In this document: piece after piece, positions 1-42,233 of the stretch
How positions within the stretch are numbered: the first letter of the stretch is position 1
How the letters are laid out: each line of letters starts with the position of its first letter
From: Xenococcaceae cyanobacterium MO_188.B32
Lineage (GTDB): Bacteria > Cyanobacteriota > Cyanobacteriia > Cyanobacteriales > Xenococcaceae
Reading direction: 5' to 3'
DNA length: 42,233 bases
Assembly: GCA_030065635.1 (NCBI GenBank)
Contig: JASJDJ010000046.1
Location: 1-42,233 of the forward strand
Made by a program: the position numbers and the translations under genes
Notes under the pieces: model-generated
Told to the model about the DNA's origin: nothing
What the model saw: the letters and a program-made list of their open reading frames with translations, nothing else
Database searches by the model: none

Positions 1-123
1 AGAAGGAATAAACCCAAAAATTAAGCTAATTAAGAGAAGAGCATATGGGTTAAATAATTTTGACAATTTTAGAAGAAGAGTTCTCTTAAATTGGCATTTT
101 TGCTAGTAATTTATCATACTTAG

Positions 124-893
124 TCTGAAAGAGCCAACGAAACTAATTATCAAAAGGTATTTAATTATGATAATGGCTCAAAATATGTCAAAGATGGTAT
201 TAATAATTATATAGTTAACGGCAATAAATTAACAGTTAACCCCCATCAAATAGGAACTAAATTTGCTCCTCACTATCAATTAACTATTCCTCCAGGAAAA
301 AGTAAAGTAATTAAACTGCGCTTGAGCGATAAATCTAATTTAGATCGACCATTAGATAATGAATTCGAGACTATCTTTAAAACTCGTATTGCCGAAGCAG
401 ATGAATTTTATCAACAAATAAACGATCGATCTTTAAACGAAGATTTAATCAATATCCAAAGACAAGCCTTTGCAGGGATGTTATGGGGTAAACAATACTA
501 TAAATTTGATATCGAACGCTGGCTTAAAGGCGATCCAACACAACCTCCTCCACCACCAGAAAGAAAAGAAGGACGCAACTATCAATGGATACATCTAGAT
601 AATGAAGATATTATCTCCATGCCCGACAAGTGGGAATATCCTTGGTATGCTGCTTGGGATTTAGCTTTTCACTGCTTACCTATTGCGTTAGTCGATCCAG
701 AATTTGCTAAATATCAGTTAGATATTATGACGCGGGAATGGTATATGCACCCTAACGGACAGATTCCTGCCTATGAATGGGCATTTGGTGATGTTAACCC
801 TCCCGTACACGCTTGGGCAACTTGGAGGGTGTATAAGATTGAAGAAAAAAGAAAAGGCAAAGGCGATCGCACTTTTTTAGAAAGAGTATTTCA
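124..893 (+). pseudogene. GH63-type glucosidase fragment, broken at both ends
   Basis: An uninterrupted frame runs from just after a TAG at 121-123 to about 893. It matches the middle of the cyanobacterial 'glucosidase' (GH63/MGH1-like) family of roughly 880-900 aa, with family-like blocks such as [40 protein letters not shown] and [15 protein letters not shown]. The family hydrolyses alpha-linked glucose or glucosylglycerate/mannosylglycerate-type substrates in the cytoplasm. Here the N-terminal part is missing; the frame opens with the ANETN block after a stop, and bases 2-103 in another frame could be more decayed coding sequence. At LERVFQ the family sequence stops and insertion-element DNA begins. 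The TTG at 322 is probably not a real start. Family assignment is from remembered sequence blocks. I infer that the protein is non-functional. Confidence 0.8.
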
Positions 894-930
894 ACACAAT
901 GTAGCAAGGATTCCCCCACTTCAATAATAA

Positions 931-947
931 GTGTTCGTTCAGAACAC
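931..947. mobile_element. Left-end hairpin of an IS200/IS605-type element
   Basis: GTGTTC (931-936) and GAACAC (942-947) form a perfect 6-bp stem around a 5-base loop, 10 bases before the GTG of the TnpB reading frame. A subterminal hairpin at the left end is typical of IS200/IS605 elements, where TnpA binds it. The element boundary is probably near 894, where homology to the interrupted glucosidase ends. No TnpA gene is present. Confidence 0.5.
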
Positions 948-957
948 GAAATTATAA

Positions 958-1655
958 GTGGCGGTTCGGGCGGTCAACATTCTGAATTCGATTCAGAATT
1001 ACGCCCTCAGAATTGCTACCAATAAACGAAACGGAGCGATAGCGACATCTTTATATGATTTGGGACTAATGGGTGATATAATCAGCTACATGAAACAAGT
1101 CACCACCGTAGCCTGTAAACTTAAAGTACCTGTAAAGTTTGTCGCTGAGATCGAAGAAACTTTACAGGCATTTGCTGATGCTTGCGAGTGGGTGAACCAG
1201 AATACACCTCCTGAACTAACTAGTAAAACCAAGATGCAGAAGTTGGTTTACAACGAGGTCAGGTTAAGGTTTGGCTTGTCCTCTAACCTAGCTATTCAGG
1301 CACTGAGAAGAGTTTGTGCCAATAGGAAAACAGCCAGACAGAAAAAACGTAATGTCAGGAAATTTAGCCCTACTTCAGTTAGTTATGATGCTAGAATCTT
1401 TAGCTTTAAAGAATTTGACTACACGGTTAGCCTAAAGCTACTAAAAAGCCGAGCTAGATTTGAGTTGGATATTGGTAATTACCAACGTGGCATTCTGAAA
1501 GGAAAAGAGCCGAAATCAGCTACTTTAGTTAAACGGCGCAATGGCGACTATTACATACACATTAATCTAAATCATGATGCACCAGACCCAATTGATACAA
1601 AAGATGTGTTGGGCTGTGACTTAGGTAGAGTCAGTATTTGTTATACATCAGGAAG
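958..1655 (+). pseudogene. tnpB: TnpB-type RNA-guided nuclease, truncated
   Basis: The frame starts at GTG 958. It encodes the N-terminal and middle part of an IS605-family TnpB (OrfB), the RNA-guided nuclease ancestral to Cas12. A basic stretch (RRVCANRKTARQKKRNVRK) is followed by a beta-rich region and the RuvC-I motif VLGCDLGR, whose aspartate is residue 221. Family members have about 400 aa. Here the frame keeps TnpB-like sequence only a few residues beyond RuvC-I and then runs into unrelated DNA to a stop at 1692. RuvC-II, the zinc finger and RuvC-III are missing, as are the element's right end and any omega RNA. It cannot be an active nuclease. The 3' end overlaps the convergent FecR-like gene, so the deletion joined the element to that gene's tail. 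Confidence 0.8.
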
Positions 1656-2375
1656 AAACCCCGATTTTAGTTCATCTTGCTGTTCTAGATAGTAATCCGC
1701 TAAAAGTAAGGCTTGTACTTCCTCAGAAACTGATTCTAATTTAATTTTCTCGACTTCTTCTTCGATTAAGAAACCTCGTTCAGTTCGTCTTAACTGGAGT
1801 TGATAAGGCGATGAGCCATCCCCATCTACTGCTTCAACTACTAACTCATAAACAAATTTTGGTCGCAATGGTTCTCCTGAATAGAGAACATTGGTGTCCT
1901 CGACAGTCTCTGACCAAATAATGCGCTCGCCTGCCTTGAGTTGAACGCGATAGCTAGTCGCCCCTGGAACAGATGACCAGCTTAATAAAGGTTTATCTGT
2001 CAGTACTAGGGTTTGATAAACAAAATCTTCTTCCAGTAAGTCGAGGAAAATAGGAGCTGCTGCCCGTGCATCGGTGTTCTTAATGCCAGGACAAATAGTT
2101 TTCAATCCTGACATAACCCCTGCTTGTGCCGATCTTAAACGGCGATCGCCACAGCGTACTCTCACTACTGCCCCCCGATCGGGTAAGAGAATATCCCCTA
2201 CGGTTAGAGTCATTCCTGGAAAGGCACGTTGATAAGTATTTGTCCCCACTCGTTGGATTTGAGCTTCTCCTGTTAATTCCACAATACGGTTGACAGAATT
2301 AGCTTGAGCGGGCTTGGGCGATAGTGCCAAGCTACAGGTCAAAATCCATAAGCAGAGCGGTCTTGTCTTTCCCAT
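1641..2375 (-). CDS. FecR-like secreted/periplasmic protein
   Basis: About 244 aa. The start is ATG at 2375, chosen over an upstream in-frame ATG because a strong GGAGAAGGAGAGG ribosome site precedes it and a signal peptide follows (MGKTRPLCLWILTCSLALSPKPAQA). After cleavage there is a FecR/PEGA-like beta domain (IVELTGEAQIQRV ... GDILLP ... VVRVRCGD). A second beta domain, possibly Ig/fibronectin-like, follows (LSWSSVPGATSYRVQL ... YELVVEAVDGDG), then an acidic tail. In cyanobacteria such proteins commonly sit beside TPR, CHASE2 or CHAT proteins; here the partner is the TPR membrane gene whose stop lies one base upstream, so the two are probably co-transcribed. The last residues lie at the scar left by the truncated TnpB element, so the native C-terminus may be altered. 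Exact function is unknown. Confidence 0.7.
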   Translation of the reverse strand: MGKTRPLCLWILTCSLALSPKPAQANSVNRIVELTGEAQIQRVGTNTYQRAFPGMTLTVGDILLPDRGAVVRVRCGDRRLRSAQAGVMSGLKTICPGIKNTDARAAAPIFLDLLEEDFVYQTLVLTDKPLLSWSSVPGATSYRVQLKAGERIIWSETVEDTNVLYSGEPLRPKFVYELVVEAVDGDGSSPYQLQLRRTERGFLIEEEVEKIKLESVSEEVQALLLADYYLEQQDELKSGFLPDV

Positions 2376-2376
2376 G

Positions 2377-3621
2377 TTACGGTTTCCTCTCCTTCTCCAA
2401 TTTCTCCTGTGCAATACTTTTCCATAAATACTCATCAGGAGAATTCCCATCTGCGTAGGCGATACATTTGCTCCAATTGCCTAATGCCTCTTTTGTCTGG
2501 CTTTGTCCTTCAAAAACTTGAGCCAACAAACAGTAAGATGGTGCTTTCTTCGAGTGAAGATCGATCGCTTCTTTGAGTAAAGATTTTGCTTCAGAATAAT
2601 GTTTGAGTTCTAACTGCGCCCAACCTAAATTTTTGAGCAAAGCATACTTAACTTGTTGGAAATCCCTATTTGTAGTTACTTGTTCCTCATCCAAGGCATT
2701 TTTGCCTTCTAACAAAGGAGCGATCGCCTGAGTATATTTTTTTTGCAGAATGAGGAGACGACCCCAGTTATTATAAGCTTTGAGTCGAGTTAACAGAGTT
2801 GCTGATACATCTTGTTGTACTGCCAGTTGATATTCGGTTTGGGCTTTCGGGAACTGCTGGAGGTCTTCGTACAGTAAGCCTAAATGATAGTGAGCCTCCG
2901 CATAACTCGGATTCAGCGCGATCGCTTTTTGATAATTGGCTTTAGACTCCTCCAACTTCCCTGCTAGATATTGTTCTTTTCCTCGAGCGTGGAAGTATAC
3001 AGCTATGTGGGGGAAAGAGTTATGAGCCAAGATTAACAGGCAAAGAAGAATTAGAGCGATCGCCATAGTTAAAAGCGACCAGTAAGATTTAGCCAGTTTC
3101 TGAAACAAATAGTTACGCGCTGCTCGTCCGATGGGGGTTAAAGCACCACTGGTTAGTAGAGTCAGTAAACTGGGAATAATCACAGCCAGCACACTGATTG
3201 TATCCAACCCCCCACTGAGAAATCGGGGAACTGCATCCGCGATCAGGCTCACAGAAATAGTCAGAAAAACTAAGGTGAGACCATTCCAAAACCAATCGAG
3301 GCGTTGCCACCAACGAGGTCTAGATGTCGAAAAATGCCACCACCAAGAGGAATCTGGAGGCTGCAAGCTGTTGCGCCAGTGAGGATAATCTGACACGCCA
3401 GTTATGATTGCTTGTTGTTCCCGTAACCGTCTGTCCAAGTCGGTCAGATGTAACAAGAGCGAAATCGGTAAGGATTCTACTTTCTGTAGGGAATTTTGAA
3501 TTGCATCCCGTGCCAATAAAACTTTGATAACCTGTTCTGCTGAAGAAGTAGCCGTTTCAAGTTGGGCTAACATTTCCTCGTATTGTTTGATGGCAGGATA
3601 TAAGTGTCGATCGACTCTCAC
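2377..3621 (-). CDS. Membrane protein with C-terminal TPR repeats
   Basis: 414 aa, GTG start. Residues about 1-110 are soluble and helical. Two or three hydrophobic segments follow ([50 protein letters not shown]), the last ending near residue 200. The C-terminal half is a run of TPR units (GKEQYLAGKLEESKANYQKAIALNPSYAEAHYHLGLLYEDLQQF and onward to GNWSKCIAYAD). TPR arrays act as protein-binding scaffolds, so this is likely a membrane-anchored adaptor, possibly for the secreted FecR-like product encoded immediately downstream. The start codon lacks an obvious ribosome site. No enzymatic domain is visible and I do not recognise a named family member. Confidence 0.75.
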   Translation of the reverse strand: MRVDRHLYPAIKQYEEMLAQLETATSSAEQVIKVLLARDAIQNSLQKVESLPISLLLHLTDLDRRLREQQAIITGVSDYPHWRNSLQPPDSSWWWHFSTSRPRWWQRLDWFWNGLTLVFLTISVSLIADAVPRFLSGGLDTISVLAVIIPSLLTLLTSGALTPIGRAARNYLFQKLAKSYWSLLTMAIALILLCLLILAHNSFPHIAVYFHARGKEQYLAGKLEESKANYQKAIALNPSYAEAHYHLGLLYEDLQQFPKAQTEYQLAVQQDVSATLLTRLKAYNNWGRLLILQKKYTQAIAPLLEGKNALDEEQVTTNRDFQQVKYALLKNLGWAQLELKHYSEAKSLLKEAIDLHSKKAPSYCLLAQVFEGQSQTKEALGNWSKCIAYADGNSPDEYLWKSIAQEKLEKERKP

Positions 3622-3680
3622 AGAATGGGATTGATTAGCTACATTCTGATACTATATGGAAAAAAGAATTTGACACATGG

Positions 3681-3706
3681 TAGGGGCGAAAGACCTGTCG
3701 CCCCTA
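3681..3706. repeat. Palindromic repeat TAGGGGCGA...TCGCCCCTA downstream of gltS
   Basis: TAGGGGCGA (3681-3689) and TCGCCCCTA (3698-3706) form a perfect 9-bp stem around an 8-base loop, about 20 bases after the glutamate synthase stop. It has the same outer arms as the palindromes at 23981 and 42205. It may help terminate gltS transcription, but no T-run follows. Confidence 0.7.
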
Positions 3707-3726
3707 AGCTCTCCGAATTTTTCTGG

Positions 3727-6700
3727 TTAAACAGAAGTTAATGGTTGTTCTTCTGGTTCAACCATAGCTTCAGGATTGGCTTCTGGACTTTCAGCTTCAC
3801 TAGGTGGTACGACTTGCCAGAATTTATGGAGATAAGTACTCCAATTATCCAGAATCATTTGCCCTTTCTGACTACCAGTTTTGGCTACATGGGCAGTAAT
3901 TAAGTCTTGGAGTTGTTTTTCTCCTGCTGTTGAAATTACTCTTTGGAACTTAACAATTTCTGGATTGACTTTGGCTGGGAAAGAACCATCTTCGTCTAAG
4001 AAGTAACCTAGTCCGCCAGTCATACCTGCACCGACATTGCGACCTACTTTTCCTAAGACAACTACTATTCCACCAGTCATATATTCACAGCAGTGATCTC
4101 CAGCACCTTCAATCACAGCTTTACCCATAGAGTTACGTACAGCAAAACGTTCTCCAGCCTTGCCGTTAGCGTATAAAAACCCACCAGTAGCACCATAGAG
4201 ACAGGTATTACCAATAATCACGTTGTCTGCTGGATCGTAAGTAGCCGTTGCAGGAGGAATAATAACAATTTCTCCACCGTGCATCCCTTTTCCTACATAG
4301 TCGTTAGCTTCGCCAGAAAGTACCATTTTCATTCCTGGCAAGTTAAAGGCTGCAAAACTCTGACCAGCAGAACCTTGGAAGTTGAAAGTAATTTCTCCTT
4401 CAAAACCACTATTGCCATATTTTGAGGCAATAACTCCAGCAATTCTTGCTCCCACACAACGGTCGGTATTTATAATTTTTACGTCTTTAGTGACTGCCCT
4501 TTGCTGACTAATTGCGGTAGTAATCTGCTCATCTGCTAATAGTTCATCATCGAGAACATCACCGTTAGTGTGTACTTCTTGGTGGTTTAACCAACTGCGA
4601 TCGCTTTTGACATTGGGCAGGTTAATCAAACAGTCTAAAGTCAAGGCATTAGTTTTGGTTAACTGAACATCGGTTCTTTGAGTCAGTAAGTCAGTGCGAC
4701 CAATAATTTCATCTAAACGACGATAACCTAATTTTGCCAATAGAGAACGTACTTCTTCTGCTACAAAATAGAGAAAGTTTACTAAGTGTTCGGGAACACC
4801 TGTAAAACGTTGGCGTAATCTTTCTTGTTGGGTTGCTACTCCTACCGGACAGGTATTCATATGACATACCCGCGCCATAATACAACCTTCAGCAATCATG
4901 GCGATCGAGCCGAAGCCATATTCTTCTGCACCCATCAAGGCAGCCATAACTACGTCCCAGCCAGTTTTTAAGCCACCATCAGCCCGCAAAATAACGCGAT
5001 CGCGCAACTGATTTTCTAGCAAGACGCGATGCACTTCAGTTACTCCTAATTCCCAAGATACCCCCGCGTGTTTGATCGAACTGAGAGGGGAGGCACCAGT
5101 CCCGCCATCGTGACCAGAAATTTGGATTACATCGGCATTGGCTTTAGCTACTCCTGCTGCAATTGTACCTATGCCAATTTCGGCTACCAATTTCACCGAC
5201 ACCTTAGCTTTGGGGTTAATTTGATGCAAGTCAAAAATTAACTGTGCCAAATCTTCGATCGAGTAAATATCGTGGTGGGGTGGTGGAGAAATCAGCGTAA
5301 CCCCTGGTTTGGAACGTCGCAGGGAAGCAATATAAGGACTAACTTTCTTGCCTGGTAGTTGTCCCCCTTCTCCTGGTTTTGCCCCTTGAGCGATTTTAAT
5401 TTCTAGCTGCTTGGCATTCATTAAATACTCTGGCGTTACTCCAAAACGACCAGAAGCCACCTGTTTAATAGCCGAACTAGCGGTATCGCCATTTTGCAAA
5501 CCATTTAGATGGGGTAAGGTAGCAGAATGACCGCTTTCATCCACGTCATCGAGGATTTTAAAGCGAACGGGGTCTTCTCCTCCTTCTCCCGAATTAGACT
5601 TACCCCCAATACGGTTCATCGCTATCGCTAGAGTCTCATGAGCTTCCCGTGAGAGAGAACCTAAGGACATACCTCCCGTACAAAAACGTTTAACAATATC
5701 CTCTACTGGTTCAACTTCCTCAACAGAAATAGAATCGCGATCGCTTTCAAAAATTAACAAATCTCTGAGAGCAGTAGCTGGACGACCTTGTAAATACTGT
5801 TTATAAACTTCATAGTGGTCGTATTGTTTACTATCTACTGCTTTATGCAATGCTTTTGCCATTTCGGGAGAGTTCATATGATACTCTCCCCCTTTTTTAT
5901 ATTTGACAAAGCCAAAATTTTCTAGCTTTTTCTGATGTAATTCTGGGAAGGCACGACAATGAAAAGCAACAGTCTCCTGGGCTAATTCTGCTACTGTCAA
6001 ACCTCCTAAACGGGAAGTAGTACCGGCAAAAGCCAAGTCTACTAACTCTACTCCTAATCCCAAAGCTTCAAAAATTTGCGCCCCATGATAAGAAGACAAT
6101 AGGGAAATTCCCATTTTCGAGAGAATTTTTAATAATCCTGCTTCTATTGCCTTGCGATAGTTTTTCTGGGCTGTTTCTAGGGAAATTCGCTCCATTTTTT
6201 CGTTGGCAATTAGTTTTTGAGTTTTAGGATCGCTCCACCAGCCCCTCACACTTTCTAACGCAAGATAGGAACATACTGCTGAAGCCCCATAACCAATCAA
6301 GCAAGCAAAGTGATGAGTACTCCAACACTGGGCAGTATCTACTACTAAAGAAGCTTTTAGTCTCAAACCCTCACGAATCAAGTGATGGTGTACTGCTCCC
6401 ACGGCTAAGAGGGGAGGAATATAGCTATAGTCTTCATTAATACCCGAACCAGCACGGTCGCTCAAGATGACAATTTCTGCTCCTGCTACTACTGCTTCTG
6501 CTGCTTGTTGACAGAGTTTGTTGACTGCTTGCTCTAATCCTGCTGGTCCTGTGGAGATAGGATACAGGGTGGATAATACTTCTGTGGTAAAATCAGCCTC
6601 CTCGATCGCTGCTAACTCAGCATCATTTAAAATTGGTGTTTCTAATTTCAACAGACGAGCATCTTCTGGCTGTAAGTTTAATAAATTCCCTTTTGTCCCT

Positions 6701-8370
6701 AGTTGCATCGATAGGGACATAACCAAACTTTCTCGTAAAGGATCGATGGGAGGATTCGTTACTTGAGCGAATCTCTGTTTAAAGTAATCATAGAGTAGAC
6801 GGGGCTTATCCGATAACACCGCTAGAGGAATATCATCTCCCATACAAAAAGTAGGTTCTTTCCCATCGATCGCCATAGATTGGATAATCATTTCTACATC
6901 TTCGGCGGTATAACCAAAAGCAGTTTGTTGACGCAGTAAATCTGTTGAGGCTAATTGAGTTTGCTGCTCGAAGGCTTGAGGTTTAATTACCTGACGATAC
7001 TTTTGCACCCATTTGCGATAAGATTTTTCTCGGGCAACACGCTGTTTAATTTCCCAGTTGCGTAGAATTTCTTTTGATTGGAGATCGACAACAATCATTT
7101 GTCCGGGACCGAGTCTACCTTTTTCAACGATCTCGGCTTCTGGTAAGTCTACTACTCCAGTTTCCGAAGCGACTACGATATAACCATCTTTAATAATACT
7201 GTAACGGGCAGGACGCAATCCATTGCGGTCTAGGGTAGCGCCTACGGTTTTACCATCGCTAAATACTAATAAAGCGGGACCATCCCAAGGTTCTTGCAAG
7301 CCACTATGATATTCATAAAAATCAACAATTTCTGGATATTGCTGAAGATCGGGTTGATTTCGATAAGCTTCTGGGACTAGAATCATCGCTGCTTCTGGGA
7401 TGCTGCGTCCTGTCCTAACTAACAACTCCATCGCGCTATCCAAATTGTAAGAATCGCTGTTATGGGTATTAACTATGGGTGTCAGTCCTTCTAATTCTTC
7501 TTCCGTCCATCCAGGAGTTTCTAGTTTATTTTCTCTAGCTGCCATCCAGTTAACATTACCCAGCAGCGTATTAATTTCTCCATTGTGACCCAACAACCGC
7601 ATCGGTTGAGCGAAAGGCCATTTGGGCATAGTATTGGTACTAAAGCGTCTGTGGTAAACAGCAAAAGCACTCTCATAATCTGGATTAGTTAGATCTTGAT
7701 AGAATTGCCCTAATACTTCCGAGCGTACCATTCCTTTGTAGACAATAGTCCGACAAGAAAAAGAACAAATATAAAAATCATCTTCTAACTTCTTACCTAC
7801 TCGCGAGCGCACTACATAGAGTTTTCTATCTAATTCGTCTCCTAGCAAGTTGGTAGCAGAAGTAACGAAAATTTGCTCGATTTGGGGTTGATATTCTCTA
7901 GCTTGTACCCCCAATACTTCTGGATTTACTGGTAGTTTACGCCAACCAATAACTATAAGATTTTCGTTTCTAACAATCTCTTCGATAAATAAACGGTACT
8001 CTGTTGCCCTCTGTCGATCTTGGGGCAAAAATACCATCCCCACTCCATAGGCTTCTCGATCTGGTAAGGAAATATTATTTTCTCTCGACCAAGTTTGGAA
8101 CAGTTTAGCTGGTAATGCTGTCATTAATCCTGCACCATCACCAGAATCGCGGTCTGCACTACAAGCACCACGATGTTCCATACAACCTAGCGCTACTAAA
8201 GCTTGTTTAATTATTTTATGACTAGCGCAACCATCGCGATCGGCGATAAAACCTACACCACAAGCATCTCTTTCTTCTGTTAACCAAGGTTGGCCGTGCA
8301 GGGTCGTTCTTACTGAAGATTTACTTTGTTGTTGTAGATTAGTGATCATCTTGCTAGTTTTCTTTGCCAT
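3727..8370 (-). CDS. gltS: Ferredoxin-dependent glutamate synthase
   Basis: About 1547 aa, full length. It converts 2-oxoglutarate plus glutamine to two glutamates with electrons from ferredoxin, the second step of GS-GOGAT ammonium assimilation. The N-terminal class II amidotransferase has its nucleophile in DACGVGF, Cys37 if the ATG at 8370 is used, so a short propeptide would be removed. The next block, [11 protein letters not shown], resembles the plant plastid Fd-GOGAT rather than the NADH enzyme. The FMN/synthase domain follows, then the 3Fe-4S motif [12 protein letters not shown] (C-x5-C-x4-C) near 4850-4890 and the C-terminal beta-helix (GGEIVIIPP ... CLYGATGG). No NADPH small subunit is nearby, which fits ferredoxin dependence. 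Start choice: the frame extends to TTG 8406 and ATG 8388; ATG 8370 has a weak GAAAG upstream and is preferred, but this is uncertain. Also called glsF. Confidence 0.95.
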
Positions 8371-8762
8371 AATGTTTCTTTCGCTCATAAGTCGTTTGCA
8401 GTACAAATATATTAATTAAAATTAGAACTTATAATTTATAAACCTCGATCCTGCTAGAACAAAACCCAAAAAACCAATGAAGACATACACAAATTAGGGG
8501 TTATAGAATAGTACCTTATTTGCATAATAAATTGGTTATCCTTGTACACTTTTTATTGGCTTGGCAAGTTTCACAAGGAAATAATCAGGATAATTTTCGC
8601 TAAAAAATTACGATATCTAGAAATATTCAAGAAAATTCTCAATTGTTACTTTATACACATTTAAACCCAGACAGTCTCGAATTAACGTAGCTTTAACTCA
8701 CATTATAAAAATACTAACCTTTAATTTGCTACAAAAAAAGACAAATTGACTATTTGCCCAAA

Positions 8763-8776
8763 GTAAGTATTCATAC
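8763..8776. promoter_or_regulatory. Candidate NtcA site GTA-N8-TAC
   Basis: GTA AGTATTCA TAC is a perfect match to the palindromic core bound by the nitrogen regulator NtcA. It lies between gltS, a nitrogen-assimilation gene about 390 bases away, and the cupin gene about 290 bases away. I found no clean TAN3T box 22 bases away in either direction, and several such 6-base matches are expected by chance in 42 kb, so this is tentative. Confidence 0.3.
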
Positions 8777-9011
8777 ATACAAGTGTATTTATTTATTTGA
8801 CGATTTAAGAAGGAAAGTAAATTTAAATTACCAAAAGCTCTTCTCCTTTGTGAAGATTCTATGTAGATCTTTTAGTTATACGAGTTTGCTATGTTCGTCT
8901 AACTAATTTGTTTGTTATCTTTGTGCATAGACTAAAGTTGATTAGTTGTTTGTGCCAGTTAAATCAACTAGATAATCCGTAAAATTTCTATATTTGTCAA
9001 ACTCTCACTTT

Positions 9012-9036
9012 CCTGGGTTGAGGCTTCCTCTCCAGG
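9012..9036 (+). other. Stem-loop in the leader of the cupin gene
   Basis: CCTGG (9012-9016) pairs with CCAGG (9032-9036), and inside it GAGG (9020-9023) pairs with CCTC (9027-9030) over a 3-base loop. The two-tier hairpin ends 29 bases before the ATG at 9066. It may be a leader structure or an upstream terminator; no T-run follows. Confidence 0.4.
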
Positions 9037-9065
9037 GTTGCTCGTAAATTTTCTCAGAATTAGTT

Positions 9066-9479
9066 ATGCCTCAGTCGACAAAAACTACTCAAAACCTTAA
9101 ATTAGATTTACCAGAATCCTTATCTTCTGCGGGAGTTGCTGCCACAGAAATTCGTCCTTGGGGTTCGTTTACTACTCTAGAAGAAGGAACTGGGTATAAA
9201 ATCAAGCGAATTGAAGTCAATCCAGGTCATCGTTTGAGTTTGCAGATGCACCATCATCGTAGCGAACACTGGATTGTAGTCTCTGGAACTGCCAAAGTCA
9301 CTTGTGGCGAGCGAGAAATGATTCTTAGTAGCAATCAGTCTACTTATGTACCACAGTGTACTAGCCACCGTCTAGAAAATCCAGGAGTAATTAAATTAGT
9401 CTTAATTGAAGTTCAGAACGGCGAATATTTAGGGGAAGATGACATTATCCGTTTTCAAGACGATTACGCTAGACAATAA
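9066..9479 (+). CDS. Stand-alone mannose-6-phosphate isomerase-type cupin
   Basis: 137 aa. It is equivalent to the C-terminal phosphomannose isomerase type II domain of ManC-like proteins, without the guanylyltransferase domain. Family landmarks are RPWGSFTTLEEGTGYKIKRI, the metal-binding cupin motif LQMHHHRSEHWIVVSGTAKVT and the second cupin motif YVPQCTSHRLENPG. The domain interconverts fructose-6-phosphate and mannose-6-phosphate, feeding GDP-mannose and exopolysaccharide synthesis. Whether this single-domain form is catalytic or regulatory is not visible. No clear ribosome site precedes the ATG. The next gene starts 64 bases downstream, so co-transcription is possible. Confidence 0.85.
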   Translation: MPQSTKTTQNLKLDLPESLSSAGVAATEIRPWGSFTTLEEGTGYKIKRIEVNPGHRLSLQMHHHRSEHWIVVSGTAKVTCGEREMILSSNQSTYVPQCTSHRLENPGVIKLVLIEVQNGEYLGEDDIIRFQDDYARQ

Positions 9480-9543
9480 AATATTTTCTCAATAGCTGGT
9501 AGTATGGGCTAAGAAGCAGACCTTTACCCAATTATTAATCTGC

Positions 9544-9915
9544 ATGATTTATATTAGTCAAGCTGCAGCTAGAGAAATTAAACGCTTAAAACAAATTCGC
9601 CAACAACCAGAGAACTCAATCCGTTTATCGATCGAAAATGGGGGTTGCTCTGGTTTATTTTATAATTTGGAATTAGACAACCCAAGCTCTCAAACTAATG
9701 TTTCAGAACAGGGAGAAGGCGATCGCGTTTGGGAAAGTAATGGTGTAACTGTAATTGTAGATGAACGAGCTTATCCTCACGTTCACGGGTTAAAATTAGA
9801 TTATTCAGAAGATTTAATGGGAGGGGGATTTCGCTTTCAAAACCCCAATGCTATAGAGCCTTGCAAATGCAGTTTATCCTTTAGAACTACTAAAATATTA
9901 GAGCAGCCAAGCTAA
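9544..9915 (+). CDS. IscA/HesB/SufA-type Fe-S cluster protein
   Basis: 123 aa A-type iron-sulfur carrier or assembly accessory protein. It has the three family cysteines: C35 in ENGGCSG and C107/C109 in EPCKCSLSF, where the commoner form is CGCGxSF. The middle (VWESNGVTVIVDERAYPHVHGLKLDYSEDLMGGGFRFQNPNA) is typical of the family. Such proteins hold a cluster or iron and pass it to target apoproteins. A longer polar insert near residues 50-65 (SSQTNVSEQGEGDR) separates the first two conserved blocks. The gene sits 95 bases upstream of rpsL, in the same direction. A cysteine desulfurase is encoded elsewhere in the window (20919-22136) and may supply sulfur, though it is not in the same operon. 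Confidence 0.88.
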   Translation: MIYISQAAAREIKRLKQIRQQPENSIRLSIENGGCSGLFYNLELDNPSSQTNVSEQGEGDRVWESNGVTVIVDERAYPHVHGLKLDYSEDLMGGGFRFQNPNAIEPCKCSLSFRTTKILEQPS

Positions 9916-10010
9916 TGAATGCTCTTGACACGAAAACAATTAATTGTTAACATCATGATTTGTCTGCTATCCTTTCATAAATAGGATTCTATTGCGGTTA
10001 TACCTATCTC

Positions 10011-10382
10011 ATGCCCACAATTCAGCAACTTATTCGTAGCGAACGCGCTAAAGTAAAAAAGAAAACCAAATCACCGGCTCTAAAAGAATGCCCGCAGCGT
10101 CGGGGTGTCTGTACGAGAGTTTATACAACTACGCCCAAAAAACCTAACTCAGCCCTCAGAAAAGTAGCGAGGGTTCGTCTAACTTCAGAATTTGAAGTCA
10201 CTGCTTACATACCTGGTATCGGACACAATTTACAAGAGCATTCAGTGGTCTTGATTCGTGGAGGTCGGGTAAAAGACCTACCAGGGGTGAGATATCATAT
10301 TATTCGTGGCACTTTAGATGCTACAGGAGTGAAAGACAGGCGTCAAGGTCGCTCTAAGTATGGCACTAAACGTCCTAAGTAA
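10011..10382 (+). CDS. rpsL: Ribosomal protein S12
   Basis: 123 aa, the usual length. S12 lies at the decoding centre of the 30S subunit and influences accuracy and streptomycin response. Diagnostic blocks are [63 protein letters not shown] and the basic tail [14 protein letters not shown]. The lysines of PKKPNSA and GGRVKDLPG, positions mutated in streptomycin-resistant strains, are of the wild-type form. It is the first gene of the str operon; rpsG, fusA, tuf and rpsJ follow in the canonical order. Confidence 0.97.
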
Positions 10383-10427
10383 GCTTGAATTTTGTCCGTA
10401 ATTGCTGCTATTGATTGGGCGAGTTTA

Positions 10428-10469
10428 GGCATCCTAGTGAAGTGTGATTAAGCGAAGGATGCCATTTTT
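10428..10469 (+). terminator. Terminator-like hairpin between rpsL and rpsG
   Basis: GGCATCCT (10428-10435) and AGGATGCC (10456-10463) form a perfect 8-bp stem around a 20-base loop, followed by ATTTTTA. It could be an attenuating or partial terminator inside the str operon, since rpsG starts only 155 bases further on. The loop is longer than in a standard intrinsic terminator. Confidence 0.45.
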
Positions 10470-10617
10470 AGTGAAAATAGATTAGTTAGCTTACTAAAAT
10501 ATCGATTACTTCTCTGAGTTAATTAAACTTAGGGAGCGATCTTGTCAGGCAAATTATATTGTATAGTATCGAAGACAATTAGATATAGTTCCATAAATTT
10601 GAGCGTAAATATAAGCA

Positions 10618-11088
10618 ATGTCTCGTCGCACAATTAGAAAAAAACGCCCAGTTCCCCCAGACCCAGTGTATAATAGTCGCCTAGTCAACATGACTATCAG
10701 GCGAGTTATGCGTAGTGGCAAAAAATCCCTAGCTGCTCGTATTGTCTATGATGCCTTTAAAACTATTGGTGAAAGAACAGGAAACGATCCTTTAGAAACC
10801 TTTGAACAGGCTATTAAAAATCTTACTCCCCTAGTTGAAGTAAAAGCTCGTAGAGTTGGTGGAGCCACTTATCAAGTTCCTATGGAAGTGAGGTCTGGTA
10901 GAGGGACTACTTTAGCACTACGGTGGCTAATTAAATTTTCTCGCTCCAGAGGTGGTCGTACTATGTCAGGCAAGCTAGCCAATGAAATTATGGATGCTGC
11001 CAACGAAACTGGAGGAGCCATGAAGAAGAGAGATGAAACTCATCGCATGGCAGAAGCAAATAAAGCTTTCGCCCATTATCGCTATTAA
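10618..11088 (+). CDS. rpsG: Ribosomal protein S7
   Basis: 156 aa, standard length. S7 is a primary 16S rRNA-binding protein that nucleates the 30S head and lies at the E/P-site mRNA exit. Diagnostic blocks are [60 protein letters not shown] and [21 protein letters not shown]. It is separated from rpsL by 235 bases containing a terminator-like hairpin, a wider gap than in many str operons, which leaves room for its own promoter. fusA follows 164 bases later. Confidence 0.97.
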
Positions 11089-11117
11089 TAAAACAGTTAC
11101 ATTAAAGCGTTAAATAT

Positions 11118-11153
11118 AGTAACAGAAGAAGCATTTAGTTTACTTCTGCTACT
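11118..11153 (+). other. Stem-loop between rpsG and fusA
   Basis: AGTAACAGAAG (11118-11128) pairs with CTTCTGCTACT (11143-11153) with one A-C mismatch, around a 14-base loop. No T-run follows, so it is more likely an RNA processing or stability element in the str transcript than an intrinsic terminator. Confidence 0.4.
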
Positions 11154-11252
11154 GTGTTTAAACTCGGGCAACTAAAAGTATAGAATTGTAAATAGTTTAA
11201 ACACATAGTAGATATCTAGTAATTTGCAAGAGCAAAACTTAAGGAGGTATCT

Positions 11253-13328
11253 GTGGCACGGAGCATCCCGCTAGAAAGAGTGCGTAATATAGGTATTGCT
11301 GCTCACATAGACGCGGGCAAAACAACAACAACAGAACGGATTCTTTTTTATACTGGCATCGCTCATAAAATGGGCGAAGTCCATGATGGTGCAGCTACCA
11401 TGGACTGGATGCAGCAAGAGCAAGAAAGGGGTATTACCATTACTGCTGCTGCTATCAGTACCAGTTGGAAAGATCACAAAATTAACATTATCGATACTCC
11501 AGGACACGTAGACTTCACTATAGAAGTAGAACGGTCTATGAGGGTATTAGATGGCGTGATTGCCGTATTCTGTTCTGTTGGTGGGGTACAGCCTCAGTCT
11601 GAAACCGTTTGGCGACAAGCAGACCGATATAAGGTACCTCGGATTGCCTTTGTCAACAAAATGGATCGTACGGGCGCGAACTTCTTCAAAGTATACGAAC
11701 AGATTAGGGAGCGTCTTAGAGCTAATGCGGTTCCTATTCAGGTTCCTATTGGTAGTGAAAATGACTTCCAAGGGATTATCGACTTGGTAAGAATGCGTGC
11801 CAAAATCTATAAAGACGATCTCGGTGAAAAAATTGAAGACACTGAGATACCTGAAGAACTTCAAGAATTGGCAAAGGAATATCGCGCCAATTTAATTGAA
11901 GCGATCGCCGAAACTGACGAAAAACTCCTAGAAAAATTCATGATGGAAGAGGAGTTTTCCGAATCAGAAATAAAATCTGCTTTGCGTAAAGGTACAATTC
12001 AAGGCTCGATTATGCCGATGTTGTGCGGTTCTGCTTTCAAGAATAAAGGAGTTCAAGTCTTATTAGATGCGGTAGTAGATTACCTACCTGCACCAACAGA
12101 AGTGCCTCCTATTACAGGAATTTTGCCATCAGGCACAGAAGGGGTGAGAAAATCTGATGATGAAGAACCCTTTGCTGCTCTTGCTTTCAAGATTGCCACA
12201 GATAAATTCGGTCGCTTGACTTTTATGCGAGTTTACTCTGGAGTCTTAGCAAAAGGCAGTTATATCTACAATGCAACTAAAGATAAAAAAGAACGAATTG
12301 CTCGTTTGGTGGTTTTAAAATCTAACGAAAGGATTGAAGTAGACGAATTAAGGGCAGGAGATTTGGGTGCAGCAGTTGGTCTTAAACTGGCTGGAACTGG
12401 CGATACTTTATGTGATGAAAAGAAGCCGATTATTCTTGAATCTCTATTTATCCCCGAACCAGTTATTTCCGTCGCTGTAGAACCAAAAACTAAGAGTGAT
12501 GTAGAAAAACTCTCTAAGGCTTTACAAGCTCTATCGGACGAAGACCCAACTTTTCGAGTTAGTACCAACTCGGAAACGAATCAAACAGTAATTGCTGGGA
12601 TGGGTGAATTACACCTAGAAATTCTGGTCGATCGTATGTTGCGAGAGTTTAACGTTGAAGCTACCGTCGGTAAACCCCAAGTGGCCTATCGCGAAACTAT
12701 TCGTAAGAGTAGCCAAGCCGAAGGCAAATATATCAAACAAAGTGGTGGTAAAGGTCAATACGGTCACGCTGTAATTGAAATAGAACCGGGAAAACCAGCT
12801 AGCGGTTTTGAGTTTGTCTCCAAAATTGTCGGTGGTGTTATACCAAAAGAATACATCCCCGCCATAGAACAGGGAATTAAACAAACCTGTGAAACTGGTA
12901 TCTTATCGGGTTATCCTTTGATCGATATCAAAGTAACTTTGGTTGATGGTTCATACCACGATGTAGACTCTAATGAAATGGCTTTTAAAGTTGCTGGCTC
13001 AATGGCAATTAGGGAAGCAGTGCGTAAAGCATCTCCTGTATTATTAGAGCCGTTAATGAAAGTTGAGGTAGAAGTCCCTGAAGATTTTCTTGGGGATGTC
13101 ATGGGCGACCTTAACTCTCGTCGGGGCAACATAGAAGGCATGAACTCCGAAGATGGTCAAGCCAAAGTTGTTGCTAAAGTTCCTTTAGCGGAAATGTTTG
13201 GTTACGCCACTGATATCCGCTCTAAAACTCAAGGGCGTGGTATCTTCTCTATGGAGTTCAGTAACTACGAAGAAGTGCCCCGCAATGTAGCGGAGGCAAT
13301 AATCGAAAAAAACAAAGGGAACGCATAA
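11253..13328 (+). CDS. fusA: Elongation factor G
   Basis: 691 aa, full length. EF-G is the GTPase that drives ribosome translocation and, with RRF, recycling. GTPase motifs are all present: [14 protein letters not shown] (P-loop), DTPGHVDF (G3) and NKMD (G4). The domain IV region [37 protein letters not shown] and the C-terminal [16 protein letters not shown] are typical. The start is GTG at 11253, supported by a strong AAGGAGGT ribosome site 6 bases upstream and by the conserved N-terminus [20 protein letters not shown]. tuf follows 24 bases after the stop, so the two elongation factors are co-transcribed. Confidence 0.98.
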
Positions 13329-13352
13329 TTTTATATAAGGAAAAGATAATTC

Positions 13353-14582
13353 ATGGCACGCGCAAAGTTTGAACGGACTAAAGATCACGCCAACATCGGT
13401 ACCATCGGTCACGTCGACCATGGTAAAACTACCCTAACAGCAGCAATTACTATGACTTTGGCAGCTTCTGGTAAAGCTAAAGCCAGAAAATACGATGAAA
13501 TTGATGCTGCTCCTGAAGAGAGAGAAAGAGGTATTACCATCAATACCGCTCACGTAGAGTACGAAACCGATAATCGTCACTACGCTCACGTAGACTGTCC
13601 CGGTCACGCTGACTATGTAAAAAATATGATTACTGGTGCAGCACAGATGGACGGTGCAATTCTGGTAGTATCCGCTGCTGATGGTCCTATGCCTCAAACT
13701 CGCGAACACATCCTACTAGCAAAACAAGTAGGCGTTCCCAGTTTGGTGGTCTTTATGAACAAGCAAGACCAAGTAGACGATGAAGAGCTACTAGAATTGG
13801 TAGAATTGGAAATCCGCGAACTGTTGAGCGAATACGATTTCCCTGGCGACGATATTCCTATTGTCTCTGGTTCTGCTTTACTGGCACTAGAAGCTATCAC
13901 CGAAAATCCCAATATTGCTAAAGGTGATAACGAGTGGATAGATAAAATCTACGAGTTGATGGAAAGTGTTGACTCCTACATTCCTACTCCAGAAAGGGAA
14001 ATTGATAAGCCCTTCCTGATGGCAGTAGAGGACGTATTCTCTATCACCGGTCGTGGTACAGTGGCTACCGGTCGGATCGAACGGGGTAAAGTCAAAGTTG
14101 GCGAAACTGTGGAAATCGTAGGCATCAAAGATACTCGCAGTACTACTGTCACTGGAGTAGAAATGTTCCAAAAAACTCTAGACGAAGGTATGGCTGGAGA
14201 TAACGTTGGTGTACTTCTGCGTGGTGTACAAAAGGATGACATCGAGCGCGGTATGGTACTAGCTAAACCTGGTTCTATCACTCCTCACACTCAATTTGAA
14301 GGAGAAGTTTACGTACTAACTAAAGAAGAAGGTGGTCGTCATACTCCTTTCTTCAAAAACTATCGTCCTCAGTTCTATGTACGTACTACTGATGTAACTG
14401 GTACGATCAAAGACTACACGGCTGATGATGGCAGTGCCGTAGAAATGGTTATGCCAGGCGATCGCATCAAAATGACCGTAGAACTGATTAACGCCATCGC
14501 GATCGAACAAGGAATGCGTTTTGCCATCAGAGAAGGCGGTCGTACCATCGGTGCAGGTGTCGTTTCCAAGATTCTTAAGTAG
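13353..14582 (+). CDS. tuf: Elongation factor Tu
   Basis: 409 aa, the cyanobacterial length. EF-Tu delivers aminoacyl-tRNA to the ribosomal A site as a GTP complex. Motifs: [14 protein letters not shown] (P-loop), [26 protein letters not shown] (G3 region) and NKQDQ (G4, where many bacteria have NKCD). There is also a cyanobacterial/plastid-type insertion near residues 180-200 ([20 protein letters not shown]). The domain II/III block [14 protein letters not shown] is intact. AAGG lies upstream of the ATG, and the gene is 24 bases downstream of fusA. A stem-loop separates it from rpsJ. Confidence 0.98.
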
Positions 14583-14601
14583 GACAACGAACCTAAATTT
14601 A

Positions 14602-14642
14602 AAGAGCAGATAGCAGTATAAAATGCTAGCTTATCTGCTCTT
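14602..14642 (+). terminator. Stem-loop between tuf and rpsJ
   Basis: AAGAGCAGATA (14602-14612) and TATCTGCTCTT (14632-14642) form a perfect 11-bp stem closing a 19-base region that can pair further (GCA/TGC). It lies 20 bases after the tuf stop. Only short T-stretches follow, so it may be a weak terminator or a 3' stability element. Confidence 0.55.
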
Positions 14643-14703
14643 GCTTGTGTCTAAACAGACAATTTAAATTATTCACTTTTTTGAACCTTGACAACTAAAC
14701 AAA

Positions 14704-15021
14704 ATGGCAACAATTCAGCAACAAAAAATACGTATTCGCCTGAAAGCTTTCGATCGTCGCTTACTCGATACATCCTGCGAAAAGATTGTCGATACAGCAA
14801 ATAGAACTAACGCCACTGCCATCGGGCCTATTCCTTTGCCTACTAAAAGAAAAATTTACTGCGTGTTGCGCTCTCCTCACGTTGATAAAGACTCCCGCGA
14901 ACACTTTGAAACCAGAACCCATCGACGCATTATTGATATTTATCAACCTTCTTCTAAAACGATAGATGCCCTAATGAAATTAGATTTGCCTGCTGGAGTT
15001 GATATTGAAGTAAAACTTTAG
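14704..15021 (+). CDS. rpsJ: Ribosomal protein S10 (NusE)
   Basis: 105 aa, normal length. S10 is in the 30S head and also acts as NusE in transcription antitermination. Diagnostic blocks are [63 protein letters not shown] and [15 protein letters not shown]. In cyanobacteria S10 closes the str operon after tuf instead of starting the S10 operon, and this is the arrangement here. It is followed by an inverted repeat. Confidence 0.97.
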
Positions 15022-15024
15022 TTG

Positions 15025-15070
15025 GTTGATGGTTGATAGCGCATAGTCGCTCGATCTATCAGCCATCAAC
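15025..15070. terminator. Inverted repeat after rpsJ
   Basis: GTTGATGGTTGATAG (15025-15039) pairs with CTATCAGCCATCAAC (15056-15070) along 15 positions with a single G-T wobble, around a 16-base loop that itself contains GCG/CGC. It ends the str operon. No T-run follows, so it may act as a 3' barrier instead of an intrinsic terminator. Confidence 0.5.
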
Positions 15071-15211
15071 AATTAACAATTAGCAAGCTCGCAATTAGCA
15101 AAAATCGGGATATTAGACTGTTTTTCATTTAAGTTAAAACTGCTACATCTATCTTCTGAGAGCAAAATTCGCTAAAGTAGAGAAGAAAAACTATGGGTAA
15201 ATTAAGTAAAA

Positions 15212-15856
15212 ATGGCATCTTCTTCATCTGTTGCTGTTAGAGAAATTCCTCTATTTCCTCTACCCGAATTAGTCTTATTTCCCGGTCGTCCTCTCCCTTT
15301 ATATATCTTTGAGTTTCGCTATCGAATCATGATGAATACGATTCTGGAGAGCGATCGCCGTTTTGGAGTGTTGATGATCGATCCAACTACAGGGGAAATA
15401 GCTAATGTCGGTTGTTGTGCCGAAATAATTCATTTCCAGCGTTTACCAGACGATAAAATGAAAATGATAACTTTAGGGCAGCAAAGGTTTAGATTATTAG
15501 AATATGTGCGAGAAAAACCTTATCGGGTAGGGTTAGTAGAGTGGATTGAAGATAAGCCACCTCAAGAAGATTTAAGACCAATGGCAACTAATGTAGAAAC
15601 TCTCTTACGCAATGTAGTTAGTTTATCAGCTAAACTCAATAATCAAAAAATCGATTTACCCGACGATCTTCCTAGTGCGCCTACCGATCTTTCCTATTGG
15701 ATTGCTAGTAATCTTTTAAGATTACCAGCTTGTGAACGACAGAAATTGTTGGAGATGCAAGATACTTCTGCTCGTTTAGAAAAAGAAGCAGAAATTTTAA
15801 CCTCTACTCTAAATCATTTAGCTGCTTGGACTGCTCTCAAAGATGCTTTGGAATAA
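15212..15856 (+). CDS. Lon N-terminal (LAN) substrate-binding domain protein
   Basis: 214 aa. It is a stand-alone copy of the Lon protease N-terminal domain, without the AAA+ or Ser-Lys protease parts. Landmarks are IPLFPLPELVLFPGRPLPLYIFEFRYRIMM, RFGVLMIDPTTGEIANVGCCAEI and MITLGQQRFRLL, followed by a helical C-terminal region (LSYWIASNLLRLPACERQKLLEM). In the family this domain recognises unfolded or specific substrates, and the free-standing form is widespread in cyanobacteria and plastids with no settled role. It lies downstream of the str operon with a 190-base gap, so it probably has its own promoter. Confidence 0.88.
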   Translation: MASSSSVAVREIPLFPLPELVLFPGRPLPLYIFEFRYRIMMNTILESDRRFGVLMIDPTTGEIANVGCCAEIIHFQRLPDDKMKMITLGQQRFRLLEYVREKPYRVGLVEWIEDKPPQEDLRPMATNVETLLRNVVSLSAKLNNQKIDLPDDLPSAPTDLSYWIASNLLRLPACERQKLLEMQDTSARLEKEAEILTSTLNHLAAWTALKDALE

Positions 15857-15909
15857 GTTAAGTTGACCGACAGTATAATTCAGTATAATTAAGTTTTAAT
15901 TTGAGGTCA

Positions 15910-16758
15910 TTAATTATTAGTTAATTGACAAAAATCGTAATTACCAAAAATTTTTAATGTTTCCGTATATTGAGATAATTCTGTCAAGGCTGCGGTAACC
16001 GAAGAATGTTGAAGATTTCCTTCTAAATCGATAAAGAAAATATATTCTCCTAACAGACGTTTGGTAGGGCGAGACTCAATCTTGCTCATATTTATCCCTC
16101 TGCGAGCAAAAATTTGCAAAGGCTTGACTAATGCTCCAGGTACATTTTTGGGTAAACTAAAAGCCAAAGAAAGGTGACTACCGTTATTATTCTGAGTTGA
16201 ACTTACAATCCAGAAACGGGTGCAATTATCAGAATAATCACCTATATCATGGCAAAGAATAGGTATTTGATAAAGTTGGGCTGCTCTAGGTGAAGAAATT
16301 GCTGCTGCTGCTAAATCATCTTTTAAATAGGGCAAAGCAGAGGTAGTAGAGTTAATGGCAACAAGCTTAGCGGATGGTAAAAACTTTGCTAACCAGTTTT
16401 GACATTGAGCCAGAGCTTGAGGATGAGAATAAACTGTTTGAATTTCTTTTAGAGAAGCATTACAAGATAAGAGAGCATGAGAAATAGGCAGAATTAATGC
16501 TTGGATAATTTTAAGTTGCTCTAACTGCCAGAGTCTATCTAGAGTAGTAGTTACACTACCTTCGATCGAATTTTCTACAGGAACTACTGCTAGATCGACT
16601 TTTTGTTGAGCTACAGAATCTAATGTAATAGCAATACTAGGACAAGGAAATAAAACTGCTTCTTGTTGTCGATGCCGACCTAGCCAATTAGCATAGGCGA
16701 TCGCTGCTGTTTCTGAGTTCGTTCCAGTCGGTCCTAAATGAGCTATGGAAACCTTCAT
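15910..16758 (-). CDS. pheA: Prephenate dehydratase
   Basis: 282 aa. It converts prephenate to phenylpyruvate, the committed step to phenylalanine. The start is ATG at 16758, since MKVSIAHLGPTGTNSE is the family N-terminus; the frame extends upstream without homology. The catalytic domain shows the substrate-site motif DNCTRFWIV and VPVENSIEGSVTTTLD. The C-terminal ACT domain (PLQIFARRGINMSKIESRP) carries ESRP, the phenylalanine-binding motif of feedback-inhibited enzymes, so allosteric inhibition by phenylalanine is expected. There is no chorismate mutase domain, so this is the monofunctional form. The gene converges with the Lon-N gene, 53 bases away. Confidence 0.93.
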   Translation of the reverse strand: MKVSIAHLGPTGTNSETAAIAYANWLGRHRQQEAVLFPCPSIAITLDSVAQQKVDLAVVPVENSIEGSVTTTLDRLWQLEQLKIIQALILPISHALLSCNASLKEIQTVYSHPQALAQCQNWLAKFLPSAKLVAINSTTSALPYLKDDLAAAAISSPRAAQLYQIPILCHDIGDYSDNCTRFWIVSSTQNNNGSHLSLAFSLPKNVPGALVKPLQIFARRGINMSKIESRPTKRLLGEYIFFIDLEGNLQHSSVTAALTELSQYTETLKIFGNYDFCQLTNN

Positions 16759-16911
16759 AAGCAATATTTTAATTAAATTAATTAACATACAGGAAGATTC
16801 TAATCTTACAGGACTTATGCACTCAGATAGATACAATATCTGTAATCATCTGTAATTCCCTATTCTCCTTTTCCTGTTTTCTATTACCGCGCCCTTATGG
16901 CTAAAGCAATG

Positions 16912-16932
16912 AGTAATAAGTAATAAGTAATA
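16912..16932. repeat. Heptamer tandem repeat AGTAATA x3
   Basis: Three direct copies of AGTAATA lie in the intergenic region between pheA and the DUF1997 gene. Short tandemly repeated heptamers of this kind are common in cyanobacterial intergenic DNA. Confidence 0.7.
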
Positions 16933-17010
16933 AATTTTTTGATTAGCGTTTTTTTTTAAAGAAATGTAACCTAAAATTAATAAAGATATTTGATTTTAAT
17001 TATTTCACTT

Positions 17011-17595
17011 ATGCATGTTAGCTTTACTGCTTCTGAATCAGTAAAAATATCAGTAGCAAACGAAGAAATACCTATAAAACACTACTTGCGTCAACCGCAA
17101 CGTTTGGTTAAGGCGATCGCCAATCCTCGGTTAATGAAACAATTATCGGAAGATTTATATGAATTGAAAATGCGTCCTATTAACTTTATGGAGATGTATC
17201 ATTTTCAACCTATTGTTAATCTTAAGGTGTGGTCAGGTAGAAATGGTACAGTCTGCCTCAAGTCAGAAAGCTGCCAAATTAAAGGTATAGACTATATTAA
17301 CAAGCGTTTTGCCCTGCAACTTAAAGGTGTTCTTTATCCTGATGCAAGTCAAGCTCAAACCTATCTCCAAGGTCAAGCAGATTTAGAGGTTAAAGTAGAG
17401 TTACCTCCAGCTTTAATTTTTACTCCGCAACCCTTATTAGAAGTTACGGGAAATGGTTTGTTAAAAAGTGTTTTGGGCAGAATTAAGCAGCGGTTGCTCA
17501 GTCAATTACTTCAAGATTATCGTCACTGGGCAGCCCAAGAAGTTCAACAATATGAGTTCGGAGTTCGAAGTTCGGAATTCGGAGTTCTCCCTTAG
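17011..17595 (+). CDS. DUF1997 family protein
   Basis: 194 aa. The start is ATG at 17011 (MHVSFTASESVKISV). The body matches the DUF1997 family of cyanobacteria and plastids as I recall it: PIKHYLRQPQRLVKAI, LKMRPINFMEMYHFQPIVNLKVW, GIDYINKRFALQLKGVLYPD, ADLEVKVELPPALIFTPQPLLEVTGNGLLKSVL and a helical end GRIKQRLLSQLLQDYRHW. The fold is probably a START/SRPBCC-like lipid or small-ligand binding shell, but the role is unknown. The last 13 or so residues (YEFGVRSSEFGVLP) are encoded by a heptamer tandem repeat, so the native end of the protein was probably shorter or different. The gene converges with rnhB. Confidence 0.82.
   Translation: MHVSFTASESVKISVANEEIPIKHYLRQPQRLVKAIANPRLMKQLSEDLYELKMRPINFMEMYHFQPIVNLKVWSGRNGTVCLKSESCQIKGIDYINKRFALQLKGVLYPDASQAQTYLQGQADLEVKVELPPALIFTPQPLLEVTGNGLLKSVLGRIKQRLLSQLLQDYRHWAAQEVQQYEFGVRSSEFGVLP
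17554..17588. repeat. Heptamer tandem repeat GAGTTCG x5 at a gene end
   Basis: Five 7-base units, GAGTTCG, GAGTTCG, AAGTTCG, GAATTCG and GAGTTCT, run from 17554 to 17588. They lie inside the reading frame of the DUF1997 gene, ending 4 bases before its TAG. Confidence 0.85.
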
Positions 17596-17610
17596 AAAGA
17601 GCGACAAATT

Positions 17611-17680
17611 AAAATACCAGCCTTCATACAAGGGATTAAACTCATAGGCTCGATAGATAACTACTCAAGGCTGGTATTTT
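17611..17680. terminator. Long perfect inverted repeat between convergent genes
   Basis: AAAATACCAGCCTT (17611-17624) and AAGGCTGGTATTTT (17667-17680) form a perfect 14-bp stem with a 42-base loop. It sits between the ends of the convergent DUF1997 and rnhB genes. Because the arms have A-runs outside and T-runs on the other strand, it could act as a bidirectional terminator; the large loop is unusual for that, and a small mobile-element remnant is the alternative. Confidence 0.5.
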
Positions 17681-17732
17681 AATAAAGCGGAAATCCTTAG
17701 GGTTGGGTACTTTAAATTTATATATTTTTTGG

Positions 17733-18365
17733 CTAACGGCAAGGACGAAAAGATTTGCGATGTTGAGCAGATGAACCATATTGCTTGAGAGCAAGACGAT
17801 GCCTTGGAGTTGGATAACCTTTATTAGCAGCTAAGTCATAATGAGGATAATCCGCAGCAAGACGAATAATTAAATCGTCTCGCCATACTTTAGCTAAAAT
17901 ACTAGCGGACGCGATCGCTGCCGACTTACTATCCCCTTTAATAACTGCTTCTTGAGATATATCAAGGTCTCGAAGAACAAATTTGCCATCAACTAAACAT
18001 ACCTCTGGTAATACTTTTAACCCCAGTATTGCCCGTTTCATTGCCAGTAAAGAAGCCTGAAAAATATTTAGTCGATCGATTTCTGCTACGGTAGCTTCAG
18101 CAATATGCCAACTACTAACTATTGTTTGAATTGGCTCGACTAACTCCCTACGTTTTTTGGGCGATAATTTTTTGCTGTCTCGAACGCCAATATAGGTCAA
18201 TCGAGGTATAGCATACAGAGGTAAGGTTACTGCTGCTGCCACCACAGGTCCAAATAAAGCTCCTCGCCCTACTTCATCTACTCCTGCTATCAAAATATTA
18301 TCTTCGGCTAACTTTGATAGCAGACTGCGGTCGTCAAATGGAGAATTATTCAGAGAATTATTCAA
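17733..18365 (-). CDS. rnhB: Ribonuclease HII
   Basis: About 210 aa. It cleaves RNA in RNA-DNA hybrids and removes single ribonucleotides from DNA. The N-terminal motif GVDEVGRGALFGPVVAAAV holds the first catalytic Asp-Glu pair. VCLVDGKFVLRDL supplies a further aspartate, and IKGDSKSAAIASASILAKVWRD and HYDLAANKGYPTPRH are typical of the family. The start used is TTG at 18365, only 3 bases after the rne stop. No ATG lies between it and the first conserved motif, so the TTG may be genuine and translation may be coupled to rne. Sharing a transcript with RNase E puts two RNA-processing nucleases together. Confidence 0.92.
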   Translation of the reverse strand: MNNSLNNSPFDDRSLLSKLAEDNILIAGVDEVGRGALFGPVVAAAVTLPLYAIPRLTYIGVRDSKKLSPKKRRELVEPIQTIVSSWHIAEATVAEIDRLNIFQASLLAMKRAILGLKVLPEVCLVDGKFVLRDLDISQEAVIKGDSKSAAIASASILAKVWRDDLIIRLAADYPHYDLAANKGYPTPRHRLALKQYGSSAQHRKSFRPCR

Positions 18366-18368
18366 CTT

Positions 18369-20324
18369 TTATACTTGAGCTTCAACTTCTTTTTGAGCAG
18401 AAGAACGACGACGACGGCGACGGCGACTGTTATTAGTATCATCATTGTCTGCTAAAGATTCGTCAGAATTAGTATTTTCTGAGGGAACATTCCCTGCTTC
18501 AACTTGAGACCCGGTATCTTCTATCTGTTCTCCTTCAACTTTAATAGGGTTAAGAGAAACAGTAGATTTAGGCTCGGTGGATTCTACAACATTTTCTTCT
18601 CCAGGCGTTTTAATCTTAATCAAAACAGATTTTGGGTCTTTAAATTCTTGTTCTAGACGAATTAGAGGAGAGACTCCCATTAGAGCATACATTTCTTGCT
18701 CTAATTTGCTCATTTCTACCGAAACTTTTTCTAGAGTTGCTTCTTCTCGACGAGAGGAACGATTTGAGGAAGAAGGACGAGATTTACGCTCTTCATAATT
18801 ATTAGTTTCGATCTCTACAGTTCTAGTTATAGGACTATCTCCATTACTCAATTCTTCTTTCATTAAGACTTCATTGAGACGGCGACGGCGACGGCGACGA
18901 TTATTACCGGAAACTCCTCCTTGTTCTTGATAACTAGGATGATGAATTAGTTCTAATGATTGAGGACTATTGGTGTAACTATAATCTAATAGGTCAGTTA
19001 ATTCATTGCCTTGGCTGTATTTATCTGAAATGTTAAGAACAATTGGTGGAGGAGTAATGGGCGGACTTTCTAAAGACTCACCTTCAGGTTTGCCTGGTAA
19101 ATGCGCTAAATGTCCTAAACCGCCACAACTGGGACAAATTTGACCGAATAGCTCGTAAATATTTTTCCCTTGACGTTTACGAGTTAATTCTACTAGACCC
19201 AATTCAGAAAGCTGAGCAATTTGCGGTCTAGCTTTATCTGCTTTTAAAGCCTTGTTAAAATGTTCTAGCAGTTTTAATTGGTCGCGTCGCGAGTCCATAT
19301 CGATAAAGTCAACGATAATCACCCCACCAATATTACGGAGACGCAACTGACGGGCTATTTCTGTAGCTGCTTCGCTATTCGTCCATAGAACTGTTTCCCT
19401 AGCGGTAGCGGAACGAGTAAAAGAACCAGAGTTAACATCAACTACAGTCAAAGCTTCCGTTGGTTCCATGATAATATAACCGCCAGAAGGCAACTCTACC
19501 CTTGGTTTAAGAGCTTCACGAATTGCTGCATTAACACGGTAATATTCGAGAATGGACTGGTTTTCTCGATGATAGTCAATAAATAGCCCTTGAGGAGAAC
19601 GACCAGCACTCCAGTTCATTAGTTGTTGCTTAACTCGTTTAACACCAGCTTGAGAATCAACTACTATGCTGTTTACTTCAGCAGAATACATATCCCTCAA
19701 TACTCGCTGAATAAAATCATCATCGCGATTGAGTAAGGCAGGTGGTTTAGTATAGCTAGCTTGATATTGGATAGATTCCCACTGTTTTTGCAGGAATTCC
19801 AAGTCTTCCATAATGGCTTCTTCTGCCTTTCCTTCTGCTTCCGTTCTTACGAGTAAACCCATACCAGCAGGTTTGACCAGAATAGCTAAAGCTCTGAGAC
19901 GGCTGCGTTCATTCTCGTCTCTAATTCTCCGCGATAATTTAACTCCTTTCCCATAAGGCATTAATACCAGATATCGACCGGGTAAAGTAATATTTCCTGT
20001 CAATCTCGGTCCTTTATTGCCTGTAGGCTCTTTCATTACCTGAACCAAGACCTTTTGCTGCGGAGTTAAGAGTTCGGTAATTGCAGATGCTGTTTTTTTC
20101 AAACGTAATGGGCCTAGATCGGTAACGTGAATGAAACCATTTCTTTCTGCATCGCCAATGTTAACAAAGGCTGCATCTATTCCTGGGATAACATTTTCTA
20201 CTGAACCAAGATAGATATCACTAACTTGCTGATTACCGGTGGCTACCACAAGCTCTTGTATGTGATCTTCCCAAAAAACGGCGGCGATATGATGCTGTTC
20301 CGCAATAATAATTTGTTTTGGCAT
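18369..20324 (-). CDS. rne: Ribonuclease E/G
   Basis: 651 aa, cyanobacterial size. It is the endonuclease that starts mRNA decay and processes rRNA and tRNA precursors. The S1 domain is around residues 35-110. Catalytic metal-binding aspartates are D296 (VVDVNSGSF) and D339 (IIVDFIDM), and the zinc-link cysteines are C397/C400 (CPSCGG). The C-terminal half is a low-complexity tail with two arginine runs: RRRRRRR near 475-482 and RRRRRRRSSA at 634-643. The second matches the C-terminal nonapeptide reported to recruit polynucleotide phosphorylase in cyanobacteria. The start ATG at 20324 has a clear GAGGAAAA ribosome site. About 0.6 kb of non-coding DNA lies upstream; cyanobacterial rne genes are reported to be autoregulated through a long 5' leader. 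rnhB follows at once. Confidence 0.95.
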   Translation of the reverse strand: MPKQIIIAEQHHIAAVFWEDHIQELVVATGNQQVSDIYLGSVENVIPGIDAAFVNIGDAERNGFIHVTDLGPLRLKKTASAITELLTPQQKVLVQVMKEPTGNKGPRLTGNITLPGRYLVLMPYGKGVKLSRRIRDENERSRLRALAILVKPAGMGLLVRTEAEGKAEEAIMEDLEFLQKQWESIQYQASYTKPPALLNRDDDFIQRVLRDMYSAEVNSIVVDSQAGVKRVKQQLMNWSAGRSPQGLFIDYHRENQSILEYYRVNAAIREALKPRVELPSGGYIIMEPTEALTVVDVNSGSFTRSATARETVLWTNSEAATEIARQLRLRNIGGVIIVDFIDMDSRRDQLKLLEHFNKALKADKARPQIAQLSELGLVELTRKRQGKNIYELFGQICPSCGGLGHLAHLPGKPEGESLESPPITPPPIVLNISDKYSQGNELTDLLDYSYTNSPQSLELIHHPSYQEQGGVSGNNRRRRRRRLNEVLMKEELSNGDSPITRTVEIETNNYEERKSRPSSSNRSSRREEATLEKVSVEMSKLEQEMYALMGVSPLIRLEQEFKDPKSVLIKIKTPGEENVVESTEPKSTVSLNPIKVEGEQIEDTGSQVEAGNVPSENTNSDESLADNDDTNNSRRRRRRRSSAQKEVEAQV

Positions 20325-20918
20325 TAATTTTCCTCAAAATTTTCTCACAAGTTGAGACACCCAATCGCTGTGTCTGCCAACATTGCTAGATTTAAAATAC
20401 GTATAAAATGGGTAATTAATCTTTATTTAATTTAAAGATTATTCAGGCACAACCAAAAATTTAGATAGATGATTACTCTAACTGCTTAACTAGAGCTTTA
20501 AGTGATTTTCCTGCTTACGGAAAGCTTTTTTAACTAGAAAAACTAGATTAAAGCTTAAGCCGAAAATTCGGTTGAGCTGATACTATAGCTGTGGTTATAA
20601 CTTAATTACAGCTGCTTAAGGGTGGTGAATTTTATCAAGACACCTAGCGTTCGATTTTTTAGGCTAGTTCTTCTATCATCGATCATTTTACACCACAGAA
20701 TTACAGTGGGGGTAGTTAGATCGAATTTTAACTTGAATATAACCTTGTCTGACAACTTTTGACAAGAAAATTGTTTTTTTTACCTTTGTAATATACTCGG
20801 TTTAGACAAGGTATCTATTATGAACTGGGACTTTAAGCAACTAACAAAACTCACATCTCATGAAGAGCGAAGCAACGCCCGCGAACCGTATCCTCTTGTT
20901 TAGGCAGTGTTATTATTT
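20325..20918. other. Long intergenic region upstream of rne
   Basis: 594 bases, AT-rich, between the rne start and the stop of the cysteine desulfurase gene, both on the minus strand. It probably contains the rne promoter and a long rne 5' leader. I see several small inverted repeats (AAGCTTTTTTAACTAG facing CTAGATTAAAGCTT near 20522-20556; CCGAAAATTCGG at about 20560-20571). There is also a T-run near 20773-20781. A 27-codon frame on the plus strand (20820-20903) is not convincing. No known RNA gene is recognised. Confidence 0.55.
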
Positions 20919-22136
20919 TTACACCGAATCACTGTTAGCTTGAAAAAGTGCAGACTCCTGAGAAACTATCTGGGTATGATTATTTTTAGCTTGACGTAAA
21001 GCACAAATAATCGCGATCGCTTCAGAACCTATTTTCTCTATTTCTGCTTCTGTATTAAACCTGCCAATGCCAAAACGCAGAGAAGCATAAGCTAATTGGC
21101 TAGAATGCCCTAAAGCGGTTAAGACATGGGAAGGTGCAGTAGAAGTACTAGAACAAGCCGAACCAGAAGAGAGGGCAACTATAGGTTGCAACCCCAGCAA
21201 CAAAGCAGAACCATCTACTCTTTCTACACTAACATTTAGATTGCCTGGAAGACGTTTAGTTGGATGACCATTAAGTTGAATTCCTTCTATTTTACTCAGG
21301 ATAGACCAAAGCTTCTCTCTTAACTGAAGTTGACGCACCGATTCTGATTCTATTTCTGTTAATCCCAATTCAACTGCCTTAGCAAAGCCAACAATTTGAG
21401 GTGTATAGATAGTACCGGAACGAAATCCTTTTTCTTGTCCTCCCCCGTGCATTTGAGCAGCTAGACGAACTCTAGGGTTACGGCGACGAACATATAAAGC
21501 CCCAATACCCTTTGGTCCATAAACTTTATGGGCTGTTAAAGACATTAAATCGATGTTCATTTCCTCTACATCTAAAGGAATTTTAGCGATCGCCTGAGCA
21601 GCATCGGTATGAAACAAAACTTCATGTTTATGGCAGATTGCGCCAATTTCTGCCAGGGGTTGCAGTACTCCAATTTCATTATTAGCTGCCATTACCGAAA
21701 CTAAAATAGTATCGGGACGAATAGCTTGCTCTAGTTGCTCTAAATCGACTAACCCGTCTTGACTAACTGGTAGATAAGTTACTTCAAAGCCCAGAGTTTG
21801 CAAATATTTACAAGGATCGAGAACGGCTCGATGCTCGGTTTGCACGGCGATCAGATGCTTGCCTTGGCTAAAATAAGCTTCTGCTACCCCTTTAATAGCT
21901 AAGTTATTCGCTTCCGTTGCTCCACTGGTAAAAATAATTTCTGTAGGAGTAGCATTAATGGCATCAGCAATAGTTTGACGGGCAGTTTTGACTCCTGCTT
22001 CCGCTTCCCAACCATAAGCATGAGTGAGACTAGAAGGATTGCCAAAACGCTCGGTAAAGTAGGGTATCATTGCATCTAGCACCCTGGTATCCATGGGTGT
22101 AGTTGCATGGCAATCTAAATAGATAGGACGAGACAT
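20919..22136 (-). CDS. Cysteine desulfurase (IscS/NifS type)
   Basis: 405 aa. This PLP enzyme takes sulfur from cysteine, giving alanine and an enzyme persulfide for Fe-S cluster, thiamine or tRNA sulfur. The N-terminus MSRPIYLDCHATTPMDTRV is typical. The PLP lysine is in SLTAHKVYGPKGIGALY, cofactor-contacting residues in FTSGATEANNLA and FHTDAAQ, and the active-site cysteine in the SSGSACSS loop, the longer-loop group I (IscS/NifS) form. The C-terminal tail after ALRQAKNN is non-conserved. No iscU or iscA is adjacent; the nearest A-type protein is at 9544. The gene lies downstream of a broken glycosyltransferase gene on the same strand, a chance neighbour. Confidence 0.92.
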   Translation of the reverse strand: MSRPIYLDCHATTPMDTRVLDAMIPYFTERFGNPSSLTHAYGWEAEAGVKTARQTIADAINATPTEIIFTSGATEANNLAIKGVAEAYFSQGKHLIAVQTEHRAVLDPCKYLQTLGFEVTYLPVSQDGLVDLEQLEQAIRPDTILVSVMAANNEIGVLQPLAEIGAICHKHEVLFHTDAAQAIAKIPLDVEEMNIDLMSLTAHKVYGPKGIGALYVRRRNPRVRLAAQMHGGGQEKGFRSGTIYTPQIVGFAKAVELGLTEIESESVRQLQLREKLWSILSKIEGIQLNGHPTKRLPGNLNVSVERVDGSALLLGLQPIVALSSGSACSSTSTAPSHVLTALGHSSQLAYASLRFGIGRFNTEAEIEKIGSEAIAIICALRQAKNNHTQIVSQESALFQANSDSV

Positions 22137-22149
22137 AAAATTTTGTTTT

Positions 22150-22792
22150 CTAATTTTGTGTTAGTTGCCATAGACTTTGTTTTCGACCTCGATAAACAAC
22201 ATCTATTTTGTAATTGTGCTGCTCTAGTTCAGAACGTAATTTCTTTGATGGCTGAATAAAAAAGATACTGTCATGACCATCAGGAATTTCTAAGGTATCA
22301 GTTTTATTCACTATCAGTAATTTTACTTTTGAATCTAAGATATGGCTAAGAGGCAAAGTCTTAAATGCATCCTCGACTATAAGCAAAGGTTTATTTTGTT
22401 GGTTAATTACAAAAGTCACTTGCCGTTTGTCGTAACTCGTAGTTCTTTTGTTCCATCAAAAATCTGATTGAGAGCTAATTAAACATGATATTAAACCCCC
22501 AGCAATTACTACAATTGTAACTAACTGCCATATCTTTTGTTGCATCTAATTTTTGATATTCATTGTAAAGCTCTTTAATATCGGTAACTTCATTTTCAAA
22601 GTTTTCTTGTTGTACTTGCGATCTTGTATGACCAGAAATCATCAAGGAAGTAAAACACTCATCTCCCCAATAAATTTTTTGTTCGAGATTGACAAATCTA
22701 AACAATAAACCAATTGCCAATACAATTAAAATCAGAAAATTCCAAGATTTTCTCGCAAATAAGCAACTTTTACTGGGTATTTGTTGTTTCAT
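22150..22792 (-). pseudogene. Remnant of a GT39-like membrane glycosyltransferase
   Basis: Two short frames look like the two ends of one cyanobacterial GT39/PMT-like glycosyltransferase, a family of about 500-600 aa multi-pass membrane proteins. The upstream frame (22475-22792, 105 aa) has a basic start and the first membrane segment. It then has FRFVNLEQKIYWGDECFTSLMISGHT, which fits the family's first luminal loop with its acidic WxDE-type catalytic motif (here GDE). The downstream frame (22150-22419, 89 aa) resembles the family's soluble C-terminal tail (KPLLIVEDAFKTLPLSHIL ... KIDVVYRG ... LWQL). The roughly 10 membrane segments that should lie between are missing, replaced by about 55 bases with stops, so a large internal deletion is inferred. 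The family link is from memory of sequence blocks. Confidence 0.6.
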
Positions 22793-22958
22793 TGTTTAAT
22801 TTGGTGTTATTTGTCACAAAAAATCAATAAGATATACTAATCAAGAAATTAAAAACTAATAAGATATTGCTCAATTTGATGAAATATAAGAAGTACTATA
22901 AATTGCAATTATAAATTAGCAATCAAATCAATATTGAGTTCAAATCCAAATTATCATT

Positions 22959-23453
22959 ATGGCAAAGTGCGCGCTCGCTCTGGGTAGTAATCTGGGTAAT
23001 TCTTTAGATACCGCAGCCAATGCCCTCAAAGCATTAACTAATATACCAGGAGTTGATTTAATCGCAACTTCTAGTTGGTATCAAACTAAACCTGTTGGTC
23101 CACCTCAACCTGATTATGTTAATGGTTGTGTTGTCTTGCAAGTTCAACAAAATCCAGAAGAATTATTAACTATTCTGCAAGCGATAGAATTGCAATTTGG
23201 CAGAGTAAGAACAGAAAAATGGGGAGCAAGAACCTTAGACTTGGATATTCTTCTCTACGAAGATTTAGTTATGCAAACTCCCAACCTGACTATTCCCCAT
23301 ACCCATCTAAGAGAAAGAGCCTTTGTATTAGTTCCTTTAGCCGAGATTGCACCCAATTGGATCGAACCTGTCAGCAAAAAAGCGATCGCGCAGTTAGCTA
23401 AAGAGGTAGACTGTACAGGAGTGAAATTAATAGACCCTAATGACATCAGCTAA
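22959..23453 (+). CDS. folK: 2-amino-4-hydroxy-6-hydroxymethyldihydropteridine pyrophosphokinase
   Basis: 164 aa, normal for HPPK. It transfers pyrophosphate from ATP to 6-hydroxymethyl-dihydropterin in folate synthesis. Motifs: ALALGSNLGN at the N-terminus, TSSWYQTKPVGPPQPDYVNGCV, and the signature RTEKWGARTLDLDILLYED, with the metal-binding DLDI aspartates and the conserved basic and tryptophan residues. IPHTHLRERAFVLVPLAEIAP closes the family match. The 3' end overlaps the Nudix gene by 14 bases in another frame, so the two are translationally coupled. Confidence 0.96.
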   Translation: MAKCALALGSNLGNSLDTAANALKALTNIPGVDLIATSSWYQTKPVGPPQPDYVNGCVVLQVQQNPEELLTILQAIELQFGRVRTEKWGARTLDLDILLYEDLVMQTPNLTIPHTHLRERAFVLVPLAEIAPNWIEPVSKKAIAQLAKEVDCTGVKLIDPNDIS

Positions 23454-23985
23454 AGAACCCTCAAAAATTTTACAACAACGTCTTTTTTACAAAGGTCGTA
23501 AATTTGATTATGAAGTAATTAAACTCCACTTGCCCAATGGAGTAGAAGGAGATTGGGAATGTATTCGCCACCCTGGTGGTGCTTTAGCTGTTCCTATTAC
23601 TCCAGAAGGTAAATTAGTTTTAGTCAGACAGTATCGCTTTACTTGTGCGGGAAGATTGCTAGAATTTCCTGCCGGCACAGTAGAAGCAAATGAAGACCCA
23701 GCCAAAACCATTAAAAGAGAAATTGAGGAAGAAACAGGTTATAGAGCAGGAAAATGGCGAGATTTAGGTAAATTTCCCCTTGCTCCTGGCTATTCTGATG
23801 AATATATCTATGCTTTTTTAGCAGAGGATTTAGAGAAACTAGAAATGCCACCACAACAAGACGAAGATGAAGACATCGAAGTAGTTTTAATGAGTCCTCA
23901 AGAATTAGAAAAAGCCATTTTAACTGGAGAACCTGTAGATGCTAAATCTATTGCCAGCTACTTTTTAGCCCGTCCATTTCTGTAG
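23440..23985 (+). CDS. Nudix hydrolase, ADP-ribose pyrophosphatase type
   Basis: 181 aa. A complete Nudix box starts at GTVEANEDPAK and runs through REIEEETGY (G-x5-E-x7-REUxEExGU). It is preceded by AVPITPEGKLVLVRQYRFTCAGRLLEFPAG, the layout of ADP-ribose/nucleoside diphosphate sugar pyrophosphatases. The enzyme would clear ADP-ribose or related compounds; exact substrate is not visible. It overlaps folK by 14 bases. Pairing of a Nudix gene with folK is suggestive, because a Nudix enzyme also removes pyrophosphate in the folate pathway, but the motif layout here favours the ADP-ribose group. The stop codon TAG (23983-23985) lies inside a 30-bp palindromic repeat. Confidence 0.9.
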   Translation: MTSAKEPSKILQQRLFYKGRKFDYEVIKLHLPNGVEGDWECIRHPGGALAVPITPEGKLVLVRQYRFTCAGRLLEFPAGTVEANEDPAKTIKREIEEETGYRAGKWRDLGKFPLAPGYSDEYIYAFLAEDLEKLEMPPQQDEDEDIEVVLMSPQELEKAILTGEPVDAKSIASYFLARPFL

Positions 23986-24010
23986 GGGCGGTTCGCGAAC
24001 CGCCCCTACA
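23981..24010. repeat. Perfect 30-bp palindrome at the Nudix stop codon
   Basis: The half-arm TGTAGGGGCGGTTCG (23981-23995) is followed directly by its exact reverse complement (23996-24010), with the central GCGC/TTCGCGAA core at the symmetry point. It sits between two convergent genes and could fold into a strong hairpin. The same sequence with two symmetric changes occurs at 42205. Confidence 0.95.
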
Positions 24011-24015
24011 GATGT

Positions 24016-24681
24016 TTACGATAATTCTTCTGTCAGCATATTTTGATATATCTGCGGTAAATACTTGCTCATCGAATTAGTTTCGATGCCATAACCTAAA
24101 CTAGTCCAAGTACCAGACAACAAACGCAATACTTGTTTGGTTTTTCCTTCTCTTAATAGCTTAGGTATATCTGCACCCCAAGCTGTGGAGTCACTCAACC
24201 AGTCATGAACTACTTTGTCTTGATATTCTGGCTCAAAACTATAACTTTTCCACCACAGTAACCCAGATGGTTTGGGATGATATCTTTTAGCTTTTTCAGA
24301 CCAAGTATAGTCGAGAAATTGATAGCGTCCCGCAGCGGTAGTACAGTTACCAATATTAGGACCAGCTACGATGGGAACACATAATTCAGGGTGACGACTG
24401 AGATCTTCAGCATATCGATTGCCATAAATTACGTGATAGGGTCGAGTAACATTAGCCTCACTAGCGGTGATAGTCCGCATTAAAGCACGAATATAGGGGT
24501 CTCCTCCTTTCATAGCTAAGGGTCTTGTCCCCCTAATTGTCAGAGGATAATCAGAATAAGATAAAGGCGGTCGCTTTTCCTTAAATATGTATCCCTGTAG
24601 ATTGGATAGAACAAAAAATAAACTAGCGCTCGAGATTAATTTAAGCCCTAAGTTAGCTTTCCGAATAGTTTTTTTAAGCAT
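24016..24681 (-). CDS. Lambda-R-like (GH104) lysozyme/transglycosylase, membrane-anchored or secreted
   Basis: 221 aa. A basic N-terminus and hydrophobic segment (residues about 14-31, LKLISSASLFFVLSNLQGY) indicate a signal anchor or signal peptide. The rest resembles the phage lambda endolysin R family: IRALMRTITASEAN with the likely catalytic glutamate, YHVIYGNRYAEDLSRHP, CTTAAGRYQFLDYTWSEKAK, YQDKVVHDWL and LSGTWTSLGYG. These enzymes cut the glycan strand of peptidoglycan by a lytic transglycosylase mechanism. No holin, spanin or other phage gene is nearby, so it looks like a cellular wall-remodelling enzyme. It ends next to a 30-bp palindrome. Confidence 0.8.
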   Translation of the reverse strand: MLKKTIRKANLGLKLISSASLFFVLSNLQGYIFKEKRPPLSYSDYPLTIRGTRPLAMKGGDPYIRALMRTITASEANVTRPYHVIYGNRYAEDLSRHPELCVPIVAGPNIGNCTTAAGRYQFLDYTWSEKAKRYHPKPSGLLWWKSYSFEPEYQDKVVHDWLSDSTAWGADIPKLLREGKTKQVLRLLSGTWTSLGYGIETNSMSKYLPQIYQNMLTEELS

Positions 24682-24714
24682 TAGGTATGGCTGTCTGACA
24701 TTGAGTATCGATTA

Positions 24715-25374
24715 TCAAGCTACGCTAGTAAATAATTGTGACCAGCTTTTGTCTTCTGCTTCTGGACTAGCGACTATTTCCACAATTTTATTCTTAGCTG
24801 CTGGCTGAAAGAGAGCTTCTAAACAGACTTGAGCAACTTTAGGGCGAGGAATACTTCCTTCAAAGAGAGTATCTGCGGATGACATGATAATTCGATCTGC
24901 GTTATCTTCGTTTTTAAGACCCCCTGGTCTGACAATGGTATAAGTCAAACCGCTTTGCTGAATATATTTTTCAGCCTGTTTCTTCCAATACAAAATTAAC
25001 CAAAACAAGTTAAGGGGATGAAAAAACTTGGAAACACACAAAGACGAAACAATCACAAAATGTTCAATGTCAGACTGTTTGGCAACATTTACCAAATTTT
25101 TTGTTCCCTGGAAATCTATCTGGTAAGGGCCTGTAGGATCTAAACTGGGTGAAGCTCCAGTCGCACAAAGCAATACGCTACAATCGGTTAGTGCTGTTTT
25201 TAATGTCTCTGGTTTGAGGACATCTCCTACTACCAACTCCGCTTCTGAAGGAAGTATTTCTTTAGCTTGTTCTAAATTACGAACTAACGCTCGTACGGGA
25301 ATATTTTTTTGAACTAGTTGTTTAACAATGTTCCGTCCTGTTTGTCCTGTTGCTCCAGCAACTAATGCTTTCAT
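24715..25374 (-). CDS. Atypical SDR, NAD(P)-binding Rossmann protein
   Basis: 219 aa. The N-terminal glycine motif is VAGATGQTGRNIVKQL, typical of 'atypical' short-chain dehydrogenases (NmrA/Tic62-like group). VRALVRN with its basic residue after the second strand suggests NADPH. A HFVIVSSLCVSK block and SGLTYTIVRPGGL follow, but the classic YxxxK is not clean: the region reads WKKQAEKYIQQSG. In cyanobacteria and plastids such proteins act as redox-responsive scaffolds or reductases in thylakoid-related functions. The substrate cannot be told from sequence. The gene lies 33 bases upstream of the lysozyme-like gene on the same strand. Confidence 0.82.
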   Translation of the reverse strand: MKALVAGATGQTGRNIVKQLVQKNIPVRALVRNLEQAKEILPSEAELVVGDVLKPETLKTALTDCSVLLCATGASPSLDPTGPYQIDFQGTKNLVNVAKQSDIEHFVIVSSLCVSKFFHPLNLFWLILYWKKQAEKYIQQSGLTYTIVRPGGLKNEDNADRIIMSSADTLFEGSIPRPKVAQVCLEALFQPAAKNKIVEIVASPEAEDKSWSQLFTSVA

Positions 25375-25488
25375 AATAATCTCGATCGCACTAAATCTAA
25401 TTAAATGATGTTTAGCTGGTAATTAACTCTTTTATTGTAAGAAATTTAATAAGGGTAGCGTAAATAAATTTAGTAACCTGGAAATTGT

Positions 25489-26226
25489 ATGTATTCTAGA
25501 TTAATTAACGATCGACAAGTCAACCTATCAGAATTGCCAGCTTGTGAAGAAAATTTTATTGCTCACCATGATATTTACGAACAACAAAAATCTTTTTTAT
25601 TTCGGGTATCTTATCTCGGTTCTATGGAGATGTATAGCGATGCGGATACTGTTGCTGATTATTTAAATGCTCATGAAGGTTGGTTTTGTCGCTGTGCCCA
25701 ACCGATGAAAGTCGAACCAATAAACGATAATGGTTATATTTTAACGGTAGGTTGTTTTAATTCTCTTGGTTATGAAGTAGAACCCAAAATTGCCATAGTC
25801 TTAAATCCTCCTATAGATCGGGTATATACGATGAAAACTATTCCTGTAACCAATTATAATCCACCTGGTTACGAAGTTAACTACCGAGCTTCTATGGAAT
25901 TAAAAGAAAAAACCAGAGAAGAGAATGAGAAACAAAAACCAGCTATTAATTTTTTAAAAAATCAAAATAAAAAAACTATTCCAAATATAACTACTCAAGT
26001 TAATTGGACAATGAACTTAGCAGTTAAAGTAAAGTTTCCTAAATTTATCTACAAGTTATCTCCTAGCTTAATTCAATCGACAGGCGATCGCTTACTAGGA
26101 CAAATAATTCGCCAAATTTCTCCACGTTTAACTTATAAAGTCCAGCAAGACTTTCATACTCGTTATAATCTCCCCATTCCTCCTAAAAATACTATTAAAT
26201 TAGAAAAAGTTTCTGTTTCTGAGTAA
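25489..26226 (+). CDS. Uncharacterised cyanobacterial protein
   Basis: 245 aa, soluble, no signal peptide or membrane segment. The first 140 residues are predicted beta-rich (FRVSYLGSMEMYSDADTVADYLNAHEGWFCRCAQPMKVEPIN ... GYILTVGCFNSLGYEVEPKIAIVL). A charged lysine-glutamate linker (residues about 145-165) follows, then a second beta stretch and an amphipathic C-terminal part (LLGQIIRQISPRLTYKVQQDFHTRYNLPIPP). The layout is reminiscent of DUF1997/SRPBCC-like ligand-binding proteins such as the one encoded at 17011, but I cannot assign it with confidence. It is transcribed divergently from the atypical SDR. Confidence 0.65.
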   Translation: MYSRLINDRQVNLSELPACEENFIAHHDIYEQQKSFLFRVSYLGSMEMYSDADTVADYLNAHEGWFCRCAQPMKVEPINDNGYILTVGCFNSLGYEVEPKIAIVLNPPIDRVYTMKTIPVTNYNPPGYEVNYRASMELKEKTREENEKQKPAINFLKNQNKKTIPNITTQVNWTMNLAVKVKFPKFIYKLSPSLIQSTGDRLLGQIIRQISPRLTYKVQQDFHTRYNLPIPPKNTIKLEKVSVSE

Positions 26227-26239
26227 TAGTAAATGATTG

Positions 26240-26800
26240 TTAAATTTCATCCCAGTAAAAACGGTAAAAAAAGAAATCATTGATAAAAGGATGTTCGTTA
26301 GTAACATGATGAACAAATTTTTCGTCGATTAGCCTTTGCCCTAACCTCACAGCTTGTTCTATAGAAAGATTGAGATTTTTTGTCATCCATTCTACTGCTT
26401 CGCTACCAATAAAACATTTGGGATACAATACGAGATGATAGCGACGGTCTTTAATTTTAATTCCTCCTACATTTCGCATCCGAGCGACTACATCTTTGAT
26501 ATTGATGGTATTTACCACATCTAAAAAATACTGTTGCTTTGATAACTTTAAATTATAATCTTCAATCCAGATGGTTAATCCAGTAGTATCTTCTGTTAGA
26601 AGATACATAATTTTCCCTCTTCTTTTTAAAAAACTTTGTTTGCCATATTCTAAAGCTTCTTTTTGTTGATTTTTTAGAAAAAACTTATCTTTACAAAACA
26701 GTTTATTTTTATAAAAAATACCTGGTAAATTTTCTAGCCGATCGCCTTTTTGAGAAATTACATTACAGTAGGATATCTGTTCATTCGCTAAAATCTGCAC
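26240..26800 (-). CDS. DEP-domain protein
   Basis: 186 aa. The C-terminal part (about residues 115-186) is a DEP domain (DRRYHLVLYPKCFIGSEAVEWMTKN ... AVRLGQRLIDEKFVHHVTNEHPFINDFFFYRFY). It resembles the domain of Dishevelled/EGL-10/pleckstrin-type signalling proteins, which binds membranes or protein partners. The N-terminal part (RRGKIMYLLTEDTTGLTIWIEDYNLKLSKQQYFLDVV) is unknown and may be a small beta domain. Several in-frame starts are possible; an ATG at about residue 65 (KIM-YLL) would give a shorter protein. The gene converges with the unknown protein at 25489 (14-base gap). Confidence 0.72.
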   Translation of the reverse strand: MQILANEQISYCNVISQKGDRLENLPGIFYKNKLFCKDKFFLKNQQKEALEYGKQSFLKRRGKIMYLLTEDTTGLTIWIEDYNLKLSKQQYFLDVVNTINIKDVVARMRNVGGIKIKDRRYHLVLYPKCFIGSEAVEWMTKNLNLSIEQAVRLGQRLIDEKFVHHVTNEHPFINDFFFYRFYWDEI

Positions 26801-26913
26801 CTCAACTCGATCTCCTCAAACTTTACTAACGTAAAATTAAGTGGGGGAGGGTTGCAGAGCAAATCTACCTACACCCCATATTCACATTAGATCACATAAT
26901 TATTAAAATTAGC

Positions 26914-27384
26914 TTACATATTATCGAGAATTTTCTGAACAATTTGCATCCCCGTAACTGCTTGCCAGCCGAAAAGACCTAAAAGAGTAATATTTAAAGT
27001 TATATGAGTATAACGAGCAATATCATTACCCTTTTGCATATAGGGAACTAAAGCAGCCGAAGTAGCAATCATTCCTGTCATGCCTAGCCCAGTTAACAAA
27101 TGAGCTCCTAAAAATAACTTACTATTATTGATATAAGTTACTGCCATTCCACCAATATTTCCTAAGACCATTAAGGACAATAAAATTGAACCTATTTGAT
27201 GATGTTTGACATTAAAACCTTTTTTGATTAGTTCTTTTTTAGTATCTTTATCTGCCGAACGAGTACGACGAATTTGCCAACCAGAATACAAAGCGTAAAC
27301 AGCTAATCCTAATAATATCCACATTAAAAGGGGATGACCAAATTGAGACCAAGTTTTTATTCCCTCTGGAATTTCCAATGCCAT
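26914..27384 (-). CDS. DUF4079 membrane protein
   Basis: 156 aa with four hydrophobic segments (PLLMWILLGLAVYALYSGW; IGSILLSLMVLGNIGGMAV; LGAHLLTGLGMTGMIATSAALV; THITLNITLLGLFGWQAVTGM). Histidines near the membrane segments (GHPLL, KHHQIG, GAHLL, THITLN) give a cytochrome b561-like pattern that might bind haem; this is inference. DUF4079 proteins are largely restricted to cyanobacteria and chloroplast lineages and have no fixed function. AGGAGAA precedes the ATG. Confidence 0.82.
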   Translation of the reverse strand: MALEIPEGIKTWSQFGHPLLMWILLGLAVYALYSGWQIRRTRSADKDTKKELIKKGFNVKHHQIGSILLSLMVLGNIGGMAVTYINNSKLFLGAHLLTGLGMTGMIATSAALVPYMQKGNDIARYTHITLNITLLGLFGWQAVTGMQIVQKILDNM

Positions 27385-27493
27385 AGTGTTCTCCTCGATT
27401 AGTATAAAATCTTTATAAAATTTAACTTAACATAAAGTAATCTATAGTTGTTCTCAATCATTTAGAGTGTATTTCTTTCTCTCCCTGCGCCCC

Positions 27494-27517
27494 CTGCTCC
27501 TCTGCTCCTCTGCTCCT
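27494..27517. repeat. Octamer tandem repeat touching the ankyrin gene stop
   Basis: Three copies of CTGCTCCT (plus strand), equal to AGGAGCAG in the gene's direction, lie at 27494-27517. They immediately abut the stop codon of the ankyrin gene at 27518-27520. A C-rich stretch continues to about 27482. Confidence 0.85.
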
Positions 27518-28804
27518 TCACTCCTGCGCACCAGCCTCTTTTAATAACTTAGCTACCTGCATATATTCATTAAATTCAGCTAACATTAGCGCCGTGTAGC
27601 CACCACGATTACGGATAGTAAAATCGACTTTATTTGTTGCTAAAAGAACTTTGACTGCATCTATGTAACCTCGATGAGATGCCCACATCAAAGCAGTTGC
27701 ACCAGCTCGATCTTGTAAATTGACATCTGCGCCAGCTTCAATCAATTCTTTCATAATAGGGATATCGCCTTGATCGCCCGCTTGCATCAATATAGTTTTG
27801 CCATCTTTGAGCCTTAGATCGGGATTACCTCCTGCTATTAGTAGCAACTTAACTATTTCTGTATTATCTTGTATTACTGTCAGAGTTAAAGGAGTTTCAC
27901 TCTGATTATTAGCGTTGGGATCGGCACCATAGTCTAAGAGTAATTGCACGATCGCTTGGTATCCTTGTAGGGAGGCTACCATCAAAGCAGTATCCCCTAA
28001 TAAATTACGTTTGTCTACTTCTGCACCAGCTTTCAGTAAACTTTGAACTAAAGCTATGTAACCTTCTACTGTTGCCAAGTGTAAAGGTCTATCTCCCTGT
28101 TTATCGGCATAATTAATATCGGCACCAGCTTTTAATAAATATTGAAAAATATCTAAGTTACCATTGGCAGTAGCTATTGCTAAAGGACTTTCTCCTTCTG
28201 TAGTAGGGAGATTAATATCTACACCAGCTTCTAACAAAATCTTGACTATAGCTAAACTTTGGCTTTCTATGGCTAGGGTTAAGGGTGTTTCGCCATTAAG
28301 ATCGTGTTGGTTAATTTCTGCATCAGCCTGAATTAATTCCGTTACAATTTGGGGATAATTAGCCCTAATAGCTAAACTTAAAGGACTATCTCCGTCTTTA
28401 TCTTGGCAATTAACTTGGGCTTTAGCTGCTAAAAGTAACTTAACAATCTCTAGATTACCCCGATAAACAGCGATCGCTAAAGCTGGCGTACCATCATCAT
28501 TAACTGCATTAACATTTGCTCCTGCTGCAATTAGAGTCTTTACTACCTCAATTTGATTTGTAGCAGCAGCTACCATCAAGGCTGTTATGCAGTGAGGTTG
28601 ATTGCCATAGTCAAGATCGGCACCAGCTTGAATCAACAGATTGACAATTTCATTATCTCCTTTTTGAGCAGCATAGATTAATGCCGAATTACCTTGTTTA
28701 TCCCGAACATTCGGCTTAATTCCCTGGGCTAATAATTGTTTTACCCGATCGCGATCGCCTTTTTTTATAGCTTGCAGTAAAATCAAGTCCTGCTCAAAAA
28801 CCAT
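27518..28804 (-). CDS. Ankyrin-repeat protein (13 repeats)
   Basis: 428 aa, made almost entirely of ankyrin repeats. I count 13 units of about 32-33 residues, with the usual TALMxAxxxGxxEIVKLLLxAGAxxN pattern, for example GNSALIYAAQKGDNEIVNLL and GATALMWASHRGYIDAVKVLL. There is no signal peptide, membrane segment or enzymatic domain, so it is a cytoplasmic protein-binding solenoid with unknown partners. The family is common in cyanobacteria. The stop codon is directly followed by an octamer tandem repeat, and the next gene downstream is DUF4079. Confidence 0.92.
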   Translation of the reverse strand: MVFEQDLILLQAIKKGDRDRVKQLLAQGIKPNVRDKQGNSALIYAAQKGDNEIVNLLIQAGADLDYGNQPHCITALMVAAATNQIEVVKTLIAAGANVNAVNDDGTPALAIAVYRGNLEIVKLLLAAKAQVNCQDKDGDSPLSLAIRANYPQIVTELIQADAEINQHDLNGETPLTLAIESQSLAIVKILLEAGVDINLPTTEGESPLAIATANGNLDIFQYLLKAGADINYADKQGDRPLHLATVEGYIALVQSLLKAGAEVDKRNLLGDTALMVASLQGYQAIVQLLLDYGADPNANNQSETPLTLTVIQDNTEIVKLLLIAGGNPDLRLKDGKTILMQAGDQGDIPIMKELIEAGADVNLQDRAGATALMWASHRGYIDAVKVLLATNKVDFTIRNRGGYTALMLAEFNEYMQVAKLLKEAGAQE

Positions 28805-29030
28805 CTTTTGGCACCTAATAAGCTGTCATGTGTTTAATTTATCGTTTTTGTGTGGACAAGGGAAGCAGTAGTTGGACTTTCTATTGGCGACAAAACGGAG
28901 AGTACGGGCTTTTGGGATAACACGGGGCTGGACAAAAAAAACAGTCATCAGAAACTGCTACTGACAACTGAAATACTTAACCAGGTAATCACCTGAATTA
29001 ACTTGTAAATTTTATCGACGGTTACTTTTA

Positions 29031-29141
29031 TTAACTGTCTCTTTGACCTTTATCAGTTTGAATATACAGAATTAAAAGAAACACTGTAGGAACTAGCACA
29101 AATAAAATGCTAGCTATAAATCCAAGATCGTTAACTTCCAT
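29031..29141 (-). CDS. psbM: Photosystem II reaction centre protein M
   Basis: 36 aa, too short for routine gene finding. Translation from ATG at 29141 gives [16 protein letters not shown] followed by [20 protein letters not shown]. This matches the known PsbM pattern: short luminal N-terminus, one membrane helix containing LVPT-x-FLLILY, and a polar stromal tail. PsbM lies at the photosystem II dimer interface. It is a strong sign that the organism is an oxygenic phototroph. The gene is 86 bases upstream of nothing on its own strand until the ankyrin gene (start 28804) and follows the 2Fe-2S ferredoxin gene by 86 bases. Confidence 0.93.
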
Positions 29142-29227
29142 GGAGTAGCAGCCCCTAAGTAATATTCAATCGACAATTCTTAGAATATCATTACTTAGAC
29201 TGATCGCTAAAATCAGAGTAAAACAGG

Positions 29228-29524
29228 TCAAGGTTTAGTTTTAACGCTGATTGGCCCATTAACCAAAGTTTGACACGCTAAGCGGTAATTATCGGGTTTT
29301 TTCTTTAATCTTTTCTGCTCGAAAGGAGTTTTGGGGGATAAATTTTCTTTTCCTTCAACAATTTCGACAATACAAGTACCGCACTGACCATAACCTCCAC
29401 AATTGACCAATTTACCTCTTAATTTGTAGATATCCACGTTATTTTGCAGAGCTTTTTCCCGCAAATTTGCTCCATTAGCAGCGATTACTAGTTTATCTTC
29501 TTTTACAAAAGTAATGGTAGACAT
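29228..29524 (-). CDS. 2Fe-2S ferredoxin
   Basis: 98 aa plant/bacterial-type [2Fe-2S] ferredoxin fold. The cluster cysteines are C42, C48 and C51 ([11 protein letters not shown]-x5-C-x2-C) and C84 (YRLACQTLV). The loop differs from the main photosynthetic ferredoxin PetF (CRAGACSTC), so this is one of the minor ferredoxins. It starts [26 protein letters not shown], close to the bacterial branch, and is basic at the C-terminus. Its neighbour psbM (86 bases downstream, same strand) suggests a photosynthesis-linked electron transfer role, by context only. Confidence 0.9.
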
Positions 29525-29920
29525 AGAATTTTTCTAAAATTATCCTCTTATTATAATATTAAGAAATTATAAGAAATAATGACGATAATTAATTAGGGCT
29601 TGTCAAAAAGTTTTTTGGTGAAAGGAAGGAGCAGGCAACAGATACAAGTTTTTTACCTATTTTTCCTCCCAAAACTATTGGCATATTGTCTGAGTGTGTA
29701 ATTAATATTCATTTAGAAAAGGATACTGTTGGCAAAAGTAATCTTTGCTGAAACTAATAGTGCGACAAGTACAGAAAATCTTAACTTTAGTCATTGGCAA
29801 TACCTCATGTAGGATTATTTGTAGTGCATTTGCCAACATTATTAGAAAAGGGGAGAATAGCAATTCGGCTCCTCCCTGTGAATCTATCGAAAGAAACTTA
29901 TTCTCTAATAACTGTAAAAG
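29525..29920. other. Intergenic region between ferredoxin and tolC-like genes
   Basis: 396 bases with no convincing coding frame and no recognisable RNA gene. Both flanking genes are on the minus strand, so this should hold the tolC-like 3' end and the ferredoxin promoter. A run of T (about 29608-29613) and a GA-rich segment (about 29617-29635) are the only conspicuous features. Confidence 0.5.
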
Positions 29921-31534
29921 CTAGGGCAAATCAAATAGTTTACTGTCAGGCAAATTGGTAACCGCTCTTTGCAACTCATTTAGAGATTGATTATAGTCAA
30001 TAATGGCACTCAGCAAGTTACCGCGAGCAGTAGTCAATCGTGTTTGAGAGTCAATAACGTCGGTTTGCGTCCCCACTCCTGCTTGGAAACGTAACCGTGC
30101 TAGTCTTAGACTTTCTTCTGCTAGTTCTAATGCTTTTTGCGAAGTCCCAATATTTTTTTGGTTAGCCTGAAGATTGTAGTACGCTTGTTCTGCTTGCAAA
30201 CGAATTTGGTTACGTTGGTTAGCAAATTGAGTTTCGTTAATCTCAATATCTGTTTTTGCTTGATCTGCACGAGCACTAGCTCTACCACCATCAAATAATC
30301 TCCAACTTAGCCTTGTGCCAAGACGATATTGATTTTCATCTTCGTCACCCCTTCTGGTGTCACCAAAATCAACAACCTGGTATTCATAGGCAGCAAACAA
30401 ACTTACTTGGGGTCTGATATCTGATAAAGCAATTTGTCTTTGCTGCGCGTTTAATTCTCTCAAAACTAATTGCTGTTCTAACTCAGCCCGATTTTTATAG
30501 GCAAGGACAATGGTTTCTTCTAGAGAAATAGACCAAACTCCTGCCTCTTCGATTTCATCAGCAGTTTGCAGTTCAACTTGTTGCCCTATACTAAGAGTTT
30601 GCGCTAATTGTCTTCTCGCTATATTCTGCTGGGCAAGAGCCCTAGTTAAAGCTTGTTGAGCATCAGCTAATTCTACTTCTGCACTTAAAACTTCAAATCT
30701 GGTGCCTAATCCTGCTTGTTCTAGCAGTTGAGCATCCCGCAGTGTTTGACTAGCATCTTCCACCGCTGCTTTTTGAATTTCCACTTGAGCATCAGCATCT
30801 TGCAAGCCGTAGTAGTCTCTAGTCGCTGCAAAACGAGTTTCTTCAGTAATTCGTTCTACATCCAACTCGTTAAAACGGAATTGTCTCTTAGCTCGTTTAA
30901 TATCCGCGCTTCTTCGTCCTCCTGCATAGACATCGTAACTAAGTTCTACAGTTGCTGTAACATCACCGGTTATCTCCTCAAAGTCATCAGTAACGTTATT
31001 AAGCCTATCTCTTGTAACGTTACCATTCTCATCTCTTGTCGATCTCTGACCATCCCGACCACGGGCCTCTAAATTAGCATCTAACTGAGGATATAAAGCT
31101 GCTCTTGCTTCTCTTAACTCTTGTTCAGATTGTTGCAGATTGAGTTTAGATACTTGTAAATCCTTATTATTACGCAGTGCTAATTCAATAGCTTGTTCGA
31201 GGGTAATTGGCTTATCGAGATTGATTTGAACTTCCTCAGGTTTAGTAGGGAAAATTAAAGGATTAGCATTGGGTTCTAAAGATTCTACGTTCGTTAATTC
31301 TGCTGGTGGTTCTGACTCTGTAGACTGGGATACTTGTACTGGTATTTGCTGGTATCTCATTCTATCATTCTGTCCGTCCTTAGTGACAGTAGGAAACTCA
31401 GCTAAAAGAAAATCTTTAGAACGATAGTAATCTCCAGGCTTGGGCAAATTTTCTGCAACGACCAAAGTTTCCCAGCTAAGAAAGATAAATGCACTTGCGC
31501 TTAATGCTTTCAGAAAGCTTTTATTCTTGTCCAC
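29921..31534 (-). CDS. tolC: TolC-type outer-membrane efflux protein
   Basis: 537 aa. It has a signal peptide (KALSASAFIFLSWETLVVA) and a proline-rich spacer to about residue 110. Two outer-membrane efflux (OEP) repeats follow, the first starting at PITLEQAIELALRNNKDLQVSKLNLQQSEQELREARAALYPQLDA and the second at SLEETIVLAYKNRAELEQQLVLRELNAQQRQIALSDIRPQ. The long helices (QLLEQAGLGTRFEVLSAEVELADAQQAL and LARLRFQAGVGTQTDVIDSQTRL) match the TolC coiled-coil barrel. TolC trimers form the outer-membrane channel for type I secretion and RND pumps. The start is GTG 31534, with GGAG upstream. It could serve the export or polymer-modifying cluster that begins 180 bases upstream, but it is not clearly in that operon. 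Confidence 0.92.
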   Translation of the reverse strand: MDKNKSFLKALSASAFIFLSWETLVVAENLPKPGDYYRSKDFLLAEFPTVTKDGQNDRMRYQQIPVQVSQSTESEPPAELTNVESLEPNANPLIFPTKPEEVQINLDKPITLEQAIELALRNNKDLQVSKLNLQQSEQELREARAALYPQLDANLEARGRDGQRSTRDENGNVTRDRLNNVTDDFEEITGDVTATVELSYDVYAGGRRSADIKRAKRQFRFNELDVERITEETRFAATRDYYGLQDADAQVEIQKAAVEDASQTLRDAQLLEQAGLGTRFEVLSAEVELADAQQALTRALAQQNIARRQLAQTLSIGQQVELQTADEIEEAGVWSISLEETIVLAYKNRAELEQQLVLRELNAQQRQIALSDIRPQVSLFAAYEYQVVDFGDTRRGDEDENQYRLGTRLSWRLFDGGRASARADQAKTDIEINETQFANQRNQIRLQAEQAYYNLQANQKNIGTSQKALELAEESLRLARLRFQAGVGTQTDVIDSQTRLTTARGNLLSAIIDYNQSLNELQRAVTNLPDSKLFDLP

Positions 31535-31713
31535 TCCTCACTCCTTTGTTTACAGGACAAATACTTAATTTTCACCACAACACTAGTTTAATCGACTCTG
31601 GTGGTCTCGATTTATTCTGATATCTAAAAACTAAAAATTAGTTTATAAATAACAACAAATATAATATACGTTAAAAAATTTTGTAGCTTAAATCACATTT
31701 ATTGAGTTGATGT

Positions 31714-32469
31714 TTATAATTTTGCCAATAATTCAGATAGGTGTTGATTTAAAAACTTATATCCTCGACCATTAAGATGTACTAAATCCCGATAGTATTT
31801 TGGGGCACTTTCTTTTTGAGCTTTTATTAACTCATAAGCATCAAAAATAACCGCGTCTGGTTCCAGATTTTTGATATAGTTATTAACTTCAGTAATATCC
31901 TGCTTCATATAATCGATGGGCGACCAAAACAGTCTTTGTTGAACAGAAATAGTTTCATCTCCCAGGGGAAAAACAGTAGTTAAAATAACTTTGGCTCCAA
32001 TTTCTTTAGCTTTCTGGACAATTTGAGCAATGTTTTGCTGGCAATCTTTCACAATATCTTCTCTTGTCTTGGGAGATTTAGGCAGCATTCTCAGATCGTT
32101 GACTCCAACTTGGATAACAATTATTTCTGGATTTAAAACAGCCACATGTCGATCGAATCTTAAAAGTACTTGAGCAGAAGTTTGTCCACTAATACCCCGA
32201 TTAATAAACTCAAATTCTTGTAACTCAGGTTTTGCCCACTCCACTGCTCTAGAATCACCGAAAAAAACAACTTTTTTCTGATTTTCTCTAGTTTTCTCCG
32301 AAACTTTATCATCGCTATATCTTTTGAGACTAAGAGGATTTAAACTAGTAGCATACCAATACAGATAAACAAATTTTAACTCTTTATACAAAAACGAATT
32401 TACTAGCAAAGAAGCTAGTAAAAGTAAACTAATAATGATGATTAAGCCATACTGATTAATTAATTTCAT
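31714..32469 (-). CDS. SGNH/GDSL hydrolase, membrane-anchored
   Basis: 251 aa. One N-terminal membrane segment (residues about 8-27) precedes an extracytoplasmic SGNH hydrolase domain with all catalytic blocks: FFGDSRA (Ser73), NRGISGQ (Gly92), VGVNDLR (Asn124) and DLVHLNGRGY (Asp228, His231). The family includes esterases, acetyl-esterases and O-acetyltransferases acting on carbohydrates. It is the last of a same-strand run HTTM - MBOAT - SGNH-like - SGNH-like - SGNH with gaps of 27-76 bases, so it is likely part of an envelope polysaccharide acylation/deacylation module. Of the three it is the one with the standard GDSL signature. Confidence 0.85.
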   Translation of the reverse strand: MKLINQYGLIIIISLLLLASLLVNSFLYKELKFVYLYWYATSLNPLSLKRYSDDKVSEKTRENQKKVVFFGDSRAVEWAKPELQEFEFINRGISGQTSAQVLLRFDRHVAVLNPEIIVIQVGVNDLRMLPKSPKTREDIVKDCQQNIAQIVQKAKEIGAKVILTTVFPLGDETISVQQRLFWSPIDYMKQDITEVNNYIKNLEPDAVIFDAYELIKAQKESAPKYYRDLVHLNGRGYKFLNQHLSELLAKL

Positions 32470-32545
32470 AATTTTGAATATTAATTAATTATTTTAGCAA
32501 AACTAAATTTATTTATTAATATTTATCTCGTGTACAGAAAAAAAA

Positions 32546-33775
32546 TTAATTACTATTATTTTGACGATCGACTTTTGCTTTAATATCTCGTACTAATTTT
32601 ACTTCGTCGGGATGATTATTAGCCCATAATAGTCGATCGCGCTTTATTTTAGATAAATGTTGTTCGAGATTATCTGCTGTTAACAAAATCCCAAAATCTT
32701 TAGGTACACTTTCAGACTGATAGTCAAAAATGCGATCGAGGATTAGATTACCGATCGTGGGACTGTAGTGAGAGTTATCGACATAATTATCCATCTTTGT
32801 TTTAATTGCTTCAGTAGTGACATTATTAAACCCAGAAAAATCCCAAACTGGGGTTATTTTAACTAACTCTCGCTTCCATTGTTCAAAAATATCCCACTTA
32901 CCAGTTACTTTAATTGACTCCCATTGGGTAGCATGAGCAGGAGAAATAAATACTTTTAAATCTATGTTATTTTGGCGACACAGTTCGACAATTTTGACAA
33001 AATCAGACCAATATTGCTGAGAAAATTGATAATCGCTATGTAATTCAAAATAGAGTTTAATTGATTGAGAGAATCGCCATTTTGTTCCTCCGTCATTAGC
33101 ATTGCGATTGGGCATAAAACCATTTTCGCCATAAGAATTGTTTTGTCCTTCTGTTTTTAAGCTAGCAGCAATTGTTTCTTTACTAACATTAAAAGTATCG
33201 AGAGAAAAAAGAGCATTAACAGCATCAGTAGGGATTATATATTTTTTGGCAATTCTTTTTTCCTCAAAACTCGGCTGATTTTGTAGGGAAGAATTAAACA
33301 TAAAAAAGTCAATACCGAGAATGATTTGTCGTAAATCTGGTTGATTGGCAATTGCGTGTTCGATGTATCGTCTTACTTCATAGGCATTGGGTCCATTAAT
33401 TGCTAAATTATAAGCAAATTTATTATTTTTTATAGCTGGATGTTCTGGATTCAATCCTTGCTTAGTTCTAGATGAACCCATTATGATAACTTTAGGTTTA
33501 AGGCGGATAATATCCACAGCTTTAAACAAGCGATCGTTATTATCTTTTTTAATTTTTTCATGATTAACACCCCACCAATTGGGAGTATTAAACAAATCAT
33601 AGGGATCGATCGTCCAATTGAATAAGCCAACAGATAATATCGGGACAAAGGCTGTAGCAAAGAAAATCCAATTATAGACTTTAAATTTTTTCTGTCGATC
33701 GACTAAAATTTTCTTTTTTTGCCGTTGAGACTTACTGAGGGAATTATAAGAATCAGAAAAGTCGGAAATAGCCAT
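32546..33775 (-). CDS. SGNH-like membrane-anchored protein, paralogue A
   Basis: 409 aa. It has a basic N-terminus and a membrane segment (residues about 34-52, YNWIFFATAFVPILSVGLF). Next comes DPYDLFNTP, then an SGNH-like domain with IIMGSSRTKQGLNP (Ser101/Ser102 in the GDS position, here GSS) and DNSHYSP (Asp333-His336, DxxH). ILGIDFFMFN and EQWKRELVKITPVWDFSGFN are shared with the adjacent paralogue B. The C-terminal basic tail starts at PKDFGILLTADN. The serine and DxxH residues suggest an active esterase or acyltransferase outside the membrane, as in AlgJ/AlgX/PatB-type partners of MBOAT proteins. Substrate is unknown. It sits 33 bases after paralogue B and 76 before the GDSL protein. 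Confidence 0.75.
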   Translation of the reverse strand: MAISDFSDSYNSLSKSQRQKKKILVDRQKKFKVYNWIFFATAFVPILSVGLFNWTIDPYDLFNTPNWWGVNHEKIKKDNNDRLFKAVDIIRLKPKVIIMGSSRTKQGLNPEHPAIKNNKFAYNLAINGPNAYEVRRYIEHAIANQPDLRQIILGIDFFMFNSSLQNQPSFEEKRIAKKYIIPTDAVNALFSLDTFNVSKETIAASLKTEGQNNSYGENGFMPNRNANDGGTKWRFSQSIKLYFELHSDYQFSQQYWSDFVKIVELCRQNNIDLKVFISPAHATQWESIKVTGKWDIFEQWKRELVKITPVWDFSGFNNVTTEAIKTKMDNYVDNSHYSPTIGNLILDRIFDYQSESVPKDFGILLTADNLEQHLSKIKRDRLLWANNHPDEVKLVRDIKAKVDRQNNSN

Positions 33776-33808
33776 GTTAATTAATATAGTTATTTTATAG
33801 TTTTTATT

Positions 33809-34945
33809 TTAATTATCCAGTTTAGCTTTAATTTTTCTAACTAAATTTACTTCCTCTGGATGCTCTTTTCGCCAAACTTCTCGATCGAGGCGAATTTGGT
33901 GTAAATGAGTCTCGATATTGTCCTGAGTAAGCAATATACCAAAGTCTTTGGGAACTCTTTCTGTTTGGAAAGATAATATGCGGTTGAGAACTAAATCTCC
34001 AACTTTGGGACTGTAATGAGAATTATCAATATAGTTTTCCATGCGATCGTTAATTAATTCAGTAGTTATACTGTTGTAACCAGAAAAATCCCACACGGGA
34101 GTAATTTTGACTACTTCTCGTTTCCATTGTTCAAAAGTTGACGATAATCCAGCTATATTCATAGCTTCGTACTGAGTAGCATGAGTTGGAGAAATAAAAA
34201 CTTTTATATCGATATTATTTTGTTTACATTTGTCGATAATAGCTTGAAGATTTTCTAATCTTGCTTGAGAAAGATTATACTTACCATAAAAACCCTCATA
34301 GCTTAAAAAATTAGTCAACCATCTCTTAAATCTACTAGTTTTAGGTTCTTTAGAGTTAGATTTATTTTGGTTGCTAAGGTTAGCATTAAAAGTTGTAATA
34401 CTTGCCTGTAGTGCATCTATTGATAGTAAGCTATTAATAATGTCTTTTACTACAATTTTTTTCCCCAATCTAGTTTCATCAAAATTTTCCAAATTTTTCA
34501 AATATTCATTAAACATAAAAAAATCAATACCTAAAATTACTTGTTTAATTTGAGATTGATTGGCAAGGGCATGATTAAAATAATGCATTACTTGATACAT
34601 ATTTGCCCCTGGTAATCCCAAATTATATGTTGAATTGGGATATTTTAAACCAGGATATTCTGTATTTAAGCCACTCATAACTCTAGATGAACCCAGAAAA
34701 ATTATTTTAGCTTCAATATAGTTAATTTCTGCTGCTTTAGAAAGCATTAAATGCTTTTCTCTCTCTGGTTTAAGTTGGTTGACTTTTTTAAAAGTTGGGC
34801 TGTAAAAATATAAATAAGGATCGATAACTAGATTAATAACAGCTACTAAACATAACGGCATTAAAGTGGATATAGCAAAAAATAAGTAAAAGTTTTGATA
34901 TTTTTTAGGACTGTACTTTGACAAAAAAATAGTTTTGAGCAACAT
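33809..34945 (-). CDS. SGNH-like membrane-anchored protein, paralogue B
   Basis: 378 aa. It is collinear with paralogue A: membrane segment at about residues 20-40, IDPYLYFYSP, FLGSSRVMSGLNT (Ser86/Ser87), NAYEV-like NMYQVMHYFNHALANQ, ILGIDFFMFNEYL, KVFISPTHATQYE, TPVWDFSGYN, and DNSHYSP (Asp307-His310) with a similar basic tail PKDFGILLTQDN. The two therefore arose by tandem duplication and then diverged. It lacks an internal segment present in A (about 30 residues). It follows the MBOAT gene by 27 bases, so it is the most probable periplasmic partner of that acyltransferase. Catalytic competence is inferred only from the motifs. Confidence 0.75.
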   Translation of the reverse strand: MLLKTIFLSKYSPKKYQNFYLFFAISTLMPLCLVAVINLVIDPYLYFYSPTFKKVNQLKPEREKHLMLSKAAEINYIEAKIIFLGSSRVMSGLNTEYPGLKYPNSTYNLGLPGANMYQVMHYFNHALANQSQIKQVILGIDFFMFNEYLKNLENFDETRLGKKIVVKDIINSLLSIDALQASITTFNANLSNQNKSNSKEPKTSRFKRWLTNFLSYEGFYGKYNLSQARLENLQAIIDKCKQNNIDIKVFISPTHATQYEAMNIAGLSSTFEQWKREVVKITPVWDFSGYNSITTELINDRMENYIDNSHYSPKVGDLVLNRILSFQTERVPKDFGILLTQDNIETHLHQIRLDREVWRKEHPEEVNLVRKIKAKLDN

Positions 34946-34972
34946 TTTAAATTTTGAGCTATTTGTTCAAAT

Positions 34973-36454
34973 CTAAAACTGAAAATAAAGGAATTCAGAT
35001 ACACGATTGAGAGATAATAAACATAGACTTGCTGATAAACCAACCCAAGTAGCCCACCACCAAGTTGGCTTCATTTTCGCTAATAATGCTTGAGTATTAG
35101 GTAGCAACTTCACCCAAAATATTAAGCCAATTAACACTAAAATACTTATAGCTTTACTGCCACTGACTACTGGTAAATAATTCAATTGTGACCAACGCTT
35201 AAGTTCAATCCCAAAACTAGTTAGTAAAGCTAGTTTACCTTGAGGTTCACCAGGTAAGATAATTCCTTTCATGCCTACCATAGCCTGAATAATTTCTAAG
35301 CCTTCAGACAAAGTTTGTGCCCTAAACAATACCCAGCTAAAAACAACTACTAAAAAAGTAATACTCCAGCCTAAAAATGTTGGTAAAGGATTTTTTAATT
35401 TACGCCACCAATGATTAATTACTAAATAAACACCGTGTAAACCACCCCAAATTACAAATGTCCAACCAGCACCATGCCATAATCCACCTAATAACATGGT
35501 AGTTAGTAAGTTTACATAACGGCGTAGTTCTCCTTTACGGCTTCCTCCTAAGGGAATATAAAGATAATCTCGTAAAAAGTTAGATAGAGTAATGTGCCAC
35601 CGTCGCCAAAAATCACTAATAGAATTGGCTTTATAGGGTGAATCAAAATTAATTGGTAGGCGAATATTAAACATTAAACCCAAACCAATTGCCATATCAG
35701 AATAGCCAGAAAAATCAAAATAAAGTTGAAAAGTATAACTTAATGCACCTACCCAGGCTTCTATAAAAGTAACTTGGCTATAGTGGTTAAATACTGTAGC
35801 TACCCAAGGAGAAATATTATCGGCAATTAAAACTTTTTTGGATAATCCCAAACTAAATAGAGTCAAACCATAAGCAAAGTTTTTTTGTGAAAAAACAAAG
35901 TTTCTAAGTTTATGTAACTGAGGAATTAATTCATCATGGCGTAAAATTGGCCCTGCAACTAACTGAGGGAAAAAGACAACAAATAAGCTATAAGTAATTA
36001 AATCGTAATTAACTTCCTTGGTTTCACCTCGATAAGCATCTACTAAATAAGCAATTTGAGTAAAAGTGTAAAATGAAATAGCTAAAGGAAGAAATATTTC
36101 GTTGAGAGTAACATTAGCTTTGAACAAATCATTTACTGTAGACAAGAAAAAGTTAGCATATTTGTAATAACAAATGCTAGCCAAATTGATTCCTATACCA
36201 ATCCAAAGCAATATTTTTGCTTGTTTACTTTTCAATTTAGCCAAAGCGATCGCTCTACCCATTTGATAGTTAAATAAAATCGAAACTATCATTAAAATTA
36301 AATAGGGTGGATTCCAATAACCATAGAAAAATAAAGAAGTAATTAGTAGCCATATTTTGGCTGGCTTAATTAACTTTAATCTACCTAAAGTAAAGAAACC
36401 AATTAAAGTTATAGGTAAAAAGAGGAAGATAAAAACGTAAGAATTAAATAGCAT
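34973..36454 (-). CDS. MBOAT acyltransferase (AlgI/DltB type)
   Basis: 493 aa multi-pass membrane protein. Family signatures are YYKYANFF, SFYTFTQIAYLVDAYRG, FFPQLVAGPILRH, QLYFDFSGYSDMAIGLGLMF, SDFWRRWHITLSNFLRDYLYIPLGG (His287) and LLGGLWHGAGWTFVIWGGLHG. His327 in the last is the invariant catalytic histidine. MBOATs of this group carry acyl groups across the membrane onto envelope polymers (alginate, teichoic acid, peptidoglycan, other glycans). The C-terminus SEFLYFQF has a tyrosine (Tyr490), like the acyl-accepting tail described for DltX. The genes downstream encode SGNH-like partners, and an HTTM gene lies 70 bases upstream. The polymer is unknown. This is one of two MBOATs in the window. 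Confidence 0.92.
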   Translation of the reverse strand: MLFNSYVFIFLFLPITLIGFFTLGRLKLIKPAKIWLLITSLFFYGYWNPPYLILMIVSILFNYQMGRAIALAKLKSKQAKILLWIGIGINLASICYYKYANFFLSTVNDLFKANVTLNEIFLPLAISFYTFTQIAYLVDAYRGETKEVNYDLITYSLFVVFFPQLVAGPILRHDELIPQLHKLRNFVFSQKNFAYGLTLFSLGLSKKVLIADNISPWVATVFNHYSQVTFIEAWVGALSYTFQLYFDFSGYSDMAIGLGLMFNIRLPINFDSPYKANSISDFWRRWHITLSNFLRDYLYIPLGGSRKGELRRYVNLLTTMLLGGLWHGAGWTFVIWGGLHGVYLVINHWWRKLKNPLPTFLGWSITFLVVVFSWVLFRAQTLSEGLEIIQAMVGMKGIILPGEPQGKLALLTSFGIELKRWSQLNYLPVVSGSKAISILVLIGLIFWVKLLPNTQALLAKMKPTWWWATWVGLSASLCLLSLNRVSEFLYFQF

Positions 36455-36524
36455 ATAATAGTATACAAATAAATAAAAATATCTTTTTGATAAACTACAG
36501 ACTCATAAATTATTAATAATATTT

Positions 36525-38399
36525 TTATCGATCCGTATTTTTAAAAGTACAAGATTGTTGCCAATGATGTTGCTTATCAATATCTTGAATTTCGCCAGGA
36601 GGAACCGTATTTTCTGAGATAAAATAAATATCTAGATTTTCTAGTTGTTTTTTGTCCTGATGTGTTTCGTTCCATTGTTGACAAAGATATAAACCATAGT
36701 AAGGATAAAGTTTTTTACCTATATAGCGATTGAGATTAATAAAATAGGTACGCCATTGCATATTTTTGTATAATTTATTTCTTTTTTTTATGGTTGGCTT
36801 GTCCCAATTAATCATCCTGTCATTATGTAGTAAATCGACTTGACTTCCATCTTTTAGATTGCCAACAATTACGTGCCAGCCATCATCTCTAGGTGGATTG
36901 GGGGCGAAAATACTCCAAGATTGGTCTAATCTAGTAAGTTGCCCTAACCAAGTAATTTTTTGTGCCGTACGACTATTAACAACTCTGCGTAAACTTTGAC
37001 TGATTTTAGTGGGCGATCGATGGAAAATATAACTATGGGCAAAACTGGTAAGATTCCAAAGAGTGACTAAACCGAGTAGAAGAAAAGTAAATAAATTAAA
37101 TAACCAGCCAGGATTAACTTCTAGGGAAGTATATTTAAAAGGAGCAGTAAGTTTGCCAGCAGTACGACGATTACTCGCAATAGTTTCGTAAATTTTTGTG
37201 CCTAATGCCATCAAAGGTTTTAATCTGAGAATAGGCGCAAGAAACCAGAGAAGAGGGGAAAGACTAACTACATAAATAATTCCCGACCATTTGAAATATC
37301 TGTTTCCCTGCCAATCTTCTACTACCCAAGAATTATATTTTTCCATGTCTTCATAGACAGAAGGATTTTCTTGAGCTACTAGTAACTGTGTTCTGGGTAA
37401 AATCAGAAAAGTACGCAAAAAATGAACTACTTTTTTACAAAAACCACAGTTACGGTCATAATTAATCTTTAAACTTGCTCTTTCTTGGGTATTGGTCTTT
37501 TTATCTAACCAATCCCATACATTGGTAGGAATAAAAGCCAACCAGGCGAATATACACAAGGCAGGAAAAATACCAATTTCAAAAGATAACCCGAAACTAA
37601 AATGCAGCAGAATAAAAGAAACTATGGCAACGCAACGGAAAAAGTTAGTACGGAAGGGAATAAATAATAGTAACGCTCCCAACCACTCAAACCACAATGC
37701 GCCAAAAGTCATCGTTCTGAGTAAAGGAGTCAAACTAAGCAGAAATTGTCCAAAACCTGTAGCATACTGGTCGAAATTAAGAGCGTAATAGACAGCACTA
37801 CCTTCTTGCGACCAAATCGGACTTTGATGCTTAAACCAAGCGGAAAACATATAGATATAGCACAGTTGAATAATAAAACCAACTGTGGCACCAGATAAAA
37901 CTCGTTTTGGTAGTGGTTTGCTAGAAGTATTCAAAGCCCTATCGACAGAGTAACTAGCCCCCAGAGGCAAAAACATCGCCCAAAATAAAAGTGCCCTTAA
38001 AGTATCGTCTCCCGCAAAAAGCAAAGCAGGATTGCGGTTATGGAGAGAGATAATCATTGCCCAAGAAGCAATAGTAGCAAATCTAGTCCGATAGCCAATC
38101 AATAATAAAAGGGCAAAAAATAGAGCAAAACCAAATAATAAAGCTTGAACAAAAGGTTCACCACTAAGGAGATGAATTGACCAATACCAGGGTTTAAGGA
38201 ATTGTTCGATTAGGGCTGTACGGGGTAAAACCCCATAATCGCTGTAGTGTGACCTAATATCGCCAAAACGAATAATAAGATCGGCAATTATTACTAATGC
38301 TAATCCCATACGGAATAAAGCCAGCGATCGCAAATCGAAACCAAATATCTCTTCTAATTTGTTCCGAAATTTTCCCTTACTATCCTTCCCTATCACCAT
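36525..38399 (-). CDS. HTTM-DCC fusion membrane protein
   Basis: 624 aa. The first ~290 residues are an HTTM domain, the membrane fold of vitamin K-dependent gamma-carboxylase relatives (FGFDLRSLALFRMGLALVIIADLIIRF, SIHLLSGEPFVQAL, GDDTLRALLFWAMFLPLGASYSVD, several membrane segments). Then a DCC/DUF393 thioredoxin-like domain follows at LKINYDRNCGFCKKVVHFLRTF (CxxC at about residues 316-319). After further membrane segments comes a C-terminal soluble domain rich in basic and aromatic residues (DQSWSIFAPNPPRDDGWHVIVGNLKDGSQVDLL). Its true substrate is unknown; carboxylase activity cannot be claimed. It lies between a type II quinone reductase gene (upstream) and an MBOAT gene (downstream), all in one orientation with short gaps. 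Confidence 0.85.
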   Translation of the reverse strand: MVIGKDSKGKFRNKLEEIFGFDLRSLALFRMGLALVIIADLIIRFGDIRSHYSDYGVLPRTALIEQFLKPWYWSIHLLSGEPFVQALLFGFALFFALLLLIGYRTRFATIASWAMIISLHNRNPALLFAGDDTLRALLFWAMFLPLGASYSVDRALNTSSKPLPKRVLSGATVGFIIQLCYIYMFSAWFKHQSPIWSQEGSAVYYALNFDQYATGFGQFLLSLTPLLRTMTFGALWFEWLGALLLFIPFRTNFFRCVAIVSFILLHFSFGLSFEIGIFPALCIFAWLAFIPTNVWDWLDKKTNTQERASLKINYDRNCGFCKKVVHFLRTFLILPRTQLLVAQENPSVYEDMEKYNSWVVEDWQGNRYFKWSGIIYVVSLSPLLWFLAPILRLKPLMALGTKIYETIASNRRTAGKLTAPFKYTSLEVNPGWLFNLFTFLLLGLVTLWNLTSFAHSYIFHRSPTKISQSLRRVVNSRTAQKITWLGQLTRLDQSWSIFAPNPPRDDGWHVIVGNLKDGSQVDLLHNDRMINWDKPTIKKRNKLYKNMQWRTYFINLNRYIGKKLYPYYGLYLCQQWNETHQDKKQLENLDIYFISENTVPPGEIQDIDKQHHWQQSCTFKNTDR

Positions 38400-38430
38400 A
38401 ATTCCCCCTACTATTTCTCCCTCATCTCCC

Positions 38431-38478
38431 TTGCTCCTCTGCTCCCCTGCCCCTCTGCTCCCCTGCTCCCCTGCTCAT
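38431..38478. repeat. Octamer C-rich tandem repeat at the NDH-2 stop
   Basis: Six consecutive 8-base units, TTGCTCCT, CTGCTCCC, CTGCCCCT, CTGCTCCC, CTGCTCCC and CTGCTCAT, lie on the plus strand. They overlap the stop codon of the type II NDH gene (38475-38477). On the transcribed strand they read GGGAGCAG-like and contain four GGGG tracts, a canonical G-quadruplex pattern. Confidence 0.85.
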
Positions 38479-39647
38479 TTAAGATGCAGTAAATTTTTTA
38501 ATACTTGCCAACGATGGCGAAAAGTAGGTAAACGAAAAATATAGATTAATCTTCGTATTAACCCAGCCAAAGAACCTGTTAAATTGATACCAAAGCTAGA
38601 AACTATCGCTACTCCTTTACCTAAAGTAAGCATATCTCCAAGGTGTAGATAGCGAAAATGTTTCAAAGATTTACCTTGCAGTGTCAATTTTAAATTTTTT
38701 GCCAATAAACTTGCTTGTTGATAGGCAGCTTGTGCTGTAGCTGGTACGATTTGAGTCTTACTCTGACGAATTTCAGCTATGTCTCCTACCGCAAAAACTT
38801 CTCGATAGTCTATTAGTTGAAGAGTAGGATGAACCAAAATTCGTCCTTGATTGTTTTGTTGACAATTGAGATTTGCTACCCAGTCAATGTTTTCTGTACC
38901 TGCTGTCCACAAGACTAAATCTACTGGATAATCGATTAAATTGTCATTACAAAAGAAAGTAATTTGCTCTTGAGTAATTTCTTTGAGACCACTTTCTAAA
39001 TAAACTTGAATATTACGATTTTTTATGGCTTGATAGGCTGCTTTCTTAACTCCTTTAGCAAAATTTCGGAGAATTTCTGCCCCTCGGTCAATAATAATTA
39101 CTTCTGCTCTGGGAGACAAGCGATCGCTCACTTTACAAGCTAACTCTACCCCGTTAGGTCCAGCACCAACTACCGCCACTCGTAACTTTTGTCTTCCTGA
39201 AGCTTCTAATAAACGCAATCTTTCTTGTAGGTTTTCTGCATCAAATATACTCCTAAAAGTCAAAGCATGAGCAGCTAATCCAGGGATATCGATCCATCTG
39301 GTTTTTTGCCCTACTGCTAAAACTAAATAATCATAAACTAATGAACTACCCTGTTCTAATTGCACCTGACGATTATCTAGATCGACTCCTTTGGCTTTAT
39401 CTTGACGAAGATCGATCTTTTTCCCTGCCAATAACTTTTGATAAGAAGGAGCAATTTCCCAACGCTGCAATTCTCCCGTCAAGATTTCGTATAATAAAGG
39501 AGTAAACAGAAAATTATTTTTTGGTTCTACTAGAGTAATCTGACACTTGCCTGATTTGAGCCAGCTAAAATCAGCCAGGTAAAGGGCTGTATAAAGACCG
39601 CCAAATCCCCCTCCTAAGATACAAATTTTAATCGGTTCATTATTCAT
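38475..39647 (-). CDS. ndbB: Type II NAD(P)H:quinone oxidoreductase, NdbB/NDC1-like
   Basis: 390 aa flavoprotein. The FAD-binding motif is ICILGGGFGGLYTAL (residues 8-22) and a second dinucleotide motif is VAVVGAGPNGVELACKV. LVLWTAGTENIDW and VFAVGDIAEI complete the NDH-2 pattern. The ELQRWEIAPSYQKLL segment and the C-terminal tail NLTGSLAGLIRRLIYIFRLPTFRHRW resemble, from memory, the cyanobacterial NdbB/plant NDC1 branch, which reduces naphthoquinone precursors in phylloquinone (vitamin K1) synthesis. The enzyme would pass electrons from NAD(P)H to a membrane quinone without pumping protons. Its stop codon overlaps an octamer repeat, and the HTTM gene follows after 75 bases. Symbol is a best guess. 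Confidence 0.8.
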   Translation of the reverse strand: MNNEPIKICILGGGFGGLYTALYLADFSWLKSGKCQITLVEPKNNFLFTPLLYEILTGELQRWEIAPSYQKLLAGKKIDLRQDKAKGVDLDNRQVQLEQGSSLVYDYLVLAVGQKTRWIDIPGLAAHALTFRSIFDAENLQERLRLLEASGRQKLRVAVVGAGPNGVELACKVSDRLSPRAEVIIIDRGAEILRNFAKGVKKAAYQAIKNRNIQVYLESGLKEITQEQITFFCNDNLIDYPVDLVLWTAGTENIDWVANLNCQQNNQGRILVHPTLQLIDYREVFAVGDIAEIRQSKTQIVPATAQAAYQQASLLAKNLKLTLQGKSLKHFRYLHLGDMLTLGKGVAIVSSFGINLTGSLAGLIRRLIYIFRLPTFRHRWQVLKNLLHLK

Positions 39648-39732
39648 AAGATTACTCGAGTTTGCTTATGTCGGTTAATAATTGATATGAATAAACTACA
39701 CAGGCGCAGAATCAATAACTCGCTACTTGCAC

Positions 39733-39752
39733 GGGCAATTCACGAATCGCCC
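39733..39752. repeat. Degenerate palindrome downstream of an SGNH gene
   Basis: GGGCAATTC (39733-39741) and GAATCGCCC (39744-39752) pair with one mismatch around AC. The right side continues into CCCCTAC, the outer arm shared by the palindromes at 3681, 23981 and 42205. It lies about 15 bases after the stop of the 306-aa SGNH-like gene. Confidence 0.6.
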
Positions 39753-39766
39753 CTACTTCCTACTGG

Positions 39767-40687
39767 TTACTGAACAAGTGGTTTCATTTGCTCAACCAAC
39801 TCTCTTGCTCTAATTTCTCTTGCTTTGGGCAATAAATGATAGTGAGTATCAGCAAATAAATTGGGATCGGTCTTGATATTTAAAGATTCTGGTTCGTAAA
39901 TCACAGGCGCAATTTTAGAGAGTATGTAAGCCGTTTTCTGGACATTAGCTTTAGTTCGCGTTCCTGTACTGCCATATACCCAAGGTAAAGATAGTACTAG
40001 CTTTCCTCCTTTTGCTTCTACTTCTTGGCGAAACTGCCAAATTCTTTCGGCTGCATGACGAGAAATAGGTTGATTAATGGGCAATTGCCACCAGTCTTGT
40101 TGTCTTTCCTTAACTGTAGTGGGATCGCCCCGCTTAGTTAGGGGATCGGAATAGTAACCAGTCATTTCTCCTTTAGTAGCTATGTCTACACTGGATTTAG
40201 TTGCTCCTCTTAGAGTAGGTATTCCCAGCAACAAAACATCCTGGACAAGTTGTTTGGCTGGTACGCCTCCTAATCCTGGTTTACCAATAGCTACCCCAAA
40301 AGGACCAGATCGATCGCCCAAACCATCAGGATCTAATAGTAATAAATATTCGGGAATCAGAAGCACTATATCCCCTGGGCGTACTTGGTCGATGACACTA
40401 GGTAAAATTACATCTAAACCAATGGGGCCATCTAAACCAAGATTTACAACAGGAATGCCCAAACCTTGCTCAATAACATCAGAATTAATTGTATAATGCG
40501 CTCCAGAGCCACCAGTAATCAGTAATCTTCCATTTTCTTTTATTTCTTCTGCCCTAGCTATTTTATGGAAGTACATTGCTCGTAGCCAACTTAGTTCGCC
40601 ACCATAAATGACGTTATAGACAAAACCTAACGACCAAGCAATACCAGCAGCCATAAACCAAGGGGCAAGTTTAATCGGTTTCCACAT
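39767..40687 (-). CDS. SGNH-like partner of the second MBOAT
   Basis: 306 aa. One N-terminal membrane segment (about residues 8-28) is followed by an extracytoplasmic domain. LLITGGSGAHYTINSD (Ser61 in the SGNH block I position, flanked by glycines) and FADTHYHLLP (Asp280-Thr-His282, the DxH motif of AlgJ/AlgX-like acetyltransferases) are the likely catalytic residues. Its ATG overlaps the TGA of the upstream MBOAT gene by one base (ATGA), so the two are translationally coupled. This pairing argues for a two-component O-acyl transfer system: the MBOAT moves the acyl group across the membrane and this protein transfers it to, or removes it from, the polymer. The sequence is not closely alike to the 32546/33809 paralogues. 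Confidence 0.75.
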   Translation of the reverse strand: MWKPIKLAPWFMAAGIAWSLGFVYNVIYGGELSWLRAMYFHKIARAEEIKENGRLLITGGSGAHYTINSDVIEQGLGIPVVNLGLDGPIGLDVILPSVIDQVRPGDIVLLIPEYLLLLDPDGLGDRSGPFGVAIGKPGLGGVPAKQLVQDVLLLGIPTLRGATKSSVDIATKGEMTGYYSDPLTKRGDPTTVKERQQDWWQLPINQPISRHAAERIWQFRQEVEAKGGKLVLSLPWVYGSTGTRTKANVQKTAYILSKIAPVIYEPESLNIKTDPNLFADTHYHLLPKAREIRARELVEQMKPLVQ

Positions 40688-42168
40688 CAGAACTCAAAAT
40701 AAATAAACTCAGAAGGTGTATTGGCAGCCAAGAGAACAGTTAAACCCAGTAAAACTGGAGATAACCAAGGAGAAAGAAGCAATTCATATTCAAACTGTTG
40801 TCGCCAGATAGCCAGATGTTCTAGTAGCAATACCGCGATCGCCAGAACTAAAATAACTATTAAAGCAGTGCCTTGATTGATACTATAGGAACTAAAGACA
40901 GCACCTAAATTAGCAAAAGAATAAGCCCAAGGGGTAACTAAAGTTTTTAATTTCAGTAGTAAACGGCTAATATCTGTATCCATAAAGAAAAGACAGCCTA
41001 AATTTACTGCTGCAAAAGTCAATCCCCAAGAAACAAATTGAGGTTGAGACACATACTTACCTGTCAAACGATGAAATGGTCTACCCAAATATCGTAAAAC
41101 TAACAATAAAGCACCGTGATAAGCTCCCCAAATAATAAAATTCCAGGCTGCCCCATGCCAAAAACCAGATAAGGTAAAAGTGATAAACAAGAAAAATGCT
41201 GCCCATTGTTTTTTCGACCCCATCAAAGGTAAAAAGACATAATCTCTAAACCAAGTACTCAAAGTAATGTGCCATCTACGCCAAAACTCATTGATACTTT
41301 GGGATGTATAGGGAGCGAGAAAATTAACTGTTAATCTAATCCCTAAAATTCTGGCCAAACCTAGAGCAATAAAACTGTATCCTGCAAAATCAAAATAGAT
41401 TCTCAGGGTAAATAAAAAGGCATTGAACCAGATAAACCAGGGATTAAGACTTTGAGTTAAATCGATATAAGGAGAAATATTATCTGCTAGGACAAATTTC
41501 ATGAACATTCCTAGCGACAGCCAGCGAAACCCCTCATAAAAATTATCAACTGTAAACTTAAACCGAAATGATTCTATTTGCGGAAAAAGACTAGCGCGAC
41601 GTTCAATTGGACCCGCCACAATTTGCGGAAAAAATGCCACAAAATTGATATAGTCAACAAAGCCAATGGGTTTCTTTTTCCTCGCTTTTAAAGAGTCAAC
41701 TACAAAAGCAACCATCTGGAAAGTATAGAAAGAAACCCCAGGAGGAATTCGATTGGGAACGAGAGAAACATTACGGTTTGCCAGGGAAACAATATAACCT
41801 TGTTGCCAATTATCTGGGATATTAACAATCAAACCAATAACATCATCAACAAAAAAAACTAGGTATTTAAAATAGGCTAAAACCGCAACATCGAAAATTA
41901 TTAATAAAGTAGCAATTAGTTTAGCTTGTCCCCCTTGGCGACGCAGCATAAACTGCACCAGAACATAATTAAAAATAATTTCAAAGAAGAAAACAACAAA
42001 ACTAGAAGCACTAGCATTAAAAAAAAGCAGCATCGATAAAGACATTAAACCGATGCTGTCATAAAATCCATGCCAAAGATTAACAGACTTACCAATAGAT
42101 CGAACCGTAAAAAACGGAATACTAAATAGCAGTAGTATCCACCAAAAAGAAAAGTCTGAATAATTCAA
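40687..42168 (-). CDS. MBOAT acyltransferase (AlgI/DltB type), second copy
   Basis: 493 aa multi-pass membrane protein with the family motifs PPGVSFYTFQMVAFVVDSLK, FFPQIVAGPIERRASLFPQI, LRIYFDFAGYSFIALGLARILG, NEFWRRWHITLSTWFRDYVFLPLMG (His300) and LSGFWHGAAWNFIIWGAYHG. His338 in the last is the invariant catalytic histidine. The C-terminus SEFIYFEF ends in the same aromatic pattern, with tyrosine at position 490, as the MBOAT at 34973. The body sequences are otherwise divergent, so the two enzymes probably serve different polymers or partners. The stop overlaps the start of the SGNH-like partner gene. A palindromic repeat lies 37 bases upstream of its start. Confidence 0.92.
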   Translation of the reverse strand: MNYSDFSFWWILLLFSIPFFTVRSIGKSVNLWHGFYDSIGLMSLSMLLFFNASASSFVVFFFEIIFNYVLVQFMLRRQGGQAKLIATLLIIFDVAVLAYFKYLVFFVDDVIGLIVNIPDNWQQGYIVSLANRNVSLVPNRIPPGVSFYTFQMVAFVVDSLKARKKKPIGFVDYINFVAFFPQIVAGPIERRASLFPQIESFRFKFTVDNFYEGFRWLSLGMFMKFVLADNISPYIDLTQSLNPWFIWFNAFLFTLRIYFDFAGYSFIALGLARILGIRLTVNFLAPYTSQSINEFWRRWHITLSTWFRDYVFLPLMGSKKQWAAFFLFITFTLSGFWHGAAWNFIIWGAYHGALLLVLRYLGRPFHRLTGKYVSQPQFVSWGLTFAAVNLGCLFFMDTDISRLLLKLKTLVTPWAYSFANLGAVFSSYSINQGTALIVILVLAIAVLLLEHLAIWRQQFEYELLLSPWLSPVLLGLTVLLAANTPSEFIYFEF

Positions 42169-42204
42169 TTAGCTGCTTTCCTCCTTTTTCCAAGTAACGA
42201 CAAT

Positions 42205-42233
42205 TGTAGGGACGGTTCGCGAACCGTCCCTAC
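42205..42233. repeat. Palindromic repeat at the right edge, second full copy
   Basis: The half-arm TGTAGGGACGGTTCG and its reverse complement fill 42205 to the last base of the window; the final A of the 30-bp palindrome is cut off. Compared with the copy at 23981, both arms carry the same compensating change (GGGGCG versus GGGACG), so base pairing is preserved. Covarying arms point to selection on, or copying of, the hairpin. Confidence 0.92.

Follow-up and report, generated by a model that had tools for sequence, protein, structure and literature searches.

The 42,233-nucleotide contig of Xenococcaceae cyanobacterium MO_188.B32 analysed here (the window) encodes an NDH-2-type quinone reductase and, after 75 bases on the same strand, an HTTM protein with an embedded DCC domain (HTTM-DCC). 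This pair is the end of an operon with the order fatty acyl-AMP ligase (FAAL), acyl-CoA dehydrogenase (ACAD), ACP, MBOAT, SGNH, NDH-2 and HTTM-DCC, which is conserved in named cyanobacterial genomes of several orders. We give a probability of about 0.45 to the reading that the NDH-2 paralogue reduces a naphthoquinone consumed by a carboxylase-like HTTM-DCC protein, acting on the product of an ACP-fed MBOAT-SGNH acylation pathway. An earlier note on this DNA had described the pair and proposed a quinol-driven redox unit; the positions, lengths and strand of the two genes (390 aa for NDH-2) are confirmed, and the interpretation is partly supported by what follows. Features of the window are collected in Table 1; the downstream block listed there, including the second MBOAT gene, is found in part of the lineages.

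Table 1. Features of the NDH-2/HTTM-DCC locus (window positions)
Feature	Position	Strand	Basis
NDH-2-type quinone reductase, operon-specific clade, sister to widespread cyanobacterial NdbB-like clade	38475..39647	-	ORF, Pfam, PDB relatives, trees, motifs
HTTM-DCC protein, GGCX-like predicted fold, 624 aa	36525..38399	-	ORF, Pfam, alignment, structure model
HTTM region, residues 22-302, transmembrane helices 1-8	37494..38336	-	Two relatives above Pfam cut-off; helices from model
Lys190 codon, aligned with GGCX catalytic base Lys218	37830..37832	-	Profile alignment; Lys in 60/60 rows
DCC (glutaredoxin/thioredoxin-like) domain, residues 313-413, between helices 8 and 9	37161..37463	-	Pfam and model
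CxxC motif, Cys318-Cys321	37437..37448	-	Sequence, alignment
C-terminal soluble domain, residues 455-624, mostly inside GGCX-matched range	36528..37037	-	Model, structure comparison
SGNH-fold protein (GGSG...DTH motifs), conserved operon member	39767..40687	-	Motifs, fold; no Pfam match
MBOAT acyltransferase of conserved operon, DltB-like, C-terminal end FIYFEF	40687..42168	-	ORF, Pfam, TIGR model
Second MBOAT acyltransferase, DltB-like, C-terminal end FLYFQF, downstream block	34973..36454	-	ORF, Pfam, TIGR model
DUF1574-like protein with GSS motif	33809..34945	-	Pfam score below cut-off
DUF1574-like protein with GSS motif	32546..33775	-	Pfam score below cut-off
GDSL lipase/acylhydrolase, downstream block	31714..32469	-	Pfam
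TolC-like outer membrane protein, final gene of examined co-directional run	29921..31534	-	Pfam and TIGR models

Neighbourhood surveys show that the pairing is conserved and not unique to this genome. Among 80 HTTM ORFs longer than 400 aa at named loci, a set that still includes loci cut by contig ends, 32 are preceded within 4.5 kb by a co-directional NDH-2 gene, 27 of these within 300 bases; an upstream NDH-2 gene is likewise present in 14 of the 40 regions taken from genomes that were searched without names, a set that overlaps the first. FAAL and ACAD genes both precede 29 HTTM ORFs, with NDH-2 also present in 22 and an SGNH gene in 25, while 8 of the 33 HTTM ORFs with an upstream MBOAT gene have no NDH-2 in the operon. 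In several loci without NDH-2, the SGNH gene directly precedes HTTM-DCC (L157, L158, L164 and others). Ten loci were examined at which operon-type NDH-2 lies apart from the full-length HTTM-DCC gene in the same genome: in seven (L255-L259, L262, L269) it lies with MBOAT and/or SGNH genes, three of these also having ACAD and ACP; in the remaining three it adjoins a shorter HTTM gene (L260, L271) or stands alone (L261). In the genome of L109 the HTTM, NDH-2, SGNH and MBOAT genes are all fragmented. The earlier note had the pair possibly serving downstream acylation genes, and it does belong with such genes, upstream as well as downstream.

At named loci the hexapeptide FxYFxF is present in 52/52 MBOAT ORFs longer than 450 aa and the ACP attachment motif in 31/31. 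The SGNH protein has a fold match at Z 13.3 and the GGSG and DTH motifs, so the operon encodes both elements that define an MBOAT-SGNH system, an MBOAT with an acyl-tyrosine hexapeptide and an SGNH partner. We found no description of this operon in the open-access literature searched.

The window NDH-2 matches Pyr_redox_2 (Pfam, 151.4 bits) and carries the marks of its family: two GxGxxG motifs, an AQxAxQQ stretch (containing AQxAxQ) that we take to be the NDH-2 quinone motif, and homology to solved structures, its closest PDB relatives being NDH-2 enzymes, with FSP1 among the PDB relatives. In a first tree, 40 HTTM-linked NDH-2 rows fall within a clade of 48 (support 96) and none in a widespread clade of 49 (support 100); a second tree, made after removal of one very long outgroup row (L004), shows the same division, the operon clade having support 89. 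Both trees come from quick searches, contain some long branches and have SH-aLRT values as their only support. The outgroup consists of more distant NDH-2 paralogues, presumably NdbA/NdbC. The operon NDH-2 is thus a clade of its own, sister to the widespread, presumed NdbB clade, and not within that clade as the earlier NdbB/NDC1 assignment would have it; of the earlier label, "NdbB-like NDH-2", the family assignment stands and the placement among presumed NdbB proteins does not. Both trees rule out that the operon NDH-2 is NdbB itself, provided that the widespread clade, which we labelled NdbB without a named reference sequence, is correctly named, plant NDC1 lying outside the sample. Synteny gave no label for the widespread clade: among ten neighbour proteins at seven loci, a HAD-type hydrolase recurred at three and the others differed. 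In the second tree, NDH-2 genes of four genomes in which HTTM-DCC was not found (G045, G149, G204, G303) and one from G082 fall outside both clades.

Across a phylum-wide sample of 386 genomes, operon-type NDH-2 occurs in 19/19 genomes with a close HTTM-DCC homologue and in 5/367 others, by criteria chosen after the data were seen and with Fisher tests that ignore relatedness among genomes. The counts become 19/31 versus 5/355 when all 31 genomes with an HTTM match are included, however distant; 18/18 versus 6/368 when G257 is left out; and 19/19 versus 5/130 within the 149 genomes that have an NDH-2 match at E 1e-100 (237 of the 386 have none). G257 had been counted as a carrier despite its 382-aa piece at 41% identity, since this adjoins NDH-2. 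Twelve of the 31 were not counted as carriers: G190 (41% identity, no CxxC), G426 (fragmented gene) and ten whose matches are distant or partial (G071, G145, G154, G277, G300, G362, G366, G394, G408, G411). Twelve of the 31 have no operon-type NDH-2, including G366, whose protein has a DCC domain with CxxC at 35% identity. Several assignments are indirect. Profile score and kinship were the grounds for placing six genomes from the genus of G144 (G146, G276, G278, G294, G353, G398) in the operon clade; among the five non-carriers with operon-type NDH-2, G035, G339 and G361 were placed by tree and G116 and G250 by kinship; and a single NDH-2 match was taken as the widespread type unless the tree differed, G000 having the operon type only.

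Contrasts within genera point the same way: three genomes of g41, g58 and g32 carry HTTM-DCC and have two NDH-2 matches each (E 1e-100), against one match in each of the eight that lack it. Among 60 near relatives, 9 of 13 HTTM-DCC genomes have operon-type NDH-2 (in two pieces in G036), and it was not found in the other four (G007, G010, G016 and G044, of which G010 is 78% and G016 76% complete). Named carriers have it in 15/20 cases; it was not found in G429, G430, G434, G439 or G441, whose own HTTM-DCC gene is broken. The operon-type NDH-2, missing from several carriers, is therefore not indispensable, and the widespread paralogue could substitute for it. Taken with the neighbourhood surveys, the co-occurrence rules out a chance pairing of NDH-2 and HTTM-DCC.

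In the HTTM-DCC protein, the DCC domain passes its Pfam cut-off (PF04134, 33.4 against 27.8 bits) and has the CxxC expected of DCC1-like proteins; the motif noticed earlier near residue 316 is real, only slightly displaced (Table 1). The HTTM domain named with it is suggested by the fold and by relatives, but not by a Pfam match of the window protein itself: PF05090 did not match it, nor relatives L107 and L091, and its cut-off was passed by 2 of 4 other relatives scanned (L108 and L110; 41.7 and 41.8 bits). When the predicted model (pLDDT 91.0) was compared with known structures by VIA-align 2, human gamma-glutamyl carboxylase (GGCX) occupied the first 16 places (Z 15.2-24.0), followed by a match at 6.7. 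The best match (Z 24.0, 384 aligned residues) covers the helices together with a portion of the C-terminal domain, at an rmsd of 5.6 Å and with Foldseek TM values of 0.21-0.40. As modelled, then, HTTM-DCC has a GGCX-like fold, with a strong match to that carboxylase only. A pairwise profile alignment with GGCX scored 46.1, against a maximum of 30.1 in 60 shuffles, with a profile probability of 71%. In the PDB, a profile search with the HTTM-DCC alignment gave no match, phmmer with the window protein gave two (E 0.28 and 1.4), and a single distant HTTM relative as query gave chance matches only; the GGCX link therefore rests on the predicted structure and the pairwise profile alignment.

That alignment sets Lys190, a lysine in all 60 rows, against Lys218 of GGCX, described as the base that deprotonates vitamin K hydroquinone (PMC12589487). 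It also places Ile, Leu, Phe and Phe at the GGCX ring-pocket positions Val210, Phe286, Phe294 and Phe299. GGCX residues Asn159, His160, Lys217 and Asn290 are not conserved in the alignment; the glutamate-binding Asn159/His160 pair falls on Ala129/Gly130, where the alignment is unsure at helix 4. The comparison with the carboxylase proposed earlier thus yields the fold, an invariant lysine and hydrophobic residues at several quinone-pocket positions, but no visible retention of the glutamate-binding residues. Arg122 is conserved in 60/60 rows, and His266 and Asn123 each in 58/60. By eye, the distant HTTM protein L045 also has a lysine at the position of Lys190, which may therefore mark the fold and not the reaction. 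On the alignment and the model together, the HTTM domain may be catalytic. The DCC domain is probably on the cytoplasmic side and would be remote from the helix 5 end that carries Lys190, a placing that lends no support to an electron relay from CxxC to the quinone site. CxxC is absent from nine relatives (4/21 rows in one alignment, 5/60 in another), none of which has an operon-group NDH-2 adjoining.

Fatty acids appear to be loaded by the products of the operon and then attached to an extracellular target. By family, FAAL would load a fatty acid onto the dedicated ACP and the ACAD-like enzyme would desaturate it there; by analogy with the Dlt/Pat mechanism, MBOAT, through its C-terminal acyl-tyrosine hexapeptide, and SGNH would transfer the acyl group across the membrane to an acceptor. 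The NDH-2 paralogue, judged by its kinship to NdbB, would work at the cytoplasmic face, where it would pass electrons from NAD(P)H to a membrane naphthoquinone and form the quinol; phylloquinone is the most likely quinone. HTTM-DCC, with its GGCX-like fold and Lys190, could bind this quinol, whose oxidation would drive a base-driven or redox reaction on the pathway product; the cytoplasmic CxxC domain might conceivably be a redox input or regulator of this step. The computed elements behind this reading are gene order, co-occurrence, the separate NDH-2 clade, the fold match and Lys190 conservation.

Parts of this scheme have known counterparts. In human cells FSP1, an NDH-2, is described as making vitamin K hydroquinone for GGCX (PMC9929328), so that both pairs combine an NDH-2 family reductase with a GGCX-fold protein; the bacterial pair, however, sits in a single operon with fatty-acyl genes, and the likeness is one of genes and models, with carboxylation and vitamin K dependence conjectural in the bacterial pair. 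HTTM-DCC itself shares with human GGCX the predicted fold, the lysine position and hydrophobic residues at ring-pocket positions, yet has an added DCC domain and no known propeptide substrate, has no counterpart of Lys217, Asn290 or the Asn159/His160 pair when aligned by profile, and is encoded in an acyl-transfer operon. NdbB (Slr1743) of Synechocystis, reported to reduce prenyl naphthoquinones for phylloquinone synthesis (PMC9414918, PMC7133116), presumably lies on the same NDH-2 branch relative to the outgroup paralogues, whereas the operon NDH-2 has its own clade and co-occurs with HTTM-DCC. With the DltABCD and PatAB systems, as PMC12148441 presents them, the operon shares an MBOAT ending in FxYFxF with an SGNH partner and, in the case of Dlt, also a carrier protein served by an adenylating enzyme of its own. 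In contrast to them, it has a fatty-acid-type ligase, an acyl-CoA dehydrogenase and the NDH-2/HTTM-DCC pair, and its MBOAT bears the hexapeptide even though a gene for a carrier protein is present. It does not qualify as a Dlt D-alanylation system: the hexapeptide is on the MBOAT itself and not on a separate DltX microprotein, and the window MBOATs score 160.8 and 175.9 bits with the DltB equivalog TIGR04091, against a cut-off of 375. SdpB and linaridin-cluster HTTM proteins share the HTTM domain, and relative L108 matches the SdpB model below its cut-off. We know of no DCC domain, NDH-2 or acyl-transfer genes in SdpB systems; none is known for the corynaridin (linaridin) HTTM protein in the account given by PMC9927463.

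Alternative readings divide the pair or remove its chemistry. NDH-2 could instead handle electrons from ACAD, directly or through the quinone pool; HTTM-DCC would then be free of quinol chemistry and act separately, as a maturation or thiol-redox factor with exported SGNH or acceptor proteins as its clients. This would account for the loci (L256, L257, L259) where NDH-2 stays with MBOAT, ACP and ACAD while HTTM-DCC is elsewhere, for the SGNH gene directly preceding HTTM-DCC in loci lacking NDH-2, for the resemblance of the DCC domain to glutaredoxins and GST N-domains in structure comparison, and for Cys573 and Cys617 of the C-terminal domain, which are kept or lost jointly across the aligned rows. 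NDH-2 enzymes, however, take their electrons from NAD(P)H and not from an acyl-CoA dehydrogenase flavin, and the second GxGxxG is conserved here; Lys190, moreover, is retained even in the five CxxC-less of the 60 rows, which points to the membrane site, not to thiols, as the core function. We consider this reading rather unlikely.

That NDH-2 is an ordinary NdbB-like duplicate tuning the quinone pool, its operon position reflecting shared expression only, fits its closest kin, which are NdbB-like enzymes, and its absence from several operon carriers; the separate clade, the genome-level co-occurrence and the contrasts within g41, g58 and g32 argue against it, and we regard it as unlikely. It seems quite improbable that HTTM-DCC is devoid of redox chemistry and, with an inherited GGCX fold, serves the acyl-transfer machine as a structural scaffold or transporter-like component, given its linkage to a quinone reductase and the near-invariance of Lys190, Arg122, His266 and Asn123. 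Such a role would suit the missing GGCX substrate-binding residues, and other HTTM proteins, those of the SdpB family and that of the corynaridin cluster (PMC9927463), are assigned to export or maturation with no reaction known for them.

Under the preferred reading, in which NDH-2 supplies quinol to HTTM-DCC, MBOAT-SGNH acylation is extended to a fatty-acyl form that is fed by a carrier protein and has a redox branch. Here an HTTM protein is linked, through its operon and through co-occurrence, with a quinone reductase and an acyl-transfer pathway in organisms that make vitamin K1, so that a quinol-dependent function is directly testable in culturable cyanobacteria. The carboxylase-like protein beside a quinone reductase suggests that bacteria may use vitamin K-type chemistry. 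In its boldest form, which we offer as a long shot, this would be a bacterial vitamin K cycle: the dedicated NDH-2 would make phylloquinol, and its O2-driven oxidation by the GGCX-like enzyme would generate a strong base abstracting an acidic proton from the ACP-derived, desaturated exported acyl chain, which would be carboxylated or otherwise modified. If true, lipids or glycans would be modified by vitamin K-dependent carbanion chemistry in organisms with their own vitamin K1 synthesis.

HTTM-DCC genes were searched for in 60 near-relative genomes (13 with a match) and phylum-wide in 386 genomes (31 with at least some match), and 40 regions around hits were extracted for neighborhood comparison; a named genome collection was also scanned, with the best 80 of 426 confirmed stretches used as named loci. 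The pairing of an NDH-2 gene with an HTTM-DCC gene recurs inside a larger operon. Its order, among the 40 regions and the named loci, is fatty acyl-AMP ligase (FAAL), acyl-CoA dehydrogenase (ACAD), acyl carrier protein (ACP), MBOAT, SGNH, NDH-2, HTTM-DCC; in some cases a second MBOAT gene and DUF1574-like genes come after. The earlier note had suggested that the pair might serve acylation genes downstream; the conserved operon does contain such genes, mostly upstream (FAAL through SGNH), with the downstream block present only sometimes. Among the named loci (best 80 of 426), FAAL and ACAD precede 29/80 HTTM ORFs >400 aa, and these 29 are accompanied by NDH-2 in 22 cases and SGNH in 25. NDH-2 adjoins HTTM-DCC in, among other lineages, Nostocales, Coleofasciculales, Oscillatoriales, Leptolyngbyales, Geitlerinematales, Aerosakkonematales and Pleurocapsales. 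Searches of open-access papers turned up no account of this operon.

Some further neighborhoods deserve mention. HTTM-DCC genes in Xenococcaceae and Hyella records (L118, L119, L127) have no acyl operon upstream. The cluster c8 gene found upstream in regions L080, L082 and L085 appears by eye to encode an ABC-transporter-like protein. Relatives at 36-39% identity occur outside cyanobacterial labels (L186, L189, L191, L193-L196), in records labeled Chloroflexi, Dehalococcoidia, Dojkabacteria, Gracilibacteria or just bacterium; operon-group NDH-2 was not found nearby in these, where several contigs end close to the gene.

Operon features in the window
Feature	Coordinates	Strand	Length	Remarks
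Co-directional run	42168 to 29921	-		MBOAT, SGNH, NDH-2, HTTM-DCC, MBOAT, two DUF1574-like genes, GDSL, TolC-like protein; intergenic gaps -1 to 179 bases
NDH-2	38475-39647	-	390 aa	
HTTM-DCC	36525-38399	-	624 aa	CxxC at Cys318/Cys321
Contig end past MBOAT start	42168-42233		65 bases	

In the window, the two genes lie where the earlier note had placed them, 75 bases apart, and the CxxC is present, slightly beyond the reported position near residue 316. Pfam detects the DCC domain and gives no HTTM match in the window protein; HTTM exceeds the Pfam cut-off in 2/4 other relatives scanned (L108, L110). On another contig of the same genome (L268), the ACAD gene, preceded by two FAAL-type genes, ends <=12 bases from the edge, and the ACP gene may lie in the assembly gap.

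The NDH-2 had been taken for an NdbB-type enzyme, an assignment that the phylogeny does not support. Phylogenetic analysis of 107 NDH-2 proteins groups 40 HTTM-linked rows in a 48-member clade (support 96); the other large clade (49 rows, support 100) contains none of them. The split persisted (operon clade support 89) in a second tree that gained 13 rows and lost one long one. The other clade is widespread (57/60 near relatives have some NDH-2 match at E 1e-60) and is presumably NdbB, which acts in prenyl naphthoquinone reduction in phylloquinone synthesis (PMC9414918, PMC7133116). The operon copy is the sole NDH-2 scoring at E 1e-60 in the window's genome, and no NdbB-like gene of the widespread type turned up in this 97% complete assembly; the closest relative, G001, has both types.

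Operon-type NDH-2 tends to occur in the same genomes as HTTM-DCC. In the phylum sample it occurs in 19/19 genomes counted as carriers (close homologues, picked from the 31 with any HTTM match, the rest being distant, partial, broken or, in G190, without CxxC) versus 5/367 others (G035, G116, G250, G339, G361); counting all 31, the figures are 19/31 versus 5/355. Within genera g41, g58 and g32, each of the three HTTM-DCC genomes shows two NDH-2 matches at E 1e-100, against one in each of the eight non-carriers. Near relatives give 9/13 carriers versus 1/47 others (G035), where G036 is counted as positive on a gene in two pieces placed by profile scores, and where the gene was not found in carriers G007, G010, G016 and G044. 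Among 20 named carriers that we selected, it is present in 15 and absent from 5.

Some operons are split: ten loci have an operon-type NDH-2 not adjoining the full-length HTTM-DCC gene of its own genome. In 7/10 the NDH-2 follows MBOAT or SGNH; three of these loci (L256, L257, L259) also carry ACAD and ACP, two (L255, L258) have MBOAT, and two (L262, L269) have only SGNH. At L260 (G443) and L271 (G440) it adjoins a second, shorter HTTM gene, the operon with full-length HTTM-DCC being elsewhere in the genome; at L261 it stands alone. In the split-operon genomes the HTTM-DCC gene lies elsewhere, in some behind an SGNH gene (L090, L099, L158). Since both halves are kept in one genome, the split operons argue for a shared pathway over passive neighborhood. 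In G426 (L109) the HTTM-DCC, NDH-2, SGNH and MBOAT genes are all in pieces, and one NDH-2 match remains at E 1e-100.

An AlphaFold2 model of HTTM-DCC from a 60-sequence alignment (pLDDT 91.0, pTM 0.91) has human gamma-glutamyl carboxylase (GGCX) as top match by both Foldseek and VIA-align 2. GGCX fills the first 16 places of the Foldseek search against PDB (best E 2.8e-5, TM 0.21-0.40), and VIA-align 2 places residues 8-616 on GGCX 32-490 (Z 24.0, rmsd 5.6, 384 aligned residues), the first unrelated entry having Z 6.7. Profile alignment with GGCX scores 46.1 (probability 71%; best of 60 shuffles 30.1, reversed 21.5) and aligns Lys190, a lysine in 60/60 rows, with GGCX Lys218. In GGCX this is the base deprotonating vitamin K hydroquinone, on helix 5 immediately ahead of the Cap loop shielding the pocket from the lumen (PMC12589487). 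Of the naphthoquinone-pocket residues, Val210 aligns with Ile182, Phe286 with Leu265, Phe294 with Phe273 (60 rows: F in 26, L in 27, M in 7), Phe299 with Phe278 (F in 53/60) and Trp223 with Ser197 of the window protein (Trp in 46/60); the alignment does not reach Met401. Conservation of Lys217, Asn290 and the Asn159/His160 pair is not visible in this alignment, in which helix 4 is poorly aligned.

The DCC part resembles GST N-domains, SspA and glutaredoxin-like chains (Z about 4 to 6). By GGCX topology, this domain, inserted in the loop that joins helices 8 and 9, would be cytoplasmic and the C-terminal domain outside. In the latter, Cys573 and Cys617 are both present in 53/60 rows and both absent in 5; two further rows have Cys with a misaligned tail. 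CxxC is missing in 5/60 rows and in 4/21 of the first alignment, and no row lacking it adjoins an operon-group NDH-2; two shorter HTTM genes adjoining an NDH-2 (L190, L260) have it. The HTTM proteins of L091, L100, L107 and L108 align over the DCC region with CxxC lost, and the regions extracted there contain no operon-group NDH-2.

The SGNH-labeled protein of the window has no Pfam match; its model (pLDDT 87.8) resembles SGNH hydrolases (Z 13.3; PatB among the matches, Z 11.7), and Gly59-Gly60-Ser61-Gly62 is identical throughout 36 sequences, Asp280/His282 being nearly invariant. Among the named loci (best 80 of 426), a C-terminal FxYFxF ends 52/52 MBOAT ORFs >450 aa and the attachment motif is found in 31/31 ACPs. 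In PatA the acyl group transits via a tyrosine of the C-terminal hexapeptide, Dlt uses a carrier protein with the hexapeptide on a separate microprotein, and other MBOAT-SGNH-type systems are said to be without a carrier protein (PMC12148441). The operon described here combines the PatA feature (hexapeptide on the MBOAT) with that of Dlt (carrier protein).

Best supported by what was computed here (fold match, conserved lysine, order of the genes and their co-occurrence) is an MBOAT-SGNH acylation pathway that is fed by a carrier protein and has a quinol branch; its reaction, quinone and acceptor we infer. This branch, a dedicated NDH-2 and a GGCX-like enzyme, would resemble the FSP1-GGCX pair of human cells (PMC9929328).
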